From the NCBI RefSeq assembly GCF_000092905.1, contig NC_014098.1, positions 1,612,001-1,676,000 of the forward strand: DNA of 64,000 nucleotides. Reading direction: 5' to 3'. Position 1 is the stretch's first letter. Each line of letters starts with the position of its first letter. Below, one piece after another: positions 1 to 64,000 of this stretch. Made by a program: the position numbers and the translations under genes. The notes under the pieces are model-generated. The model was given only the letters and a program-made list of their open reading frames with translations, was not told the origin of the DNA and did not search any database. Source of the DNA: Kyrpidia tusciae DSM 2912 (GTDB lineage: Bacteria; Bacillota; Bacilli; Kyrpidiales; Kyrpidiaceae).

Positions 1-350
1 AACTGGTGATTCTCAGCGATGATGAATATAAACTCCGCAGTGTCATCGATATTCTTCAAGGAAAGCTGATTAAACGCGGAGTGTCCTTAAAAGCGTTGCA
101 ATCCGGCAAGATTGAGCCCGCCGCCGGGGGAGCGGTGCGCCAGCGGGTGAGTATTCGTCAAGGGATCGATGCGGACAACGCCAAACGGATCGTCCAAATC
201 GTGAGGAACAGTAAGCTCAAAGTCCAGGCAGCTGTTCAAGGCGACCAGGTGCGGGTTTCCGGAAAAAGCCGAGATGACCTGCAAAAAGTCATTCAATTGG
301 TCAAGGATGCTGACCTTCCGTTAGATGTCCAGTTTACCAATTTTCGTTAA
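1..350 (+). CDS. yajQ: YajQ-family nucleotide-binding protein (3' part)
   Basis: This is the C-terminal two thirds of a YajQ (UPF0234) protein; the frame is open to the left edge, so the true start lies outside the window and the GTG at position 6 is only an internal codon. The visible residues contain the family signatures [32 protein letters not shown] and a terminal FTNFR. Family members are about 160 residues long and fold as two ferredoxin-like halves. E. coli YajQ binds nucleotides, and some homologues bind cyclic-di-GMP. The role in this organism is unknown. It is followed after 88 bp by rimO on the same strand, with a weak hairpin between them. Confidence 0.9.
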
Positions 351-360
351 AGTGGCGATC

Positions 361-388
361 TGGGCGCCTGTACACGCCCATCAGTTTT
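361..388 (+). terminator. Weak hairpin after yajQ
   Basis: A 6-bp stem (TGGGCG at 361-366 with CGCCCA at 375-380) and a short T run follow the yajQ stop. The stem is short, so this is at best a weak terminator. A TATACT hexamer at 393-398 could be a -10 for rimO, but no convincing -35 is visible. Confidence 0.3.
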
Positions 389-438
389 GGAGTATACTGT
401 AGTGTACATGTCAATCGACGGCGGTTGGAGGATTCATA

Positions 439-1767
439 ATGGGGCGTCAGATTGCGGTGGTCACCCTCGGGTGCGAAAAAAACCAGGTGGATTCCGAGGT
501 GATGATGGGCCTCATGGAACGCTGGGGGTTTGACTTGGTCGCGGATCCCCAGGAAGCCGATGTCATCGTCGTGAATACCTGCGGGTTCGTCGACCAAGCC
601 AAGGCCGAATCGGTGAACACGATCCTTCAGATGGCTCAGTACAAGGAAAACGGTCATTGCAAAGCCTTGGTGGTGGCCGGATGCCTCGCCCAGCGTTATC
701 AGGAGGAACTCATGCGGGAGATTCCCGAGATCGACGGGATGCTCGGAACGGGCGAGTTTCACCGCGTCCCGGAAGTGGTGGAACAGGCTTTAGCGGGTAG
801 GCACCCGATGCGATTTGGAAATCCTGTGTATCTCTATGACGAGGTCACTCCTCGAAAACGAGTTGGTCTGCCGTATTCTTCCTATGTCAAGATCGCCGAA
901 GGATGTGACCACGGCTGCACTTTTTGTGCCATTCCCTTAATGCGCGGAAAGTTTCGCAGCCGCCCGATCCCGTCCATCGTTGAAGAGGCTCGGCGCCTGG
1001 CCGCGGATGGGGTTCGGGAGATCAGTCTGATTGCCCAAGACTCCACCCAGTACGGTTTGGACTTGTACGGTCGGCGACGGTTGCCCGACCTGTTAAAAGC
1101 GTTAAACGATGTGGATGAACTGCGGTGGATTCGCTTGCATTATGCGTACCCGGGGTATTTTACCGACGAGTTGATCGACGCGATGGCCGGGTTGCCCAAG
1201 GTGTGCAAGTACGTGGATTTGCCGCTGCAGCATTCGGAAGACGAGATTCTTCGGGCTATGCATCGCCCGGGCCGGAACAGTCAAGTTCGGAAGTTGTTGG
1301 AGCGGATTCGAACCCGCATACCCAATGTGGCGATACGCAGTTCGTTTATCGTGGGGTTCCCCGGGGAAACCGAGGAACAGTTTTTGCGGCTGGCCGATTT
1401 CGTAGAAGAGATGGCCTTTGACCGAATCGGCGTCTTTGCCTTCTCCCGGGAGGAAGGCACCCCTTCAGCTGCCATGGAGGGCCAGATTTCCGAAGCGGAA
1501 AAGGAGCGCCGGGCAGCCTGGTTGATGGAAGTGGGGAGAAAAGCCTCGGCGGCCCGGGGAGCGGCCCGGGTGGGCCAGGTGATCGATTGCCTGCTCGAAC
1601 GCCAAGACGACCGGCGCCCGGATATCTGGATCGGTCGCTCGGAGTACGACGCTCCGGAGATCGACGGACAGGTTTTTGTGTCTGGTGCAGGTGGGCGGCC
1701 CGGGGAATTCGTCAAAGTGCGAATCACCCATTCCTTCGATTTTGATCTGGCCGGGGAGGGCGTCTAG
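439..1767 (+). CDS. rimO: Ribosomal protein S12 methylthiotransferase RimO
   Basis: Radical-SAM methylthiotransferase that adds a beta-methylthio group to the conserved aspartate of ribosomal protein S12. The 442-residue protein has the three-part layout of the family: an N-terminal MTTase domain with cluster cysteines C12, C48 and C82; a radical-SAM core with CxxxCxxC at C156, C160 and C163; and a C-terminal TRAM-like stretch. It differs from the MiaB paralogue at 22.9 kb in length and in its LGCEKNQVDSE opening, which is typical of RimO. The ATG at 439 has a GGAGG at 427-431. It abuts pgsA, whose GTG begins at the next base, so the two are probably cotranscribed. Confidence 0.95.
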   Translation: MGRQIAVVTLGCEKNQVDSEVMMGLMERWGFDLVADPQEADVIVVNTCGFVDQAKAESVNTILQMAQYKENGHCKALVVAGCLAQRYQEELMREIPEIDGMLGTGEFHRVPEVVEQALAGRHPMRFGNPVYLYDEVTPRKRVGLPYSSYVKIAEGCDHGCTFCAIPLMRGKFRSRPIPSIVEEARRLAADGVREISLIAQDSTQYGLDLYGRRRLPDLLKALNDVDELRWIRLHYAYPGYFTDELIDAMAGLPKVCKYVDLPLQHSEDEILRAMHRPGRNSQVRKLLERIRTRIPNVAIRSSFIVGFPGETEEQFLRLADFVEEMAFDRIGVFAFSREEGTPSAAMEGQISEAEKERRAAWLMEVGRKASAARGAARVGQVIDCLLERQDDRRPDIWIGRSEYDAPEIDGQVFVSGAGGRPGEFVKVRITHSFDFDLAGEGV

Positions 1768-2349
1768 GTGAATCTGGCCAACCGCATCACCATCGCCCGC
1801 ATTTTCCTGGTGCCGGTTGTCATGTTTTTCCTCTTGGTGCATTATAACTTCGGTCGGGTGTCGCTGGCGGGGCATGTGCTGACGGTCAATGAAATCGTGG
1901 CCGCGCTGATTTTTATCGTCGCCGCAAGCACCGACGGGTTGGACGGGTACATTGCGCGAAAGCGCAGGATTGTCACGAACTTTGGGAAGTTCCTCGATCC
2001 CTTGGCGGACAAACTCCTGATTTCGGCGGTACTCATCTCCTTGGTGGAAATGCACCGGGTCGAAGCCTGGGAAGCGATCGTCATCATCAGCCGGGAGTTC
2101 GCGGTGACGGGATTGCGATTGGTGGCGGCAGCGGAAGGCACAGTCATCGCTGCAAGTCGGATGGGGAAGTTGAAGACGGTCACCCAGATCGTGGCGGTCG
2201 TCGCGTTAATGATGAATAATTTGCCTTTCGCGTACGTCGGCATTCCGGTGGCAGCCTGGATCATGTACCTGGCCGTACTGATCACTGTCATTTCCGGAAT
2301 CGATTATTTCGTGAAAAATCGACACGTGATCGGGTTTGGGAAAACTTGA
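1768..2349 (+). CDS. pgsA: CDP-diacylglycerol--glycerol-3-phosphate 3-phosphatidyltransferase
   Basis: Integral membrane enzyme making phosphatidylglycerol phosphate from CDP-diacylglycerol and glycerol 3-phosphate, the committed step of anionic phospholipid synthesis. The CDP-alcohol phosphatidyltransferase signature is present: DGLDGYIAR starting at D56, followed by GKFLDPLADK. The 193-residue length and several hydrophobic segments fit PgsA. The GTG start begins immediately after the rimO stop, so translation is probably coupled. The rimO/pgsA/cinA/recA neighbourhood is conserved in Bacilli. Confidence 0.95.
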   Translation: MNLANRITIARIFLVPVVMFFLLVHYNFGRVSLAGHVLTVNEIVAALIFIVAASTDGLDGYIARKRRIVTNFGKFLDPLADKLLISAVLISLVEMHRVEAWEAIVIISREFAVTGLRLVAAAEGTVIAASRMGKLKTVTQIVAVVALMMNNLPFAYVGIPVAAWIMYLAVLITVISGIDYFVKNRHVIGFGKT

Positions 2350-2392
2350 GCGAGCATGACGGGAACTCGAATCACGAGGCGGGGGCAGCGGG

Positions 2393-3664
2393 ATGAAGGC
2401 GGAGATCATCGCTGTGGGTACGGAACTCTTGCTGGGGCAGATTGCCAACACCAACGCCCGGTTCGTTTCGGAACAATTGGCTCTGGTCGGGGTTGGGGTA
2501 TACTTCCATACAGTGGTGGGGGATAACCGGGGCAGGCTGTTGAGTGTGTTACAGACGGCCCGGCAGCGATCCGATCTCGTGATCTTGTGCGGCGGGTTGG
2601 GGCCCACCGAGGACGACTTGACCCGGGAGACGGTGGCGGAGTTTCTCGGGCGGCCTTTAGAGCTTCACCCGGAAGCGCTTCGTGCGGTGGAAGGATACTT
2701 TTCTGGGTTGGGCCGGGACATGCCGGAAAACAATCGCCGCCAGGCCATGGTCATTCAGGGCGGGAACATGATTCCCAATCCCCGGGGAACGGCGCCGGGA
2801 CAGTATGTGGAGGCGGAGGGGCGGCGGTACGTCCTTTTACCCGGCCCCCCCACGGAGTTCGAACCCATGGTCCGGGAATCGGTGATTCCGTTGGTGCAAA
2901 CCTGGATGGGCGGGAACGAAACCATTCGTTCCCGAGTGCTTCGCCTTTACGGGATCGGCGAATCACACCTGGCGGAACGGATCGCCGATTTGTTGGCCGC
3001 CCAAAGTAACCCAACTCTGGCCCCTTTGGCCGCCGAAGGGGAGGTTACGCTCCGGTTAACCGCCCGGGCTGCCTCGGAAAAAGAGGCGTGGGAACGGATC
3101 GCTCCGCTGGAGGCAGAGCTGCGCCGGCGCTTGGGGCGATATATCTACGGCGTCGACGCGGAAACCCTGGAGGTGGCCGCAGGTCGAGTTTTACAAGCCC
3201 GAGGAATGACCGTTGCCACCGCGGAGAGCTGCACCGGGGGGCTCCTGGGAGAGATGATCACCAACGTTCCGGGGAGTTCCCGGTATTTTGTCGGCGGAGT
3301 GATATCGTACAGCAATGATGTGAAGAAAGCGGTTTTGGGCGTTTCCGGGGAGATCCTGGAGCGTCTCGGAGCGGTGAGCGAACCGGTGGCCATCCAGATG
3401 GCTCAGGGAGTTGCCGAGCATCTCGGAGCGGACTGGGGGATTGGAATTACCGGGATCGCCGGACCGGATGGCGGTACGGAGACAAAACCGGTGGGTTTGG
3501 TGTATATCGCCGTGCATCATCGGAATGCGGATCCCTGGGTAAAAGAATTTCGATTTCGTGGAGACCGCCGCCAAGTGCGCATTCGGGCCGCCAAGGCGGC
3601 ACTGTTCGCCCTGTGGCGAAAAGTCGGGGCGATGGATGAAGGGTTAAGTCCTGCAGAAAGGTGA
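2393..3664 (+). CDS. cinA: CinA: competence/damage-inducible protein with PncC domain
   Basis: The N-terminal half (IIAVGTELLLGQIANTN) is a MoaB/Mog-like domain. The C-terminal half is a nicotinamide-nucleotide amidase (PncC) domain whose motif TAESCTGG starts at T276 and supplies the catalytic serine S279. The 423-residue length equals that of full two-domain CinA proteins. CinA enzymes recycle NMN and hydrolyse ADP-ribose; in Streptococcus, CinA is cotranscribed with recA and helps RecA act in transformation. Here a DEAD-box helicase separates cinA from recA, which is unlike B. subtilis. The ATG at 2393 follows pgsA after 43 bp. Confidence 0.93.
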   Translation: MKAEIIAVGTELLLGQIANTNARFVSEQLALVGVGVYFHTVVGDNRGRLLSVLQTARQRSDLVILCGGLGPTEDDLTRETVAEFLGRPLELHPEALRAVEGYFSGLGRDMPENNRRQAMVIQGGNMIPNPRGTAPGQYVEAEGRRYVLLPGPPTEFEPMVRESVIPLVQTWMGGNETIRSRVLRLYGIGESHLAERIADLLAAQSNPTLAPLAAEGEVTLRLTARAASEKEAWERIAPLEAELRRRLGRYIYGVDAETLEVAAGRVLQARGMTVATAESCTGGLLGEMITNVPGSSRYFVGGVISYSNDVKKAVLGVSGEILERLGAVSEPVAIQMAQGVAEHLGADWGIGITGIAGPDGGTETKPVGLVYIAVHHRNADPWVKEFRFRGDRRQVRIRAAKAALFALWRKVGAMDEGLSPAER

Positions 3665-3668
3665 GAGA

Positions 3669-5249
3669 ATGACAACATTTACTGATTTTCAATTGAGCCG
3701 AAGAGTGCAGCAAGCCATTGATGATATGGGATTCGAGGAACCCTCTCCGATTCAGGCAGCTTGTATTCCTCTGGTGTTGCAAGGAAAAGATGTCATTGGT
3801 CAAGCTCAGACGGGAACGGGGAAAACTGCGGCCTTCGGGGTGCCGATTATTGAGATGATGGGTACGGGTCGGCACGTTCAAGCCTTGATTCTCACTCCTA
3901 CCCGGGAATTGGCGATCCAGGTGGCCGGGGAGTTGCGCAAGATCGCGAAGTATGCCAGGGTGAGGACGCTCCCGATTTATGGCGGGCAGTCCATTGGTCA
4001 CCAGATTCGGGCGCTTCAGCAGGGCGTGGGAGTGGTCATTGGAACTCCCGGGCGGGTGTTGGACCATTTGCGCCGGGGCACCTTGAAGTTAGACAAAGTG
4101 CGCACCGTGGTTCTGGACGAAGCGGATGAGATGTTGGATATGGGGTTCATCGAAGATATTGAGGCGATTTTGAAGGAGACACCCCAGGAACGCCAGACGC
4201 TCTTGTTTTCGGCCACATTCCCCCACGAAGTGAAGCAGTTGGCAGTCCGGTACATGAAAAACCCGGAGCACGTGACGGTCAACCGGGGGGAAATGACCGT
4301 CCCCCTGATCGATCAGATCTACTATAAAGTGCTGGAACGCAACAAGCTGGAAAGCTTGTGCCGGATCATCGACAGCGAGGACGTGTCGCTCGGCATCATT
4401 TTTTGCCGCACCAAGCGCGGGGTGGATGAGCTGACCGAGGCACTGCTGGCCCGGGGATATCTCGTGGACGGACTTCACGGCGATTTGTCCCAGGCCCAGC
4501 GGGATCGGGTGATGAAAAAATTCCGCAACGGGGATATCGAGTTTCTGGTGGCCACGGATGTCGCGGCCCGGGGGATCGACGTGACCAATGTCACCCACGT
4601 GATTAACTATGACATTCCCCAGGATCCAGAATCGTATGTGCATCGGATCGGCCGGACGGGACGGGCCGGTCGGCGGGGACTGGCCATTACCTTGGTCACT
4701 CCCAGGGAGTTCAAGTTGCTGAAACAGATCGAGAGGGAGACCCAAGCTCCCTTGGTGGGGCGGGAGGTCCCCACGTTGGCGGATGTGGCGGAACGGGTGG
4801 CCGAAAACTGGCGGGAGCGGTTGCGGCGCACGGTCCAGGAGGGGGGGATCGCCAATTACCGCGCCATTCTCGGCTCTCTCCTGGATGAGTTCGATCCGGT
4901 GGATCTGGCCGCCGCTGCTTTAAAGCTGGCCAGCGCCGACGATCTGCACACGGGCGAGGAGGAGGACTACGATTTTGGCGAGACCGGGGCATCCCCTGGC
5001 ATGGTCCGCTTTTTCCTAAACATTGGACGCAGCGCCAATGTGGGACCCGGGGATCTTGTGCGGATAATTTCGGAGGAGACGGGCATCCCCGGTCAGGCGA
5101 TCGGCAAGATCGACTTGTACGATCGGTTCGCCTTCGTCGAAGTGGAGGAGGAATCGGCACCCTTTGTATTCGAGGCGCTGCGCCAGGCGCGCATCAATGG
5201 ACTTCGGGTCAACTTGGAACCGGCGCGCCCTCGAAGCCGCCGGGCCTGA
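3669..5249 (+). CDS. DEAD-box RNA helicase with DbpA-type C-terminal domain
   Basis: ATP-dependent RNA helicase of 526 residues. Motifs in order: Q motif FEEPSPIQ, Walker A AQTGTGKT at 46-53, PTRELA, GTPGR, DEAD at 150-153, SAT, ARGID and HRIGRTGR. The last ~80 residues (from VRFFLNIGR onward) match the DbpA RNA-binding domain, which recognises 23S rRNA hairpin 92 in DbpA/YxiN proteins. A role in large-subunit assembly or cold adaptation is therefore likely, though CshA-type decay functions are possible. It starts 4 bp after cinA with AAAGGTGAG as ribosome-binding site and ends before a strong terminator, so it closes the rimO-pgsA-cinA transcription unit. Confidence 0.92.
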
Positions 5250-5264
5250 GGGCCCGGGCGGTGG

Positions 5265-5290
5265 ATCCCCGCCGGGGCGGGGATTTTTTT
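5265..5290 (+). terminator. Rho-independent terminator before recA
   Basis: A GC-rich stem ATCCCCGC (5265-5272) pairs with GCGGGGAT (5277-5284) and is followed by a run of seven T. It isolates recA from the upstream genes. Confidence 0.9.
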
Positions 5291-5302
5291 CGCCGCAGAT
5301 CC

Positions 5303-5338
5303 CAAACGAATGTTCGTGGGGTCGAGCTTTGCTATAAT
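5303..5338 (+). promoter_or_regulatory. recA promoter with LexA (SOS) box
   Basis: A perfect -10 hexamer TATAAT lies at 5333-5338. CAAACGAATGTTCG at 5303-5316 matches the Gram-positive SOS box CGAACrnryGTTyC in 12 of 14 positions and overlaps the expected -35 region (about 5310-5315, which itself is a poor hexamer). LexA bound here would block RNA polymerase, as known for B. subtilis recA. LexA itself is encoded at 49.06-49.67 kb of this window. Confidence 0.8.
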
Positions 5339-5419
5339 AAAGACGCACAAAGGTTAGCAGGAACGGACGGGTCCCGGAGCGAATTAGTCAAGCGAGAAGA
5401 AGGGAAGGAGTGGGCAGGG

Positions 5420-6475
5420 GTGGCGGATCGGAAGGCGGCACTGGACATGGCGCTGCGCCAGATTGAGAAACAATTCGGGAAAGGTTCGATTATGAAACTG
5501 GGAGAGGCCCAGGCGAGTATGAACGTCGAAGTGGTCTCCACCGGCGCTTTGGCGTTAGACATTGCTTTGGGGGTCGGGGGATTCCCCCGGGGGCGTGTGA
5601 TCGAGATTTACGGTCCGGAGTCTTCGGGCAAGACGACGGTGGCTTTGCACGCCATCGCCGAAGTACAGAAGTTGGGCGGACAAGCGGCGTTTATCGATGC
5701 CGAACACGCCTTGGACCCCGTGTATGCCCGCAATCTTGGCGTCAACATCGATGAGCTGTTGATTTCCCAACCGGATACCGGGGAACAAGCTCTGGAGATC
5801 GCCGAGGCGTTGGTGCGCAGCGGCGCGGTGGATATTATTGTGATTGACTCGGTGGCGGCGCTGGTTCCCAAAGCCGAACTGGAGGGGGACATGGGCGATT
5901 CCCACGTGGGTCTGCAGGCCAGGCTCATGTCCCAAGCTTTGCGTAAGCTTTCCGGGGCGATTTCCAAGTCCCGGACGATCGCGATTTTTATCAACCAGAT
6001 TCGGGAGAAAGTCGGCGTCATGTTCGGCAATCCCGAGACCACCACCGGTGGGCGGGCGCTGAAGTTTTACTCCTCAGTGCGCCTGGAAGTGCGGCGGGCC
6101 GAGGCCCTTAAACAAGGAAACGAACTGATCGGAAACCGGACTCGGATCAAGGTGGTAAAAAACAAGGTCGCCCCTCCTTTTAAACAAGCGGATGTGGACA
6201 TCATGTTCGGGGAAGGAATCTCACGGGAGGGCAGCATTGTCGATCTGGGAGTGGAGATGGATGTCATCGAAAAGAGCGGGGCCTGGTATTCCTTCGAAGG
6301 TGAACGATTGGGCCAGGGCCGGGAAAACGCCAAGCAATTTCTAAAGGAACACCCGGAGATCGCCGATCGTATCGAAGGAAAGATTCGCAGCATGTGCCAC
6401 GCCGAGGGCTCGGCGGGAGTCCGCCCCGCATCGGGCTTGATTGGGTCGGACGAAGGTGAGTTTTTCGATGAGTGA
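5420..6475 (+). CDS. recA: Recombinase RecA
   Basis: DNA strand-exchange protein and coprotease for LexA. The GTG at 5420 is chosen because it has AAGGAG at 5405-5410 and yields the usual N-terminus [20 protein letters not shown]; an in-frame opening further upstream covers only the terminator and promoter. The resulting 351 residues fit the family. Walker A GPESSGKT lies at 65-72, followed by the [19 protein letters not shown] region that includes DNA-binding loop L2. The gene is preceded by its own promoter and SOS box, and its last 8 bp overlap recX (ATGAGTGA), so the two are translated from one message. Confidence 0.97.
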
Positions 6476-6953
6476 AACCACCGGCGAAGCCGAGGCGTGG
6501 AACCGCGCGCTCCAGTATTTGGCGCGAAGGTCCCGGTCGGCAGCCCAGGTGAAAGAACATTTGCAAAGACAGGGCCATCCGGTTGATGTGGTGGACCGGG
6601 TGATTGACCGCTTACGGGGGCGAGGTTGGATCGACGACGTCGCCTACGCCCGGCGCTGGCTGGAGAGACGCGTGGAGGCGGGCCGGACCAGTATCTGGCG
6701 AGCTCGGTGGGAATTGACCCGTCAGGGGGTCCGGGGCGAAGACATCGATCGAGCCTTGGCGGCCATTCCGAAAGACTGGGAAAAACAAGCGGCCATAAGG
6801 TGGCTGCGCTTTCACCGCCGCCGGCATCGAAACAACGACCTCACCACCTGGCGGGCTAAGGCGTATCGAGGGCTGATGCAGAACGGGTTCGACCGGGATC
6901 TGGCTTTTAGTCTGGTGGCATCTTGGGATGATGAGCAGATGGGCGGTGGTTGA
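6468..6953 (+). CDS. recX: Regulatory protein RecX
   Basis: Small alpha-helical protein that binds RecA filaments and limits their activity. The product is about 161 residues and rich in basic and aromatic helix-repeat residues ([32 protein letters not shown]), typical of the three-helix RecX repeats. The ATG at 6468 has AAGGTGAG at 6453-6460 and overlaps the recA stop; a TTG 27 bp upstream would leave that ribosome-binding site inside the gene and is rejected. The recA-recX pairing places inducer and modulator of recombination under one SOS-controlled promoter. Confidence 0.9.
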
Positions 6954-6978
6954 CAACTATTGACACACCCCGTACAAT
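6950..6978 (+). promoter_or_regulatory. Sigma-A promoter for rny
   Basis: A consensus -35 TTGACA (6950-6955) and a -10 TACAAT (6973-6978) are separated by 17 bp. The -35 overlaps the recX stop codon. A second TTGACA at 6960-6965 is too close to this -10 to be used with it. The rny start is about 140 nt downstream, leaving a long untranslated leader. Confidence 0.85.
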
Positions 6979-7125
6979 AGGTAATGCGTATGAGAAGTTT
7001 TTCCGGTCTCTGCCGAACGCGGCGGCCGTAGCATACCGATCCGCACCCGGTACAAGGGATAGGTGCCGGCGTGTGTTCTGCGTCCATGCTCAGGTCCGTT
7101 ATCCTGAGCAAAGGGGCGATGGATC

Positions 7126-8661
7126 GTGTGGATGTATGGGGTGTCTATCCTGGCAGCATTATTGATCGGGGCCGGGATTGGATATTGGATTCGCCGGGCT
7201 GTGGCTGAAGGAAAGGTCCGCACTGCTGAACAACGCGTTACAGACATGTTGGAGGAAGCGGGCCGGGAAGCGGAGCGCACCCGGAAGGAAGCGCTGATCG
7301 AGGCGAAGGAAGAAGCCCATCGAATTCGCTCGGAGGCGGAACGGGAGATTCGCGAACAGCGAACCGAGTTGCAGCGGCTGGAGCGGCGCCTTCTTCAGAA
7401 AGAGGAACACTTGGACCGAAAGACGGAGTCCGTGGAACGAAAACTCGAGGCGGTAGCCCAGCGCGAGCGAGAGGTCGAACATCTCCGGGCGGAAGCGGAG
7501 CAGATGGTACGCCGGCAGATGGCGGAGTTGGAAAGAGTCTCCGGCTTAACCCAGGAGCAGGCGAGGGAGACGATCCTGGAGAGCGTGGAGCGGGAGTGCC
7601 GCCACGATGCGGCCATCATGATCAAAGAGATTGAACAACAAGCGCGCCACGAAGCGGAAAAGAAGGCCCGGGATATTGTGGTCACCGCGATCCAGCGCTT
7701 TGCCGCCGACCACGTCGCGGAAACCACCGTGTCGGTGGTCAACCTGCCCAATGATGAGATGAAAGGCCGGATTATCGGTCGCGAAGGGCGCAACATCCGG
7801 GCCCTGGAAACCCTGACGGGGATTGATCTGATTATCGACGATACCCCGGAAGCTGTGATTCTGTCGGGTTTTGATCCCATCCGGCGGGAAGTTGCCCGGG
7901 TGGCTCTTGAAAAACTGGTGGCGGACGGCCGCATTCATCCGGCCAGGATTGAAGAGATGGTGGAGAAAGCCCGTCGGGAAGTCGAAGAGCGGATTCGGGA
8001 AGAAGGGGAACAGGCGGTGTTTGAAACCGGGGTGACGGGCCTGCACCCCGATTTGGTGAAGATCCTCGGCCGACTGAAGTACCGGACCAGCTATGGGCAG
8101 AATGTGCTGAAACACTCTGTAGAGGTTGCTCACCTGGCGGGTTTAATGGCAGCCGAACTCGGCCTTGACGTACAATTGGCGAAACGGGCCGGTTTATTGC
8201 ACGATATCGGCAAAGCGATCACCCATGAAGTGGAAGGGTCCCATGTTGAGATCGGTCTGGACCTGGCCCGAAAGTATAAGGAGCATCCCGTGGTGCTCAA
8301 TGCCATTGGAGCCCATCACGGAGACACGGAATACACCTCGGCGATCTCCATGCTGGTGGGGGCAGCGGATGCGATTTCCGCAGCGCGACCCGGGGCCCGG
8401 AGGGAAAGTCTGGACGTGTACATTAAGCGGCTGGAGCGCCTTGAGGAGATTGCGGAGTCTTTCGAAGGTGTGGAGAAGTCCTATGCCATTCAGGCCGGCA
8501 GAGAGATTCGTATTATCGTCAAACCTGAGCTGATCGACGACGCAGAATCGGTACGCATGGCTCGGGAGATATCCAAGCGCATTGAAAACGAGCTCGACTA
8601 TCCTGGGCATATTAAAGTCACGGTGATCCGCGAGACCAGAGCCGTCGAATACGCAAAATAA
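7126..8661 (+). CDS. rny: Ribonuclease Y
   Basis: Membrane-anchored endoribonuclease that starts mRNA decay and processing in Firmicutes. The 511-residue protein has one N-terminal transmembrane helix (residues ~4-22), a long charged coiled coil (~25-190), a KH RNA-binding domain with [12 protein letters not shown] from G214, and an HD domain with the metal-binding pair H359-D360 in LLHDIGKA. The GTG at 7126 is used because AAGGGGC lies 8 nt upstream. It has its own promoter, and a terminator stem begins inside the stop codon. The Y-complex subunit RicA, which steers RNase Y in B. subtilis, is encoded at 24.3 kb. Confidence 0.97.
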
Positions 8662-8688
8662 GGTAGCCGTCAGGCTACCTTATTTTTT
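8657..8688 (+). terminator. Terminator overlapping the rny stop
   Basis: A perfect 12-bp stem (8657-8668 with 8673-8684), a GTCA loop and a T tract follow. The TAA stop of rny is part of the 5' arm. Confidence 0.9.
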
Positions 8689-8705
8689 AGAGAGGATGTC
8701 ACAGG

Positions 8706-9518
8706 GTGCGGATTCTATTTATCGGGGATATCGTGGGAAGCCCGGGGCGACAGGCTGTGGAGCGTTATCTTCCCCGGGTTCAGGATGTGGTCCAGGCGGA
8801 TATCGTGATTGCAAACGGCGAGAATGTCGCGGACGGGCGGGGAATCACTCCCAATCTGGCCGAATGGTTGTTTGACCACGGGATCGACTTTATCACCATG
8901 GGAAATCACGTCTGGGACCACCCGAAGATTTTCGATTTCATCGATCAGGAGAAGCGCCTGGTTCGGCCCGCGAATTTTCGCCTGGCTCCCGGCCAGGGTT
9001 ATGCGCTGTGTTCCGTTGGCGGCCGTCAGCTCGCCATTGTCAACGTATTGGGCCGGGCTTTCATGGGGGAATGGGACGGGCCCCTGGAGGTCCTCTCCGC
9101 GGTGCTGGAGGAAATCGCCGACCAGGCGACGTGGATCGTGGTGGACGTGCATGCGGAAACCACGTCGGAAAAGCAGGCGCTTGCCTGGTATTTTGACGGC
9201 CGGGTCAGCGCGGTGGTGGGAACCCACACCCACGTGCAGACGGCGGACGAGCGAATTCTGCCAGGGGGCACGGGATATATCACCGACGTGGGAATGACCG
9301 GTCCCTTTGACGGCATCATCGGCATGAAAAAAGAGCCGATTCTTCATAAAATGATCACCCATCTGCCGGCGCGCTTTGAAGTGGCCGATGGGGATTGCCA
9401 GTTTTCGGCGGCGATCATCGATTGTGAAGACGAAAACGGACGGTGTGCGGCAATCCGCAGGGTGTTCATTACCCCCGACCATCCCTGGCCCGACGGGGCG
9501 GCCTTTAAGCGCCCATGA
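8706..9518 (+). CDS. ymdB: YmdB-type metallophosphoesterase (TIGR00282)
   Basis: Phosphodiesterase of the YmdB family; the B. subtilis protein hydrolyses 2',3'-cyclic nucleotides and influences biofilm and motility decisions. Metal ligands expected for the family are visible: D8 (IGDIVG), E39-N40 (NGEN), N67-H68 (GNH), H149 (DVHAE), H174 and H176 (GTHTH). The 270-residue length matches. The start is a GTG at 8706 just after the rny terminator, so some expression may come from readthrough. The rny-ymdB-spoVS order is that of B. subtilis. Confidence 0.93.
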   Translation: MRILFIGDIVGSPGRQAVERYLPRVQDVVQADIVIANGENVADGRGITPNLAEWLFDHGIDFITMGNHVWDHPKIFDFIDQEKRLVRPANFRLAPGQGYALCSVGGRQLAIVNVLGRAFMGEWDGPLEVLSAVLEEIADQATWIVVDVHAETTSEKQALAWYFDGRVSAVVGTHTHVQTADERILPGGTGYITDVGMTGPFDGIIGMKKEPILHKMITHLPARFEVADGDCQFSAAIIDCEDENGRCAAIRRVFITPDHPWPDGAAFKRP

Positions 9519-9567
9519 TCCGGCCCGGTTTCCTGGAGAAGAATTTTTCGAATAATAGCCATTGAAA

Positions 9568-9597
9568 AAAGGAATTTCCTAAAGGAACCGCGAATAT
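9568..9597 (+). promoter_or_regulatory. Candidate sigma-H promoter for spoVS
   Basis: AAAGGAATT at 9568-9576 matches the sigma-H -35 RnAGGAwWW, and after 12 bp CGCGAATAT at 9589-9597 resembles the -10 RnnGAATww except for the first base. B. subtilis spoVS is sigma-H dependent, which supports the call. Only sequence similarity is available. Confidence 0.5.
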
Positions 9598-9644
9598 AAG
9601 TATCAATGTCCTTCTCAACCCAACAGCAAGGGAGGAACCTCACG

Positions 9645-9905
9645 ATGGAAGTATTAAAAGTTTCAGCAAAATCCAACCCCAATTCTGTTGCCGGAGCCCT
9701 GGCCGGCGTATTGCGGGAACGCGGCGCGGCGGAAATCCAAGCGATTGGGGCCGGGGCCCTCAATCAAGCAGTGAAAGCCGTAGCGATTGCACGAGGATTC
9801 GTAGCGCCCAGTGGAATCGACTTGATTTGCATCCCCGCCTTCACCGATATTTTGATCGACGGGGAAGAGCGGACGGCGATCAAGTTGATCGTCGAACCTC
9901 GCTGA
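9645..9905 (+). CDS. spoVS: Stage V sporulation protein S
   Basis: Small (86 residues) nucleic-acid-binding protein of the SpoVS/Alba-like family, needed for normal septation and coat assembly during sporulation in B. subtilis. The sequence MEVLKVSAKSNPNSVAGAL and the rest (GAGALNQAVKAVAIARG, DGEERTAIKL) are near-canonical for this very conserved family. The ATG at 9645 has GGAGG at 9631-9635; an ATG 39 bp upstream lacks a ribosome-binding site and lies close to the putative sigma-H promoter. It is followed by a terminator-like hairpin. Confidence 0.96.
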   Translation: MEVLKVSAKSNPNSVAGALAGVLRERGAAEIQAIGAGALNQAVKAVAIARGFVAPSGIDLICIPAFTDILIDGEERTAIKLIVEPR

Positions 9906-9950
9906 GGCCAGGGATCAACATCACCGATGTCAACATGATTATTGGACAAC

Positions 9951-9982
9951 GCCTGTTTGCTCCTCTTGACAAACAGGCTTTT
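9951..9982 (+). terminator. Terminator after spoVS
   Basis: GCCTGTTT (9951-9958) pairs with AAACAGGC (9971-9978) around a 12-nt loop and is followed by TTTT. Confidence 0.65.
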
Positions 9983-10011
9983 CGTTTGTTCACATCGAGG
10001 GGGGGAACCGG

Positions 10012-10968
10012 TTGGAGCGCCGAGTATGGGATGCCCATGCCGATGTGCTGTGGCGGATCGCCGCCGAGCGGGTAGATTTCTACGGGTCGACATCGTCCTT
10101 GGCAGCGGGTTGGCACCGCTTGGTGCAAGGTGGAGTCAAGGTTCTGGGGTTTCCCCTGTTTGTGCCCCCGGACCGCCCCGCCGCCGAAGGGTGGAACATG
10201 CTCCTCACCCAGGCGGCCTCCTTTCACGATCGAATCGTGGGGGATGGGGAGCGGGTACGTCCTCTTTTATATCGGGAGGATGTGGCGCTGGCAGAGAAAT
10301 CTCAGACGATATACGGCTTGCTGTGCCTCGAAGGGTGTTCCGCACTGGAGGGCAGTGTCGAGCGTCTTTCCCTGTGCATGCACCTCGGGGTGCGGGTAGT
10401 GGGATTGACGTGGAACGAGGCCAATGAGTTGGCCGATGGTGTCGGAGAACCCCGGGGAGGCGGGTTGACGGCTCTGGGGCGCCGATTTGTTCGGGAGATC
10501 TGGCAGCGGTCCGGCGTGGTGGATGTGGCTCATCTGGGCGAGGCGGCCTTTTGGGATGTCCTGCGGGAAGCCCGGGGGCCGGTGGTGTGCACCCATGCCG
10601 GGATGAAAGCGGTCTGGCCCCATCGCCGCAACCTGTCCGATGGCCAACTCAAAGCGATGGCCGACCTCGGCGGCGTACTGGGCATAGCCTTTGTACCCGC
10701 GTTTCTCGGGCCCAAAGGGGGATTGGATGATCTTCTTCGGCACATCGAGCACGCTCTGGAGGTCGCCGGGGATCGCCATGTGGCCTTCGGATCGGATTTT
10801 GACGGGACCGACGAAGTCTTGGAAGGCATGGAAACAGCAGCCCAATATCCGGCCTTGGAGCGGGCCCTGAGCGCCCGTTTCGGCGAGGCAACGGCCCGGC
10901 GATTATTGTGGGACAATTGGCGGGACCTCTTTGATCAGGCCCTGGCTCCGGGTCCCTCGGGAACGTGA
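10012..10968 (+). CDS. Membrane dipeptidase (peptidase M19)
   Basis: Zinc dipeptidase of the renal-dipeptidase fold, 318 residues. Visible family landmarks are the N-terminal DAHADVLW metal site, LEGCSAL, LTWNEANELADG, the THAG segment, the RNLSD segment and GSDFDGTD near the C-terminus. No signal peptide is present, so it is cytoplasmic or peripheral here. The start is a TTG at 10012 with GGGGGGGAACC just upstream; no in-frame ATG is available nearby. A dipeptidase next to spoVS suggests a role in peptide turnover during sporulation, but this is inference. Confidence 0.88.
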   Translation: MERRVWDAHADVLWRIAAERVDFYGSTSSLAAGWHRLVQGGVKVLGFPLFVPPDRPAAEGWNMLLTQAASFHDRIVGDGERVRPLLYREDVALAEKSQTIYGLLCLEGCSALEGSVERLSLCMHLGVRVVGLTWNEANELADGVGEPRGGGLTALGRRFVREIWQRSGVVDVAHLGEAAFWDVLREARGPVVCTHAGMKAVWPHRRNLSDGQLKAMADLGGVLGIAFVPAFLGPKGGLDDLLRHIEHALEVAGDRHVAFGSDFDGTDEVLEGMETAAQYPALERALSARFGEATARRLLWDNWRDLFDQALAPGPSGT

Positions 10969-11030
10969 GAAGCTTGCGGCGCAGAGGGGGAAGAGCGAGG
11001 GACGCCGATGGGTTGAAAAGCAATGGGGCC

Positions 11031-11060
11031 GCCGATCTCCGCGGAGGGATCGGCTTTTTT
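11031..11060 (+). terminator. Terminator after the dipeptidase gene
   Basis: GCCGATC (11031-11037) pairs with GATCGGC (11048-11054), followed by six T. The inner bases CTCCGCGGAG are self-complementary and may form an alternative stem. Confidence 0.8.
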
Positions 11061-11088
11061 CGTGGGCACGGGGACGACCGGGCCGCAG

Positions 11089-11117
11089 CACCAAAGGCAG
11101 ATGCCCCGCATAGAATT
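11089..11117 (+). promoter_or_regulatory. Candidate sigma-K promoter for cotE
   Basis: CACC at 11089-11092, a 16-bp spacer and CATAGAATT at 11109-11117 fit the sigma-K pattern mACm-16-CATAnnnTA apart from the last base. In B. subtilis cotE has mother-cell promoters read by sigma-E and sigma-K. The same arrangement with the same spacer precedes spoVK at 43.37 kb. Confidence 0.5.
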
Positions 11118-11202
11118 GGTACTAAACATGCGCCTGTTTTTACCGTCCTCACCAACCCCGGGCGTTGCAGAGAACAACTTGGCATAAAGGGGAGGGAGTA
11201 TC

Positions 11203-11730
11203 GTGGCCAGCACAGCGAGAGACGCAGGGTGCCGCGAGATCATTACCGATGCTGTGTGCGGTCGAGGCAGCCGGTATTCGCAAATGACGTACACGATTCA
11301 TCCCACGAACCGACCGTCCACCATCGGGGGATGTTGGGTGATGAATCACACCTACGAGGGTCATTTGATCGGCGACTTGGTGGAAGTTCGGGGGAGAATG
11401 GACATCAATGTCTGGTATGCATACAACAACAACAGTGAAACCGCTGTGGCAAAAGACACCGTGTCTTATGTGGAGCAGATTCCCCTGCGGGATCTGGACC
11501 CCCACTGTCTGCAAGATCGCCGGGAAGTGATGGTCAAAGTTATTCAGCCGCCCCACTGCCTGGATGCTGTAATTGCCTCCGGCGGCACCGACATCGCCGT
11601 TCGGGTGGAAAAAGAGCTTGCGGCAGAAGTAATCGGACGCACGAAGCTGTTCGTGATGGTCTGCGAACCGCCCGGTAAAAAAGATGAAGATGAGGATCTG
11701 ATCGAGGACGAAGCCGAGGAAATGGCGTGA
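11203..11730 (+). CDS. cotE: Outer spore coat morphogenetic protein CotE
   Basis: Organiser of the outer spore coat, made in the mother cell. The 175-residue product shows the CotE pattern: REIITDAVCGRG, an N-terminal PSTIGGCWVMNH segment, VEVRGRMDINVWYAY, VKVIQPPHCLDA, LAAEVIGRTK and an acidic C-terminal tail. A GTG at 11203 follows GGGGAGGGAG. In B. subtilis cotE sits between ricA (ymcA) and mutS; here it lies upstream of miaB and heads an apparent operon with five ligase-type genes (27 bp to the next gene), so the coat link extends to them by context. Confidence 0.93.
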   Translation: MASTARDAGCREIITDAVCGRGSRYSQMTYTIHPTNRPSTIGGCWVMNHTYEGHLIGDLVEVRGRMDINVWYAYNNNSETAVAKDTVSYVEQIPLRDLDPHCLQDRREVMVKVIQPPHCLDAVIASGGTDIAVRVEKELAAEVIGRTKLFVMVCEPPGKKDEDEDLIEDEAEEMA

Positions 11731-11757
11731 TCCGGCGCGGGGTGGCAACGGGATGGG

Positions 11758-13098
11758 GTGTTGCCCATGGTGGAAGGGCCCTTGCGGATCGAATCCCTGG
11801 TACACACCCGGGACGTGATTTACGCCGCGGCGCCCCTGCTGCGTCGACATGGCATGCGGCAGGGATCGTCCGTGCAGATCCGAGCCGGTTTGGGGCCAGT
11901 TTGTACAGTTCAGATTCGGTCCCACATTCTCGATCCGAATATCTTGTTGATGGCACGCCCGGTGTTGCGCCGGCTGGGCCTGCAGCGGGGCGACCGAATT
12001 CATGCAAGATGGGGCGGGACACAGCTCGAGCTCGGTCCCGTCGTTGCTTTATGGTTGCCAGTTCGCCGTCGATCCCCCACCCCCGCCTTTGGCGGCCAGA
12101 CTGCTTGGGCTCGGGACGCCCTGGTTGGAGCCAGGGACATGGGCGTCCTCGCCTACGTACTCGATCCCCAATCGTCACCGGACAGCCTTCGGGCATGGGG
12201 GTGGTCCAGCAAAAACGGCTGGATACGACGACCGGGCCCCGTGCCCGATGCCCTGTGGAGGCGGGGGGAACGTTTGGGTCCTCCCCGTGGGTTACGAGAG
12301 GCCAAAGAGACGGGTCTCCTAAACCTTGCACCAGACATCGGGGATAAATGGAGAATCACAAAATTTCTCCTTTTAGAAGGTTTCGGCGATCACATTCCCT
12401 GGACGCGGCCCATGTCTCTCCGCCGGGCGGAGGCCGCTCTTCTTCGCTTTGGCCGGGTTTACGCCAAACCCCGCCGGGGAAGCGGCGGCCGGGACCTCTT
12501 GCTGTTGGAGCGGCGGGGGGAAATGATTCGATGGTGTCGGTTCGACCCGAGACCAGCCCAGGGTATGTGGAGTACTCCGCTTCGCCTGTCGGATTGGCGC
12601 CGGGTGGCAGGGCACCGGGCTTACATCGTCCAGGAGGCCCGCATCCCCCTGACGGCTTTCGGACGCCCCGTGGATTTCCGCTGGTTCGTCCAACGCGGCG
12701 GATCCGGAACCTGGGATGTCACCGCCGTGGTGGCACGCCTCGCTCCGGAGGAGGATGGCCCCACCAATGTCTCCTTGGGCGGGAGGGTCCTCCCCGTCGA
12801 CCAAATCCTCCAGGATGGGGAGCGGGAACGGGGAACTGCCCTGGCCTTATCGGTGGCTGGAGCAGTGGGCGAGTCGTTCCCCCACCTGGTGGAACTCGGG
12901 ATCGATTTGTTGCTGGAAAGAAGCGGTAAATGGTGGATATTGGATGTAAATCCGCGTCCGGGTCGATCGACTCTGAAACAAATCGATCCAGCCTTGCGCC
13001 AATTGTCAATTCGAAAGCCCTTCGAATATGTTAAATACGCAACTGGGTACATGACGGCGGATCTGGCCGAAGAGAGAACCGGCCGATCGGAGGAGTGA
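11758..13098 (+). CDS. YheC/YheD-family ATP-grasp protein, copy 1
   Basis: Member of the YheC/YheD group of spore-coat-associated ATP-grasp proteins (446 residues). The N-terminal ~200 residues form the YheC/D-specific part; the ATP-grasp portion shows YAKPRRGSGGRDL (nucleotide-binding strand and loop), VQEARIPL, VDFRWFVQ and the metal-binding end ILDVNPRPGRST, where the usual E-x-N is D-x-N. ATP-grasp enzymes join a carboxylate to an amine or thiol, so a peptide-bond-type modification of a coat component is plausible, but no substrate is known. The GTG at 11758 is weakly supported; an ATG at 11767 has GATGGGG nine bases upstream and may be the real start. Confidence 0.85.
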   Translation: MLPMVEGPLRIESLVHTRDVIYAAAPLLRRHGMRQGSSVQIRAGLGPVCTVQIRSHILDPNILLMARPVLRRLGLQRGDRIHARWGGTQLELGPVVALWLPVRRRSPTPAFGGQTAWARDALVGARDMGVLAYVLDPQSSPDSLRAWGWSSKNGWIRRPGPVPDALWRRGERLGPPRGLREAKETGLLNLAPDIGDKWRITKFLLLEGFGDHIPWTRPMSLRRAEAALLRFGRVYAKPRRGSGGRDLLLLERRGEMIRWCRFDPRPAQGMWSTPLRLSDWRRVAGHRAYIVQEARIPLTAFGRPVDFRWFVQRGGSGTWDVTAVVARLAPEEDGPTNVSLGGRVLPVDQILQDGERERGTALALSVAGAVGESFPHLVELGIDLLLERSGKWWILDVNPRPGRSTLKQIDPALRQLSIRKPFEYVKYATGYMTADLAEERTGRSEE

Positions 13099-13104
13099 TG
13101 ACCT

Positions 13105-14472
13105 GTGGTGCAGGTGACCCGTTTAATGGTGCACCGGGCGGAAGGTTTACAGGGGATATTGACCGTTCCGGATACCCTGCTCTGTGGAGGCCGGTCGGAG
13201 GTGACATTGCGACACGGTCACCATGAGACCATCGCCCGGCTCGTTCCGATGAAGGAAGCAAGCGGGATACACCTGTCAGGCAACATCTGGAAGATCTTAT
13301 CTTTGCCCGACGAAAACGTGTTGGACGTCCACGTTCTGTGGGACGGGGCGGAAAACCTCCTGCGGATCGGTCCACTGCTGGCCATCATGGCCAGAGTTCG
13401 CCGGAAAAAAGGGCAGCTCAGCGGAGCTCAGGTGCCAGTGTTTGAACGGCTGTCCGAGGCTGGACGGACGCTGGGCGTCTTGACCTACGTCTTTTCTCCC
13501 TTAGAAATTCAATGGACCAAGGGTACGGTCCGGGGAGTTTATTGGAATGACGAACAAAAATGGACCATGGGCACATTTCCCTTGCCGGATGTGGTTTACG
13601 ACCAGGTGGTTTCTCGCAGATTTGAGGACCGCCCGGATGTCAAAGAATCCAGGAACAAGCTCATCCGGCTTTTGTACCCGCGCTATTTTAACGCGGGTTT
13701 CTTTGACAAATGGACGATGTTCCAATGGCTCTCCGCCGATGACCGCACCCGCCGCCAACTCCCGGCCACCACTCTTTACCGGGCGCCGGGCCAAGGGACA
13801 GAATTTCTTACAGAATGGGGGGACATTTACATGAAGCCGGCCCGGGGGAGTCTGGGGCAGGGGTTGGTCCGGGTGCAACTGGCAGTCAATGGGCAGGCCT
13901 TGTACCGCTGGCGTAAGGGTCCCGGGCGGACAGAGACCGGGATCGCCAAGGATCCCCGGGCGTGGTTTGAACAGCATCATCGTTTCTTCCGGCGGCGGCG
14001 CTATATTCTGCAACAAACGATTCCCATTCCTTCCCTCGAAGGCCGGGTGTGGGACGTTCGGGCATTGATGCAAAAAGACGAGTCCCGGGCCTGGAAGCGC
14101 ACCAAAATGTTCGTGCGCATCTCACATCCCGGTGAGGTGGCTTCGAATCTGGCCGCCGGGGGGCGGGCGGAGCGAGTGGAAAAAGTGCTACCTCACATGG
14201 CTTTGGGTCTTTCGGCGGAGCGCGGGTTGGTGCGGCGGTTGACTCGCACGGCCCACCACGTGGCGCAAGTGGTGGAGGAGAGCTCGGGCCTTCAATTGGG
14301 GGAGATGGGTGTGGATCTCGGGGTGGACGACCGCGGTGGTGTTTGGATTATCGAGGTGAACGCAAAGCCGTGGAAATCTCCGGATACCGACGAAGGCGAT
14401 GAACGGCTGCTCGAGAGATCGTTTCTCCGCCCAATCGCTTACGCAAAATCTCTCGCCGGGTTTTCTCCCTGA
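13105..14472 (+). CDS. YheC/YheD-family ATP-grasp protein, copy 2
   Basis: Second YheC/YheD-type ATP-grasp protein, 455 residues, starting with GTG 6 bp after copy 1. Landmarks: LGVLTYVFSP, VVYDQVVSRRFE, the FNAGFFDKWTMFQWL segment shared with copies 3 and 4, YMKPARGSLGQGLV for nucleotide binding, LQQTIPIP, WDVRALMQKD and GEMGVDLG...WIIEVNAKP for metal binding. Unlike copy 1 it keeps the full E-x-N-A-K-P end. An 8-strand DNA-like N-terminal region precedes the catalytic part but has no recognised function. Position in the cotE operon suggests a mother-cell coat role. Confidence 0.87.
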   Translation: MVQVTRLMVHRAEGLQGILTVPDTLLCGGRSEVTLRHGHHETIARLVPMKEASGIHLSGNIWKILSLPDENVLDVHVLWDGAENLLRIGPLLAIMARVRRKKGQLSGAQVPVFERLSEAGRTLGVLTYVFSPLEIQWTKGTVRGVYWNDEQKWTMGTFPLPDVVYDQVVSRRFEDRPDVKESRNKLIRLLYPRYFNAGFFDKWTMFQWLSADDRTRRQLPATTLYRAPGQGTEFLTEWGDIYMKPARGSLGQGLVRVQLAVNGQALYRWRKGPGRTETGIAKDPRAWFEQHHRFFRRRRYILQQTIPIPSLEGRVWDVRALMQKDESRAWKRTKMFVRISHPGEVASNLAAGGRAERVEKVLPHMALGLSAERGLVRRLTRTAHHVAQVVEESSGLQLGEMGVDLGVDDRGGVWIIEVNAKPWKSPDTDEGDERLLERSFLRPIAYAKSLAGFSP

Positions 14473-14541
14473 CGGCCGTCGAGAAGGCGGCCGGCGTTTT
14501 GGGCCGGAATGTCCGGCGGACGTGGGAAAGGGGGGAACCGC

Positions 14542-15978
14542 GTGCCAGTCACCGTCATCCACGCCGGCCAGGCTTCGGCAAAACGGCTGGAACGGCTATT
14601 GTCACAGAGGTTTGAAGACCGGGAGTCTGTCCGGGAGCCCGAGGTGACCATTCGATGGGGCCTGACGGATGCTCCGGACCCTCCGGGAGTCGTTCTGAAC
14701 GGTCGCCGGGCTTTGGCCGACGCTTCGGTGCGGGAACGGATCTGGACGCTGTTGGCCCGCTACGGCATTCATACCCCACAGGAGTCCCCGGAATCGGAGA
14801 TCCGGCGGTTGAATCTGATCCGCCAATACCGAATTCCGGTTCTCGACCACGCAATCCTGTCTTGTTTTCGCTCGGAAGACCGCAATATCTGGTTGAACAA
14901 GCGACTGAGCCGAATCCGGGATGATTACGTGGAAATCCCGGAGGATGCCGACCGAGAGACCATTCGCGCCTGCCGGCTGGCGCTGCGAGCCACCCATGCC
15001 CTTGGGTTGGATTTTGGCCTGGTGAGCCTGGGGGTTGGTCCAAAGGGGCGCCTGTTCGTACTGGACGTATCCCCCACCCCGGTCTTGACCGGCCGGCTTC
15101 TGGACCTGTTCAAGGATGGAATTGCGCGGTATGTAGAAACCCTCGCCAGGCCCCGGGGTTCGGCTCGATTGATGTTGGGGGCGGACCTGGAGTTTATGCT
15201 CCGGGGAAAGACGGGCAAAATCGTGCCGGCGTCCCGTTATTTTCCACGAAAGGGCGAAGTGGGATGCGACGATCGCACACTGCATGGGGATGCCGGTCTT
15301 TTACCCTTGGCGGAAATTCGACCGCCGGCCGCCACCTCACCGCTGAGACTCGTCGAACATATCCGGAGTGCATTGACGGAAGCCGCCCAGCTCTGCCCTT
15401 CGCGAAAAATTAAGTGGGTAGCGGGATCGATGCCCTTTCGGGGTTTTCCCATCGGCGGGCATATTCATTTCAGCGGAGTGCCGCCCGGCAGCCGATTGGT
15501 GCGCATGCTCGACACTTATGTCGGCCTTCCGGTGGCATTGCTGGAAGAGCCTCTCACCGCCCGGGTGCGCCGGCAAAAATACGGGTTTCTCGGGGATATC
15601 CGGAGAAAACCCCACGGTGGGTTCGAGTATCGGACGCCGGGCAGTTGGCTCGTCTCCCCGGAAATCTCCACCGCCGTGTTATGTCTCGCCGACATCGCGG
15701 CTCGGGAGTTCGAGCATGTGACCGAATGGCCTTTCCTCGACCCAGAGGTTCAAGAAGCCTTTTACACGGGAAATCGTTCCGTTCTGAAACCGGTATTTTT
15801 TTCGATGTGGGAGCGCCTAAAACGTTCTTCCCTATTCGAGACCTATGAAGAATATCTGTCGGTCATTCCCTGGATGATTGAGCAAGATCTGACATGGGAT
15901 GAATCGGTGGACATCCGAGAAACGTGGGATATTTCGATACCAAAACGAAGGGTCAGGGCTAGGGCCGCGGCTCGATGA
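14542..15978 (+). CDS. Amidoligase-domain protein (COOH-NH2 ligase type 2)
   Basis: A 478-residue two-part protein. Residues ~1-205 look like a degenerate ATP-grasp module (ATHALGLDFGLVSLGV followed by VLDVSPTPVL). From ~212 on it has the pattern of the glutamine-synthetase-like COOH-NH2 ligases: LGADLEFML, PASRYFPRKGEVGCD, LAEIRPPAATSPLRLVEHIR, GGHIHFSG and GGFEYRTPGSW. Such amidoligases are predicted to make amide bonds in peptide tags or cross-links, and bacterial versions occur beside ATP-grasp ligases. The GTG at 14542 follows AAAGGGGGGAACC; an ATG 33 bp upstream has no such site. It sits in the middle of four YheC/D genes. Confidence 0.82.
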   Translation: MPVTVIHAGQASAKRLERLLSQRFEDRESVREPEVTIRWGLTDAPDPPGVVLNGRRALADASVRERIWTLLARYGIHTPQESPESEIRRLNLIRQYRIPVLDHAILSCFRSEDRNIWLNKRLSRIRDDYVEIPEDADRETIRACRLALRATHALGLDFGLVSLGVGPKGRLFVLDVSPTPVLTGRLLDLFKDGIARYVETLARPRGSARLMLGADLEFMLRGKTGKIVPASRYFPRKGEVGCDDRTLHGDAGLLPLAEIRPPAATSPLRLVEHIRSALTEAAQLCPSRKIKWVAGSMPFRGFPIGGHIHFSGVPPGSRLVRMLDTYVGLPVALLEEPLTARVRRQKYGFLGDIRRKPHGGFEYRTPGSWLVSPEISTAVLCLADIAAREFEHVTEWPFLDPEVQEAFYTGNRSVLKPVFFSMWERLKRSSLFETYEEYLSVIPWMIEQDLTWDESVDIRETWDISIPKRRVRARAAAR

Positions 15979-16005
15979 CGGGATCGGGAAAAGGAGGGGT
16001 CAGCT

Positions 16006-17337
16006 ATGGGGCAGGCGGTGATCGTCACGCTTCCGCTCCCGTGGGCACGCGAACTCGGGATCGCCCCTGGGGAGATGACCCAGTTGCGATTCGGCCACTG
16101 GCGGGGGCCGGCCCAAGTGGATTATGCCCGCAACCCGGGCAACTCCGTCGAAGTGATATGGAACTGGCCGGATACCCAGGAACGGATCCCCATTCCTTCC
16201 CGCCACAAGCCCCGACAAGTTCGAGGCGTTCTTGATCTTGGCCCGGTTCTGGCGGTCCTCATCGGAGCCAAGGCCGGGGATGCGGGACGTCGGCGAATTC
16301 CGCGGTGGGCGCCTGCGCTGTTCCGGGCGGGGAATCAAAAGGGCATGCCGGTCTACGTGTGTTATGCCGATGAAATTGACTGGCAGCACGGCCGGGTTCG
16401 GGGCGGCCGGAGGTGGAGGCCGGGAACAGGGGTGGATTGGCAGTGGTGGCCCCTGCCCGATGTGATCTATAACCGGGTTCCTCACCGGTGGGAGGAAGAC
16501 CTGGCACCGGTGAGACAGGTGAAAACCGAAGCCGAACAGCGGGGCATCGCGGTGTTTAATTCCGGTTTCTTAGACAAATGGAGCACGTTTCGCATCCTCC
16601 GCCGGGTTTCCTGCCTTCGTCGATTCCTGCCGCGGACCGAGCGAATGGGGGATTCGGGAGCGATCGCCGCTTGGGTGCAGGCCGGTCGAGCGTTTTTTGC
16701 AAAACCCGTTCACGGAAGTTTGGGAGAGGGGCTGGTTTTTTGCGAACCCCATCCCGACGGTTGGCGAATCGGCACCCAACAGGAAGGCCGGGTCCAGCGG
16801 ACCGTGGTCAGCCAGGAACGCTTGATTCATAGATTAACTGTTCTTTCCGGTCGCCGGGCGTATTTGCTCCAGGAGCAGATCGAGTTAAAAACTTATCACG
16901 GGCGGAAAGTGGATTTCCGCGTACACCTGCAGAAGGACCGCCACGGGTGCTGGAAGATGGTGGCCGCTGCGGGGAAAGGGGCACATCCCGAGGCGCTGTC
17001 CACCCACGTGCGGTTTGGCGGCAAGGTCTGGCCCGCAGAGGAAATACTCAGCCATTGGTTCGCTCATGACAGCGATACCTGGCTGAATCGCTTCTCTGAC
17101 GTAGGTTGCGCGGTGGCCCGGAGCCTGGAACGGGTTGTCGGAGGGAATTTCGGCGAAATGGGGCTTGACATGGGAATTTGTACGGAAGGTCGCCTGTGGA
17201 TGTTCGAAGCCAACGCCAAACCCGGACATCATATTTTCCATCATCCGGAATTGAAAGGCCGACGCACGCAGTGGGCACAAATGGTCATCGACTATGCCTC
17301 CAGGTGGAGCCGGAGCCCGAGGGGGATGACCGAATGA
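16006..17337 (+). CDS. YheC/YheD-family ATP-grasp protein, copy 3
   Basis: Third YheC/YheD paralogue (443 residues), with a strong AAGGAGG before the ATG at 16006. Landmarks: VYVCYADEIDW, DVIYNRVPHRWEE, FNSGFLDKWSTFRIL, FFAKPVHGSLGEGLV for nucleotide binding, LQEQIELKTYHGRKVDFRVH, THVRFGGKVW and GEMGLDMG...MFEANAKPG for metal binding. It shares the Y-N-R-V-P-H-R motif with copy 4, so these two are the closest pair. Its stop overlaps the start of copy 4 by 4 bp (ATGA). Function is inferred only from family and from operon position after cotE. Confidence 0.88.
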   Translation: MGQAVIVTLPLPWARELGIAPGEMTQLRFGHWRGPAQVDYARNPGNSVEVIWNWPDTQERIPIPSRHKPRQVRGVLDLGPVLAVLIGAKAGDAGRRRIPRWAPALFRAGNQKGMPVYVCYADEIDWQHGRVRGGRRWRPGTGVDWQWWPLPDVIYNRVPHRWEEDLAPVRQVKTEAEQRGIAVFNSGFLDKWSTFRILRRVSCLRRFLPRTERMGDSGAIAAWVQAGRAFFAKPVHGSLGEGLVFCEPHPDGWRIGTQQEGRVQRTVVSQERLIHRLTVLSGRRAYLLQEQIELKTYHGRKVDFRVHLQKDRHGCWKMVAAAGKGAHPEALSTHVRFGGKVWPAEEILSHWFAHDSDTWLNRFSDVGCAVARSLERVVGGNFGEMGLDMGICTEGRLWMFEANAKPGHHIFHHPELKGRRTQWAQMVIDYASRWSRSPRGMTE

Positions 17338-18461
17338 AACTGGCCGTTCTCCTCTGGGAAAGGCACGGGCGGCCCCTCGGCAATCTCCGGCTGTGTCGGG
17401 AACTCGCCGTAGCCGGGGAAAAACGCGGCTGGAAAATATCTATCGTCACTCCTGGAGGTCTGTTGCACTCCTCACCTCGGGATTATCAGTGGAATGGAAT
17501 AAACTGGGTAATGCGGCCCTTTCGAGGGGCGGACGCCGTGTATAACCGGGTGCCCCACCGCCGCTTTGAGGCGCAGCCATCCTTTTTTTCCGCATTGGAG
17601 CAATTGCGCCTGTGGGGCATCCCGGGGTGGAATCCGGGATTTTTCTCGAAAGACCAGGTGATCCGGAGTTGGCTGGCCCGTCCGGATCTGGCCAAGCGGG
17701 TTCCCGGGACCCAACTGGACTTTGAGCCTTACCAGTTAATGTTGGAAGGAGGTCCCTGGCTTCTGAAACCCTGCGACGGCCGGGCAGGAGAGGGGATCAT
17801 TGAAATCCATCGGGCATCCCGGAATGTCTGGGCCTGGCGTTGGCAGCGCCGCGGCAGAGTGAGCAAAGATCGGGGAAGTTTTGAGCGGTGCTCCGCGTTT
17901 GTCCGTCGATACACCCGGGGAAGACACTATCTCGCCCAACGCCAAATTGCTCTCGCAACCTGGCGGGGAAATCCCTTTGACTTCCGCACCCTTTGGCAAA
18001 AAGATTCGGCAGGGCGTTGGCGCCTCACGGGGATCGGAGCCCGGGCGGCGGGACGGGATCGCATAACCACGCACGTCCCTTGGGGGGGCCGCATTGCCCA
18101 TCCCCATCAGGCTCTCGAACATTTCTTCGGTACCCGGGCGGAAGAAATCCTGGATGAAGTCCGCAAGACAGCGGTTTCCGCAGTGGCGCAGCTCGATCGG
18201 TCCCAGGCGGGACGACTCGGTGAAATGAGCATCGATCTCGGATGCGACCGGGAAGGGAACGTGTGGCTGTTTGAAGCCAATGCCAAACCCATGCGCTTTG
18301 ATGAACCGGAGATCCACCCGGCTTACCTCGACGGAATCTTTGAAACCGCACTTTGGGCCAAGGGGCATCTCACCGGATTCGGCGAATCTGAATGTGCCAA
18401 TCGTCCACCAGTTTCCGGGCGGCCTGCGGCGCGCGGAGTGCCACGATCCATTCGTGATTGA
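17334..18461 (+). CDS. YheC/YheD-family ATP-grasp protein, copy 4
   Basis: Fourth paralogue, shorter at 375 residues because it lacks the ~60-residue N-terminal beta-rich part of the other copies and begins directly at the MKLAVLLWERHGRPL region. Landmarks: AVYNRVPHRRFE, WNPGFFSKDQVIRSWL, LLKPCDGRAGEGIIEI, AQRQIALATWRGNPFDFRTLWQKD, THVPWGGRIAHP and GEMSIDLGCD...LFEANAKPM. The ATG at 17334 overlaps the previous stop, which implies translational coupling; an opening 156 bp further upstream lies inside copy 3. The last 92 bp overlap the 3' end of the convergent phospholipase-D-like gene. Confidence 0.87.
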   Translation: MKLAVLLWERHGRPLGNLRLCRELAVAGEKRGWKISIVTPGGLLHSSPRDYQWNGINWVMRPFRGADAVYNRVPHRRFEAQPSFFSALEQLRLWGIPGWNPGFFSKDQVIRSWLARPDLAKRVPGTQLDFEPYQLMLEGGPWLLKPCDGRAGEGIIEIHRASRNVWAWRWQRRGRVSKDRGSFERCSAFVRRYTRGRHYLAQRQIALATWRGNPFDFRTLWQKDSAGRWRLTGIGARAAGRDRITTHVPWGGRIAHPHQALEHFFGTRAEEILDEVRKTAVSAVAQLDRSQAGRLGEMSIDLGCDREGNVWLFEANAKPMRFDEPEIHPAYLDGIFETALWAKGHLTGFGESECANRPPVSGRPAARGVPRSIRD

Positions 18462-19365
18462 CCTCAAACGCCCTCCGGGTCCAGTTGGCACTGCCGATGA
18501 CGAGGACATCTTGATCGATCACCGCAGCTTTCGCATGCAGTCGTTCCCCGGCACTTCGGTACAGATGCACATCGGCCCCATCCTGGAGAAGACGGCGTTG
18601 TGCCACCGCCCGATCGGGCTGGCGGGGATCGAGGAGGACGTGCACCCCGACGCCCCTTCGGGCCGCCTCCCCCAGTGCTGCGAGCAGGGATTCATCGTTT
18701 AAGTCGAACATCTCCACATAGATCGAAGAGCGGGCTTCTGAGATCAGGGCGAGCAGCAGGTTCCGAGCGGGTTTTCCGGAGTAGGTCCAAGAACCCGCCT
18801 CATCCCGTTGGCCGATCCGCCCCGACCAGTCCCGGTCGAGGTGACTTTTTGACTCCTGGCAGACGGGGTGCAGGGGGTCGGCAATCCACAAGGCAAAATC
18901 GTGGTTGGCCCAGGATCCGGGGCCCCAGTTGACACTGCCAATGACGCATCCGCCATCGGTGACGAGAATCTTGGCGTGATCGATTCCGCCGGGCACGTCC
19001 GCTTTTCGAAGCTGGACACCGGTCCCTTTGAGAAGTTGCGCGGCCTCCCGGCTGTGAGGTTCACTGGCATCCACGATGACCCTCACCGAAACGCCCCGGG
19101 CGGCGGCCTCAGCCAGTGCGGTCACCACGGCGGGGTCTCCGAGTTCATACATTTCGACGTCGACGGATCCTTTGGCGCCGTGGATGGCTCGAATCACAAC
19201 ATCCCGCAGTTGTTCGCCTGGCAGTAACTGGGGGGGAAGACCCTGGGTACCGCAGCCCGGCAAAAGAAATACGATCACGAGACCCACTAGGGCTGCGGCA
19301 AGAAGCCGTGGAAAGCGGACTGGGGGCAGTCGGTGGGATCCTCGGAGCAAAAGCTTCCGGTTCAC
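18370..19365 (-). CDS. Phospholipase-D-like lipoprotein
   Basis: Secreted, membrane-anchored member of the PLD superfamily, 331 residues. The N-terminus is a lipoprotein signal: basic residues, a hydrophobic core and the lipobox LLPG followed by C38. Two PLD half-sites are present: HAKILVTDGGCVIGSVNW and HAKAAVIDQDVLVIGSANW, i.e. HxK followed by D and GSxNW. Both catalytic His-Lys pairs are retained, so it could be a phospholipase, a nuclease or a phosphodiesterase. The GTG at 19365 is chosen for its AAGGAGG; upstream codons cover a terminator and are not coding. It converges on and overlaps the YheC/D operon. Confidence 0.88.
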   Translation of the reverse strand: MNRKLLLRGSHRLPPVRFPRLLAAALVGLVIVFLLPGCGTQGLPPQLLPGEQLRDVVIRAIHGAKGSVDVEMYELGDPAVVTALAEAAARGVSVRVIVDASEPHSREAAQLLKGTGVQLRKADVPGGIDHAKILVTDGGCVIGSVNWGPGSWANHDFALWIADPLHPVCQESKSHLDRDWSGRIGQRDEAGSWTYSGKPARNLLLALISEARSSIYVEMFDLNDESLLAALGEAARRGVGVHVLLDPRQPDRAVAQRRLLQDGADVHLYRSAGERLHAKAAVIDQDVLVIGSANWTRRAFEVNHEWIVALRAPQAARKLVDDWHIQIRRIR

Positions 19366-19451
19366 GTGTCGACCTCCTTCCCGGGGAGGGGGCATAATCG
19401 GCCGATGGCCCACATAAAGTAGGAATGTGCCTCGACGTCTTTCTCGCTGTG

Positions 19452-19479
19452 CCGACTTCCTCCGGGAAGTCGGTTTTTT
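19452..19479 (+). terminator. Plus-strand terminator with no gene just upstream
   Basis: CCGACTTCC (19452-19460) pairs with GGAAGTCGG (19465-19473), followed by six T on the plus strand. The nearest plus-strand gene ends at 18461, so it may end a ~1-kb 3' extension of the YheC/D message that would be antisense to the phospholipase-D-like gene. The rest of the 19366-19625 gap holds nothing else I can recognise. Confidence 0.75.
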
Positions 19480-19625
19480 GTCGGCCGCTCTCCTTCCAGG
19501 AATCATTGGTGAAAAGTCGACAATCCCCTTTGTTTGAACAGCAAGTCCCGGATTTAACGGATAAAAAGGGGGCAGGACGCGCCTGCACCCTCTTAGATCC
19601 GCACCCTGAAAAGCGTCTGGTTTCC

Positions 19626-19994
19626 TTACCAGAGGAGGAAAGCGAAGGCCAAAAGCCAGGCCCAGGCTATCCACCACCACCACCAGCCGCCGTACCACCA
19701 TCCGTATCCCGGAGCAACCCACCCTACGGATTCAGCGTTCAGATAGGTGTCGACGGGCCGGGCCAACGCATGACGAATCTGATGCAACTGTTTGACATCT
19801 CCCCCGGACACCGGAGCGCTGGCCCAGGCCTGGGCGAAGGCAAACCGGGGAGCATAGTGACGCGGCACGCTGACCAGAACACCGTCGGGAGAAACCCGAC
19901 GAATAATGCCGCGATGCCTGCCCCAGGGTGTGCGGAAGTCCATCCATCGGCCCACATTTCGGCTGCAGGCGGCGTACGCTTGAGCAGCAGCCAT
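19626..19994 (-). CDS. Small protein with Trp-rich hydrophobic C-terminus
   Basis: Unrecognised 122-residue protein. The ATG at 19994 follows GGAAGGAGGTG, a strong ribosome-binding site, and this start is preferred over upstream codons. Residues 1-95 are soluble (AAAQAYAACSRNVGRWMDF, then RHRGIIRRVSPDGVLVSVP, a short beta-rich part). The last ~27 residues are almost wholly aromatic or hydrophobic with the run YGWWYGGWWWWW and then a WAWLLAFAFLLW end, which could insert in or lie on a membrane. Gly/Trp/Tyr-rich tails occur in spore-coat proteins of Bacilli, and the neighbourhood is coat-related, but this is only a hint. The gene lies 129 bp outside the insertion sequence. Confidence 0.7.
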   Translation of the reverse strand: MAAAQAYAACSRNVGRWMDFRTPWGRHRGIIRRVSPDGVLVSVPRHYAPRFAFAQAWASAPVSGGDVKQLHQIRHALARPVDTYLNAESVGWVAPGYGWWYGGWWWWWIAWAWLLAFAFLLW

Positions 19995-20122
19995 TCCAAG
20001 CACCTCCTTCCATTGTTCTCTAATAAGAAATGTGGCAGAGGGCGCGGCGGAAACGGACAACTGTACGGAAGGCACGGCAGCCTAGTCCCATTCCCCGTTC
20101 GGTGCGCCTGCGGCGCCAAGCC

Positions 20123-20131
20123 CAGGCCGGC
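20123..20131. repeat. Target-site duplication, left copy
   Basis: CAGGCCGGC directly before the left inverted repeat; the identical 9-mer follows the right repeat at 22798-22806. Most of it is a palindrome, so its 9-bp length rests on the non-palindromic first base. Confidence 0.75.
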
Positions 20132-20152
20132 CAGTGCTGACGCATGAACCGG
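20132..20152 (+). repeat. Left terminal inverted repeat
   Basis: A 21-bp repeat beginning CAGTGCTGACG and ending ACCGG. It is identical to the reverse complement of 22777-22797; similarity stops directly inside it. Confidence 0.9.
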
Positions 20153-20276
20153 GAAGCCCTTGGGACGCTTGACTTCAGAGCGCGTCTCAAGAAAATTTGA
20201 TTGCAAATACGACTGGACAGTTCTGAGCCCATCTGAGATGATAACCTTGGAGATGATGTCGAGAGGTGAGTCTCAG

Positions 20277-21185
20277 ATGGACGTACCCTTTTGGATTGGC
20301 GACCGAGAGTTTCGCGAGGCGGACCTGGAATTGATTCGAAACACGGTCCAGCGGTTTTCCCGCTTGAGTCGAGAGGAAATCGCGGCGACCTTGTGTGAGA
20401 ATCTGCCGTGGAAGTCCCCGAATGGCCGGCTGAAAGTCGAAGCCTGCCACAAGCTGCTTCTAAAACTCGAGCAAAAAGGAGTGATTACTCTTCCGCCCTT
20501 GCGAGCCCAGGGTCCCCGAGGGTGCCGGGAACGAAGAGGGGGGGTGGTACAAACCCAGCTTCAGGCGTGCCTGCGGGATGTCCTTCCGGTCATCGTGGAG
20601 CCGGTCCGTCCGGAAGAACGGGCAGACTGGAACGCGACCATGGCGACGTATCACCCGTTGGGGTACCTTCGTGGGATCGGGGCTCGCATCCAGTACTGGA
20701 TCCGGGCACAGGGGCCAAACGGACCGGTCATTGTGGGGGCGATGTTGTTTGGGGCTGCGGCGAAGGCCCTGGCTGCACGGGATCAGTGGATCGGATGGAC
20801 GGCGGAGCAGCGCAGGCGGTATCGCCCACGAATCGTGAACAACAATCGGTTTCTGATTCTGCCGGGTGTACAGATTCCCCATCTGGCCAGTCATGCGCTT
20901 GCGTTGGCGGCCCGGCGGATTCGAGCGGATTGGAAGGCGCGCTATGGGTTTGAACCGGTTCTTTTGGAGACGTTTATCGAACCCCAATATCCAGGAACTT
21001 GCTACCGAGCGGCCAACTGGATCGAGATCGGGAAGACGGCGGGACGAGGAAGACAGGATCGATTCTTCGAGTATGGAACGTCCGTGAAATCGATCTGGGT
21101 CTATCCGCTGGTGCGGGACTGGCGGAAGCGGTTGGTCGAACCCTTTCCACAGCTTGTGGAAGACGAGTGGGGGGAATCGAGATGA
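20277..21185 (+). CDS. DruA-like (DUF4338) protein encoded in an insertion sequence
   Basis: The 302-residue product resembles the DUF4338 family that includes DruA of the Druantia anti-phage system. Signatures: WNATMATYHPLGYLRG with the following GARIQYWI, then WTAEQRRR, IVNNNRFLILPGVQIPHLAS, ALAARRIRADW and FIEPQYPGTCYRAANW. The biochemical activity of DruA is unknown to me. None of the other Druantia genes (druB-E) is nearby; instead it is translationally coupled to a transposase, so here it is probably a transposition accessory or a self-protection gene. The ATG at 20277 follows GAGAGGTGAG; further upstream in-frame codons reach into the element's left end and are less likely. Confidence 0.8.
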   Translation: MDVPFWIGDREFREADLELIRNTVQRFSRLSREEIAATLCENLPWKSPNGRLKVEACHKLLLKLEQKGVITLPPLRAQGPRGCRERRGGVVQTQLQACLRDVLPVIVEPVRPEERADWNATMATYHPLGYLRGIGARIQYWIRAQGPNGPVIVGAMLFGAAAKALAARDQWIGWTAEQRRRYRPRIVNNNRFLILPGVQIPHLASHALALAARRIRADWKARYGFEPVLLETFIEPQYPGTCYRAANWIEIGKTAGRGRQDRFFEYGTSVKSIWVYPLVRDWRKRLVEPFPQLVEDEWGESR

Positions 21186-22597
21186 CGCTTCGGAATCCCG
21201 AGTCGATTCACCCCTGGACCCTTCCGAATCGGAAAAGCTCGTATCGAAACAGCGAGGAGGAGCGAGCGGACCGGCAAACGGCCGTGGAAGCCCAGTTGCC
21301 GGTTTGGCGAGCGTTGTTGCCGGGCTTGATGGAGAAGTTTTCGCGGATTGCCGACCCCCGACGTCCAGGGAGCATTCGGCACAAACTGACTGTGCTTCTG
21401 ACGTTTGGGCTGTTTATGTTTATCTTTCAGTATGCCTCCCGCAGAAGAGCCAATCGGGAACTGACGCGTCCAACGTTTTGGGAACACTTTCGGGAGATCT
21501 TTCCGGAGGTGGAAACCATCCCGCATATGGACACGGTGCAGCGGATCTTGGAACGGATCGATCCGGGGGAGCTCGAGGAGGTGATGACGGCGACGGTGAA
21601 GCGCCTTCTGCGGTCGGGACGACTGAAGGCGCTGTTGGTCGAGAAGCAATACGTGATCGCCATAGACGGCACCCAAAAGGCGAGTCGGGGGCAGCCCTGG
21701 GCCTCGGAGGCTTTGCATCGTCGGCACGGGGAGAACCAGGCCTCGTCCATGGCCTATGCCCTGGAGGCCAGCCTTGTCAGCCCTCAAGGGGTGGTCCTCC
21801 CGTTTCTCACGGAGTTTTGCGAGAATGCGGCTGAGCAGCAGGAGTTCGAGAAGCAAGACAGTGAACTGAAGGCCTGCAAACGGCTGCTGACCCGCCTGCG
21901 CAAGATGTTTCCCAAATTGCGGATCTTGGTGGTGGCTGACGGGCTGTACCCCAACGGGCCGATGATGGCGCTGTGTCGGGATCTGCATCTGGACTTTATG
22001 TTTGTCCTGCCCCAAAGCTGTTTGCCCAGTGTGTGGGAAGAGGTCAAAGGCTTGAGAAAGATCGAACCCAACGAGCGGAGACACCGGTGGGGCAATCGCG
22101 AGCAAATCTTTTGGTGGATCAATCAGATCGACTATGATTTCAGGGAGGCTTCCGGGGCGCACCGTCGGCTTAAGGTGCATGTCGTGGGATGTACAGAGTT
22201 TTGGGAAGAGGGGGGGAAGCAGCAGGAGGCGCATTGGGCGTGGGTGTCCGGGCAGCCGCTGACGGCACAAAATGTGGTGAACCGCTGCAATCGTGCGGCA
22301 CGCCACCGATGGGACATTGAGGAACAGATCCTGACGGAGAAGCACCGGGGATACGAGTATGAGCACCTGTACTCCACCGACTGGACGGCGATGCGAAACT
22401 GGCACGTGCTGATGCACCTCGGCCATCTGGTGAACGTCATGGCTTTGCATACCGAAGGGCTGATGAAGAAAGTGCGGGAACTGGGCTTTAGCGGGACGTT
22501 GAAGTTTCTGTACGAAAGCTGGACGCAGGGGTGGATGGATCGGGACTGGCTGCTGGCGCGTTGCCAAGGTCCTCCGCGGCTGACGATGGCGTTTTAA
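21182..22597 (+). CDS. DDE transposase of the DruA-containing IS
   Basis: A 471-residue transposase with an RNase-H-like catalytic core. D162 (AIDGTQ), D253 (VADGLYPN) and E380/E381 (RWDIEEQ, followed by KHRGYEYEH) are the likely DDE residues. The N-terminal part (FSRIADPRRPGSIRHKL) matches the DDE_Tnp_1-associated region that precedes many IS4-like enzymes. The ATG at 21182 overlaps the stop of the DruA-like gene (ATGA). No frameshift or stop is seen, so the enzyme appears functional. The long mirror frame on the minus strand is a composition artefact. Confidence 0.88.
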   Translation: MTLRNPESIHPWTLPNRKSSYRNSEEERADRQTAVEAQLPVWRALLPGLMEKFSRIADPRRPGSIRHKLTVLLTFGLFMFIFQYASRRRANRELTRPTFWEHFREIFPEVETIPHMDTVQRILERIDPGELEEVMTATVKRLLRSGRLKALLVEKQYVIAIDGTQKASRGQPWASEALHRRHGENQASSMAYALEASLVSPQGVVLPFLTEFCENAAEQQEFEKQDSELKACKRLLTRLRKMFPKLRILVVADGLYPNGPMMALCRDLHLDFMFVLPQSCLPSVWEEVKGLRKIEPNERRHRWGNREQIFWWINQIDYDFREASGAHRRLKVHVVGCTEFWEEGGKQQEAHWAWVSGQPLTAQNVVNRCNRAARHRWDIEEQILTEKHRGYEYEHLYSTDWTAMRNWHVLMHLGHLVNVMALHTEGLMKKVRELGFSGTLKFLYESWTQGWMDRDWLLARCQGPPRLTMAF

Positions 22598-22776
22598 CAG
22601 GAATATCTTGCAACATCGTTCTGTGGGGGAGGGGAGCTGTAACCTCTGGTGAACCAATGATCAACAGAAATGGATTTTCCCGTCATTCAGGGCGATTCTC
22701 CTTTACAGGGACACCCTACAGGCAGAAGGGATTCAGAGTCCGGGGCCGCCTCAGCTGCCTCCGAATTTTTTCTACA

Positions 22777-22797
22777 CCGGTTCATGCGTCAGCACTG
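22777..22797 (-). repeat. Right terminal inverted repeat
   Basis: Exact reverse complement of the left 21-bp repeat. The 180 bp between the transposase stop and this repeat hold no gene or clear structure. Confidence 0.9.
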
Positions 22798-22806
22798 CAG
22801 GCCGGC
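22798..22806. repeat. Target-site duplication, right copy
   Basis: CAGGCCGGC directly after the right inverted repeat, identical to 20123-20131. Confidence 0.75.
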
Positions 22807-22834
22807 CCGGTCAGGTGCGAGGTGGTGTCAAATA

Positions 22835-22843
22835 TGGTATGAT
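22835..22843 (+). promoter_or_regulatory. Extended -10 promoter for miaB
   Basis: TGGTATGAT contains the extended -10 TGn followed by TATGAT at 22838-22843. No good -35 is present 17 bp upstream. It lies 28 bp outside the insertion sequence, so the IS insertion has replaced whatever preceded it. Confidence 0.5.
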
Positions 22844-22880
22844 AAAGACAATGTGCATGTCTGGAAAGGGGTCGTTCGGC

Positions 22881-24335
22881 ATGAGCGAACTCATTCAAAT
22901 AAATGACATTTCCTTGGAACGGCACCGGCCGGGTCCCGAAAGATCGCAAAGGGTCGATTACCGGGCGATGGCCCAAGCGGTCCCCGCCGTGGGAGTCGGA
23001 AAGCGCTACTGGATCCGCACCTACGGATGTCAGATGAATGAACACGATTCGGAGATCATGGCCGGCATGTTGCAAGAGATGGGCTATCGCCCGGCCTCGG
23101 CCCCCGAGGAGGCCGATCTGATTCTCTTTAACACGTGTGCCGTCCGGGAAAACGCCGAGGACAAGGTGTTCGGGGAGATCGGCCGGATCAAGCCCCTCAA
23201 GCGCCGCCACCCGGAACTATTGCTGGGGCTGTGCGGTTGTATGGCCCAAGAGGAAAAGGTGCGGCAGTTCGTGCGGGACACGTTTCCCCATGTCGATCTC
23301 GTTTTCGGAACTCATAATCTCCACCAACTCCCGGAATTGGTGGTACAAGCCATGGCCAGTCAGGAAACGGTGTTCGCCGTATGGGATCGGCCAGGCCAGG
23401 TGGTGGAAAACCTGCCGAAACTCCGCCAAGACGGGGTGAAGGCCTGGGTCAATATTCAATATGGGTGCAACAAGTATTGCACGTACTGCATTGTTCCGTT
23501 CACCCGGGGTCGGGAGCGAAGTCGGCTGCCCGAGGACGTGGTGGCTGAGGTGAAGCAACTGGCCGAAGAAGGGATTCGGGAAGTCACCCTGCTGGGGCAG
23601 AATGTGAACGATTACGGCCTGGACCTGGGGGATGTGGATTTTGCCGACCTGTTGCAACAGGTGGCGCGGATCCCGGGGATTGAACGAGTGAGGTTCACCA
23701 CCTCCAACCCGTGGAATTTTACAGACAAACTGATCGATGTCATCGCTGCGGAAGAAGCGATTTGCGAACACATTCATCTGCCCGTCCAATCCGGGAATAA
23801 CCGTATCCTCAAACGCATGAATCGGGGGTATACCCGGGAGACTTATTTGCAACTCGTCGAGCGCATTCGCGACCGAATCCCCGGGGTCAGCCTGACCACC
23901 GACATCATCGTGGGATTTCCGGGTGAAACGGAGGAAGAGTTCCAGGACACGCTGGACCTCGTTCGGACGGTGCAGTTCGACAATGCCTTTACGTTCCTGT
24001 ATTCCCGGCGGCAGGGGACGGCGGCGGCCCGCATGAAAGATGACACTTCCTTGGAGGCAAAAAAGGATCGCCTGCGCCGGCTCAACGAACTTCAAGCGGC
24101 GATATCTCGGCGGTATCACGAACAGTTGGTGGGGAAGACGGAGGACGTGCTGGTGGAGGGAGAAAGTAAGACGAATCCGGAGATCTTGGCGGGACGGACC
24201 CGAACGAACCGTCTGGTCCTGCTTCAGGGATCCCGGGAGTTGATCGGCCGGACTATTCCTGTCCAGATCGTCGGGGCACAAACCTGGCTGTTGCGGGGGG
24301 CACCGCGCACCGCGATCCGGGAGGTCACAGGATGA
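22881..24335 (+). CDS. miaB: tRNA-2-methylthio-N6-dimethylallyladenosine synthase MiaB
   Basis: Radical-SAM enzyme that methylthiolates i6A37 in tRNAs reading UNN codons. The 484-residue protein starts at ATG 22881 (AAAGGG upstream). It has the MTTase domain with YGCQMNEHDSE, NTCAVRENAEDK and GCMAQ cysteines, a radical-SAM triad C196, C200 and C203 (CNKYCTYC), and a TRAM domain at the end. The i6A it modifies is made by MiaA, encoded at 30.3 kb in the same cluster. Its stop overlaps the start of ricA by 4 bp. Confidence 0.96.
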   Translation: MSELIQINDISLERHRPGPERSQRVDYRAMAQAVPAVGVGKRYWIRTYGCQMNEHDSEIMAGMLQEMGYRPASAPEEADLILFNTCAVRENAEDKVFGEIGRIKPLKRRHPELLLGLCGCMAQEEKVRQFVRDTFPHVDLVFGTHNLHQLPELVVQAMASQETVFAVWDRPGQVVENLPKLRQDGVKAWVNIQYGCNKYCTYCIVPFTRGRERSRLPEDVVAEVKQLAEEGIREVTLLGQNVNDYGLDLGDVDFADLLQQVARIPGIERVRFTTSNPWNFTDKLIDVIAAEEAICEHIHLPVQSGNNRILKRMNRGYTRETYLQLVERIRDRIPGVSLTTDIIVGFPGETEEEFQDTLDLVRTVQFDNAFTFLYSRRQGTAAARMKDDTSLEAKKDRLRRLNELQAAISRRYHEQLVGKTEDVLVEGESKTNPEILAGRTRTNRLVLLQGSRELIGRTIPVQIVGAQTWLLRGAPRTAIREVTG

Positions 24336-24763
24336 GGTGCGACACGGCGGAGGAAATTCGCCAAAGGGCACAGATCCTCGCCCAGATGATCCGGGAGTCC
24401 GAGGAAGCGGCCCGCTACCGGGCCTGCCGGCAGAAGATCGCCCGCAACGGTGAGGTGCAAAGTTTGTTAAAGTCGCAGAAACGCTTGCAGATGAGCGTCT
24501 CCGCCCTGAAGATGCGCTGTGCGCCGGTGGAGAAAATCCGCGCGGCGGAACGCGCCCTCGCAGAGGTGGAGGAGCGGCTCAGGGCTATCCCGGTGGTGGG
24601 ACAGTACCAGGCCGCTCAAGAGGAGGTCAACCTCTTGGTGCAGGGAGTGGCCGAGATCATCGCCCACACGATCTCTTCCCGGTTGCCCGTAGAAGTTTCC
24701 GCAGGGGGGTGTTCCGGGGGCTGTGGCGGATGTACCACGTGCGGGGTGCAACCGGTGCCGTAA
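24332..24763 (+). CDS. ricA: RicA (YmcA), Y-complex subunit
   Basis: YlbF/YmcA-family helical protein, 143 residues. In B. subtilis RicA, RicF and RicT form a complex that binds iron-sulfur clusters and directs RNase Y to maturation cleavages; it is needed for competence, biofilm and sporulation. Here the helical YlbF-like part (~1-118) is followed by the cysteine-rich tail CSGGCGGCTTCG, matching the cluster-binding end of RicA and absent from plain YlbF proteins. It lies between miaB and mutS, as ymcA does in B. subtilis, but cotE is missing from the usual place after it. Confidence 0.9.
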   Translation: MRCDTAEEIRQRAQILAQMIRESEEAARYRACRQKIARNGEVQSLLKSQKRLQMSVSALKMRCAPVEKIRAAERALAEVEERLRAIPVVGQYQAAQEEVNLLVQGVAEIIAHTISSRLPVEVSAGGCSGGCGGCTTCGVQPVP

Positions 24764-24879
24764 ATCCCCGCCGGATTGGGGACGTCAAGAAAACGGGATG
24801 GCCGTCGGCGTGTCGGCGGCTCTTCCATTTTATTGTCGGTTGTGCGAAACAGAGATCACGGAAAGGAAGTCGGGACAAC

Positions 24880-27519
24880 ATGTCTTACACCCCGATGATG
24901 CAACAGTACCTGGACGTCAAAGGCCGTTGTCCGGACGCCTTGCTGATGTTTCGCCTGGGGGATTTTTATGAATTATTTTTTGAAGATGCGGAAATTGCCG
25001 CCCGGGAATTGGAGATCACATTGACCGGCCGGGACGCCGGGGGCGGTCGGCGGGTTCCCATGTGCGGCGTCCCGTACCACGCGGTGGACGGCTACATCGC
25101 CGCCCTGGTGGAGCGGGGCTATAAGGTGGCGATTTGCGATCAGATGGAGGATCCGGCCCTCGCCAAGGGATTGGTCCGGCGGGAGATCACACGGATCGTA
25201 ACGCCGGGAACCCTTCTGGAAGACCGGGGGAAGGAAGAGAAGGAGCAACGCCTCATTGGCGCTGTCATTCCCATTCCGGAAGGGTGGTCTGTCGCCTTTG
25301 CCGATCTCTCCACCGGGGACCGTTGGGCCGGGGCTGCCCACAGCATTGAGCAGGTGATGGATGATGGTCTCCGGTACCGACCCGCCGAATGGCTCATTCC
25401 CGAGGAAGCGGCTGGCGAGCTTTGGGTCACTCAGCTTAGCAAGTCAACGGAAGCGATTCTGACACATCGGGGCCGCGGGAAAAAAACGTTCACTCGGATG
25501 GAGAATGGGGGCTGGGACGACCTTCCGGAAGCCGGTGGGGAAGAGGCTCTTGCAGCCATCGCGTCGTACATCGAGGAGACCCAGCGGCGCCAGCTCGTTC
25601 ACTGGAAGCCGGTTCAACCCCTCCACGACGCCACCTACATGGCGGTGGACGCCTTTGCCCGGAGAAATCTGGAGTTGGTTCAAACGGTTCGGGAGGGACG
25701 GCGGACGGGGTCATTGTTGTGGCTGTTGGATGAGACGGTGACCGCCATGGGCGGTCGGCTCCTCCGGCAATGGCTGGAAAAGCCTTTAATCGACCCTGTC
25801 GCCATCGCCAGGCGCCAGGATGGCATCGAAGAGTTGGTCGGGGAGTGGATACGGAGAAATCAACTGCGCGAGGACCTTCGCCGCGTGTATGACCTTGAGC
25901 GGTTGCTGGGCCGGGTGAGCTATGGCAGCGCCGGGCCCCGGGATCTGCGCGCCGTGGCGCAAAGCTTGAGCCAGGCCCCAAAGCTGGCCGCCGGGCTGGC
26001 CGGCGCCGGATCCTCCATCTTGGCCGATATTGAGCGACGCCTGGATCCTTGTGAAGAAGTGCGGGATCTCCTGGACCGGGCCCTGGCCGACGACCCTCCA
26101 GCCACAGCGAAGGAACCGGGCGTCATCCGGGACGGGTTCTCTCCGGAACTGGATGAACTGCGCCGGGCATCCCGAGAGGGGCGGAGCTGGATCGCCGCCC
26201 TCGAACAGCAAGAGAGGGAGCGAACGGGGATCAAATCCCTCAAAATCGGCTACAATCGCGTATTCGGTTATTACATAGAAGTGACCAAAGCCAATCTCGC
26301 CCTGGTTCCACGGGAATATGAACGCCGTCAGACCTTGGCCGCCAGCGAGCGGTATGTGACCCCGGAATTGAAAGAGATGGAAAGCCGTATCCTCGATGCC
26401 CAGGAGCGGGCGGAGGCCATCGAGTACCAGTTGTTCGTGGAGCTGCGGAGCACCGTGGTGAAGGCGCTCCCCCGCCTCCAGCGTTTGGCCGGGGCGATGG
26501 CCGAATTGGACGTCCTTTGTGCTCTCGCCGAGGTGGCGGCAAAACGCCGATACACCCGTCCTGTTGTGGATGACAGTTCGGTCATTGAGATTCGCGGCGG
26601 CCGACACCCGGTGGTGGAGGCGGTCCTGCCCGATGGCACATTTGTGCCGAACGACACTTTTCTCGATGGCGACCATCGGCGGGTCGCCCTCATCACTGGC
26701 CCGAACATGGCGGGGAAAAGCACCTACATGCGCCAAGTGGCCCTGATCGTACTCCTCGCCCAAGTTGGGTCTTTCGTTCCCGCGGACTTTGCCCGGATTG
26801 GCATCGTCGACCGTCTCTTCACCCGAATCGGCGCAGCGGACGATCTGGTGGCGGGCCAAAGCACCTTTATGGTGGAGATGGTGGAGTTGGCGACCATCCT
26901 CCGAAACGCCACCCCCCGCAGCCTGATCATCCTCGATGAAATCGGTCGGGGAACCTCGACTTATGACGGGATGAGCATCGCCCGGGCGGCGGTGGAGTAT
27001 ATTCACGATCCCACCCGGGTGGGGGCGCGAACTTTGTTTGCGACCCATTATCACGAGCTGACCGGCCTCGCCGACGAACTACCAGGAGTCCATAATTTTT
27101 CCACAGAGGTCCGAGAGGATTCCGGGGGAATCGTATTCCTGCATCGTTTGGTGGACCGTCCTGCCGACCGCAGCTACGGCATTCACGTGGCCAGACTGGC
27201 GGGGCTTCCGGAAGACCTGTTGGAGCGGGCTGAAGCCATCCTCACAAGCATGGAGCGGGTACAACAGGGCCTCTCCCAGACGGCCGCGGCTTGTGTCGGG
27301 GGAGAAGGGGGCGGTGCTGACCGAGATCTGCCGAAAGTTCCACAGGAAACCGGGGGTCGATTCACTGCCGATGACGCGGAGCAGGGACTTGACGAGGCCC
27401 CCCTGCACCCGGTTCTCGAACGCCTCCGCAATGCCCGGGTTCTGGACATGACCCCGATTCAAGCCCTGCAAGAGCTCTACGAACTACACCTTTTGGTCCG
27501 GGAGGAGAACGAACCATGA
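24880..27519 (+). CDS. mutS: DNA mismatch repair protein MutS
   Basis: Mismatch sensor ATPase, 879 residues. The ATG at 24880 gives MSYTPMMQQYLDVK, the usual beginning, with AAGGAAG 10 nt upstream; a longer in-frame opening reaches back into ricA and is rejected. The mismatch-binding GDFYELF motif (F-x-E wedge) is near residues 27-33. The ABC-type ATPase domain has Walker A GPNMAGKST at 607-615, STFMVEM, the Walker B region LIILDEIGRGTSTYDG and ATHYHEL. It overlaps mutL by 4 bp (ATGA), so both repair proteins are coupled. Confidence 0.97.
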   Translation: MSYTPMMQQYLDVKGRCPDALLMFRLGDFYELFFEDAEIAARELEITLTGRDAGGGRRVPMCGVPYHAVDGYIAALVERGYKVAICDQMEDPALAKGLVRREITRIVTPGTLLEDRGKEEKEQRLIGAVIPIPEGWSVAFADLSTGDRWAGAAHSIEQVMDDGLRYRPAEWLIPEEAAGELWVTQLSKSTEAILTHRGRGKKTFTRMENGGWDDLPEAGGEEALAAIASYIEETQRRQLVHWKPVQPLHDATYMAVDAFARRNLELVQTVREGRRTGSLLWLLDETVTAMGGRLLRQWLEKPLIDPVAIARRQDGIEELVGEWIRRNQLREDLRRVYDLERLLGRVSYGSAGPRDLRAVAQSLSQAPKLAAGLAGAGSSILADIERRLDPCEEVRDLLDRALADDPPATAKEPGVIRDGFSPELDELRRASREGRSWIAALEQQERERTGIKSLKIGYNRVFGYYIEVTKANLALVPREYERRQTLAASERYVTPELKEMESRILDAQERAEAIEYQLFVELRSTVVKALPRLQRLAGAMAELDVLCALAEVAAKRRYTRPVVDDSSVIEIRGGRHPVVEAVLPDGTFVPNDTFLDGDHRRVALITGPNMAGKSTYMRQVALIVLLAQVGSFVPADFARIGIVDRLFTRIGAADDLVAGQSTFMVEMVELATILRNATPRSLIILDEIGRGTSTYDGMSIARAAVEYIHDPTRVGARTLFATHYHELTGLADELPGVHNFSTEVREDSGGIVFLHRLVDRPADRSYGIHVARLAGLPEDLLERAEAILTSMERVQQGLSQTAAACVGGEGGGADRDLPKVPQETGGRFTADDAEQGLDEAPLHPVLERLRNARVLDMTPIQALQELYELHLLVREENEP

Positions 27520-29501
27520 GCGCCATACATATTCTGGATCCCGGCCTGTCCAACCGCATCGCAGCCGGGGAGGTGGTGGAGCGTCCGGCCTCGGTGGTGA
27601 AAGAGCTCATCGAAAACAGTATCGATGCCCAGGCCACCCATATTCGCGTCGCCGTGGAGGAAGCGGGGATGAAAACCATTCGGGTGGTGGACGATGGCAC
27701 GGGCATGGATCGGGAAGACGCAGAGCTTGCTCTGCGGCGGCACGCCACCAGCAAAATCGCTTCAGAACGGGATTTGTTTCGCATTCGAACCCTGGGGTTT
27801 CGGGGGGAAGCCCTGCCCTCCATCGCCGCGGTCTCAAAACTGGTGCTGAAAACTCGTCGCCGGGAAGATGACGCCGGTACCGAAATTCGGGCGGAGGGGG
27901 GGACCATTGTCTCCACGGCCGAGGTCGGGATGGCGCCCGGAACGGATATTTTCGTCGAGGAGTTGTTTTTCAACACCCCCGCTCGGCTAAAATACATCAA
28001 GTCCCTGCACACGGAGGGCGCCCATGTGGTGGATGCGGTGACCCGGGCGGCCCTGGCCCACCCGGAAGTTGCTTTCACCCTTTCCGCCGATGGGCGACCT
28101 GTCGCGACAACCCCGGGGGACGGGCGATTGCTCCACGCCGTGGCGGCGCTGTACGGTCGGGATTTGGCGGAAAAATGTATCCCGGTGGAGGAGCGGGGCC
28201 TCGATTTGCGGGTCTGGGGGTTGGCGGGGTTACCCGAGATCCACCGGGCGGGCAGGGGGCACGTGATGTTTTTTGTCAATGGACGGCCGGTTCGCAACCC
28301 GGCGCTGACCCGAGCGGTGCTCGACGTCTACGCGGGAAGGCTCCCAATCCATCGAAACCCAGTGGTATTTCTTCATTTGGAGCTGGATCCCGGCCTCGTG
28401 GATCCCAATGTGCACCCGGCCAAACTGGATGTCCGTTTTAGTGAAGAAAGGGATGTGGCGGGGGCGGTGGAGAGGGCGCTGGGCCGGGTTCTGGACAGGG
28501 CCCGGGCCATTCCAGGTCTGCATTCGCCCACCGAAGGGCCGCGAGAAGGGCGCAATCCCCCTCCCCAAGGGCCAGATGCGGCTGCAGGCGATGCGGCGCA
28601 AAAAACTCAGAGAGGCTCCCGGGCGCAGACTCTCCGGGAGAGCCAGATGGCGTTTCGGTGGGACAGTCCCCCGGGAGGAGGGAGGTCCCCTGCGAGTCCG
28701 CTGGCCAGGCAGCGAACCCTGGAGGCCCTCGCCCCGATCACTGCTGAAGAACAACCCGAAGCTTCCGGGGAGCGAGGGGGGGAGACCGGATCTCGGAGCA
28801 GTCTTGGGCCAGAGGTCCCAGTGGATTCGGAAAGAACGGAAAGCAATAGGACAACGGAAGAGGCAGCGGCTGCGGTGGAGCTTGAAGGGGTTGGAACAGC
28901 GGTTGTCCGGCCCCGGGTTCCCGAATTGCGGGCGGTGGCCCAAGTGCTCAACCTGTACATCGTCGCCGAAGCGGAAAACTCTTTGTTTCTGATCGACCAG
29001 CACGCCGCCCACGAGAAGATTTTATACGAGCGGTTTTCACGCCAAATCACCCGGCGGGAAGTGGGCCCCATGCCGCTGTTGGTGCCCATCACGGTGGAAC
29101 TGAGTGTCGCCGAAATGCACCGGTTGGCCCCTCACCTCGATATGATGCAAGAGTACGGGCTGACCGCCGAGCCTTTCGGCGACAACGCCCTCGTGGTTCG
29201 GACGGTTCCCGACATCTGGGATGGCCAGGACATCACGGCTCTGACCCGGGAGTTTTTGACCGAGTGCGTCGAGCGGCCGATGGGACAAGATCCCCGAAAA
29301 CGCCTGGAGCAAGGAGTGATCACCCGGGCCTGCCGGGGAGCAGTAAAAGCTGGACAGCCATTGTCCATGCCGGAGATGCAGGCACTGTGCGACCAACTCC
29401 GGGAACTGGACAACCCCTTCTCCTGCCCCCACGGGCGGCCCACGATTCTGCAATGGACCCGACGGGACTTAGATCGACAATTCCAGCGGATTCAGCACTA
29501 G
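27516..29501 (+). CDS. mutL: DNA mismatch repair protein MutL
   Basis: GHKL ATPase with endonuclease activity, 661 residues. The N-terminal ATPase shows LIENSIDAQAT, DDGTGM, RHATSKI and GFRGEALPSI. A poorly conserved linker (~330-465, rich in P, G, E, Q) leads to the C-terminal dimerisation and endonuclease domain, whose metal motif DQHAAHEKILYE starts at D494. The endonuclease motif is expected in organisms without MutH. The C-terminal CPHGRPT motif completes the active site. Confidence 0.96.
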   Translation: MSAIHILDPGLSNRIAAGEVVERPASVVKELIENSIDAQATHIRVAVEEAGMKTIRVVDDGTGMDREDAELALRRHATSKIASERDLFRIRTLGFRGEALPSIAAVSKLVLKTRRREDDAGTEIRAEGGTIVSTAEVGMAPGTDIFVEELFFNTPARLKYIKSLHTEGAHVVDAVTRAALAHPEVAFTLSADGRPVATTPGDGRLLHAVAALYGRDLAEKCIPVEERGLDLRVWGLAGLPEIHRAGRGHVMFFVNGRPVRNPALTRAVLDVYAGRLPIHRNPVVFLHLELDPGLVDPNVHPAKLDVRFSEERDVAGAVERALGRVLDRARAIPGLHSPTEGPREGRNPPPQGPDAAAGDAAQKTQRGSRAQTLRESQMAFRWDSPPGGGRSPASPLARQRTLEALAPITAEEQPEASGERGGETGSRSSLGPEVPVDSERTESNRTTEEAAAAVELEGVGTAVVRPRVPELRAVAQVLNLYIVAEAENSLFLIDQHAAHEKILYERFSRQITRREVGPMPLLVPITVELSVAEMHRLAPHLDMMQEYGLTAEPFGDNALVVRTVPDIWDGQDITALTREFLTECVERPMGQDPRKRLEQGVITRACRGAVKAGQPLSMPEMQALCDQLRELDNPFSCPHGRPTILQWTRRDLDRQFQRIQH

Positions 29502-29513
29502 GGGAGGGGGACC

Positions 29514-30317
29514 ATGACGGCTGATCTTCGCGGGGTTGTGACCACCGCCGCCCGGCCAGACCCCGAACTCCTTCACCGGGCCGGGGAAATCGCCCGCCGT
29601 CTGGGGCTGCCTTTGGTGTCCCGGGACCGCCGCAAACTTGACGAGATTTTGGCGGAATACGCGGCATCGTTTTCCGCCGTGGCAACCCGGGAGGGTACAT
29701 TCCTGTATGCGGACGGCCGGCAGTATCGCTATCATCCCGGAATGGCGGTGGTGCGCCTCCGTCAGGTAATACGCGGGCATCCCGACCCCCTTCTCGAAGT
29801 GGGGGAGGTTCGGCCCGGAGATCGGGTGGTGGATGCCACCCTGGGCCTCGGGGCGGACGCCATCGTGCTCAGCCACGCGGTGGGCCCGGAAGGGCGAGTC
29901 GTGGGCGTGGAGGACCGGCCGGTGGTGGCATTGTTCGTGGAGGAGGGTTTGAGCACATACGCCTATCCGGCACTTCCGGAGCTCGAGGCGGCCATGCGAC
30001 GCGTTGAGGTGGTGTGGGGGGATCACGTCGATTATCTGCGCCGGCTTCCCGACCGGTCTGTGGACCTGGTGTATTTTGATCCCATGTTTCGCAAAACGAT
30101 CCCCGCCTCCCGGGGGATCGATGCTTTGCGGGTGTTCGGGGATCCGTCCGCTCTCCGCTTTGAAGCGGTGAAGGAGGCGGTGCGCGTGGCCCGTCGGCGG
30201 GTGGTGTTGAAAGATCGCCGGGATGGCGGAGAAATCGATCGCCTCGGATTTCGGCCGGTTCCAAAAGGCTCGGGTAGGATCCAGTTCGGTGTGATCGATG
30301 TGGGGGGTGGAAAATGA
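29514..30317 (+). CDS. Class I SAM-dependent methyltransferase
   Basis: The 267-residue protein has a Rossmann methyltransferase domain: VVDATLGLGADAIVLS is motif I, GVED is the acidic strand-2 end, and VDLVYFDPMFRKT is the catalytic-loop region. The DPMFR pattern resembles RsmJ-like rRNA methyltransferases (DPMY in E. coli), but overall similarity cannot be judged here, so the substrate is left open. It lies 12 bp after mutL and overlaps miaA by 4 bp, which puts it among nucleic-acid modification genes. Confidence 0.8.
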   Translation: MTADLRGVVTTAARPDPELLHRAGEIARRLGLPLVSRDRRKLDEILAEYAASFSAVATREGTFLYADGRQYRYHPGMAVVRLRQVIRGHPDPLLEVGEVRPGDRVVDATLGLGADAIVLSHAVGPEGRVVGVEDRPVVALFVEEGLSTYAYPALPELEAAMRRVEVVWGDHVDYLRRLPDRSVDLVYFDPMFRKTIPASRGIDALRVFGDPSALRFEAVKEAVRVARRRVVLKDRRDGGEIDRLGFRPVPKGSGRIQFGVIDVGGGK

Positions 30318-31249
30318 ATCCGGTTCTGTTTATTGTCGGACCGACGGCCACGGGCAAATCGGACGTAGCCATCCGGGTGGCCAAACAGATTGGAGGGGAG
30401 ATCATCTCCGCGGACTCCATGCAGATCTATCGAGGTATGGACATCGGCACGGCGAAAATCCCCCCCGAGCAGCGGCAGGGGGTTCCCCATCATCTGATCG
30501 ACGTGGTGGATCCGGATACGCCCTTCACCGTCGTGGACTATCAGAGGCTGGCCCTTGAAACGATTGAGAACGTGTCTCAGCGCGGAAGGTGGGCGATTGT
30601 GGTGGGGGGGACGGGATTATATGTGAAAAGTCTCACCCACGGGCTGGATTTTTCCCCGGCAGGAGAGGACCCGGGGTATCGACAAGAACTGCGAGCCCGG
30701 GCTGCCCGGGAAGGTCCCGAGGTCCTGCACCGACTTTTGGCCGAGGTGGACCCGGAGACCGCCCGCCGTCTTCATCCCCACGATGTTCGGCGGATCATCC
30801 GGGCTTTGGAAATCCACCATCTGACGGGGCTGCCCATGTCCCGCGCGGCGGGGCGTCGGGGCTCCCTCATCCCCTTTCTCATGTTCGGCCTCACCATGGA
30901 GCGCGAAGCCCTGTATCGGCGGATCAATGACCGCGTGATTCAAATGATCAAACAGGGTTGGATTCAAGAAGTTCAGAGGCTTCTGGAGCGCGGATATTCC
31001 CGGAACTTGACTTCGATGCAGGCCATCGGATACAAGGAATTGGGCGATTATCTTGCCGGTGAAATGGCCCTGGACGAGGCGATCGAGAGGATTCAACGCG
31101 GAACCCGGCGGTACGCGAAGCGACAGTGGAGTTGGTTTCGGGCCCAGCCGGTTCACCAGTGGCTGGACGTTGGAGGGATATCCTTGGAGGAGGCCGGTCG
31201 GAAAATCGCAGAAGCTGTAGGAGGGCGGAAGGGATTTCGTAAGGCGTAA
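30314..31249 (+). CDS. miaA: tRNA dimethylallyltransferase MiaA
   Basis: Transfers dimethylallyl to A37 of tRNAs, providing the substrate for MiaB. The 311-residue protein has P-loop GPTATGKSDVA at residues ~9-19, the ISADSMQIYRGMDIGTAK motif, HHLIDVVDP, VGGTGLYVKSL, and the C-terminal ATRRYAKRQ-like segment (RGTRRYAKRQWSWF). It overlaps the methyltransferase gene at its start codon. Confidence 0.96.
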   Translation: MNPVLFIVGPTATGKSDVAIRVAKQIGGEIISADSMQIYRGMDIGTAKIPPEQRQGVPHHLIDVVDPDTPFTVVDYQRLALETIENVSQRGRWAIVVGGTGLYVKSLTHGLDFSPAGEDPGYRQELRARAAREGPEVLHRLLAEVDPETARRLHPHDVRRIIRALEIHHLTGLPMSRAAGRRGSLIPFLMFGLTMEREALYRRINDRVIQMIKQGWIQEVQRLLERGYSRNLTSMQAIGYKELGDYLAGEMALDEAIERIQRGTRRYAKRQWSWFRAQPVHQWLDVGGISLEEAGRKIAEAVGGRKGFRKA

Positions 31250-31291
31250 CGAATACATTAGGAAAAGATGGGTTAGAGAGGGGCCGTGTAG

Positions 31292-31576
31292 GTGAACAAA
31301 CAAACAATGAACATTCAGGACACGTTCTTAAACCAATTGCGCAAAGACAACATCCCGGTGACGGTGTATCTGGTGAACGGCTTTCAAATCCGCGGCGTGA
31401 TCCGGGCATTCGACAATTTTACCATTGTGGTGGAATCGGAAGGCAAGCAGATGATGGTGTATAAGCACGCCATCTCGACGTTCACCCCCCAGAAGGCGGT
31501 GTCCTTGCACCCATCCGCCCAGACCGGGGGAGACGAACGGCGCGACGTCCCTCCGACCGACGCTTCCCGATCGTGA
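31292..31576 (+). CDS. hfq: RNA chaperone Hfq
   Basis: Sm-like RNA-binding protein, 94 residues, usual Firmicute size plus a short polar tail. The Sm1 motif ([21 protein letters not shown]) and Sm2 motif (VYKHAIST) are both present. A GTG start at 31292 is used. The miaA-hfq order is widespread. The last bases overlap an in-frame GTG of the next gene, but the better start of that gene is 30 bp further on. Confidence 0.95.
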
Positions 31577-31602
31577 CTTGCAGAGAGGTGGGAGGGATTC
31601 GC

Positions 31603-33213
31603 ATGCAGTTTGATCCTCATGATCATCCCCACCCCTCTCGGCGAGTGGCCATTTATGCCCGGCGGGGAATGGTGGCGACCTCCCAACCTCTGGCTGCCCA
31701 GGCGGGACTCGACATGCTCCGGCGGGGCGGCAATGCGGTGGATGCGGCCATCGCCACCGCCATCGCACTGACTGTCGTGGAGCCGACATCGAACGGGATC
31801 GGAGGGGACGCCTTCTCGTTGGTCTGGAGCGGCGGCCGCCTTCACGGGCTGAACGCCAGCGGCCCGGCTCCCCGCCGCTTGACCATCGCTGAATTGGAAA
31901 GCCGGGGCATTCGAGACAAGATGCCCGAGGTGGGTTTTGCGCCGGTCACCGTCCCCGGCGCCCCCGCAGCCTGGGCGGAGCTGTCCAAGCGATTTGGCCG
32001 CCTGTCGTTCGCTGCGTTGTTTGAACCCGCCATTGAACTGGCTCAGGCCGGATACCCGGTCTCTCCGGTGACAGGGAGGGCATGGGAAGCCGCGTATCGC
32101 CGATACGAACGGGAACTTACCGGACCGGAGTTTTCCGCATGGTTCAGCACCTTTGCCCCGGAGGGAAGGGCCCCTCGAGTTGGCGAGATTTGGCGGTCGC
32201 CAGATCACGCCGAAACTTTGCGCAAGATCGCCGAGAGCGGGGCCGAGGCTTTTTATCGGGGGGAGTTGGCCGAGCGGATCGACCGATTTTCTCGGGAGTA
32301 CGGAGGGTTCATCCGATTGGAAGACTTGGCGGCATTCCGCCCGGAGTGGGTGGATCCCATCCATGTGGATTACCGGGGTTACGATGTGTGGGAGATTCCG
32401 CCCAACGGCCATGGCCTGGTGGCCCTTATGGCCCTGAATTTGCTCAAATGCTTTGACCTGTCCGGTCGCAGCCCCGCAGATCGATACCATATCGAGATTG
32501 AGGCAATCAAGCTGGCCTTTGCGGATGGCCGGCATTATATCGCCGATCCTCGGTTTATGTCCGCCCGAGTAGAGGATCTGCTCTCGGAGGGATATGCTGA
32601 AGAGCGCCGTCGGTTGATCGGGGAATCGGCCGCTCTTCCGAACCCGGGTCGGCCGCAGGCCGGCGGGACGGTGTATCTTTGCGCGGCCGATGGCGAAGGC
32701 AACATGGTTTCTTACATTCAGAGCAATTATCAGGGGTTCGGATCGGGGCTGGTGGTGCCCGGGACAGGCATTGCCCTTCACAACCGCGGGGCGAACTTTT
32801 CCTTGGATTCTGCCCACGTCAACGCCTTGGCGCCGGGGAAGAGGCCCTATCATACCATTATCCCGGGATTTTTGACCAAGGCCGGCCAAGCGGTCGGTCC
32901 CTTTGGGGTCATGGGTGCGTTCATGCAACCCCAGGGTCACGTCCAGGTATTGGTCAACATGATCGATCTCCGTCTCAATCCTCAAGCGGCCCTGGATGCT
33001 CCCCGGTGGCAGTGGCTCGAGGGACGCAAGGTTGCCGCCGAATACGGAATCCCTCCCCATGTGTTGGAATCTCTGTCTCGCCGGGGACACGAAATGGCTT
33101 GGTCGGCGGATACCGGCTCGTTTGGCCGGGGCCAGATCATCTGGCGCCTCGACAACGGCGTCCTTGTCGGTGGGACGGAACCCCGGGCTGACGGTCAAGT
33201 AGCGGCGTGGTGA
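31603..33213 (+). CDS. Gamma-glutamyltransferase family protein (YwrD-like)
   Basis: Ntn-hydrolase of 536 residues that should self-cleave before a threonine. Likely cleavage site is T356 in GGTVYLCAADGEGNMVS, followed by the family FGSGLVVPGTGIALHNRG. The usual TTH pair is reduced to GT-V, so processing should be checked. There is no signal peptide, which fits the cytoplasmic YwrD type rather than secreted GGT. The ATG at 31603 has GGGAGG 7 nt upstream; a GTG overlapping the hfq stop is less likely. Its natural substrate (glutathione or another gamma-glutamyl or cephalosporin-type compound) is unknown. Confidence 0.85.
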   Translation: MQFDPHDHPHPSRRVAIYARRGMVATSQPLAAQAGLDMLRRGGNAVDAAIATAIALTVVEPTSNGIGGDAFSLVWSGGRLHGLNASGPAPRRLTIAELESRGIRDKMPEVGFAPVTVPGAPAAWAELSKRFGRLSFAALFEPAIELAQAGYPVSPVTGRAWEAAYRRYERELTGPEFSAWFSTFAPEGRAPRVGEIWRSPDHAETLRKIAESGAEAFYRGELAERIDRFSREYGGFIRLEDLAAFRPEWVDPIHVDYRGYDVWEIPPNGHGLVALMALNLLKCFDLSGRSPADRYHIEIEAIKLAFADGRHYIADPRFMSARVEDLLSEGYAEERRRLIGESAALPNPGRPQAGGTVYLCAADGEGNMVSYIQSNYQGFGSGLVVPGTGIALHNRGANFSLDSAHVNALAPGKRPYHTIIPGFLTKAGQAVGPFGVMGAFMQPQGHVQVLVNMIDLRLNPQAALDAPRWQWLEGRKVAAEYGIPPHVLESLSRRGHEMAWSADTGSFGRGQIIWRLDNGVLVGGTEPRADGQVAAW

Positions 33214-33376
33214 AGCAAGCGGGTTTGAAGGGGCATCCTTGTCTCATCCCGTCCGCTTTTTCTCCAAATCGACTGGCTTGCTCTGCCGTTCGAATCTTTG
33301 TGTGATCGCAAGCCCTCTTCGGTGCATGTAAAGCCAAGTACGGGATACAGGGAAAAGACGAGATCGCAAAAACATG

Positions 33377-33406
33377 TTGACGAAACTCCTTCTATTTTGA
33401 TATAAA
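33377..33406 (+). promoter_or_regulatory. Candidate sigma-A promoter for the catabolic island
   Basis: TTGACG (33377-33382) and TATAAA (33401-33406) are separated by 18 bp, just upstream of the DUF3870 gene. The region 33214-33376 is AT-richer than its surroundings and holds an imperfect hairpin ending in CCGCTTTTT near 33260, possibly a terminator for the preceding operon. Confidence 0.6.
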
Positions 33407-33438
33407 GAAATAAAGAAGAATGGTGAGAAAAGGGGGGT

Positions 33439-33801
33439 ATGTTTCGCAGAGTGCTGAATGAACCGACGGGGCCTTGGGCGGAAGAACACTACGTGTTCGC
33501 GGCGGGATTCGCTGAACTTCCGAAGGGGACAACGGCGTACGAAGCATACCGCATCGTATCGTTCGTGATGGTTGTGGACTCGCGAACGGACATCGTGGTT
33601 GACGCGGGGTTTTCTTTCGCTTTGCCCCTAACCGGGGAATTCGTCCGATCATTGGTGATCGGCGAGAACGTCCTCGATGGGCTCGACGCAATTCAGAAGA
33701 AAGTGCGAACCCGGTTTTTGGCGCCGGCTCAAGGCGCACTTCTCCAAGCGGTGCGCAGTGCCTTCGACCGGTACCGCGAAGGGAAAGTCCAGAAACAATA
33801 G
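33439..33801 (+). CDS. DUF3870 domain protein
   Basis: A 120-residue protein matching the pattern of DUF3870: an N-terminal strand region (YVFAAGFAELPKGTTAYE), VVDSRTDIVVDAGFSFALP, a GENVLDGLDAIQKKV helix and an Ala-rich C-terminal helix. The function of the family is unknown. It is the first gene of the catabolic island, 33 bp after a good promoter, and is followed by a structured spacer and an ABC transporter. It may be a small regulatory or enzyme-associated subunit, but nothing in the sequence decides this. Confidence 0.7.
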   Translation: MFRRVLNEPTGPWAEEHYVFAAGFAELPKGTTAYEAYRIVSFVMVVDSRTDIVVDAGFSFALPLTGEFVRSLVIGENVLDGLDAIQKKVRTRFLAPAQGALLQAVRSAFDRYREGKVQKQ

Positions 33802-33815
33802 AATTTTTGCTGGTT

Positions 33816-33917
33816 GTTTGCGGAGGCGGTGCATCGACGAGGTGCACGGTTTCGAAGAGCAAACAGGGCCCGGCTGATGATCCCGTAACGAGAAGGGGAT
33901 CGGTCGGGCCGTTGTCT
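33816..33917 (+). promoter_or_regulatory. Structured leader or attenuator upstream of the ABC transporter
   Basis: Two hairpins lie in the 167-bp gap. The first has GTTTGC (33816-33821) pairing with GCAAAC (33859-33864), with an inner GTGCA/TGCAC pair. The second pairs GGCCCG with CGGGCC and GATCCC with GGGATC around 33867-33910, followed by a T-rich stretch GTTGTCTTTT. This could be an intrinsic terminator or a regulatory leader. No known riboswitch consensus was recognised. Confidence 0.45.
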
Positions 33918-33968
33918 TTTATGTCGTTTTGAACTTGTTGTTTGGAATCCAACGGCGGAGGTGTACAC

Positions 33969-34926
33969 ATGGGGAAAGGGTGGCGCTTTTTTACGGCGGT
34001 CGCATTATCAGGCTTGATGATGACCGCATGCGGTGCCGCAGGTACATCCACATCCGGAAACGGCGGTACAGGCGGTAACGCTGGAGGAAAGGCGTATAAA
34101 ATCGGGGTGGACCTGGAACTCACGGGACCTTCCAGTGTATGGGGCGAACCGCAGATTCACGCGGTGGAAATGTTGGTGGATGAGGTCAATCAGAAAGGAG
34201 GGATTAACGGGACGCCCATTCAACTTATCAAATACGACAATCAGTCAAAAGAGACGGAATCGTTGGTTGTCGCCAAAAAACTTGTCGAACAAGACCATGT
34301 ACTGGCCATTATCGGGGCGGGCGCAACGCCGACGACGATGCCGCTTGTCCCGTATGTCACTCAGCAAAAAGTTCCCATGGTATCCGTGGGATCGGGCGAC
34401 GCCATCGCAAGCCCGGCTTCGGAGCGAAAATGGGTGTTCAAGACGCCGGTCAGCAATCAGAGCATATCGAAAAAAATCAGCGAGTACTTAAAACAAAAAG
34501 GATGGACCCGCGTGGGCTTCTTGTCGGTGAACAATGCCTACGGCGAAAGTGGAAAGAGTGAGTTCGAAAAAACGGCCCAATCCTATGGAATTCAGATTGT
34601 TTCCTCTGAACGGTTCGGTGCGACGGACACCGACATGAAGCCTCAGCTGACATCCGTAAAAAATAAGTCTCCGGATGCGCTGGTGGTTTGGGCGATCCCT
34701 CCTGCACGGAATGGCGTACGACGCAACCCTCCTCATCATCGAGGCATTGAAGTCCATCAAAGGTGAGGTGACTCGTGATTCACTTCGTGACGCCATCGAA
34801 CAGTCAAACGGAGTCGTGGGAATTACGGGGATTTTCCACCTCAGTCCCCAGGATCATGTCGGGGTGAGCGACAAAGATTTGACCATGCTTCAGTTCCGTA
34901 ACGGTCGGTGGGTTATCGCGCAATAG
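33969..34926 (+). pseudogene. Broken branched-chain-type ABC substrate-binding protein
   Basis: Periplasmic-type binding protein of the LivJ family (Peripla_BP_6), disrupted. It begins at ATG 33969 (GGAGGTG upstream) with a lipoprotein signal ending in MTAC, then KIGVDLELTGPSSVWG and the N-terminal lobe to about DALVVWAIPP. After position ~34695 the reading frame changes by one: the next frame gives LHGMAYDATLLIIEALKS and continues to a natural end at 34926. The coding length is ~320 codons against ~380-400 in the family, so roughly 70-80 codons of the C-terminal lobe are deleted together with a frameshift. The permease and ATPase genes after it are intact. Confidence 0.8.
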
Positions 34927-34956
34927 ACCGAAGCAATAGACCGAAGGGTGAATGAT

Positions 34957-35826
34957 ATGGCGGACGCAGTTCAACTTGTCCTTTCCGGCCTGGCGTTGGG
35001 CGGTATTTATGCCCTGATCGCCGTGGGATTCGTGACCGTTTTTAAAGTCTGCGGGCTCATCAATTTTGCACAAGGAGATTTCGCCACCGTCGGCGCACTG
35101 TCGTTGGTGATGTTTTTCGCCAGCGGGTTGCCGACATGGATGGCTCTTTTCGGAGCGATCGTGGTGGCGGCCATCGTCGGGGGCGTGTTGCACCGTGTGT
35201 TTTTGGACAAACTTCGCGATCAGGCGGAAACGGTCCAGATCATTGCCACGATCGGATTGTCCATCGTACTTCAGTCCGTGGGACAACTGTTGATGGGGAG
35301 TCAACCGCGTGCCGTCTCCCCGTTCCTCCCCGGGCAACCGTATCATTTCATGGGCGGAGCCGTTCCGCGACAGGACGTGGTCATCCTCGTTACCGTGGCC
35401 ATTTTGTTTGTTCTTCTGTTCTTTTTCTTTGAAAAAAGTTATGCGGGGGCTGCTCTCCGGGCGGTCATGTTGAACCGCGACTCGGCGAGATTGCTGGGTA
35501 TCTCCGCCCGATCGATGGCCACATTCAGTTTCGTTATCGGAGCGGCCGTTGCGGGACTCGGGGGCGCAGTGATCGCACCGGTTACCTTGGTTTCGTATGA
35601 TATGGGGCTCACTCTGGGGTTGAAAGGATTTGTTGCAGCGGTGGTCGGCGGACTTTCAGACGTCCCGGGTGCTGTGGCCGGCGCGTTTATTCTCGGCATG
35701 CTCGAATCGGTGGGAGCCGGTTTCGTTTCGTCGGCATATAAAGAGGCCATCGCCTTCGTTGTCTTAATCGTGATTCTTCTGTGGCGGCCGAATGGTTTGT
35801 TCGGCAAGAGCGCCGATCGTGCGTGA
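34957..35826 (+). CDS. livH: Branched-chain amino acid-type ABC permease (LivH)
   Basis: Inner-membrane permease of 289 residues with about eight hydrophobic segments. Signatures of LivH are present: LALGGIYALIAVGF at the start, INFAQGDFATVGAL, and VGGLSDVPGAVAGAFILGMLE near the end. The ATG at 34957 has AAGGG 9 nt before it and is preferred over a GTG three codons upstream. Family members carry branched-chain amino acids, but related transporters carry aromatic acids or amides; given the homogentisate genes downstream, an aromatic substrate is possible. Confidence 0.88.
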   Translation: MADAVQLVLSGLALGGIYALIAVGFVTVFKVCGLINFAQGDFATVGALSLVMFFASGLPTWMALFGAIVVAAIVGGVLHRVFLDKLRDQAETVQIIATIGLSIVLQSVGQLLMGSQPRAVSPFLPGQPYHFMGGAVPRQDVVILVTVAILFVLLFFFFEKSYAGAALRAVMLNRDSARLLGISARSMATFSFVIGAAVAGLGGAVIAPVTLVSYDMGLTLGLKGFVAAVVGGLSDVPGAVAGAFILGMLESVGAGFVSSAYKEAIAFVVLIVILLWRPNGLFGKSADRA

Positions 35827-35867
35827 AAGTGATACTTTACGGCGTCTTAAAAGAAAGGAAGAACCTG

Positions 35868-36863
35868 ATGCGACGAAAGTATGTATACACGGCGCTCATC
35901 GCAGTGGTTGTCGCAATCTGTCCGTGGATCGTGGGCCCGTTTTGGACGCAAATCATGCTGTTGACCGGGTTATACGCCATGTGTATCCTGGGTCTTTCAC
36001 TTCTTATCGGCCACGCCGGACTAGTATCCTTGGCCCAGGCGGCCTTTTGGGGGATCGGCGCCTATGTTTCCGCATTCCTGTCCTTGAAGCACGGGTTTCC
36101 GACCACGCTGACTTTAGTGGCGGGTTTGGCGGTTGCCGGAATCGTCGCCTTTCTACTCGGTTGGTTGACCAGGCGGTTGGCCGGTCACTATCTGACCCTC
36201 GTCACGCTCGGGGCCGGAATGATCATGAATCTCATTTTTGTCGAAGAATCGCAGTGGACCGGTGGAGCCTCCGGACTCAGCGAGATTCCGCACCTATCTG
36301 TGGGATCTTGGGTGATCGACTCGGATCTGCAAATGTATTACCTGGTGTGGGGGATCCTCGCGCTGCTGCTGGTATTGATATGGAACCTTCTCCATTCGCC
36401 GTGGGGGCACACCCTTCAAGCAACGAGAGACAGCAGCACCGCTGCGTCCGCGACCGGGGTGGATGTCGGCAGATTCAAGGTCCAGGCTTTCGTGGCCAGC
36501 GGAGTCCTGGCGGCCTTGTCCGGAGGCCTCTATGCTCACTATATGACCTTCATCAGTCCGGAATTGTTCAGTTTTAAGCAATCGATCCTCTTTCTTCTCA
36601 TGGCCGTCGTGGGAGGCCCTCTCTCGATTTGGGGACCGATTGTCGGTGCAATGCTCCTGACCGTTCTAACCGAAGCCTTGCGCAGCATTATGCCGATGTT
36701 CGGCACGAATACGGTGGGACCGTTGGAAACGCTGATCTTCGGTGTGCTCCTGCTGGTGGTCATTCTGTTTCTTCCCGGTGGAGTGATGTCTCTCCTGGCC
36801 AAAGAAAAGATCGGAAGGGGGGAGGACAAACCATGGCGCCGATTCTCGTGGCCAAGAACCTGA
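35868..36863 (+). CDS. livM: Branched-chain amino acid-type ABC permease (LivM)
   Basis: Second permease subunit, 331 residues. The start at ATG 35868 follows AAAGGAAG; a longer in-frame opening overlaps livH and lacks a ribosome-binding site. Landmarks: LLIGHAGLVSLAQAAFWGIGAY, TLVTLGAGMI, TRDSSTAASATGVD and VVGGPLSIWGPIVGA. It overlaps the ATPase gene by 31 bp. Confidence 0.88.
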   Translation: MRRKYVYTALIAVVVAICPWIVGPFWTQIMLLTGLYAMCILGLSLLIGHAGLVSLAQAAFWGIGAYVSAFLSLKHGFPTTLTLVAGLAVAGIVAFLLGWLTRRLAGHYLTLVTLGAGMIMNLIFVEESQWTGGASGLSEIPHLSVGSWVIDSDLQMYYLVWGILALLLVLIWNLLHSPWGHTLQATRDSSTAASATGVDVGRFKVQAFVASGVLAALSGGLYAHYMTFISPELFSFKQSILFLLMAVVGGPLSIWGPIVGAMLLTVLTEALRSIMPMFGTNTVGPLETLIFGVLLLVVILFLPGGVMSLLAKEKIGRGEDKPWRRFSWPRT

Positions 36864-38383
36864 CAAAGCGATACGGCGGTATCTACGCCCTTCGAAATTG
36901 TAATTTCGAGGTAAACAACGGAGAAATCATCGCGGTGATCGGACCGAATGGCGCCGGCAAATCGACCCTGTTAAATTGTATTACCGGGCTTGTCCGACCC
37001 GACGAGGGTGAGGTCTTACTCAACAACCGGTCGCTGGCGAATCTACAGCCGCATAGGATTGCCGAACTGGGCATCGCCCGTACCTTTCAGAATATCAATC
37101 TGTTCTCGGAACTGACGGTGCTCCAAAATGTCCAGATCGGGATCGCCTCGTTCCGAAAGATTGAATTCTGGAAGGCTCTTCTCACAGGCGGAAAGGGAAT
37201 CGGCCGTCGAGCGGAATCCGAGGCCCGGGCGATGCTTCAACGGTTCGGGTTGGAATCGCTGGCCGATGTGCCGGCCAGGCACTTGTCTTTCGGGCAGCAG
37301 CGGTTGGTGGAAATGGCGCGCGCCCTGAGCCAGCAACCGAAGTTATTGCTTCTCGACGAGCCGGCTTCCGGGTTGAATCGAGGCGAACGCGAACGACTGC
37401 TGGAACTGCTGGTCGACATCAGTCGCCAGGGTATCGCCGTGATTTGGATTGAACACGACCTCGGCAGCGTCATGAAAGTGGCCCACAAAGTGGTGGTTCT
37501 CGAATTCGGCGAGCAAATTTGCTATGGAGAGCCGGAGGAGGTGCAAAAAGACCCGAAGTTCATCAAGGCGTATCTGGGCACGGAAAAGGCATCCCATTTC
37601 AATCGAACGATTGAACCCGGGTCACAACAAAAAGAACCTCTGTTGATCGCTCAAGATCTTCACACCTATCGGGGGACGGTGCGAGCGCTGAACGGGGTGA
37701 GCCTGCGGATCGGCGAAAGTGAATTGGTCGCGATCATCGGTCCGAACGGTGCAGGGAAATCAACGCTCCTGGGTACGCTTGCGGGTCAGTTTCGCCCTCG
37801 CCAAGGGCGGGTTCAGTTTCGGGACGTCTCGATAACCGGTCTTCCTCCCGAGTCGGTGCACCGTTTGGGAATCACCCTGGTTCCTGAACGGCGCGGCCTG
37901 TTCCCGACGATGACCGTGGAAGAGAACCTGATGCTCGGGGCGTACACAGAAGTTCCATTCATGAGGTCACTCGGCTTACCGCCGAAGGAGGTGATGGAGC
38001 AGTGTGAGAAGATGTACACGTTGTTTCCCCGACTGAAGGAACGAAGAAAACAACTGGCAGGCACCTTGAGCGGGGGGGAACAACAGATGTTGGCCGTGGC
38101 CAGGGGCCTGATGGCTGAGCCAGTGTTGCTGATGTTGGACGAACCGTCTTTGGGGTTGGCGGAAAAGCTTGTGGAACAACTGTTTGAAGCCTTGCGTCGG
38201 TTGGCGGACCAAGGGACCGCCGTCCTTTTGGTCGAGCAGAATGCCCGAGCGGCGCTGCCCATCGCGGACCGGGTCGTCGGGCTCGATCGTGGAACCGTTC
38301 GTTACGAAGGGTTACCCAACGAGTTCGGGGAAGACGAGATTCTTCATCTTTACAACGCAAGATCGATAGAAATGGGAATATAA
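36833..38383 (+). CDS. Fused LivG-LivF ABC ATPase
   Basis: A 516-residue protein with two complete ABC ATPase domains in one chain. Domain 1 (~1-245, LivG-like): Walker A GPNGAGKST, signature LSFGQQRLVEMARAL, Walker B LLLLDEPASGLN. Domain 2 (~265-510, LivF-like): Walker A GPNGAGKST, signature LSGGEQQMLAVARGL, Walker B LLMLDEPSLGLA. Usually these are separate genes; here a linker of about 20 residues joins them. The ATG at 36833 follows GGGGGGAGG. As both halves keep all motifs, the fusion should serve as the transporter's full ATPase pair. Confidence 0.9.
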   Translation: MAPILVAKNLTKRYGGIYALRNCNFEVNNGEIIAVIGPNGAGKSTLLNCITGLVRPDEGEVLLNNRSLANLQPHRIAELGIARTFQNINLFSELTVLQNVQIGIASFRKIEFWKALLTGGKGIGRRAESEARAMLQRFGLESLADVPARHLSFGQQRLVEMARALSQQPKLLLLDEPASGLNRGERERLLELLVDISRQGIAVIWIEHDLGSVMKVAHKVVVLEFGEQICYGEPEEVQKDPKFIKAYLGTEKASHFNRTIEPGSQQKEPLLIAQDLHTYRGTVRALNGVSLRIGESELVAIIGPNGAGKSTLLGTLAGQFRPRQGRVQFRDVSITGLPPESVHRLGITLVPERRGLFPTMTVEENLMLGAYTEVPFMRSLGLPPKEVMEQCEKMYTLFPRLKERRKQLAGTLSGGEQQMLAVARGLMAEPVLLMLDEPSLGLAEKLVEQLFEALRRLADQGTAVLLVEQNARAALPIADRVVGLDRGTVRYEGLPNEFGEDEILHLYNARSIEMGI

Positions 38384-38468
38384 ACGCGACGAAATCGTCG
38401 AAGGCGGCGATCTTAAGCTGTCTACCCACGGGGGAAGGGGGAACACCCCGACCTTGGGAAGTGGGAGG

Positions 38469-38507
38469 GCGCAGCCATGGATGTTCCAACAGGGCTGTGC
38501 TTTTTTT
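38469..38507 (+). terminator. Terminator after the ABC transporter genes
   Basis: GCGCAGCC (38469-38476) pairs with GGCTGTGC (38493-38500, one G-T pair) and is followed by seven T. The 60 bp upstream contain further G- and C-runs able to pair (CCCAC with GTGGG), so the whole 38400-38507 stretch may be a structured attenuator in front of the oxidoreductase gene. Confidence 0.75.
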
Positions 38508-38562
38508 GTCAAGAAAAATGGGGATCTCGCACATTTTTATCCACGACGTGGGAGGGATTACT

Positions 38563-39558
38563 GTGAAATTCAGTTTGTTTACTGTCTTTGATAACTATTC
38601 CGATATTGTTCCCCGGTCGGCAGATCAATTATTCGAAGAGGTTTTGGAACAAACCGTGCTTGCGGAACAGTTGGGGTTTGATGCGGTATGGTATGCGGAA
38701 CACCATTTCGCCGAGTACGGGGTCAGCCCCTCACCGCCCGTTCTCCTGGCCGCTGCCGCGAGAATGACCGAACGGATCCGGTTGGGAGTGGCGGTGTCCG
38801 TGCTGCCGTTGCGGGATCCGGTTCAGGTCGCCGAAGATTATGCGGTGGTGGATGTTCTGTCCGGGGGACGCTTGAACATGGGCCTGGGAAGCGGATATCT
38901 GGCTCATGAGTTCCACGGATTCAAAGTACCGATGGAGGACAAGGCGCTGCGATTCAACGATGCACTGGATGTGCTGCTGAAAGCGTGGCGAGGGGAAACT
39001 TTCTCACATCAGGGGCCTTATTACCAATATCCGGAAATCCGACTGAACGTGGTCCCGGTTCAACGTCCGCACCCGGAATTGTGGGTGGCTTCCCTTCGCC
39101 AAGAGGGGGTCAAACACATCGCTCGCATGGGATACCGGATCATGGGCATTGCGTACGTGAACAGCAATTCCCGCGAAGAGCTGGCGGAGGTCATTCAGAC
39201 GTACAAAGAACATGTTCGAGCTCACGGACACGGAGATCCTGACCAATTGGAAATTCCGGTGGCCTTCCATGTCCATGTGGCGCCATCTCTGGCCGAAGCG
39301 GAAGCCAACGCGAAAGAAGCCATCAACCTGTATTTACGCACCCGCAAATACGGAAAGGACATCCAGTACGAAGATTTGCGGGCCAGGGAACAAGCGATCT
39401 TCGGCAGCCCCGAGGAAGTCGTTGAACAGATCCAGCGCTACCGGGACATCGGGGTAAACCATTTTATGGCTCTCATGAATTTCGGCGCCTTGGATCACCG
39501 GAAGGTCATTCAATCGCTCGAATTGTTCGCAAAGCGAGTCATTCCAGCCCTGCGTTAG
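38563..39558 (+). CDS. LLM-class flavin-dependent oxidoreductase
   Basis: Bacterial-luciferase-like monooxygenase, 331 residues. The start is taken as GTG 38563, which follows GTGGGAGGG and gives VKFSLFTVFDNYSD; the longer opening covers a terminator. Family features: LGFDAVWYAEHHF, IRLGVAVSVLPLRDPVQVAED, DVLSGGRLNMGLGSGY and FGSPEEVVEQIQRY. Such enzymes use reduced FMN to hydroxylate or cleave a substrate and need a flavin reductase, which is provided by the next gene. Its actual substrate is unknown. Confidence 0.87.
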   Translation: MKFSLFTVFDNYSDIVPRSADQLFEEVLEQTVLAEQLGFDAVWYAEHHFAEYGVSPSPPVLLAAAARMTERIRLGVAVSVLPLRDPVQVAEDYAVVDVLSGGRLNMGLGSGYLAHEFHGFKVPMEDKALRFNDALDVLLKAWRGETFSHQGPYYQYPEIRLNVVPVQRPHPELWVASLRQEGVKHIARMGYRIMGIAYVNSNSREELAEVIQTYKEHVRAHGHGDPDQLEIPVAFHVHVAPSLAEAEANAKEAINLYLRTRKYGKDIQYEDLRAREQAIFGSPEEVVEQIQRYRDIGVNHFMALMNFGALDHRKVIQSLELFAKRVIPALR

Positions 39559-39584
39559 AAGACCTTTCAGGAGGAGGTGCGGCC

Positions 39585-40217
39585 ATGGAACTGGATCCCG
39601 CGAGGCTCGATCGCCAACACAATTACAAGCTTCTGATCGGAGCGGTGCTGCCCCGCCCGATCGCGTTTGTGACCACCAGGGGAAGAGACGGCTTGGTCAA
39701 CGCGGCACCGTTCAGCTTTTTCAACGTGGCAGCCTCGGATCCGCCTATGATCACCCTTTCGATCATGCGGCGGGGCGGGGTCATGAAAGATACCGCGCAC
39801 AACATTTCAGAGACCGGAGAGTTCGTGGTCAATGCCGTGCATCGGGATCTCGCCGCCGTGGCAAACGCCTGCTCCGCGGACTACCCGCCGAACGTCAGTG
39901 AGGTGGAGGCGATGGGAGTCGATCTCGTCCCCAGCCGAAAAATCAGCGTCCCGGGGATTGCAAAGGCCCGAATCCGCATGGAGTGTCGATTGGAAACCCT
40001 GATTCCCGTGGGGCGCGGTCCGAATGCCGATTTGATCGTGGGAGAAGTGGTCCACTTCTATGTCGACGATGCGCTGTATCGGGAGGGGAAAATAGACCTG
40101 CATCGATTTGATCCCGTGGGACGCCTTGCCGGAGCCGACTATTGTCGGGTGGAGTCGATTTTTTCGCTGGCGCGGCCGGTGCCCCCTCAACCTCCCGCAG
40201 GAGGTGGATCCCGGTGA
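39585..40217 (+). CDS. Flavin reductase family protein
   Basis: A 210-residue flavin reductase-like (DIM6/NTAB) protein. It carries LLIGAVLPRPIAFVTTRGRDG, NAAPFSFFNVAASDPPMI, the GEFVVNAV segment and a GEVVHFYVDD strand. The ATG at 39585 lies 26 bp after the oxidoreductase gene with AGGAGGTG in between, so the pair forms a two-component flavin monooxygenase system. The stop overlaps the start of the FAH-family gene by 4 bases. Confidence 0.87.
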   Translation: MELDPARLDRQHNYKLLIGAVLPRPIAFVTTRGRDGLVNAAPFSFFNVAASDPPMITLSIMRRGGVMKDTAHNISETGEFVVNAVHRDLAAVANACSADYPPNVSEVEAMGVDLVPSRKISVPGIAKARIRMECRLETLIPVGRGPNADLIVGEVVHFYVDDALYREGKIDLHRFDPVGRLAGADYCRVESIFSLARPVPPQPPAGGGSR

Positions 40218-41227
40218 AATTCGTCTCTTTTCGAACGGCTCGTTATCTCCCTCTTCGACCCGGGTGGATGTTGTCGGACCGGTGGGTGGTGGACATGGAA
40301 TTGTCCCTTTACTGGGGCAGGGAGGAAGGGATCCTGGACATCTCCCCGGCCGCCTTTCCGAAAACCATGTTTCAGGCGCTGCAACATTGGGACCTGTGGC
40401 TGCCGGTGATCCGGGCGATCGACACCGTCATGCGGGAGCGTACGGCAAACCGAGGGGCGGAAGCGGAACAGGGAGAGCAGCCGGATCGGGTCCTTGGAGC
40501 GCTTTTGCATTCCACGAACACCGTCCACCTCGGTCCTCCGGTGCAACCGTCGACATTTCGCGATTTTTACGCGTTTGAAGCGCACGTGCGAAACGCCCGG
40601 GCTCGTCGGGGTCTGAACGTTGTTCCGGAGTGGTACGAATTCCCGGTTTTTTACTTCTCCAATCCGAATGCCTTCCTCGGGCCGGGAGAACCTGTTCGGC
40701 GTCCGCCTTATACAACCATGCTGGACTATGAACTGGAGACGGCCTGCGTTCTGGGGAAAGGGGGGATCGACGTATCTCCGGAAGAAGCCGAATCCATGAT
40801 TGCGGGCTATATGATTCTCAACGATTGGAGCGCCAGAGACGTCCAGCGGGCGGAGATGAACGTGGGGCTGGGGCCGGCCAAAGGAAAAGATTTTGCCTCG
40901 TCCCTGGGCCCTTGGCTGGTCACTCCCGATGAACTCGAACCGTACCGAATCGGCGACCGCTATGATTTGGAAATGACCGCCGCCGTCAACGGCAAGATCT
41001 ATTCAAAAGGGAATTTCAGAGACATTTACTTCACGTTTCCGCAAATGATCGCCCGGGCCTCGCAGGGCGTATGCTTGGCGCCAGGAGAACTCATTGGATC
41101 GGGCACTGTGGGCTCCGGATGCGTCCTGGAACTCGGACCGGAAACCTGTCCGTGGCTGCAACCCGGAGATACCGTAACGTTGACAATCACTGGACTCGGA
41201 TCGCTCACAAACACCGTTGTTGAATGA
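40214..41227 (+). CDS. Fumarylacetoacetate hydrolase family protein
   Basis: A 337-residue FAH-fold enzyme. The C-terminal domain has LDYELETACVLGKGG, NDWSARDVQRAE, GPAKGKDFASSLGPWLV, and SGTVGSGCVLELG, with the acidic metal ligands of the fold in the Y-E-L-E and D-W-S regions. The GTG at 40214 follows AGGAGG at 40199-40204. Because homogentisate dioxygenase is the next gene, it may be the fumarylacetoacetase that ends that route, but FAH-fold proteins also include hydratases and decarboxylases. Confidence 0.85.
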   Translation: MKFVSFRTARYLPLRPGWMLSDRWVVDMELSLYWGREEGILDISPAAFPKTMFQALQHWDLWLPVIRAIDTVMRERTANRGAEAEQGEQPDRVLGALLHSTNTVHLGPPVQPSTFRDFYAFEAHVRNARARRGLNVVPEWYEFPVFYFSNPNAFLGPGEPVRRPPYTTMLDYELETACVLGKGGIDVSPEEAESMIAGYMILNDWSARDVQRAEMNVGLGPAKGKDFASSLGPWLVTPDELEPYRIGDRYDLEMTAAVNGKIYSKGNFRDIYFTFPQMIARASQGVCLAPGELIGSGTVGSGCVLELGPETCPWLQPGDTVTLTITGLGSLTNTVVE

Positions 41228-41269
41228 CGGTTGATCGAAATGAAATGAAAGGGAAAGGGGAGAGCTGCG

Positions 41270-42427
41270 GTGCCTTTTTATCACAAACTCGGTATTCTGC
41301 CGAAGAAACGCCATATCCAATTTCGGAATCCCGACGGAGGGTTGTATCTCGAAGAGGTGTTCGGCACCCGGGGGTTTTCGGGGATTCAGTCGATTCTCTA
41401 TCATCTGCACGCGCCGTCGGCCGCCAAGTATTATGAGGTGATCGGCGAGGTCCCGCTGGACGGAGAGGCCGCCGATCAGCCCGGGCATCACCGTCATTTT
41501 CGAACGTCGGGGCTGAAGGAATCGGGAGACCCGGTTGCCGGCAGGATTCCTCTGTTGTTCAACGAAGATGTGCGCATTTGTCTGGCTAGGCCCACCGAGC
41601 CGATGAACTATTTCTACCGGAATGCGGAAGGCGATGAACTGGTCTTTGTTCACCTGGGGACCGGGGTGCTCGAGTCCGTATTCGGGGAGTTGCGGTTCGG
41701 CCCCGGAGACTATTTGGTCATTCCGGTCGGTACCACGTATCGTTTTAACTTGGACGAGGGCGAACACGTGCATTATGTGATTGAGGCCAAAGGCCCCATC
41801 GCACCTCCGTCGCGGTACCTCAACGAATACGGACAGTTTATGGAAGACGCGCCGTTTTGCGAAAGGGATATCCGGGTGCCGGACCGGTTGGTGACCCATG
41901 ACGAGCAGGGGAATTACGAGGTCCGGATTCGACAGAAAGGACGGATTTTCCGCGCCGCGGTACCCCATCATCCTTTGGACGTTGTCGGCTGGGACGGCTA
42001 TGTGTACCCTTGGGCATTCCACATTGAAGACTTCGAACCACGAGTAGGGAAAATCCATCTTCCGCCACCGGTTCATCAAACATTTCAAGGGCCGGGCTTC
42101 GTGGTCTGTTCGTTCGTCCCGAGATTGTACGACTTTCACCCGGAGGCCATCCCGGCGCCGTATTATCACAGCAACATCGATTCGGACGAGGTGTTGTATT
42201 ATGTGCGCGGCGAATTCATGAGCCGCAAGGGGATTGAACCGGGCTCCCTGACACTGCACCCCCGCGGGGTTATTCACGGACCGCAACCCGGAAAAATCGA
42301 GGCCAGCATCGGTCAGCGGGAAACGAATGAGTTGGCCGTCATGGTCGATACGTTCCGGCCGCTGACTGTATCCAGGTATGCCCGGGAATGCGAAGATTCG
42401 GGCTATCCCTTCAGCTGGTTGGCCTGA
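41270..42427 (+). CDS. hmgA: Homogentisate 1,2-dioxygenase
   Basis: Cupin-fold iron dioxygenase that opens the ring of homogentisate to maleylacetoacetate. The 385-residue protein shows EGDELVFVHLGTG, GDYLVIPVGTTYRF, the metal-binding stretch YYHSNIDSDEVLYYVRGEF and HPRGVIHGPQPG. The start is GTG 41270 with AAAGGGGAG upstream. No 4-hydroxyphenylpyruvate dioxygenase or maleylacetoacetate isomerase gene is present in the window, so the pathway is incomplete here. A terminator follows. Confidence 0.9.
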   Translation: MPFYHKLGILPKKRHIQFRNPDGGLYLEEVFGTRGFSGIQSILYHLHAPSAAKYYEVIGEVPLDGEAADQPGHHRHFRTSGLKESGDPVAGRIPLLFNEDVRICLARPTEPMNYFYRNAEGDELVFVHLGTGVLESVFGELRFGPGDYLVIPVGTTYRFNLDEGEHVHYVIEAKGPIAPPSRYLNEYGQFMEDAPFCERDIRVPDRLVTHDEQGNYEVRIRQKGRIFRAAVPHHPLDVVGWDGYVYPWAFHIEDFEPRVGKIHLPPPVHQTFQGPGFVVCSFVPRLYDFHPEAIPAPYYHSNIDSDEVLYYVRGEFMSRKGIEPGSLTLHPRGVIHGPQPGKIEASIGQRETNELAVMVDTFRPLTVSRYARECEDSGYPFSWLA

Positions 42428-42451
42428 GAAGACGTCCGACCATCTTGCTCC

Positions 42452-42474
42452 AGCGGGGTTATACCCCGCTTTTT
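42452..42474 (+). terminator. Terminator after homogentisate dioxygenase
   Basis: AGCGGGGT (42452-42459) pairs with ACCCCGCT (42463-42470) across a 3-nt loop, followed by TTTT. Confidence 0.85.
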
Positions 42475-42522
42475 GCTCTAATCATAAATGAACAGATCAA
42501 CTGCGTTTTAGGAGGGGTGGTC

Positions 42523-43311
42523 ATGAAAATCTTGCGTCTTGGCCACGCGATGTATGCCTTCACTACACGAGGCGGAAAGCGGTATCTCATTGATCCGTTC
42601 TTCGATTTGAATCCTGGTTGCCCGGAGAAGTACACACAAACGGAATTCTTGCAAAGTGTCGATGGCGTCTTACTCACGCATGGTCACTTCGACCACGTGA
42701 GCGGACTGTCGTTACTAAAGCAGGCAAACCCCGAAGTAGTTGTGGTGTGCCAATATGAACTCGGGATGATTTTGATACGGGAAGGATTTCAGAACGTTTA
42801 CCCGATTAATCTTGGAGGCAGTGTGGCGTTGGAGGGTGTAACGGCAACAATGGTTCCGGCTCGCCACACCTCGTCTTACCGAGAAACGGAAGGCACCCCG
42901 ATCTATGCCGGCGAAGCGGCCGGGTACGTGATGGAATTCAGCGGAGATCACACCGTATATCACTCCGGGGACACTGCGATCACCATGGATATGAAGTTGA
43001 TTCAGGATGTGTACGAACCCCGGATCGCCATTCTTTCCGCGTCGGGGCATTTTACCATGGGGCCAAGAGAGGCCGCCTATGCGGTGAGAAACCTTTTGCG
43101 AGTTCGGTATGTGATTCCCAGCCACACGTTTCCGACGGAAGCAACTGCCGCCCGGAAGGACGTGTGGCAGAACCTAGTGCAAAATGTGTCGGCGGTTAAC
43201 GCGATGATGGGCCGGGACAAAGAGCTTGCCCAACTCCTAAAGGATGATCCCGACACTCGGGTGGTGATCATGGGCTACGGGGAAGAACGGGATTTCGACG
43301 TGTTAGACTGA
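42523..43311 (+). CDS. Metal-dependent hydrolase, metallo-beta-lactamase fold (UPF0173-like)
   Basis: A 262-residue beta-lactamase-fold hydrolase. The binuclear metal motif HGHFDHVSG is present, with YHSGDTAITMDM further on and a C-terminal SHTFPTE histidine. The ATG at 42523 follows AGGAGGGG. The substrate cannot be inferred. It stands alone between two terminated or promoter-separated units and is the AT-richest gene of the island, with a different codon feel from its neighbours, which suggests transfer. Confidence 0.8.
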   Translation: MKILRLGHAMYAFTTRGGKRYLIDPFFDLNPGCPEKYTQTEFLQSVDGVLLTHGHFDHVSGLSLLKQANPEVVVVCQYELGMILIREGFQNVYPINLGGSVALEGVTATMVPARHTSSYRETEGTPIYAGEAAGYVMEFSGDHTVYHSGDTAITMDMKLIQDVYEPRIAILSASGHFTMGPREAAYAVRNLLRVRYVIPSHTFPTEATAARKDVWQNLVQNVSAVNAMMGRDKELAQLLKDDPDTRVVIMGYGEERDFDVLD

Positions 43312-43372
43312 CCCATCACCAAATTCTCGATCTTGTTTGCGTCGGCGCCCCGCTGCAACCGGTCTGGGCATT

Positions 43373-43401
43373 CACCCACCTGCCGCGCAGTGCATAGACT
43401 G
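43373..43401 (+). promoter_or_regulatory. Candidate sigma-K promoter for spoVK
   Basis: CACC (43373-43376), a 16-bp spacer and CATAGACTG (43393-43401) fit mACm-16-CATAnnnTA except for the final base. Spacing and elements are the same as before cotE. Confidence 0.5.
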
Positions 43402-43435
43402 CATCAGCGAGCCGCCCAGAGAGGGGGAGAGCGCC

Positions 43436-44485
43436 GTGAAAAACTCCAGGCGAAGTCCGGGCCATGTGACAGAACAGATCATTCGCCGTTATGTGGAAGG
43501 GGAGCTGGCCCTGGCCGAGGCACTGAGGCAGATGTATGACACACCCCCGCCGGGGAGGAGCAGACACGGCGCGGCGCCGTCCGCGGGCTGCACCCAGCTC
43601 CCCGGTGCCCCCGTCGGGGCAAAAGGGGCGGTATCGCCCGCCTCTCGGGAAGAGCTTTACCGGGAAATGGTGGAGGAGCTCAATCAATTCGTTGGGCTGC
43701 AACGCCTGAAAGACGTTCTCCAGGAAGCGTTCGCCTTCGCGGAAATCCAAAGTCGCAGGCAGGAGTGCCGGCTGAAAGCGGTACCCGTGGTTTGGCATAT
43801 GATCTTTCGCGGCAATCCCGGAACGGGGAAAACCACTATGGCACGATTTGTAGCCAAATGGCTGCACCGGTTCGGGATTCTGAGCAAAGGCCAATTGATC
43901 GAGGTGGAACGCGCCGACCTCGTGGGCGAGTACATCGGCCACACGGCCCAGAAGACCCGGGAACAAATCCAGCGCGCCCTGGGAGGGGTGCTGTTCGTGG
44001 ATGAAGCCTATTCCCTGGCCCGGGGAGGCCCTAAAGATTTTGGCCGAGAGGCGGTCGACACCTTGGTGAAGGCCGCGGAGGACCACCGGACCGACCTGGT
44101 CGTGGTGCTCGCCGGATACCCTCGGGAAATGGAGGCATTCTTACGCCTGAATCCCGGGCTCCCTTCCAGGTTTCCAATCCAATTGCATTTTGACGATTAC
44201 TCGGCCGACGAACTTCTCGCCATCGCCGACCGCATGTTGGCCGAACGGGAGTATCGGCTCTCTCCTGACGCCCGGCGCCGGCTCAGCGCCTGGTTGAGCG
44301 AACAAACCGCCGCGGGAACGTGTTTTGGCAACGCCCGCTTTGGCAACGCCCGCCTGGTCCGCAACGTCTTAGAACGCGCCCTGCGCCGCCAGGCCCACCG
44401 CCTCCTCCGAGAAGGAATCCGGGACCGGGAGGCGTTGATGACTCTTCGGGCCGAGGATTTCATCTGGGAGGTGGGGGAGAGGTGA
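43436..44485 (+). CDS. spoVK: Stage V sporulation protein K (AAA ATPase)
   Basis: AAA+ ATPase of the SpoVK/CbxX type, 349 residues, involved in spore maturation in B. subtilis. Walker A GNPGTGKTT begins at G126; Walker B is VLFVDEAYSL; sensor 1 is VVVLAGYP; sensor 2 is GNARLVRN. The first ~90 residues are a poorly conserved, proline- and glycine-rich extension. The GTG at 43436 has GAGGGGGAGA upstream. A perfect 15-bp tandem duplication (44324-44353) repeats F-G-N-A-R just before sensor 2. The next gene overlaps the stop by 4 bp. Confidence 0.9.
   Translation: MKNSRRSPGHVTEQIIRRYVEGELALAEALRQMYDTPPPGRSRHGAAPSAGCTQLPGAPVGAKGAVSPASREELYREMVEELNQFVGLQRLKDVLQEAFAFAEIQSRRQECRLKAVPVVWHMIFRGNPGTGKTTMARFVAKWLHRFGILSKGQLIEVERADLVGEYIGHTAQKTREQIQRALGGVLFVDEAYSLARGGPKDFGREAVDTLVKAAEDHRTDLVVVLAGYPREMEAFLRLNPGLPSRFPIQLHFDDYSADELLAIADRMLAEREYRLSPDARRRLSAWLSEQTAAGTCFGNARFGNARLVRNVLERALRRQAHRLLREGIRDREALMTLRAEDFIWEVGER
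44324..44353 (+). repeat. 15-bp tandem duplication in spoVK
   Basis: TTTGGCAACGCCCGC occurs twice in direct succession (44324-44338 and 44339-44353) and keeps the reading frame. Confidence 0.9.
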
Positions 44486-45099
44486 GGATACAGGGGACCG
44501 TGGTCGGCATCACCGCCGCTGGAAAAACCATGTTCTGGCTACAACTGGGGGCTCTGCTCGCCGGCCGCAAGCTGCCCATCCGCCGGAAGGATCAGCGGGG
44601 GCGCACCGTCAAGGAGCGGTTAGCCGTGGAAGAAGCCCGCCGGCGGCTGTGCGCCTTCGGGCGGCACAAGACCCAAGAACCGCAATGGGTGGACGCCGCG
44701 GTACGGCGCTGGCACCCCTGGATCACATTGCGGCTTGTCGATACGGCGGGTTTGGTGGCGGATATCCATCCCGACACACAACTTCGACAACATATGGGAG
44801 AGTCTCTTCGGTGTCTGTCGGAGAGCAGGATCTGGTTTCACGTCGTCGACCTCGGGCGCACCGCGGCCCAGGGGTTTCAACTGAGTGATGTCGATCGTAC
44901 GCTGATGGAAGTGGGCAGGCAAACGTCCCATTACGTCGTCATCGGGAACAAAATCGACTTGCCTGGCGCGGCCCGGGCGGCGGAGATGCTTCTGAAACAC
45001 GGGGAGGATATTCCGATCTTCGTGGTGTCGTCTCTTTATCGCACGGGCTTTACACCGGTGGTACAATGGCTGCGAGAGGTCTGTAAACATTCCGCTTGA
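44482..45099 (+). CDS. Small Ras-like GTPase
   Basis: A 205-residue P-loop protein with GTPase signatures: GITAAGKT at residues 9-16 (G1), LVDTAGL (G3, DxxG) and VIGNKIDL (G4, NKxD). The start is a GTG at 44482 overlapping the spoVK stop. The exact family is not recognised. In B. subtilis the gene between spoVK and ynbB is the ribosome-associated GTPase hflX; this protein is half the size and lacks HflX domains, so it is a different GTPase in the same place. A sporulation role is possible from its coupling to spoVK. Confidence 0.78.
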   Translation: MRIQGTVVGITAAGKTMFWLQLGALLAGRKLPIRRKDQRGRTVKERLAVEEARRRLCAFGRHKTQEPQWVDAAVRRWHPWITLRLVDTAGLVADIHPDTQLRQHMGESLRCLSESRIWFHVVDLGRTAAQGFQLSDVDRTLMEVGRQTSHYVVIGNKIDLPGAARAAEMLLKHGEDIPIFVVSSLYRTGFTPVVQWLREVCKHSA

Positions 45100-45200
45100 C
45101 GGACGCCAGATGCAAAGACACCTCGTCACCCGTTTATGATAGAATCCGAAACAAAGGGCTTGGAATTGCGGAGTTCACGGGCCGCGTTATCAGCAATGAG

Positions 45201-46505
45201 GTGAGCACCATTCACACAGAAGGTCCACACAGCGATCGCCAGGAGGATTTCACGCGGATCGCAGAAACAATCGAAGACCGGATTGCCCGGCGCCGCCGCG
45301 CCATTGAACGCACGGCCATGATGAATCAAGAGAGGGTACTGGAAGCCTTTCGGCACTACCGCGTCGCCGATGTGCACCTGCGGGGATCCACGGGTTATGG
45401 GTACAACGACCGGGGCCGCGAAATTCTCGATGGCATCTATGCCCGGGTCTTCGGGGCGGAGGCCGCTTTGGTGCGCCCTCAGATCGTGTCCGGCACCCAT
45501 GCCCTGGCCCTGGCACTGTATGGCGTTCTTCGCCCCGGGGATCGGTTGGTCTATGCAACCGGAGAGCCGTATGACACGTTGCGCACCGTGATCGGGAAGG
45601 GAACCGGTCAAAGTGAGGGTACATTGGTGGAGTGGGGGATAACCTATACACAGGTGGATTTGACATCGGATAACCGGGTGGACCTGGACGCGTTAGAGAA
45701 GGTACTGTCCGCGGTCCCCGTTCGTATGGTGGTGTTGCAGCGCTCCGGGGGTTATTCGGGTCGCCGGGCTCTTTCGGTGGACGAGCTCGAACAGGCCATC
45801 TCCTTGGTCAAGAAAATCCAACCGGAGGCGGTGGTTCTCGTGGACAACTGCTACGGAGAGTTCACCGAAACCCGGGAACCCACTGAAGTTGGGGCAGACT
45901 TGGCCGCGGGCTCGTTGATCAAAAATCCTGGGGGGGGATTGGCGCCCACCGGCGGGTACGTGGTCGGGCGAAAAGATCTCGTCCATGCGGCCGCTTGCCG
46001 CTTGACAGCCCCGGGAGTGGGGGAAGAGGCCGGGCCCACGGGCGCGGAATGGCGCCTGTTTTACCAGGGATTTTTCCTCGCCCCTCACGTGGTTTCCCAA
46101 GCGCTGCAATCCGCGGTGTTCGGTGCCGCCCTCTTTGAAACTTTGGGCTTTCCAACCCAGCCCCGGTGGAATGATCCCCGAAGCGATCTGGTCCAGCAGT
46201 TCGACCTGCCATCGGCGGAGGCCGTGCTGACGTTCTGCCAGGCCATCCAGTCCGCATCTCCGGTGGATTCCTACGTCGTCCTCGAGCCCTGGGCCATGCC
46301 CGGGTATCCCGACCCGGTGGTCATGGCCGCGGGGACTTTCGTCCAAGGCGGATCCCTGGAACTGTCTGCGGATGCCCCCATGCGCCCCCCGTACCGGGTT
46401 TTTGTCCAGGGTGGTTTAACCTACGAACACGGTAAACTTGCTTATCTGCACGCGGCCCGGTCCTTGCGTTCCTCCGGCTTTCTCCCTAAAAGTGAGCGGG
46501 CCTAA
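45201..46505 (+). CDS. ynbB: Methionine gamma-lyase family protein (YnbB)
   Basis: PLP-dependent enzyme of the YnbB / aluminium-resistance group, 434 residues. Landmarks: GYGYNDRGREILD, ALVRPQIVSGTHALALAL, VLVDNCYGEFTE and the PLP-lysine segment AGSLIKNPGGGLAPTGG. The GTG at 45201 is a tentative start; the protein from there aligns in length with YnbB, but the ribosome-binding site is weak, and earlier in-frame codons exist. The physiological reaction is unsettled. The position upstream of glnR-glnA is conserved in Bacilli. Confidence 0.88.
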   Translation: MSTIHTEGPHSDRQEDFTRIAETIEDRIARRRRAIERTAMMNQERVLEAFRHYRVADVHLRGSTGYGYNDRGREILDGIYARVFGAEAALVRPQIVSGTHALALALYGVLRPGDRLVYATGEPYDTLRTVIGKGTGQSEGTLVEWGITYTQVDLTSDNRVDLDALEKVLSAVPVRMVVLQRSGGYSGRRALSVDELEQAISLVKKIQPEAVVLVDNCYGEFTETREPTEVGADLAAGSLIKNPGGGLAPTGGYVVGRKDLVHAAACRLTAPGVGEEAGPTGAEWRLFYQGFFLAPHVVSQALQSAVFGAALFETLGFPTQPRWNDPRSDLVQQFDLPSAEAVLTFCQAIQSASPVDSYVVLEPWAMPGYPDPVVMAAGTFVQGGSLELSADAPMRPPYRVFVQGGLTYEHGKLAYLHAARSLRSSGFLPKSERA

Positions 46506-46506
46506 C

Positions 46507-46558
46507 AGTTACGTTAACTCACATCGAGTTGACAACTTTGCGCCCCTGGGGGTATAAT
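46507..46558 (+). promoter_or_regulatory. glnRA promoter with GlnR operator
   Basis: A -35 TTGACA (46529-46534) and a -10 TATAAT (46553-46558) are spaced by 18 bp. Just upstream, AGTTA-N7-TCACA at 46507-46523 matches the GlnR/TnrA box TGTnA-N7-TnACA with one mismatch. GlnR binding so close to the -35 would repress glnR-glnA when nitrogen is ample, as in B. subtilis. Confidence 0.75.
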
Positions 46559-46642
46559 GAATTAGAAAATCAGTGCATTCCCCGTCCGTGAACCCCGTGG
46601 TCAGTGGTGATCAGTATCGGAAGCCAAAGGGGATGATCGCGT

Positions 46643-47062
46643 ATGTCAGATGATGTGCGGCGCAATTTGGCCCTGTTTCCCATCGGGATCGTACAGAAGT
46701 TGACCGAGTTGAGCGCTAGGCAGATTCGCTATTATGAACAGCAGGGATTGATTCAACCCATTCGCACCAAGGGCAATCAGCGCCTTTTTTCTTTCCGGGA
46801 CGTCGAACGCCTGCTCGAGATCAAGAAACTGATCGATCAAGGTCTGAATATCGCGGGGATTAAAAAGGCCTTGGGACCGGCCGAAAAACCCACCGATGTC
46901 GAAGACCTTCCGAAGGAAGAGCGACTTGCGGTGGAAGGGAATCGCAACCTCACGGACCGGGACTTGCACGAGTTGCTGAAAAAAGAGCTCATCGCCCAAT
47001 TGGAGCGACCGGGTAGACCGGCGTCGCTGATCCAAGGCGAGCTCTCCCGGTTTTTCCGTTAA
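46643..47062 (+). CDS. glnR: Glutamine synthetase repressor GlnR
   Basis: MerR-family DNA-binding repressor of 139 residues. The N-terminal winged helix contains LSARQIRYYEQQGLI and RLFSFRDVERLLEIKKLIDQGLN, which are typical of GlnR/TnrA. The C-terminal tail SLIQGELSRFFR matches the GlnR autoinhibitory tail that is released by feedback-inhibited glutamine synthetase; TnrA tails differ. Upstream is a promoter with a likely operator for its own product, and glnA follows after 77 bp with an intervening hairpin. Confidence 0.94.
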   Translation: MSDDVRRNLALFPIGIVQKLTELSARQIRYYEQQGLIQPIRTKGNQRLFSFRDVERLLEIKKLIDQGLNIAGIKKALGPAEKPTDVEDLPKEERLAVEGNRNLTDRDLHELLKKELIAQLERPGRPASLIQGELSRFFR

Positions 47063-47070
47063 AGAGCGAG

Positions 47071-47106
47071 ACGATTCCCTGTCAGAGGGCGGGGAATCGT
47101 TTTGTT
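47071..47106 (+). terminator. Hairpin between glnR and glnA
   Basis: ACGATTCCC (47071-47079) pairs with GGGAATCGT (47092-47100), followed by TTTGTT. It may act as a partial terminator that sets the glnR to glnA ratio. Confidence 0.6.
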
Positions 47107-47139
47107 ACATATCTGTGAAGAGAAGAAAGGAGTCCATCG

Positions 47140-48480
47140 ATGCCACGCCAGTACACACGCGAAGACATTATGCGAATGGTCAAAGAAGAGAACGTCCGTT
47201 ATATTCGCCTCCAATTTACTGACTTGCTCGGTATTATCAAAAACGTCGAAATCCCGGTGAGTCAGTTGCCCAAAGCCCTGGACAACAAGATCATGTTCGA
47301 CGGTTCGTCGATCGAAGGTTTCGTCCGCATCGAGGAATCGGACATGTATTTGTATCCGGATCTCAACACGTGGCTGATATTTCCCTGGATCGGGGGAGAC
47401 GGAGGGCGAGTGGCTCGGCTGATTTGCGATATTTACCTTCCGGACGGCACCCCCTTCCCCGGAGATCCTCGGGGAATTCTCAAACGAGTCCTGCGCCAAG
47501 CCCAGGACATGGGTTTCTCCACCATGAACGTCGGGCCGGAACCGGAGTTTTTCTTATTTAAGATGGACGAGAGCGGCAGCCCCACCACCGAAGTGAACGA
47601 CCAAGGGGGATACTTTGATCTGGCTCCGGTAGACCTGGGGGAAAACTGCCGCCGGGAGATCGTATTGGCTTTGGAACAGATGGGCTTTGAAATCGAGGCC
47701 TCCCATCACGAGGTGGCGCCTGGCCAGCATGAAATCGACTTTAAATATGCCGATGCCGTGTCGGCGGCGGACAATATCATGACCTTTAAGTTGGTGGTCA
47801 AGACGATCGCCCGGCAGCTCGGTCTGCACGCCACCTTCATGCCAAAACCGGTGTTCGGGATTAACGGATCCGGGATGCACACCCATCAATCTCTGTTCCA
47901 GGGAAGCGAGAATGCGTTCTACGATGAACGGGACGAGTTCGGCCTGAGTGAAACGGCGAAACAGTACCTGGCGGGAATCCTCGCCCATGCCCGGGCGTTC
48001 ACCGCCATCGCCAACCCTACGGTGAACTCTTACAAGCGCTTGGTGCCAGGATACGAGGCGCCGGTTTACATCGCGTGGTCGTTCCAGAATCGGAGCCCCT
48101 TGGTGAGAGTGCCCGCTTCCCGGGGCTTGAGCACCCGGATCGAAGTGCGCAGCCCCGACCCGTCGGCCAATCCGTACCTGGCCTTGGCGGCCATGCTGGC
48201 TGCGGGACTGGATGGGATCCGCAACCGTATGCCCTTGCCGGAACCGGTCAATCGCAACATTTACGTGATGACGGAAAGCGAACGCGTGCAGGCCGGGATT
48301 TTGACGCTGCCTGCCAGTTTGAAAGAAGCTCTGGATGAGCTGAGCCGGGATGAAGTCATCGTCAATGCCCTGGGAGAACACGCGTTTACACATTTTGTCG
48401 AGGCGAAATTGATTGAGTGGGATATGTTCCGCACCGCCGTTCATCCCTGGGAGCGGGACCAGTACTTGAACCTGTATTGA
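47140..48480 (+). CDS. glnA: Glutamine synthetase, type I
   Basis: Dodecameric GSI enzyme making glutamine from glutamate, ammonia and ATP. The 446-residue length and features (FDGSSIEGF, the EPEFFLF catalytic glutamate region, [63 protein letters not shown]) fit the alpha subtype of Firmicutes, which is not adenylylated and is regulated through GlnR. AAAGGAG precedes the ATG at 47140. Confidence 0.97.
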
Positions 48481-48540
48481 TCGGCGCCGTCAAACAAAAG
48501 ACGTGGAAGCTCGCCTTAAGGGTGGCGCGCCGATGGATTG

Positions 48541-48572
48541 AACAACCCCTGCAACATGCTGCAGGGGTTGTT
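48541..48572. terminator. Hairpin between glnA and the cytochrome c gene
   Basis: A perfect 13-bp stem (48541-48553 with 48560-48572) with a 6-nt loop lies between the convergent glnA and cytochrome genes. T runs are short on both strands, so it could serve either. Confidence 0.7.
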
Positions 48573-48593
48573 GCCTAATGATGAAGTTCTGCG

Positions 48594-49001
48594 TTACTTT
48601 TGCTTCGCCAACCATGCAGCCACTTGCTTGACTTGGTCATCGGACTGGAGTCCGCCTTTGGGAGGCATAATCGGTGGATAACCGGCTACCGGCTTCGGAT
48701 CGTTGATATACTCCACCAGTTGCGCCTCGTTCATCTTGCTCCCGATGCCAAGAAGCTTGGGCCCAGTCTGACCTTCCAAATTCGCTCCGTGGCAACTCGC
48801 GCAGGATTGAGAGAAAATCTGTGCGCCCGGGTCGCTCGTATCAACGGGTCCGGAGCCACCCCCTGACTCCGAACCGCTCGCCGTGGCCTCGGTCGACCGT
48901 CCCGTTTGAATGGGGAACCAGTTGGCAAATACTCCGATGATAAAAACGAGGCCGAGAACCACCGGTAGGGCAGCCAGAGTCATGCCTTGCCATCTCTTCA
49001 C
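48594..49001 (-). CDS. Membrane-anchored cytochrome c
   Basis: A 135-residue c-type cytochrome. One N-terminal transmembrane helix (~8-28) serves as anchor, followed by a Gly/Ser-rich linker and a class I heme domain with CASCH (C67, C70, H71) and a methionine ligand, probably M112 in MPPKGG. It resembles the small cytochromes c550/c551 of Bacillus, which shuttle electrons outside the membrane to oxidases. The start is a GTG with AGGAGG upstream. It is convergent with glnA and downstream of lexA on the same strand. Confidence 0.88.
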   Translation of the reverse strand: MKRWQGMTLAALPVVLGLVFIIGVFANWFPIQTGRSTEATASGSESGGGSGPVDTSDPGAQIFSQSCASCHGANLEGQTGPKLLGIGSKMNEAQLVEYINDPKPVAGYPPIMPPKGGLQSDDQVKQVAAWLAKQK

Positions 49002-49058
49002 ACTGACGTCCTCCTGTTCTTAGACTGAGCTGAAACCATCTCTTTTCATTCTACTACT

Positions 49059-49667
49059 TCATCGAATCGAACGGTAGAGACCGATCACGAGGCCGAGAAC
49101 TGTCACATTCTTGTAATAGAGTGGGGCCATGGTGGAATTCTCCGGCTGAAGGCGAATGCGATCTTTCTCCTGGTAGAACCGCTTCACCGTGGCTTCTCCT
49201 TCGTCGGTCATCGCCACCACAATGTCACCGTTCTCGGCGGTGGGCTGCTGGCGAACCACCACCAAGTCCCCATCAAATATCCCGGCCTCAATCATGCTGT
49301 CGCCGACCACTCTGAGCAAGAAAACCGGGTCTCCCCCGGTCCAGGACGCAGGGAGGGGAAAATAATCCTCGATGTTTTCCACAGCGGTGATCGGCAACCC
49401 CGCGGTAACCCGGCCCACCACGGGAGCCATGGTGACAGGCCCGACCGTTTGCGCATCCTCCTCCAAAATTTCAATGGCTCTGGGTTTCGTCGGATCCCGG
49501 CGGATGTACCCCATCTGCTCCAGCCGGCCCAAGTGACGGTGGACCGTGGCACTGGAAGACAAGTTCACCGCCTCGCCGATCTCCCGAACGGAAGGAGGAT
49601 AGCCTTTCTCTCTCACTTCTTTCTTGATGAAATCGAGGATATCCTGCTGCCTTCTTGACAATTTCAC
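49059..49667 (-). CDS. lexA: SOS repressor LexA
   Basis: Represses DNA-damage genes until RecA filaments trigger its self-cleavage. I choose the GTG at 49667 because it has AAGAGG 8 nt upstream and gives [14 protein letters not shown], the usual beginning; an ATG two codons earlier is too close to that site. The 202-residue protein has the winged helix ([22 protein letters not shown]), the Ala-Gly cleavage site A89-G90, catalytic S124 (GDSMIEAG) and K162 (ATVKRF). The likely promoter is 450 bp upstream, beyond a decayed tnpB piece. Confidence 0.95.
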
Positions 49668-49749
49668 GAACATCACCTCTTCTCATGGGTGGATCCTGCA
49701 CGGATCTTGCAACCTGGACTCGGAAGCAGCGTTCACCTTTTTGGACATG

Positions 49750-50120
49750 CGCTCGGACGGGTGAACTGGGTTTGGCACGTCGATCTCCGTCTGGAAAGAG
49801 ACGTACCATGCCCGGCCATTTGCGTGGCGTTTCGAATCGTCCCGGCGATGGTCCGGGACTTCACCCACTCGGCCCGGGGCAAGAAGACCTTCGGCCAGAC
49901 ACCCCGCCCGTCCGCATCCCTGGTCGCCAGGTCGAGGTTGATCTGTTTCGGGCGCGGAAAGCGCTGGCCCGCCCCGTCCCGGCTCTTTTTCTTCAATGTC
50001 GGGAAACGCGCCGGGTTAGACAGTCTGAAAGCGGCCTTCAGTGGTTTGTCCAGAAATTCGAGCGTCCATTGCAGGGGATGTACGGATGCACCGGCCCAAA
50101 ATCCGTATTCCTCGCTGTGC
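49750..50120 (-). pseudogene. Decayed tnpB fragment between lexA and its promoter
   Basis: Read on the minus strand from ~50118, one frame gives EEYGFWAG, then HPLQWTLEFLDKPLKAAFR and FPTLKKKSRDG, then VFLPRAEWVK; after a frameshift near 49815 the next frame gives AWYVSFQTEIDVPNPVHPSE. This is the order of blocks in the middle of an IS605-type TnpB (helical part, FPxFKKK, LPKxGWV, WYVSFQxE). No RuvC or zinc-finger part remains. Neither the frames nor a start are usable, so it is a remnant. No recombinase is next to it. The remaining ~80 bp to lexA show no feature. Confidence 0.75.
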
Positions 50121-50124
50121 CTCT

Positions 50125-50164
50125 ATGATACACCCAATCTGCCAAAAAAACAAACGTATATTTG
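50125..50164 (-). promoter_or_regulatory. lexA promoter with LexA box
   Basis: On the minus strand TTGTTT (-35, 50148-50153) and TATCAT (-10, 50125-50130) are 17 bp apart. CAAATATACGTTTG at 50151-50164 matches the SOS box in 11 of 14 positions and overlaps the -35, fitting autoregulation. Transcription would begin near 50118 and cross the tnpB remnant before lexA. Confidence 0.6.
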
Positions 50165-50275
50165 CCGATCTAAAAGGGCCGTTCCTGTCTTCCTCGATCT
50201 GAAAGAGTACCGAGAGTCAGAAAACACCTGCATGCCGCGCTTCATCCTCTTCCCGCAGGCGAGGTTCAAAAACCA

Positions 50276-50304
50276 TTGACACAAACGTTTGTTCCGTGTA
50301 CACT
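50276..50304 (+). promoter_or_regulatory. yneA promoter with LexA box
   Basis: TTGACA (50276-50281) and TACACT (50299-50304) are 17 bp apart. CAAACGTTTGTTCC at 50282-50295 fills the spacer and matches the SOS box in 12 of 14 positions. It drives the LysM gene divergently from lexA. About 170 nt of leader without other features follow. Confidence 0.85.
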
Positions 50305-50474
50305 GGATGCGAACATAAGTTTTGTTCTCGCCCTCGTCTGGGAGGCATACACATGGGGGGACAGGGCTCACTGCATAAAATTGTGTGGGTGTGGGAGAGC
50401 GGGACGAGGAGGGCCCATGGTCAATGGTCCTCCAACACAGGGACACATGGTACAGGGAGAGTGAGGGTGAGGCG

Positions 50475-50882
50475 ATGGGAACACCGCTGAGGGGATTGGC
50501 CGGGGACGAGAGGATGGAGGGGATCAGCCTCCGGGCGAGCCGGGGAAAAGCCCGGAGACAAGCTTGCCTGATCCCGGGTTTTAGCCCGGCCCGGGAAAGC
50601 CTGGCATGGAGCCGGACTGTGCTCGGAATAGGGGTTCTTTTTCTCATGGGGCTGGGGACGGCAGGAGGAGTTTTGTTGCACCACCATCCCCACGCCGAGG
50701 CGGGTGAGGACAGAAGCATCACAGTCCAAGAAGGGGACACCCTGTGGAACATCGCGTCGCGGTATGCGGGCCCCGATGTGGATAGGAGAGAGTGGATCTA
50801 TCAGTTGCGCCAGATGAATCATTTATCAGGAGAAAGTGTCCTTTACCCGGGTATGATTCTTCACTTGCCCTCCGTCCAGTGA
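50475..50882 (+). CDS. yneA: YneA-like SOS cell-division suppressor
   Basis: A 135-residue protein with an N-terminal basic region, one transmembrane helix (~44-62) and a C-terminal LysM peptidoglycan-binding domain (ITVQEGDTLWNIASRY and LYPGMILHLPS). This is the layout of B. subtilis YneA, which is induced by DNA damage and delays septation. The LexA box in its promoter and the divergent lexA gene support the assignment. The ATG at 50475 follows GGGTGAGG; an ATG 39 bp later is an alternative start. Confidence 0.85.
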   Translation: MGTPLRGLAGDERMEGISLRASRGKARRQACLIPGFSPARESLAWSRTVLGIGVLFLMGLGTAGGVLLHHHPHAEAGEDRSITVQEGDTLWNIASRYAGPDVDRREWIYQLRQMNHLSGESVLYPGMILHLPSVQ

Positions 50883-50944
50883 AGGATTTTAGAGGAATGG
50901 GGGAGCGCAAGGTGAGATTTGTGTAGGTTTGGGAGGGTGGAAAA

Positions 50945-51064
50945 ATGAACGCCCGGCATAACGATGAGCGCCAGAACTACAAACTCCGGCGACAGATTCA
51001 ATCCTCGGCCTTGACTCCTGTAAGCTTGAGCGAGTCGACCAACCCACCGGCGGTGGGCAACTGA
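50945..51064 (+). CDS. Possible 39-residue protein
   Basis: ATG at 50945 follows GGGAGGGTGG and opens 39 codons (MNARHNDERQNYKLRRQIQ and a polar tail). Its 3' half overlaps the end of the DsbA-family gene on the other strand. The ribosome-binding site is good, but no family is recognised and composition cannot decide for so short a frame. Confidence 0.3.
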   Translation: MNARHNDERQNYKLRRQIQSSALTPVSLSESTNPPAVGN

Positions 51065-51594
51065 TCGTAGTGATGAACCTCCAACCGACGGTGATCGGCT
51101 TCATAAACCGGGATGGTCCAGATTCGCGCGCCTGCCGCGCGCTGGAAGTCGGCCTCTAACAGCGCGCGATACTTTTCCTGGTCCAGTGTATTCAGATACC
51201 GACTCCCGGATAGACCGGCGGCCTCAGCACACTCTGTCAGTACCCGGCGATCCGACACGTCCAATCCCTTCAAAAACCGGGCATCAAAGACCTGCTGGTG
51301 ATACGCTTCCTCAACACCCTCTTCCCGGGCGTAATACATGCCGGTGAGGGCATCTCGGGTGTCCACTGGCCTCATGAGGCGAATGTCGAGGCCCAGATCT
51401 TCAGAAGCCGCCCGGACATAGCGCTTCACGCCCTCCCGGTAGTCATCGGGTTTGGGCGGGGGAGATGCACCCTCGGGCATGGACCAGGCGACCCATTCGA
51501 TGGATGCGCCGGTCCGTTTTGCGGCCTCCCGCAGGCGATACCGCCCGATATAACAAAACACGCAATTGTAATCGAAATAAGAAGTGATTCGCAT
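50998..51594 (-). CDS. DsbA-family oxidoreductase (FrnE-like)
   Basis: A 198-residue thioredoxin-fold protein starting MRITSYFDYNCVFCYIG, with the active-site CxxC (C11-V-F-C14). The DsbA-type helical insert follows, and the C-terminal part has RIWTIPVYEADHR with the cis-Pro that packs on the active site. There is no signal peptide, so it acts in the cytoplasm like FrnE or 2-hydroxychromene-2-carboxylate isomerase homologues. The ATG at 51594 is chosen by homology to this start; upstream codons lack a ribosome-binding site. Confidence 0.85.
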   Translation of the reverse strand: MRITSYFDYNCVFCYIGRYRLREAAKRTGASIEWVAWSMPEGASPPPKPDDYREGVKRYVRAASEDLGLDIRLMRPVDTRDALTGMYYAREEGVEEAYHQQVFDARFLKGLDVSDRRVLTECAEAAGLSGSRYLNTLDQEKYRALLEADFQRAAGARIWTIPVYEADHRRLEVHHYDQLPTAGGLVDSLKLTGVKAED

Positions 51595-51857
51595 GGTGAA
51601 CACCGCACCCCCGCATCTGGCTACGCCCTCCGTCTGCCTGCCAGAGGGCACTTTCTTCTCGATAGCTTCACTTTACCCGAATTGCGGCCGGGTGGCAAGA
51701 TGGAGCGCAGTTGCCCGATGATAACAATTGGCAATGCTTGTTCTCTGGCTATTGATCCAGCGGGAAAGGTGAGGCTTTTTTGATGGCCCGTTTTGAGTCC
51801 GATAATGTACATTATGTAAACTAAAAAAGCGGGGCAATGCGTTTCAAGGTCTTTCAC

Positions 51858-51985
51858 CCATTCTTTTGCTTCCCCGAAAATACCCGGGCGTAGATCGCCG
51901 TCCGATCCCCGTCCGGTTTTCCTAAAAGCCGCCTCGCCTCCTCGGCATCGAACAGCCTGTGGTTCCCTGGGGCCGGACCGGGCGA
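51858..51985 (-). pseudogene. Remnant of an IS607-type serine recombinase
   Basis: The minus strand encodes PGNHRLFDAEEARRLLGKP and then DGDRTAIYARVFSGKQK, closely matching residues ~38-74 of the intact recombinase at 54.03-54.75 kb (PGNHRLFDVEEVRRLLGKP, YARVSSAKQK). The catalytic serine region is mutated (VFSG) and the frame ends soon after. Fragments on both sides (51800-52110) may belong to the same dead copy. Nothing else is recognised between 51595 and 52115. Confidence 0.8.
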
Positions 51986-52115
51986 TGCCGGTGCGATGGC
52001 GGCCGTCGCCCGACGTGCCGTTTCTGCCTGCCGGGGGCAAAACCGGAGCTCCCGTCCACCCCGTAGAAACCGGAGGAGTTTCACGGGGCGCGGCCGGGAT
52101 CCCGGCGTTGTGCAA

Positions 52116-52340
52116 TTACGCTCTGATCCGTTCCTTGGCGGCGCGCAGTTTCGGAAAGAGAATGTTGTTTTCCAAATGAATGTGCGTAAACGTGTTCGAT
52201 TCCAACTCTTCGAGTTTCGAGAACGTATATTGATAGGTTCCGCATGCATCGGGGGGGACCGCATAGTCGTTTGTCACAGCCCGAATCTCTTTGAGAATCT
52301 CTCCGCAGCGGTCGTGTTCTTCCTCAAGCTCTTGAACCGC
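52116..52340 (-). pseudogene. ric: 3' part of interrupted ric gene
   Basis: Encodes the last 74 residues of a RIC/ScdA-type iron-sulfur repair protein: AVQELEEEHDRCGEILKEIR, then TNDYAVPPDACGTY and the conserved HIHLENNILFP, ending with TAA at 52118-52116. This half carries the second part of the hemerythrin-like di-iron domain. It lies directly behind the right end of the IS607-like element; the matching 5' part ends at 54801. Joining the two gives one open frame of 235 codons. Confidence 0.88.
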
Positions 52341-52640
52341 TCCAAGGGCCGCGTGGTATCAACAGTTGCCGGAATATCTGATCAAAGCTATCCAACAAAC
52401 CGCTGTCGGCCTGACCTTTGTCTCCTTCCATCCGGAAGGGAGCCACCCCCGGGGTGGGCGCGCTTCTCGGCGTGTGCTTCCTCCCGCGTCCGGCAAGCCA
52501 GGATCGGCAAACCGGTCCCCAAGGAATGAAGCTCAGAGCCATCCCGTACCACACGGGCACTCGCGAAAGGCAGAAGCGTGAACCCCTGTCCCGTCCAGGC
52601 GGTTAGCCTCCCGCGAGACCAGAGGGATATTTTGCCCTCA
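52321..52640 (-). ncRNA. Predicted TnpB guide RNA (omega-RNA) region
   Basis: TnpB enzymes use an RNA from the 3' end of tnpB and the right end of the element, with the guide formed by the flanking DNA. Here that would be the ~297 nt from the tnpB stop to 52341, followed by a guide copied from ric (GCGGTTCAAGAGCTTGAGGA). Its target is then the uninterrupted ric allele. The region contains several GC-rich inverted repeats. The extent is inferred from family knowledge. Confidence 0.5.
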
Positions 52641-54134
52641 GGCAACCTCTGGCTTTGGGTCATCCCCTCTCTGGGGATACACGAATGTCTTCGTCCATTT
52701 CCGGTACAGGTTCATCATCCCCACAAAATCTGCATCCGCGCTGTACCGATGGTTCGGGTTCTTGCATGTGAACCGCGAGCCCTGGCGTTCCCCGAGCACC
52801 TTGCAGTGCGGACAGACCTGGGACGTGTAGGCCGGGTTGCGCTCCACCGTCAGAATCCCTTCCCGAAACGCCAGGTCCCGGACCCATTCCATGATCTGTC
52901 CGCGCAACCAGTACGCCCGTTTGTGGTTCTTCCGCCCGCTCCGGCTCATCTTCTCTTTTGGCGGCCGGTACCGACGCAGGTGCTCGAACACGATCACCTT
53001 TGCGCCGTGCTTCTTCGCGAACCGGACAATGGCCAGGGCCGTCTGCTTGGCCGCGTTCTCGTCCAGGTTCCGGATCTTGTTCCACAAGTTCGCGTTGTCT
53101 TGGACCCCCGGCTGGAGCTGTCCGCTTTGCGCCCGCTTGCGGTGAATGACGGTCAACAGCCGGTGCCGGCGATGGTTCAAGGCCCGGCCGTCCACGAACC
53201 TCGTGGCCGCCAGCCGCCCTTCCACGAACGCTCCCATCACCGCCAACCGGTTGGCCCCCAGGTCCACTGTGACCACCGGCATCTGTGGGTTTGCCCGGCG
53301 CTGTTCCTCGGCCTTCCGGGGTTTGTCTACGGATTTCTCCATCGGGATGTGCAGCGCATACCGCACCCCGCCCGGATATCGTTTGTCCCTCTTCCCGTAC
53401 ACCGTCAGGGATTTCGCCACCCATGTCCGGTCCCCTTTTTCTTCGCCGGAACCGGCCTGGGCCGTCTTTGAACGTTTCCTTTCCCAAGCGATTCGTTCTT
53501 TCTCCAGGGCGGACCCGGCGAGAAGCGCTTCGGCCTGGGCGTGAACCACAACCGGTAGCGACACCTTTTCCCACTTCTGCCCGGTGTGCAGTTTCAAGCT
53601 GATGAATGTGTGCCGCTTTTTCTTCCGCGGGGTCAGGTCATACGCGGGGTGCTCGACCATCCCCGCATAAAACGTCACCGGTACGCCCGGCCTGCCCAGT
53701 TGCGGTTCCCGGCCCCGCTTCCCGGGCGGCGCAACCTCCCAGGCTTTCACGGCGCTCGACCAAGATCGGACCTTGCCAATGGCCTGGTTGATTGCCGCCC
53801 GCCGCAACTCCGTCGGCATCCCCTTCGCAGACGGAACGTGTTCGTCGAGCGGCCACCCCGGGTTCGGGTGGGCTTTGGTCGCCAAGGTGTGAAACTCCGC
53901 GAAGGTCAGCAGTTCTTGGTTGGTGCGCCTTCGTTCTTTGATAGACCCGTCCTTCTTCCGAACCTGGACCGGCTCGTCCAACACGTTCAGATGTGCGGCG
54001 AAAAAGTCCATGTAAAACGCAATCACCTGGTTATAGATGTCCTTGGTCCTCTCCAGGGCCTCCCTCTTGCACCGATGGACCTCCCTGTGAATCCCGATCC
54101 GGATCGTCTTGATGACCGTGACCAGTTCCCTCAC
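52638..54134 (-). CDS. tnpB: TnpB RNA-guided nuclease of the IS607-like element
   Basis: A 498-residue TnpB (Cas12 ancestor). The split RuvC active site is D291 (VTVDLGANR), E384 (VIVFEHL) and D467/D469 (YSADADF). A zinc finger lies between the last two: C441 and C444 (CPHC), C457, and H462 as a probable fourth ligand. The N-terminal ~280 residues are the helical and wedge part. All catalytic residues are kept. The GTG at 54134 overlaps tnpA by 104 bp and has GGGAGG directly before it, so the true start could be slightly downstream. Confidence 0.9.
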   Translation of the reverse strand: MRELVTVIKTIRIGIHREVHRCKREALERTKDIYNQVIAFYMDFFAAHLNVLDEPVQVRKKDGSIKERRRTNQELLTFAEFHTLATKAHPNPGWPLDEHVPSAKGMPTELRRAAINQAIGKVRSWSSAVKAWEVAPPGKRGREPQLGRPGVPVTFYAGMVEHPAYDLTPRKKKRHTFISLKLHTGQKWEKVSLPVVVHAQAEALLAGSALEKERIAWERKRSKTAQAGSGEEKGDRTWVAKSLTVYGKRDKRYPGGVRYALHIPMEKSVDKPRKAEEQRRANPQMPVVTVDLGANRLAVMGAFVEGRLAATRFVDGRALNHRRHRLLTVIHRKRAQSGQLQPGVQDNANLWNKIRNLDENAAKQTALAIVRFAKKHGAKVIVFEHLRRYRPPKEKMSRSGRKNHKRAYWLRGQIMEWVRDLAFREGILTVERNPAYTSQVCPHCKVLGERQGSRFTCKNPNHRYSADADFVGMMNLYRKWTKTFVYPQRGDDPKPEVA

Positions 54135-54753
54135 CTCCCATCTCTTTCATGGCCTGCCCAATCTTTTTCCGGAACTCCTGCGACCGCTTGCCGTACATCC
54201 GGGCTGAAAACACGGTGATGATCGTCAACAGATCTTCCACCAGCTCCTGCTGGGATGTCTTCGGCTCGGTCTTGTGGGTGGACTCGACCGCCACCCCGTG
54301 GCTCTCGAAAAACCGCTCCAGATACCGGTATCCGAACCGCGCCATCCTGTCCGGGTATTCGATCAGCACCCGGTCGATCTCCCCGTCTTCGGCGAGTTTG
54401 AACAGGGCCGCCAGTTGTTTCCTGTTCTCGTTGATTCCCGACGCCTGTTCGGAAAACACCCGGACCACATCGTACCCGCGTTCTTCCGCGTACCGCTCCA
54501 GCCGTTCCCGTTGCCGCTGGAGATTGCCGTCCGCCTTTTGTTTGGCCGAAGATACCCGGGCGTAGATCGCCGTCCGGTCCCCGGCCGGTTTTCCCAAAAG
54601 CCGCCGCACTTCTTCCACGTCGAACAACCTGTGGTTCCCTGGCGAACGAATGGAATGAATCTTCCCGGCCTTTTCCCAGCGACGGATCGTCTGCACGCTC
54701 AGTCCCAGCATCTTTGCCACTTTGCCGATCGGTAGATACTGTGTGTCTTTCAT
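54031..54753 (-). CDS. tnpA: IS607-type serine recombinase TnpA
   Basis: A 240-residue transposase with an N-terminal MerR-like helix-turn-helix (YLPIGKVAKMLGLSVQTIRRWEK) and a small serine-recombinase domain. The catalytic serine is probably S68 in YARVSSAKQK, followed by EQASGINENR and IEYPDRMARFGY with the usual arginines. The last ~35 residues run into tnpB in another frame and have a non-native composition, so the functional protein may end earlier. It should catalyse excision and insertion at GG sites. Confidence 0.9.
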   Translation of the reverse strand: MKDTQYLPIGKVAKMLGLSVQTIRRWEKAGKIHSIRSPGNHRLFDVEEVRRLLGKPAGDRTAIYARVSSAKQKADGNLQRQRERLERYAEERGYDVVRVFSEQASGINENRKQLAALFKLAEDGEIDRVLIEYPDRMARFGYRYLERFFESHGVAVESTHKTEPKTSQQELVEDLLTIITVFSARMYGKRSQEFRKKIGQAMKEMGGEGTGHGHQDDPDRDSQGGPSVQEGGPGEDQGHL

Positions 54754-54800
54754 GACTATATATTAGCATGAAACAAGGTTAATGTATATATATTTTTAAC

Positions 54801-55283
54801 CTCCAACGACGCATCGGACTTTTGGTTCTCAAACTCCACGATTTTAGGAAACACGACCGTCTCTTCCTTGATCAGGTGTTGTTCAAACTCCATTTTCAGA
54901 CTGTGAAAGAGACGATGAACAGAAGCCAATTCCCCGTGATTTGCACCGTGAACTCGCAGTATCTTGGTGGTGAGCTCTCCCAGCACAGGAAGCGTCGTGT
55001 TCAAATACGCATGGTGGACATTGACGATGTGGTCCACCAAAGCACCCATGGACTCGTTGGCCCAGTTGACATTCTGTTCATTCAGGTTTGCGTTTTCTGC
55101 GTACAGGTCGCTCAATTCTTGAAGAATCCGGTCTTCATTCAACCCCGACGCTTGTGCGGCATCGTGAATCGTGCGTCCGCCCCCGCAACAGAAGTCGATC
55201 CTGTGCCGTTTGAAAACCTCGGCGGCCTTTGGAAACCGGGCAACCACATCTCCGACTTGGTCACTTCCGGTGAACGTGTGCAT
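54801..55283 (-). pseudogene. ric: 5' part of interrupted ric gene
   Basis: Encodes the first 161 residues of a RIC/ScdA-type iron-sulfur cluster repair di-iron protein. The ScdA N-terminal domain (VARFPKAAEVFKRHRIDFCCGGG) and the first half of the hemerythrin-like domain (VHHAYL, HLIKEETVVFPKIVE) are present. The ATG at 55283 has GAGGGGGGAA upstream. After codon 161 the frame enters the IS607-like element and stops at 54756, so any product is truncated and lacks half the di-iron ligands. The 3' part is at 52116-52340. RIC proteins repair nitrosative damage, fitting the adjacent nitrate-reductase genes. Confidence 0.9.
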
Positions 55284-55314
55284 TCGAATTCCCCCCTCGT
55301 TCTGAGTTGGCCTC

Positions 55315-55357
55315 ATCATCTCATAAACCAAAGCCGGTCGTTGTGCGAAATCTCACA
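55315..55357 (-). promoter_or_regulatory. Candidate FNR-dependent promoter of ric
   Basis: On the minus strand TGTGA-GATTTC-GCACA (55342-55357) matches the FNR box TGTGA-N6-TCACA with one mismatch. A GATGAT at 55315-55320 could be the -10, which would put the box centre near -41.5, the usual activating position. Confidence 0.5.
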
Positions 55358-55413
55358 TCACCGATTTCGGCCGAGTGCCGGATCGACCCCCGTCGCCGGC
55401 TGTCTCGATAGTG

Positions 55414-56175
55414 TCAGTATTGACGAGACGAGCGCATGCGGTTGCCCTCCGTCATACCCGCATTCGCCGGCGTGCCGGATTTCTCCTCTTGCCGATCGAG
55501 ATACCGGGTCCTGGAACGGTACTGAATCGGGGCCCGCATGGGATACGTGATCGGCGCGCTCCAGGCATGTACGAGCCTGCTGAACGGGGATACGGCGAAG
55601 AGGGCGAACGCAGCGATGACGTGAATCTGGAGCAACAGCGGAACCTGAGCCATCAATCCGACGTCCGGATGCAGCGTGAGCAGTCCGCGCACCCACGGCC
55701 CCACAGTATCCCGGTACTCATAAGGTCCGTATATATTATTGTGACCCATGGTGACCACATCGCCCAGCGTGATCACAACGAACAGCAAGACCAGCACGAC
55801 GTAATCCGACGGTGTCGAATTCAAGCGCACCCGGCGATTGAATATCCGGCGCAGCAACAGGATGACGACACCCAGCCAAGCGGCGAATCCGGCGAGTCCC
55901 CCGAGCACATCCGCGCTCAAGTGATACAGTTCGTCCGAGACGCCAAGCCACTGGTGTACCTGTTTCGGAATCAGGAGTCCAATCACGTGACCGCCGGCGA
56001 CAAACAGGATCCCCCAGTGAAATAGCAGACTCCCCAGCCGCAGCCACCGTTTCTCCAACAGCTCGCTCGACTTCGATCCCCAACCAAGCGGGTTATACAT
56101 GTACCGGTATATGGTCCCGACGACCATGACCGCCAACGCCAAGTACGGGTAGATGACCCACCAAACCTGTCCCAT
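55414..56175 (-). CDS. narI: Respiratory nitrate reductase gamma subunit
   Basis: Diheme cytochrome b that takes electrons from menaquinol and passes them to NarH. The 253-residue protein has five hydrophobic segments and heme-ligand histidines in LLFHWGILFVAGGHVIGLL and QIHVIAAFALFAVSPFSRLVH. The ATG at 56175 follows GAGGGGTGAGG. A ~35-residue polar C-terminal tail extends past the usual end. It is the last intact gene of the nar operon; the ric start lies 130 bp on. Confidence 0.93.
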   Translation of the reverse strand: MGQVWWVIYPYLALAVMVVGTIYRYMYNPLGWGSKSSELLEKRWLRLGSLLFHWGILFVAGGHVIGLLIPKQVHQWLGVSDELYHLSADVLGGLAGFAAWLGVVILLLRRIFNRRVRLNSTPSDYVVLVLLFVVITLGDVVTMGHNNIYGPYEYRDTVGPWVRGLLTLHPDVGLMAQVPLLLQIHVIAAFALFAVSPFSRLVHAWSAPITYPMRAPIQYRSRTRYLDRQEEKSGTPANAGMTEGNRMRSSRQY

Positions 56176-56212
56176 GTTGCCTCACCCCTCACCCTCGTAC
56201 GGAACGAGATCG

Positions 56213-56842
56213 TCATTCGTAATATAATGGATAGGGCAGTTCGTCGAGGTCCGCCGCCTCGCACCGACCGGACGGGTTCCGGAACTCCGCCGGCCCAGTT
56301 GTCCCCAAGATCGCGTTTGCGCATCGGAACACCGGCCGGTACGGACTTCCTTCCGGCAATGCCTGTTCAATCTCCCCGCACACCCGCGCGAGCCGGCGTT
56401 CCAGTTCCGCGTTGTCCGGTGAGGCGGCTGTGACGGCCAGGAATTCGAACAACAGCGGTAGATGGTCCGGCAGTTCATGATCGGCTTCCTCGAACCCGTG
56501 TTCTCTTAGGAGTCTGCGCAACTCGATCAACGCCGGGCCGCGGTCGCGGCTGTCGCCGAATTCGTGAGCAGTGAGGTATAACGCCCGTTTGTCGTTGAAA
56601 TCAAACGTCTCGACATAGGTGCGTTCCAGCTCGAGCGGATCAGTGTGAAGAAATCGCTCCACGACCGCGGCCAAGGTGTTCCCGATGTCGGGATTCTGGA
56701 CTTCCCGAGCCCATGTGGCGATCTCAGGCAGTGCTTCCCGCCACATCGCCCATCCCGGATAACTGAGAAGAAAAGCGATGATCCTCCATGCCGCCTGCTT
56801 GTCTCTCTCAGTGCACTGTGCAGCCATGCCCTGTTCAGCCAC
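56213..56842 (-). CDS. narJ: Nitrate reductase molybdenum cofactor assembly chaperone
   Basis: Dedicated chaperone (209 residues) that delivers the molybdenum cofactor to NarG. It shows the TorD/NarJ-type pattern AFLLSYPGW, YVETFDFNDKRALYLTAHEFGDSRDRG, EADHELPDHLPLLFEFLA. The GTG at 56842 overlaps the narH stop (GTGGCTGA) and has GGGAGG upstream; an ATG five codons later is the alternative. Confidence 0.92.
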   Translation of the reverse strand: MAEQGMAAQCTERDKQAAWRIIAFLLSYPGWAMWREALPEIATWAREVQNPDIGNTLAAVVERFLHTDPLELERTYVETFDFNDKRALYLTAHEFGDSRDRGPALIELRRLLREHGFEEADHELPDHLPLLFEFLAVTAASPDNAELERRLARVCGEIEQALPEGSPYRPVFRCANAILGTTGPAEFRNPSGRCEAADLDELPYPLYYE

Positions 56843-58337
56843 GGGATTTCCCTCCCCAGTGCGCACCGACCGGAGCCGGAACGCCTTCCTGAGGGGCGAT
56901 GCCTTCCAGGCTGCACGCTCCTTGCTCGTAGGGCAGACTCGGGTCGTGCTCACGCGAGCCGGTTGGGATCACGAACCGCTCGCTGTATTTCGCGACGCCG
57001 AACAGTCGGGCCATATCTTCCAACTGCTGGGTGGACATCCCCGCCTCCTGCAAGAGCCGCGAGTCGTCCAGGTCACCGACGGTCTTCCGGCGCATGTGTA
57101 CCCTCATCGCCATCAAGCGCAGCAGGACTTTGCGAATCACGTGTACGTCCCCGGCCGTCAAGATGGAAGCCAGGTATTCCATGGGAATCCGCATCTCGTC
57201 GACTGCCGGAATGTAGGCGTCCAGGCTCATCCGGTCCTCGTTTTGAATGTGGTTCACAATCGGGCTGAGCGGGGGAACGTACCAGACCATCGGCAGAGTC
57301 CGGTACTCCGGATGCAAGGGAAGGGCAACTTGCCACTCCACGGCCATCTTGTACACGGGCGACCGCTGTGCGCTTTCAATCCACGCATCCGGAATCCCGG
57401 CCCTCCGCGCTTCCCGGATGACGACGGGATCGTTCGGATCAAGGAATACGCTTAACTGCGCCGGGTAGAGGCCTTTCTCATCCTTCACGGATGCGGCTTC
57501 GCGCACTTTGTCGGCATCATACAAGACAACGCCCAGATAGCGGATTCTCCCCACGCAGGTCTCGGAGCACACCGTCGGCAGCCCGGATTCGATACGGGGA
57601 TAGCAGAAATGGCACTTCTCGGCCTTGTGTGTGTTCCAATTGAAATAGACCTTTTTATACGGGCACGCGCTCACGCAAAACCGCCAGCCCCGGCAGGCCT
57701 CCTGGTCGACGAGCACGATCCCGTCCTCTTCCCGCTTATACATCGCCCCGGACGGGCAGGCGGCGACACACGCGGGATTGAGACAGTGTTCGCAGATCCG
57801 CGGTAAATACATCATGAAGGCCTGTTGGTATTCGAACGCAATGTGCACGGCAAGTTCGCGCAAGTTCGGGTCGCGGGGGGCGATCTCCTTGCCTCCCGCC
57901 AGATCGTCGTTCCAGTTCGACCCCCAGACAGGCCGGTCCATCCATTCTCCCGTTAACAGCGAACGCGGCCGGGCCACCGGTTGGTGCCGCCTGCGCGGGC
58001 TTTCGAGAAGGTTTTCGTAGTCGTACGTCCAAGGCTCATAGTAATCGTCAATGGTCGGCAGATCTGGGTTGTGGAAAATATTTGCAAGCTTTGTGACGGC
58101 TCCCCCCGCCCGCAGGCGCAGTTTTCCGTCTTTCAGCACCCACCCTCCCCGGTACCGGTCCTGATTTTCCCACTCCTGCGGATAACCGGGCCCCGGTCGG
58201 GTCTCGACGTTGTTGAACCACATGTATTCCGCCCCGGGACGGTTTGTCCACGTGTTCTTGCAGGTGACGCTGCAGGTGTGACAACCGATACATTTATCCA
58301 GATTCATCACCATGGCGACCTGTGCTTTAACTCTCAA
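56835..58337 (-). CDS. narH: Respiratory nitrate reductase beta subunit
   Basis: Iron-sulfur electron-transfer subunit, 500 residues. The N-terminal cluster motif CIGCHTCSVTC and the later CEHCLNPAC, CRGWRFCVSACPYKK and CHFCYPR motifs provide four cluster sites, one with the Trp substitution (CRGWRFC) typical of the [3Fe-4S] site. I choose a TTG at 58337 (MRVKAQVAMVMNLDKC) because AAGGAGG lies 9 nt before it inside the narG end; another TTG 9 bp upstream leaves no spacing. It overlaps narG by 11 bp. Confidence 0.93.
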   Translation of the reverse strand: MRVKAQVAMVMNLDKCIGCHTCSVTCKNTWTNRPGAEYMWFNNVETRPGPGYPQEWENQDRYRGGWVLKDGKLRLRAGGAVTKLANIFHNPDLPTIDDYYEPWTYDYENLLESPRRRHQPVARPRSLLTGEWMDRPVWGSNWNDDLAGGKEIAPRDPNLRELAVHIAFEYQQAFMMYLPRICEHCLNPACVAACPSGAMYKREEDGIVLVDQEACRGWRFCVSACPYKKVYFNWNTHKAEKCHFCYPRIESGLPTVCSETCVGRIRYLGVVLYDADKVREAASVKDEKGLYPAQLSVFLDPNDPVVIREARRAGIPDAWIESAQRSPVYKMAVEWQVALPLHPEYRTLPMVWYVPPLSPIVNHIQNEDRMSLDAYIPAVDEMRIPMEYLASILTAGDVHVIRKVLLRLMAMRVHMRRKTVGDLDDSRLLQEAGMSTQQLEDMARLFGVAKYSERFVIPTGSREHDPSLPYEQGACSLEGIAPQEGVPAPVGAHWGGKSRG

Positions 58338-61300
58338 GCCAGTCAACCTCCTTCAGCGGCCGGATGAAGGCCATCACGTCGCGCTGGTGCCCCGTCGGAC
58401 CGTAATAATTGAAAGCATAAGAAAGCTGCGCATACCCCCCCACCATGTGCGTCGGTTTCGGAATCACCCGCGTCACACTGTTATGGGTACCCCCGCGGTC
58501 TTTCGTAATCCGGCTCCCGGGGACGCCGATCACGCGATCCTGGGCGTGGTACATCATGGCGATGCCTTGGGGCAAGCGATAGCTCACCACCGCCCGGGCG
58601 ACGATCGCACCGTTGCGGTTGTACACTTCCACCCAGTCGTTGTCCTTGATGCCGATTTTCGCCGCGTCCTCTTCACTGACCCAAATCGTTTGGCCGCCCC
58701 GGAACAGCGAAAGCATGCGCGGGGTATCGGTGTAGGTGGAGTGAATGCCCCACTTTTGGTGCGGCGTCAGATAGCGCACCATCACGGTGCCGCCTTCGTC
58801 TTCCGGAATCCGCGCATCCCCCGGTTGGAACGGAGGCAAGCCCAGCGGCGGTCGGTACAACGGCAAGCTTTCTCCGAAATCGAGGATCACTTCGTGATCG
58901 AGGTAGAACTGTTGGCGGCCGGTCAGGGTTCGCCAGGGCAACTTAAAATCCACGTTGGCCGTGAACGGCGAATAGCGCCTTCCCTCACCTTCGATCCCGC
59001 TCCACACCGGCGTGGGCATCGTCAACCGGGGTTGTGCCGTGATATCCGCCAACGTGAGTGCTTCGTCCTCGCGTCCTGCTGCAATCTGCTTCAACGCCAA
59101 CCCCGTGTTGCGCTCCAGGGCTTTCCACTCTTCCATGGCCCGATGCCCGTTGGTCGCACCGGAGAGGGTCAGAATCGCTTCGACGACATGGTGATCGTGG
59201 TAGAGGGACGGTCTTCCGCAACCAACTCCCTCCTCGTCCCACGTTCCGACCCGTTCCGCCACTTCCCTGTACGCCCGTTCGCCGGAAATCGAGATACCTT
59301 TGGACACAATCGACTTTTCCACGAGCGGGCCGAGCGACATCATTTGGTGATACACGTTCGGATAGTCGCGGTGGACGATGACCAAACTCGGCATCGTCTT
59401 GCCGGGTATTGGCTCCGCCTCCCCTTTGCGCCAATCGCGCACCTTCCCGTCCGGTTGAGCGATCTCGGCCGGGGTATCGTGACCGAGGGGCACCATCACC
59501 AGGTCGTCCCGTGCAGGCAGGATCTTCTCCGCCAGGGTTGAGAATGCCTGTGCGATGCTTCGGAAGATGGCCCAGTCGCTTCTTGCTTGCCATGGGCTCG
59601 AGATGGCCGGGTTAAATGGGTGCACAAATGGATGCATGTCAGTGCTGGACAGGTCGTATTTCTCGTACCACGTCGCGGCGGGCAGCACAATATCGGAATA
59701 CACCCCGGTGCCGGTCATGCGAAAATCGATGTTCACAAGGAGATCCAGCTTGCCTTGCGGCGCTTGACCCTCGATCTTGACGTCGGTGGGTTTCCACGTG
59801 GTACTCTCCTCCGCCAGCACATGGCCGTCGGCCCCGAGCAGGTGGCGCAGAAAGTACTCGTGACCTTTGCTGCTTGCCCCCATCAGGTTCGAGCGCCAGA
59901 CGAAAAACACGCGGGGGAAGTTTTTCGGATTGTCCGGGTCTTCCACCGCCCATTTCACTTCTCCCCGGCGAATCCGCTCCACCACTCGCTGCACAATCTC
60001 CTGATCGGTGGTTGCTCCATGCGCCCTCGCCTCGTCCACAAGGTCCAACGAATTTTGTTCAAATTGCGGATAGGACGGCGCCCATCCCAGCCGGGCCGCC
60101 ATCGCGGCCATGTCCGCCGGATGCATGTGATGGAAACGCCCGCCGAGCGGCGAACCCATCGTCGCCGTATCCAGTTCTTCGTAACGGAACTGGTCTGTCA
60201 CAAAATAGTAGAACGTCGTTCCCTGCATGTGCCTCGGCGGTCTGACCCAGTCCGTCGCAAACGCGACCGTGGACCAGCCTTCCAGAGGCCTGACTTTTTC
60301 CTGTCCGACATAGTGCGCCCAACCGCCTCCGTTGACACCTTGGCACCCGGTCAATAACACCAGGTTGATGATGCAACGATAAATCAGGTCGCTGTGGTAC
60401 CAATGGTTGGTGCCGGCTCCGAGCGCAATCATCGACCGCCCGCGGGTGCGCGCCGCATTCTCCGCAAATTCACGCGCCACCTGAATCGAAAGTTTGCGGT
60501 CTACCCCCGTGATGGCCTCCTGCCAAGCCGGGGTGTACGGAACGGGATCGTCGTAGTCTTTGGGATAATCACCGGGAAGTCCGCGGCCGACTCCACAATG
60601 GGCCATCAGGAGATCCAGCACCGTGGCGACGTAAACGGCTTGACCGTTTTTGTCGGTCAGTTTCTTGGCCGGCACGCCGCGTCGCAACGTCTCCCCTTGA
60701 TTTGCGCCAAAGTACGGGAAGTCCACCAATACGACTTCATCCGCCCGGTCGATCAGACTCAGCACCGGATTGAGCGGTCTTCCGTCGGCATCCTCCATGT
60801 TCAGATTCCATTTGCCGGACTCGTCCCACCGAAATCCGATGCTTCCCTTGGGAATTGCCGGCGAATCCGAGTTTTGATCCCAGACGAGGGTCTTCCATTC
60901 CCCCAGCGTTTCGTCCTCATGTAAATCCGAGGCGTGCAGAAAGCGGTCGGTCGTAAACGCGTCCCCACGTTTCTGCAGAGTGACCAAGAACGGCAGATCC
61001 GTGTATTGTTTCACATACTGGGAGAAATACTCGGTCTCCCGATCTGCATAAAATTCTTTTAAGATCACGTGTGTCATCGCCATGGCCAGGGCGGCGTCCG
61101 TCCCGGCTTTGGCCGGGAGCCAAAGGTCGGCGAACTTGATGTATTCAGCATAATCGGGGCTCACTCCGACAACTTTGGTGCCGTTGTAGCGGGCTTCCAC
61201 CATGAAGTGTGCGTCGGGGGTGCGGGTCATCGGCAAGTTCGTGCCCCAAATGATGAAGTATTTTGTGTTGTACCAGTCCGCGCTTTCCGGTACATCCGTC

Positions 61301-62013
61301 TGTTCGCCCCAAATCTGCGGGGACGCGGGCGGCAGGTCAGCGTACCAGTCGTAAAAGCTGATGATCGTTCCCCCGAGCAGCGACAGAAACCGCGCTCCCG
61401 CCGCGTAGCTCACCATCGACATCGCCGGGATCGGGCTGAATCCAACGACCCGGTCCGGCCCGTACGCTTTGATCGTGTAAATCGTGGCCGCGGCAATGAT
61501 CTCGGTGACTTCCTCCCAGGTCGTCCGCACGAGACCGCCTTTTCCGCGCGCAGACCAATATCTGCGCTTTTTCTCCGGGTCGCCGACGATACTCTCCCAC
61601 GCCTCGACCGGGTTGGCCGCCTGCTGCTTGGCTTCCCTCCACAAAGAGAGAAGCTCTCCCCGGATGTATGGATATTTGACTCGCAAAGGGCTGTACGTGT
61701 ACCAGGAAAAGCTCGCCCCGCGCGCACAGCCCCGCGGTTCGTACTCGGGAAAATCCAAGCCCAGGGACGGGTAGTCGGTCTGTTGCGTTTCCCATGCGAT
61801 GATCCCGTCCTTGACGTGGATTTTCCAACTGCACGAACCGGTGCAGTTGACACCGTGGGTGGAGCGGACCACTTTGTCGTGCTGCCATCTCGCACGGTAC
61901 AGGTTCTCCCAATGTCGGGAGCGAACGCTTTCCTCGGACCATCCTTGGTTGAACGTGTTTCTGGGCCTCAAGTGCAACAATAGGTTTCGAAACGGCGTAT
62001 TCCGGTTCGGCAT
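58327..62013 (-). CDS. narG: Respiratory nitrate reductase alpha subunit
   Basis: Molybdenum-cofactor catalytic subunit that reduces nitrate to nitrite at the cytoplasmic face of the membrane. The 1,228 residues match NarG length. The N-terminal HGVNCTGSCSWKIHVKDGI segment with the histidine-ligated [4Fe-4S] cluster is present, as are DYPSLGLDFPEYEPRGCARG and YNTKYFIIWGTNLPMTRTPDAH. The twin-arginine-like remnant at the N-terminus is absent. The ATG at 62013 follows AGGGGGAG; upstream in-frame codons lie in the neighbouring gene. Confidence 0.96.
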   Translation of the reverse strand: MPNRNTPFRNLLLHLRPRNTFNQGWSEESVRSRHWENLYRARWQHDKVVRSTHGVNCTGSCSWKIHVKDGIIAWETQQTDYPSLGLDFPEYEPRGCARGASFSWYTYSPLRVKYPYIRGELLSLWREAKQQAANPVEAWESIVGDPEKKRRYWSARGKGGLVRTTWEEVTEIIAAATIYTIKAYGPDRVVGFSPIPAMSMVSYAAGARFLSLLGGTIISFYDWYADLPPASPQIWGEQTDVPESADWYNTKYFIIWGTNLPMTRTPDAHFMVEARYNGTKVVGVSPDYAEYIKFADLWLPAKAGTDAALAMAMTHVILKEFYADRETEYFSQYVKQYTDLPFLVTLQKRGDAFTTDRFLHASDLHEDETLGEWKTLVWDQNSDSPAIPKGSIGFRWDESGKWNLNMEDADGRPLNPVLSLIDRADEVVLVDFPYFGANQGETLRRGVPAKKLTDKNGQAVYVATVLDLLMAHCGVGRGLPGDYPKDYDDPVPYTPAWQEAITGVDRKLSIQVAREFAENAARTRGRSMIALGAGTNHWYHSDLIYRCIINLVLLTGCQGVNGGGWAHYVGQEKVRPLEGWSTVAFATDWVRPPRHMQGTTFYYFVTDQFRYEELDTATMGSPLGGRFHHMHPADMAAMAARLGWAPSYPQFEQNSLDLVDEARAHGATTDQEIVQRVVERIRRGEVKWAVEDPDNPKNFPRVFFVWRSNLMGASSKGHEYFLRHLLGADGHVLAEESTTWKPTDVKIEGQAPQGKLDLLVNIDFRMTGTGVYSDIVLPAATWYEKYDLSSTDMHPFVHPFNPAISSPWQARSDWAIFRSIAQAFSTLAEKILPARDDLVMVPLGHDTPAEIAQPDGKVRDWRKGEAEPIPGKTMPSLVIVHRDYPNVYHQMMSLGPLVEKSIVSKGISISGERAYREVAERVGTWDEEGVGCGRPSLYHDHHVVEAILTLSGATNGHRAMEEWKALERNTGLALKQIAAGREDEALTLADITAQPRLTMPTPVWSGIEGEGRRYSPFTANVDFKLPWRTLTGRQQFYLDHEVILDFGESLPLYRPPLGLPPFQPGDARIPEDEGGTVMVRYLTPHQKWGIHSTYTDTPRMLSLFRGGQTIWVSEEDAAKIGIKDNDWVEVYNRNGAIVARAVVSYRLPQGIAMMYHAQDRVIGVPGSRITKDRGGTHNSVTRVIPKPTHMVGGYAQLSYAFNYYGPTGHQRDVMAFIRPLKEVDWLES

Positions 62014-62017
62014 GTGT

Positions 62018-62290
62018 TCACTCCCCCTGTTCGCCTGCAGGAATCGGGTTGAAGGTTTCGCCCACGATCCGGAACGCCTTCGTTCCCTCGCCGAGTTCGT
62101 GCACGAAGAGATTACGCGTGGGGACATTCGCGGCCACCAAGATCAGCCGCTCCAGCGTGTCGGGATCGTCCACCTTTTCAATGGCGCGGCGAATGGTTTC
62201 GGGCACCGGTCCGAATCGCAGCTTCAGCACATCGAGGAGATCCCTACGGTCAATCTCTATTGCATCCCGGGTCTGTTCGGGGGTGATCAT
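62018..62290 (-). CDS. Small protein between the nar genes
   Basis: A 90-residue protein (MITPEQTRDAIEIDRRDLLDV start) with a predominantly helical, acidic composition and the phrase DVLKLRFGPVPETIRRAIEKVDDPDTLERLI, a pattern reminiscent of small helical proteins of the DUF4351 type. It begins with ATG overlapping the hemerythrin-like gene by 4 bp, with AAGGAGG upstream, and ends 4 bp before narG starts. Its place suggests a function in nitrate respiration, but none can be stated. Confidence 0.65.
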   Translation of the reverse strand: MITPEQTRDAIEIDRRDLLDVLKLRFGPVPETIRRAIEKVDDPDTLERLILVAANVPTRNLFVHELGEGTKAFRIVGETFNPIPAGEQGE

Positions 62291-62748
62291 TGCGCGCCTC
62301 CTTCTCTCCTGTCGTCACTTTTGTCCCCCTGCCGGCGGACAAGTAGGCGTGTTTCCTCATCGCGGCTGTGCAAGGACACCAGCAATAACAACGCCTCAAA
62401 CCGGCGAAGGATCGCGTCCATCGCCCCTTCGGTTTGCAACAGCTTTGTGACTTGACTCACCAATGTGCGCATCAGTTCGTGATCGCGGCAAAGTGCAATC
62501 ACTTCCGCCTCCATCGCCGGGTTCTCAGCGACAACTTCCCGATACCACCCTTCCTCCTCCGACTGGGCGTGGCGCAGGGTCCGCGTTTCCCAATGTTCCA
62601 ACAAGATACGGGCCATGTCGGCTGCCTGGTGCAACTCCCGCTGGGCGATACAATCTTCCAGATTCCGAGTCAGCTCTTCCGCTTCCAACCACGCGGCTTC
62701 ATGAATGGCGTGGTGGGAATCCCATTGCCTCAACGCAGGTCCGATCAT
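62287..62748 (-). CDS. Hemerythrin-like protein
   Basis: A 153-residue helical protein with the spaced His/Glu pattern of hemerythrin HHE domains: HHAIH, HAQSEEEGWY, DHELMRTLV and HSRDEETRLL. It could bind a di-iron centre that senses or scavenges oxygen or nitric oxide. It precedes narG in the operon by one small gene. The ATG at 62748 is supported by GGTGGAGA upstream. Not every ligand is strictly conserved, so metal binding is an inference. Confidence 0.78.
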   Translation of the reverse strand: MIGPALRQWDSHHAIHEAAWLEAEELTRNLEDCIAQRELHQAADMARILLEHWETRTLRHAQSEEEGWYREVVAENPAMEAEVIALCRDHELMRTLVSQVTKLLQTEGAMDAILRRFEALLLLVSLHSRDEETRLLVRRQGDKSDDRREGGAQ

Positions 62749-62823
62749 GTCTCCACCGTCCTTTCGTCCGAACTGCGCCTCCGGGGCCTACAACCCGCGG
62801 CCGGGCCGGCTGCTCGAACCCTT

Positions 62824-64000
62824 TCAGACAACGCGCGTTCCGCTCTCAGCAGGGGGCAAGGGCAGTCCTCGCCGGCGCTCCGCCCAAGCGAAACCCAGGG
62901 CAACGAGACAAGTGCAACCGAGCAGCAGGAGCCCGGCGCTGTAACTTCCCGTGACGTCCTTCATGGCACCCATGATGAGTGGCGGAAAGAAGCCGCCGAC
63001 GCCGCCCACCGCTCCAATGAGACCTGTGGCCTGGCCGGTCGTTTGCGGAAAATACAAGGGAACCAGTTTAAACACAATGCCGTTGCCGAGCCCCACCATT
63101 GACGCGATCACCAACGCGGCAACAGTCGTCAGGAGAATTCGGTCCAGTCCTGCAGCAAACAGACAAGAGGCGGCCGCCACGACGGCAAACACCCCGATCA
63201 ACAGCCGGTAGGGCTCAATGCGATCCGCCAGGTACCCCCCAATCGGCCGCAGGGCCGTGGCGAGGAGCACAAACCCCGCAGCCCGCAGGCCGGAATCCAC
63301 CGGAGTCAGGTGAAACTGCCCTTGCAACAAGGTGGGCAAATAGTTCCCGAACGCCATGAAACTGCCAAAGGTGATGAAGTAGAAGGTCGCCAGTAGCCAC
63401 AGCCTGCGCTGAAACCAAATGGAAGATGGGCGGGCGCCAGCCGCCGAGGCACCGCTGACCAGCGATGCCCCCTTGGCCAACCGGGCATCCCGGGTGAACA
63501 CCCATACCCCCGCAGCGGCTGCAAGCACGGCCGCGGTGATGAACATACCGGTCGTTTGAAACCCAAACCGCAGGTAGAGAGTTGGAACCGTAAACCCAGC
63601 GACCGCCGTTCCTAAATTTCCGAGCGCCGTGATTCCCAAGACCAATCCCTGGCGCTCCGGCGGATACCAGGCGGACACGTGCCCGATACCGACCGCGAAT
63701 GAGGTGCCTGCAATCCCGAGCAGCACCTCCCACGCGATCAACTGGCCGTAGGAGTGAGCCGTCGAGACGCCCAGCACCGGAACAGCGACAAAGATGAGGA
63801 GTAAGGTATACACCCGCCGCCCGCCAAAGCGGTCCACCAGCACTCCCATGGGAATCCGAAGCAAAGACCCGAGCAGGATCGGCGTCGCCACCATGACACT
63901 CTTTTCAAACCCCGACAGGTGGTAGACCTGCTGCAGTTGCGGAGCGATTGGGGAGATCATCGACCACGCGACAAAAGCCACAACCATGGCCAACATGGAC
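62824..64000 (-). CDS. narK: NarK-type nitrate/nitrite transporter (MFS), 5' end missing
   Basis: Major facilitator transporter cut by the right edge of the window; 390 residues are visible and transmembrane helix 1 starts at the edge (FVAWSMISPIAPQL). Landmarks include the loop RIPMGVLVDRFGGRR, the WEVLLGIAGTSFAVGIGHVSAWYPPERQG stretch typical of NarK/NasA proteins, and ALRPIGGYLADR. It should import nitrate or exchange nitrite. Same strand as narGHJI and placed before them, with 75 bp to the next gene. Confidence 0.88.
   Translation of the reverse strand, partial: SMLAMVVAFVAWSMISPIAPQLQQVYHLSGFEKSVMVATPILLGSLLRIPMGVLVDRFGGRRVYTLLLIFVAVPVLGVSTAHSYGQLIAWEVLLGIAGTSFAVGIGHVSAWYPPERQGLVLGITALGNLGTAVAGFTVPTLYLRFGFQTTGMFITAAVLAAAAGVWVFTRDARLAKGASLVSGASAAGARPSSIWFQRRLWLLATFYFITFGSFMAFGNYLPTLLQGQFHLTPVDSGLRAAGFVLLATALRPIGGYLADRIEPYRLLIGVFAVVAAASCLFAAGLDRILLTTVAALVIASMVGLGNGIVFKLVPLYFPQTTGQATGLIGAVGGVGGFFPPLIMGAMKDVTGSYSAGLLLLGCTCLVALGFAWAERRRGLPLPPAESGTRVV

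Follow-up and report, generated by a model that had tools for sequence, protein, structure and literature searches.

A LexA-boxed transposon promoter probably took the place of the native lexA promoter in two Kyrpidia genomes

LexA autoregulation sets the strength and the shut-off of the SOS response. Integron integrases and phages are mobile elements under LexA control, and insertion-sequence promoters are known to drive neighbouring host genes. According to the text available for PMC13393415, LexA binding has been demonstrated for ISCR1, 2 and 8 and direct regulation for ISCR1 and ISCR8, and ISCR1 has outward promoters. ISDra2 is described in the accessible part of PMC2806898 as inserting 3' of a specific pentanucleotide; irradiation stimulates its transposition, for which TnpA is required and TnpB is dispensable. 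Our literature search, which covered few subscription papers, gave among the matches listed neither a LexA-controlled tnpB nor a transposon-derived lexA promoter.

The window, i.e. the whole stretch of DNA that was analysed, is 64 kb of the Kyrpidia tusciae DSM 2912 chromosome (3,384,766 bp; G000:C1:1612001-1676000). We compared it with a sister Kyrpidia (G001, a single contig of 3,352,175 bp), a third Kyrpidia (G002) and a member of another genus in the same family (G003). The window genome and the sister G001, both from heat-loving bacteria, have an insertion at lexA and are called carriers below. In our preferred reading, to which we give a probability of about three in four, a tnpB-only transposon with a LexA-boxed tnpB promoter inserted upstream of lexA in the ancestor of the carriers, and its promoter and box would have replaced the native ones. 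The features of the locus are the following.

49059 to 49676, minus strand: lexA coding sequence, 205 residues (Pfam Peptidase_S24 and LexA_DNA_bind), with a GTG start codon at 49676.
49677 to 49748, minus strand: lexA-proximal leader with the ribosome-binding site (by eye), 90% identical to G001 and without a match in G002.
49749 to about 50123 (about 375 bp), minus strand: tnpB remnant, residues about 63-193, with a frame change and one internal stop (DNA and protein similarity).
50125 to 50130, minus strand: -10 TATCAT of the predicted transposon tnpB promoter, at present the sole lexA promoter that can be recognised (scan; alignment with other copies).
50148 to 50153, minus strand: -35 TTGTTT of the same promoter (promoter scan).
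50151 to 50164, no strand assigned: predicted LexA box, CAAATATACGTTTG on the lexA strand, assigned to the transposon (matrix score 17.0; same place in other copies).
50165 to 50270, minus strand: transposon left-end remnant with one hairpin arm at about 50227-50254 (alignment to other left ends).
50276 to 50304, plus strand: promoter TTGACA-17-TACACT of the LysM gene, judged native (promoter scan; LexA matrix).
50385 to 50882, plus strand: open reading frame of a LysM protein, the divergent neighbour (Pfam LysM), which by its position we take to be yneA, the name used in the earlier note.

The spacer between the two genes contains a decayed tnpB. On the minus strand, 49677-50164 is 79% identical at the DNA level to an intact tnpB at another site of the genome (E 1.9e-88). 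At the protein level, TnpB residues 63-173 match 49808-50125 with one TAG, and residues 171-193 match 49749-49817 in another frame, in good agreement with the roughly 370 bp of TnpB blocks in two frames that the earlier note had described between lexA and yneA. Three minus-strand open reading frames over the remnant match no Pfam family at E<=1. The Pfam domains of the intact TnpB copies cover residues 2-46, 177-292 and 319-387, and by these boundaries the remnant appears to fall mostly between them. For this reason the Pfam null is misleading here, and a profile search, which the earlier note had proposed as the check on tnpB similarity, is a poor guide at this locus; the direct similarity is decisive. 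The window copy is a remnant and not an intact or mobile element, as the 5' and 3' parts of tnpB are missing and no right end can be recognised. The 5' part of tnpB is kept in G001 and deleted in the window copy directly after the -10. No terminator-like site was found within 49600-50450, the leader included, and the Rfam search for structured RNAs gave zero matches across the 64-kb window.

Promoters were scanned at a loose threshold (8 of 12 matches, spacer of 16-18) and a strict one (9 of 12). At the loose threshold the leader holds, on the lexA strand, a single sigma-A-like site, TTGTTT-17-TATCAT. Its -10 ends 448 nt upstream of lexA, and in G001, where the site is again the only one, 518 nt upstream. 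The -35 is weak (3/6), and at the strict threshold no promoter is found on the lexA strand of the leader. The LexA box at 50151-50164 overlaps this -35. The earlier note had placed the only LexA-boxed lexA promoter on the far side of the tnpB piece and expected a leader of about 450 nt of transposon origin; both agree with the single site found and with a predicted leader of about 440 nt that runs across the tnpB remnant. A new start site within the tnpB piece had also been suggested, of which the promoter scan gives no indication.

To score the box we used a LexA matrix derived from 27 lexA loci outside Kyrpidia (L004-L030), 26 of which contributed a total of 62 upstream boxes. Across the 64-kb window the four highest-scoring 14-mers are a box at 5303 (19.3), next to a gene that we recognised by eye as presumably recA, a box of the LysM gene (18.5), the 50151 box (17.0) and the second box of the LysM gene (15.9). 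The LysM-gene boxes lie at 50282-50295 and 50310-50323. The palindrome at 50151 differs from CGAACNNNNGTTYG at two positions, which could be taken as a chance resemblance to a LexA box. However, it ranks third in the window, and it fits the matrix from related genomes better than chance would allow: in 120 bp of order-1 simulated sequence, scores of 15 or more have a probability of about 0.0009. It is also kept in copies that differ in the four central bases. We consider a chance resemblance very improbable, the least probable of the explanations weighed here.

The usual arrangement upstream of lexA is different. A LexA match was found in 40 of the 41 genomes searched, and 30 lexA loci from these 40 genomes were examined, 26 of which had contributed to the matrix. 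The nearest LexA box is 57-120 nt from lexA in 28 of the 30 loci, while in the carriers it is at -488 (window genome) and -558 (G001), in both cases within the transposon, so that the autoregulation usual for the class, with a box within about 120 nt, is not seen there. Neither G002 nor G003 has an insertion at lexA, and in their native promoters the -10 TACAAT ends 74 and 70 nt upstream of the gene. TACAAT was not found in the lexA spacer of either carrier, and by this comparison the native promoter seen in G002 and G003 is absent from both.

These results bear on an alternative explanation, that lexA is transcribed from an unrecognised promoter close to the gene and that the transposon piece is inert debris. 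The roughly 75 nt adjoining lexA, which among the three Kyrpidia genomes are present only in the carriers, are 90% conserved between the two, and the transposon -35 is weak enough for the site to be missed at the strict threshold. Both points would fit a promoter near the gene. But even at the loose threshold neither leader holds any other sigma-A-like site, and there is no LexA box near lexA, unlike at the 28 other loci. We therefore regard this explanation as unlikely, though it is the strongest of the alternatives.

The origin of the promoter and of the box can be followed by similarity. In BLAST searches, the stretch 50123-50265 matches a decayed tnpB-only copy in G001 (L088) with 95% identity over 44 nt (E 1e-13), three copies with both tnpA and tnpB with 79-81% identity over 63 nt (E 2e-10 to 9e-9) and a further decayed copy, L101 (E 1e-7). 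Against the intact tnpB-only left ends the similarity is weak (E 1.2 for L033 and L042, with L036 not among the matches), and the G002 and G003 spacers, which hold the native lexA promoter, give no match at E<=10. The lexA spacers of both carriers align with the boxed tnpB-only copies from the hairpin arm through the -10, and their stretch from hairpin to box aligns with the left end of the tnpA-containing form as well. Because 50123-50265 matches left ends of the element and not the native spacers, a transposon origin of the lexA promoter and its LexA box is well supported on sequence grounds. The left end stops just short of the -35 of the LysM-gene promoter, and by eye its outer edge reads TTGAA, which resembles the TTGAT target of the element. 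The earlier note had held that the tnpB piece separates lexA from its SOS promoter. The piece does lie between them, but the promoter and the LexA box are themselves transposon sequence too.

Two forms of the element exist among its relatives. Intact close tnpB copies, with 96-100% protein identity to the copy in the window genome, number one in G000 and six in G001.

Form A, with the tnpA side upstream of tnpB and no LexA box: L034, L038, L040 and L044, all in G001 (the tnpA side of L034 is rearranged).
Form B, tnpB only, with a LexA box, intact: L033 (G000), L036 and L042 (G001).
Decayed boxed tnpB-only copies: L088 (G001:558569), L101 (G001:1939973) and L096 (G002:C29).

Both forms have a common hairpin left end after TTGAT. 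The tnpA of L038 is a Y1 (HUH) transposase (Pfam Y1_Tnp, E 2.1e-46), and the TnpB proteins of L033 and L036 match OrfB_IS605 (E 7.1e-31 and 1.7e-31) and the TNB domain (E 3e-20 and 2.1e-20). Compared with the empty site in G001, L033 is 1424 bp inserted 3' of TTGAT with no duplication (TTGAT/C...TCAA/C in G000), so this tnpB-only copy is a clean insertion. The search in G000 with the flanks of L042 gave an 80-nt match only and hence no empty site. The left-end hairpin arms are complementary in L033, L036 and L042, although the L036 sequence differs from the other two. L083 and L088 have one version in each arm, and there the arms match incompletely.

The LexA box follows the form of the element. 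It lies at -46 from the tnpB ATG in L033, L036 and L042, in L101 and in L054, the copy at the lexA locus of G001. All seven of the other tnpB-only copies with the tnpB promoter score 15.3-18.5, L088 and L096 included. Among the 19 loci that have a tnpA-side promoter no score exceeds 4.1; as four loci from the class scan appear to repeat earlier ones, the distinct loci number probably about 15. L076, which is a left-end remnant in G002, lacks a LexA box (score -1.5). Remnants of tnpB without the 5' end, e.g. L035 and L062, were left out of the box scoring. The boxes of the tnpB-only copies are probably related by descent and best counted as one event that was kept. The window copy would belong, with L088 and L101, to another sub-line, in which the box is as in intact form B and more of the form-A left end is present.

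At an orthologous place both carriers have a decayed copy whose tnpA side is shortened (L078, G000:292219, and L086, G001:611033; 954 of 1000 positions identical, flanks included). In it a GTTTG is kept as far from tnpB as the right half-site of the LexA box, which may point to the origin of the box. Candidate sources of the box halves are the 3' codons of tnpA or the tnpB promoter; the alignments are gappy.

Outside the genus no LexA box was found on the element. The scan of genome contigs gave 11 loci outside Kyrpidia, and the nine that hold the tnpB start (not L071 and L073) were scored, all without a box. With the boxed left end as query, and at most two candidates scored per genome, 4 of 398 genomes of the class matched, namely the three Kyrpidia and G357, which matches only the 36-nt hairpin stretch. 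The TnpB protein gave matches in 5 of 398 genomes, and four of the five loci outside the genus were scored (L140 is cut off), again without a LexA box. The plasmid search returned 1707 records, all below 60% identity, and no relative of the element was found in the viral contigs.

In the verrucomicrobium Methylacidiphilum sp. Yel, three loci (L063, L070 and L071) encode the TnpB of the same element with 87-89% identity, an apparent transfer between phyla judging by this similarity. L063 and L070 have the tnpA-side promoter.

Other tnpB families served as a control. Eighteen loci in the two carrier genomes and the 498-aa tnpB of the window have no LexA box (best score 4.1), as scored with an older 54-box matrix, in which one box was miscopied and some were left out, and with starts estimated by frame. 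The 498-aa TnpB (52638-54134, minus strand) is intact and belongs to another subfamily (Pfam TNB domain), of which G000 apparently holds about ten similar copies, this one included. A repeated 14-mer, CGAATCGATGTTCG, was rejected, as at L103, the one locus inspected, it lies by eye inside a transposase-like gene. At L121 (G000:2697659) a LexA-box match, CGAACAAATGTTTG, is located near the 5' end of what by eye is a radical-SAM-like gene, possibly a further SOS gene.

It could also be that the direction was the opposite, i.e. that the element landed beside lexA, captured the host promoter there and then carried it elsewhere. The layout of the transposon promoter, with the box over the -35 and a 17-nt spacer, is also that of the native promoters in G002 and G003, and in the genome contigs and class scans boxed copies were found only in Kyrpidia. 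However, the box is inside the element, between the left end in common with the tnpA and tnpB form and the start of tnpB, and G002 has a boxed copy elsewhere (L096) with no insertion at lexA, which makes promoter capture improbable, less likely than the inert-debris explanation; the window left end and promoter have no match to the native spacers of G002 and G003 either.

The insertion most likely predates the split of the two carriers, since the outer edges of the inserted region are common to both and the internal tnpB deletions are different. Between the carriers the promoter-box block is identical at 42 of 43 positions and the adjoining left end at 76 of 93 (one-sided Fisher p 0.007). This contrast fits selection on the promoter, but it is confounded by a possible recombination boundary, as the carriers are about 97% identical on the lexA side but only 59-91% over 50200-51800. 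In the comparison of window positions 50200-51900 with G001 (L133), no alignment of the carriers extends beyond about 51865 within the compared stretch. A recombination or transfer boundary beside the insertion is likely. The window promoter region is also 95% identical to L088, a copy that drives no lexA gene, which counts against the selection reading.

According to the preferred reading, an IS200/IS605-type tnpB-only element with a boxed tnpB promoter would have landed, in the common ancestor, in the spacer that separates lexA from the LysM gene (yneA), with the left end toward yneA and tnpB pointing into lexA. Later the element would have lost its right end and the 3' part of tnpB, and lexA its native promoter; further tnpB deletions, different in each carrier, would have followed. 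RNA polymerase would start near 50118, as estimated from the -10, and the transcript would cross about 440 nt of dead tnpB before reaching the lexA ribosome-binding site. When bound to 50151-50164, LexA would keep the -35 covered until DNA damage triggers LexA cleavage, in the manner of native operators, so LexA would repress its own gene via a donated operator. Autoregulation through such a transposon-donated operator is most likely the present state in the carriers. We infer from sequence the order of these events, the binding of LexA, transcription from the transposon promoter and SOS induction of the intact tnpB copies. A wider proposal, which we favour by a narrow margin, is that the mobile tnpB-only element carries a LexA-repressed, damage-induced gene for an RNA-guided nuclease, whose operator arose in connection with the loss of tnpA, and that in two species a single copy has for good supplanted the promoter and operator of lexA, so that the SOS feedback runs through it.

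If this is true, the operator of the master repressor has been swapped for that of a transposon, i.e. a core feedback loop was rewired with its logic kept. The tnpB-only element also raises the idea that DNA damage may switch on the RNA-guided nuclease gene of a transposon.

Compared with the IS200/IS605 family of the ISDra2 type, the Kyrpidia element has the same Y1 tnpA in its full form, the tnpB and the hairpin left end, and L033 likewise went in 3' of its pentanucleotide without duplication. Unlike ISDra2, the tnpB-only form has a LexA box on the tnpB promoter. A predicted LexA box over the promoter of a mobile element is what the Kyrpidia element has in common with the LexA-controlled ISCR transposase genes; however, the controlled gene is the transposase in ISCR and tnpB in Kyrpidia, where the promoter of one copy would now be that of lexA. 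As with other insertion-sequence promoters acting on host genes, a transposon promoter is predicted to transcribe the adjacent gene. The difference is in the target, which here is lexA, so that the donated promoter would bring along an operator for the gene's own product.
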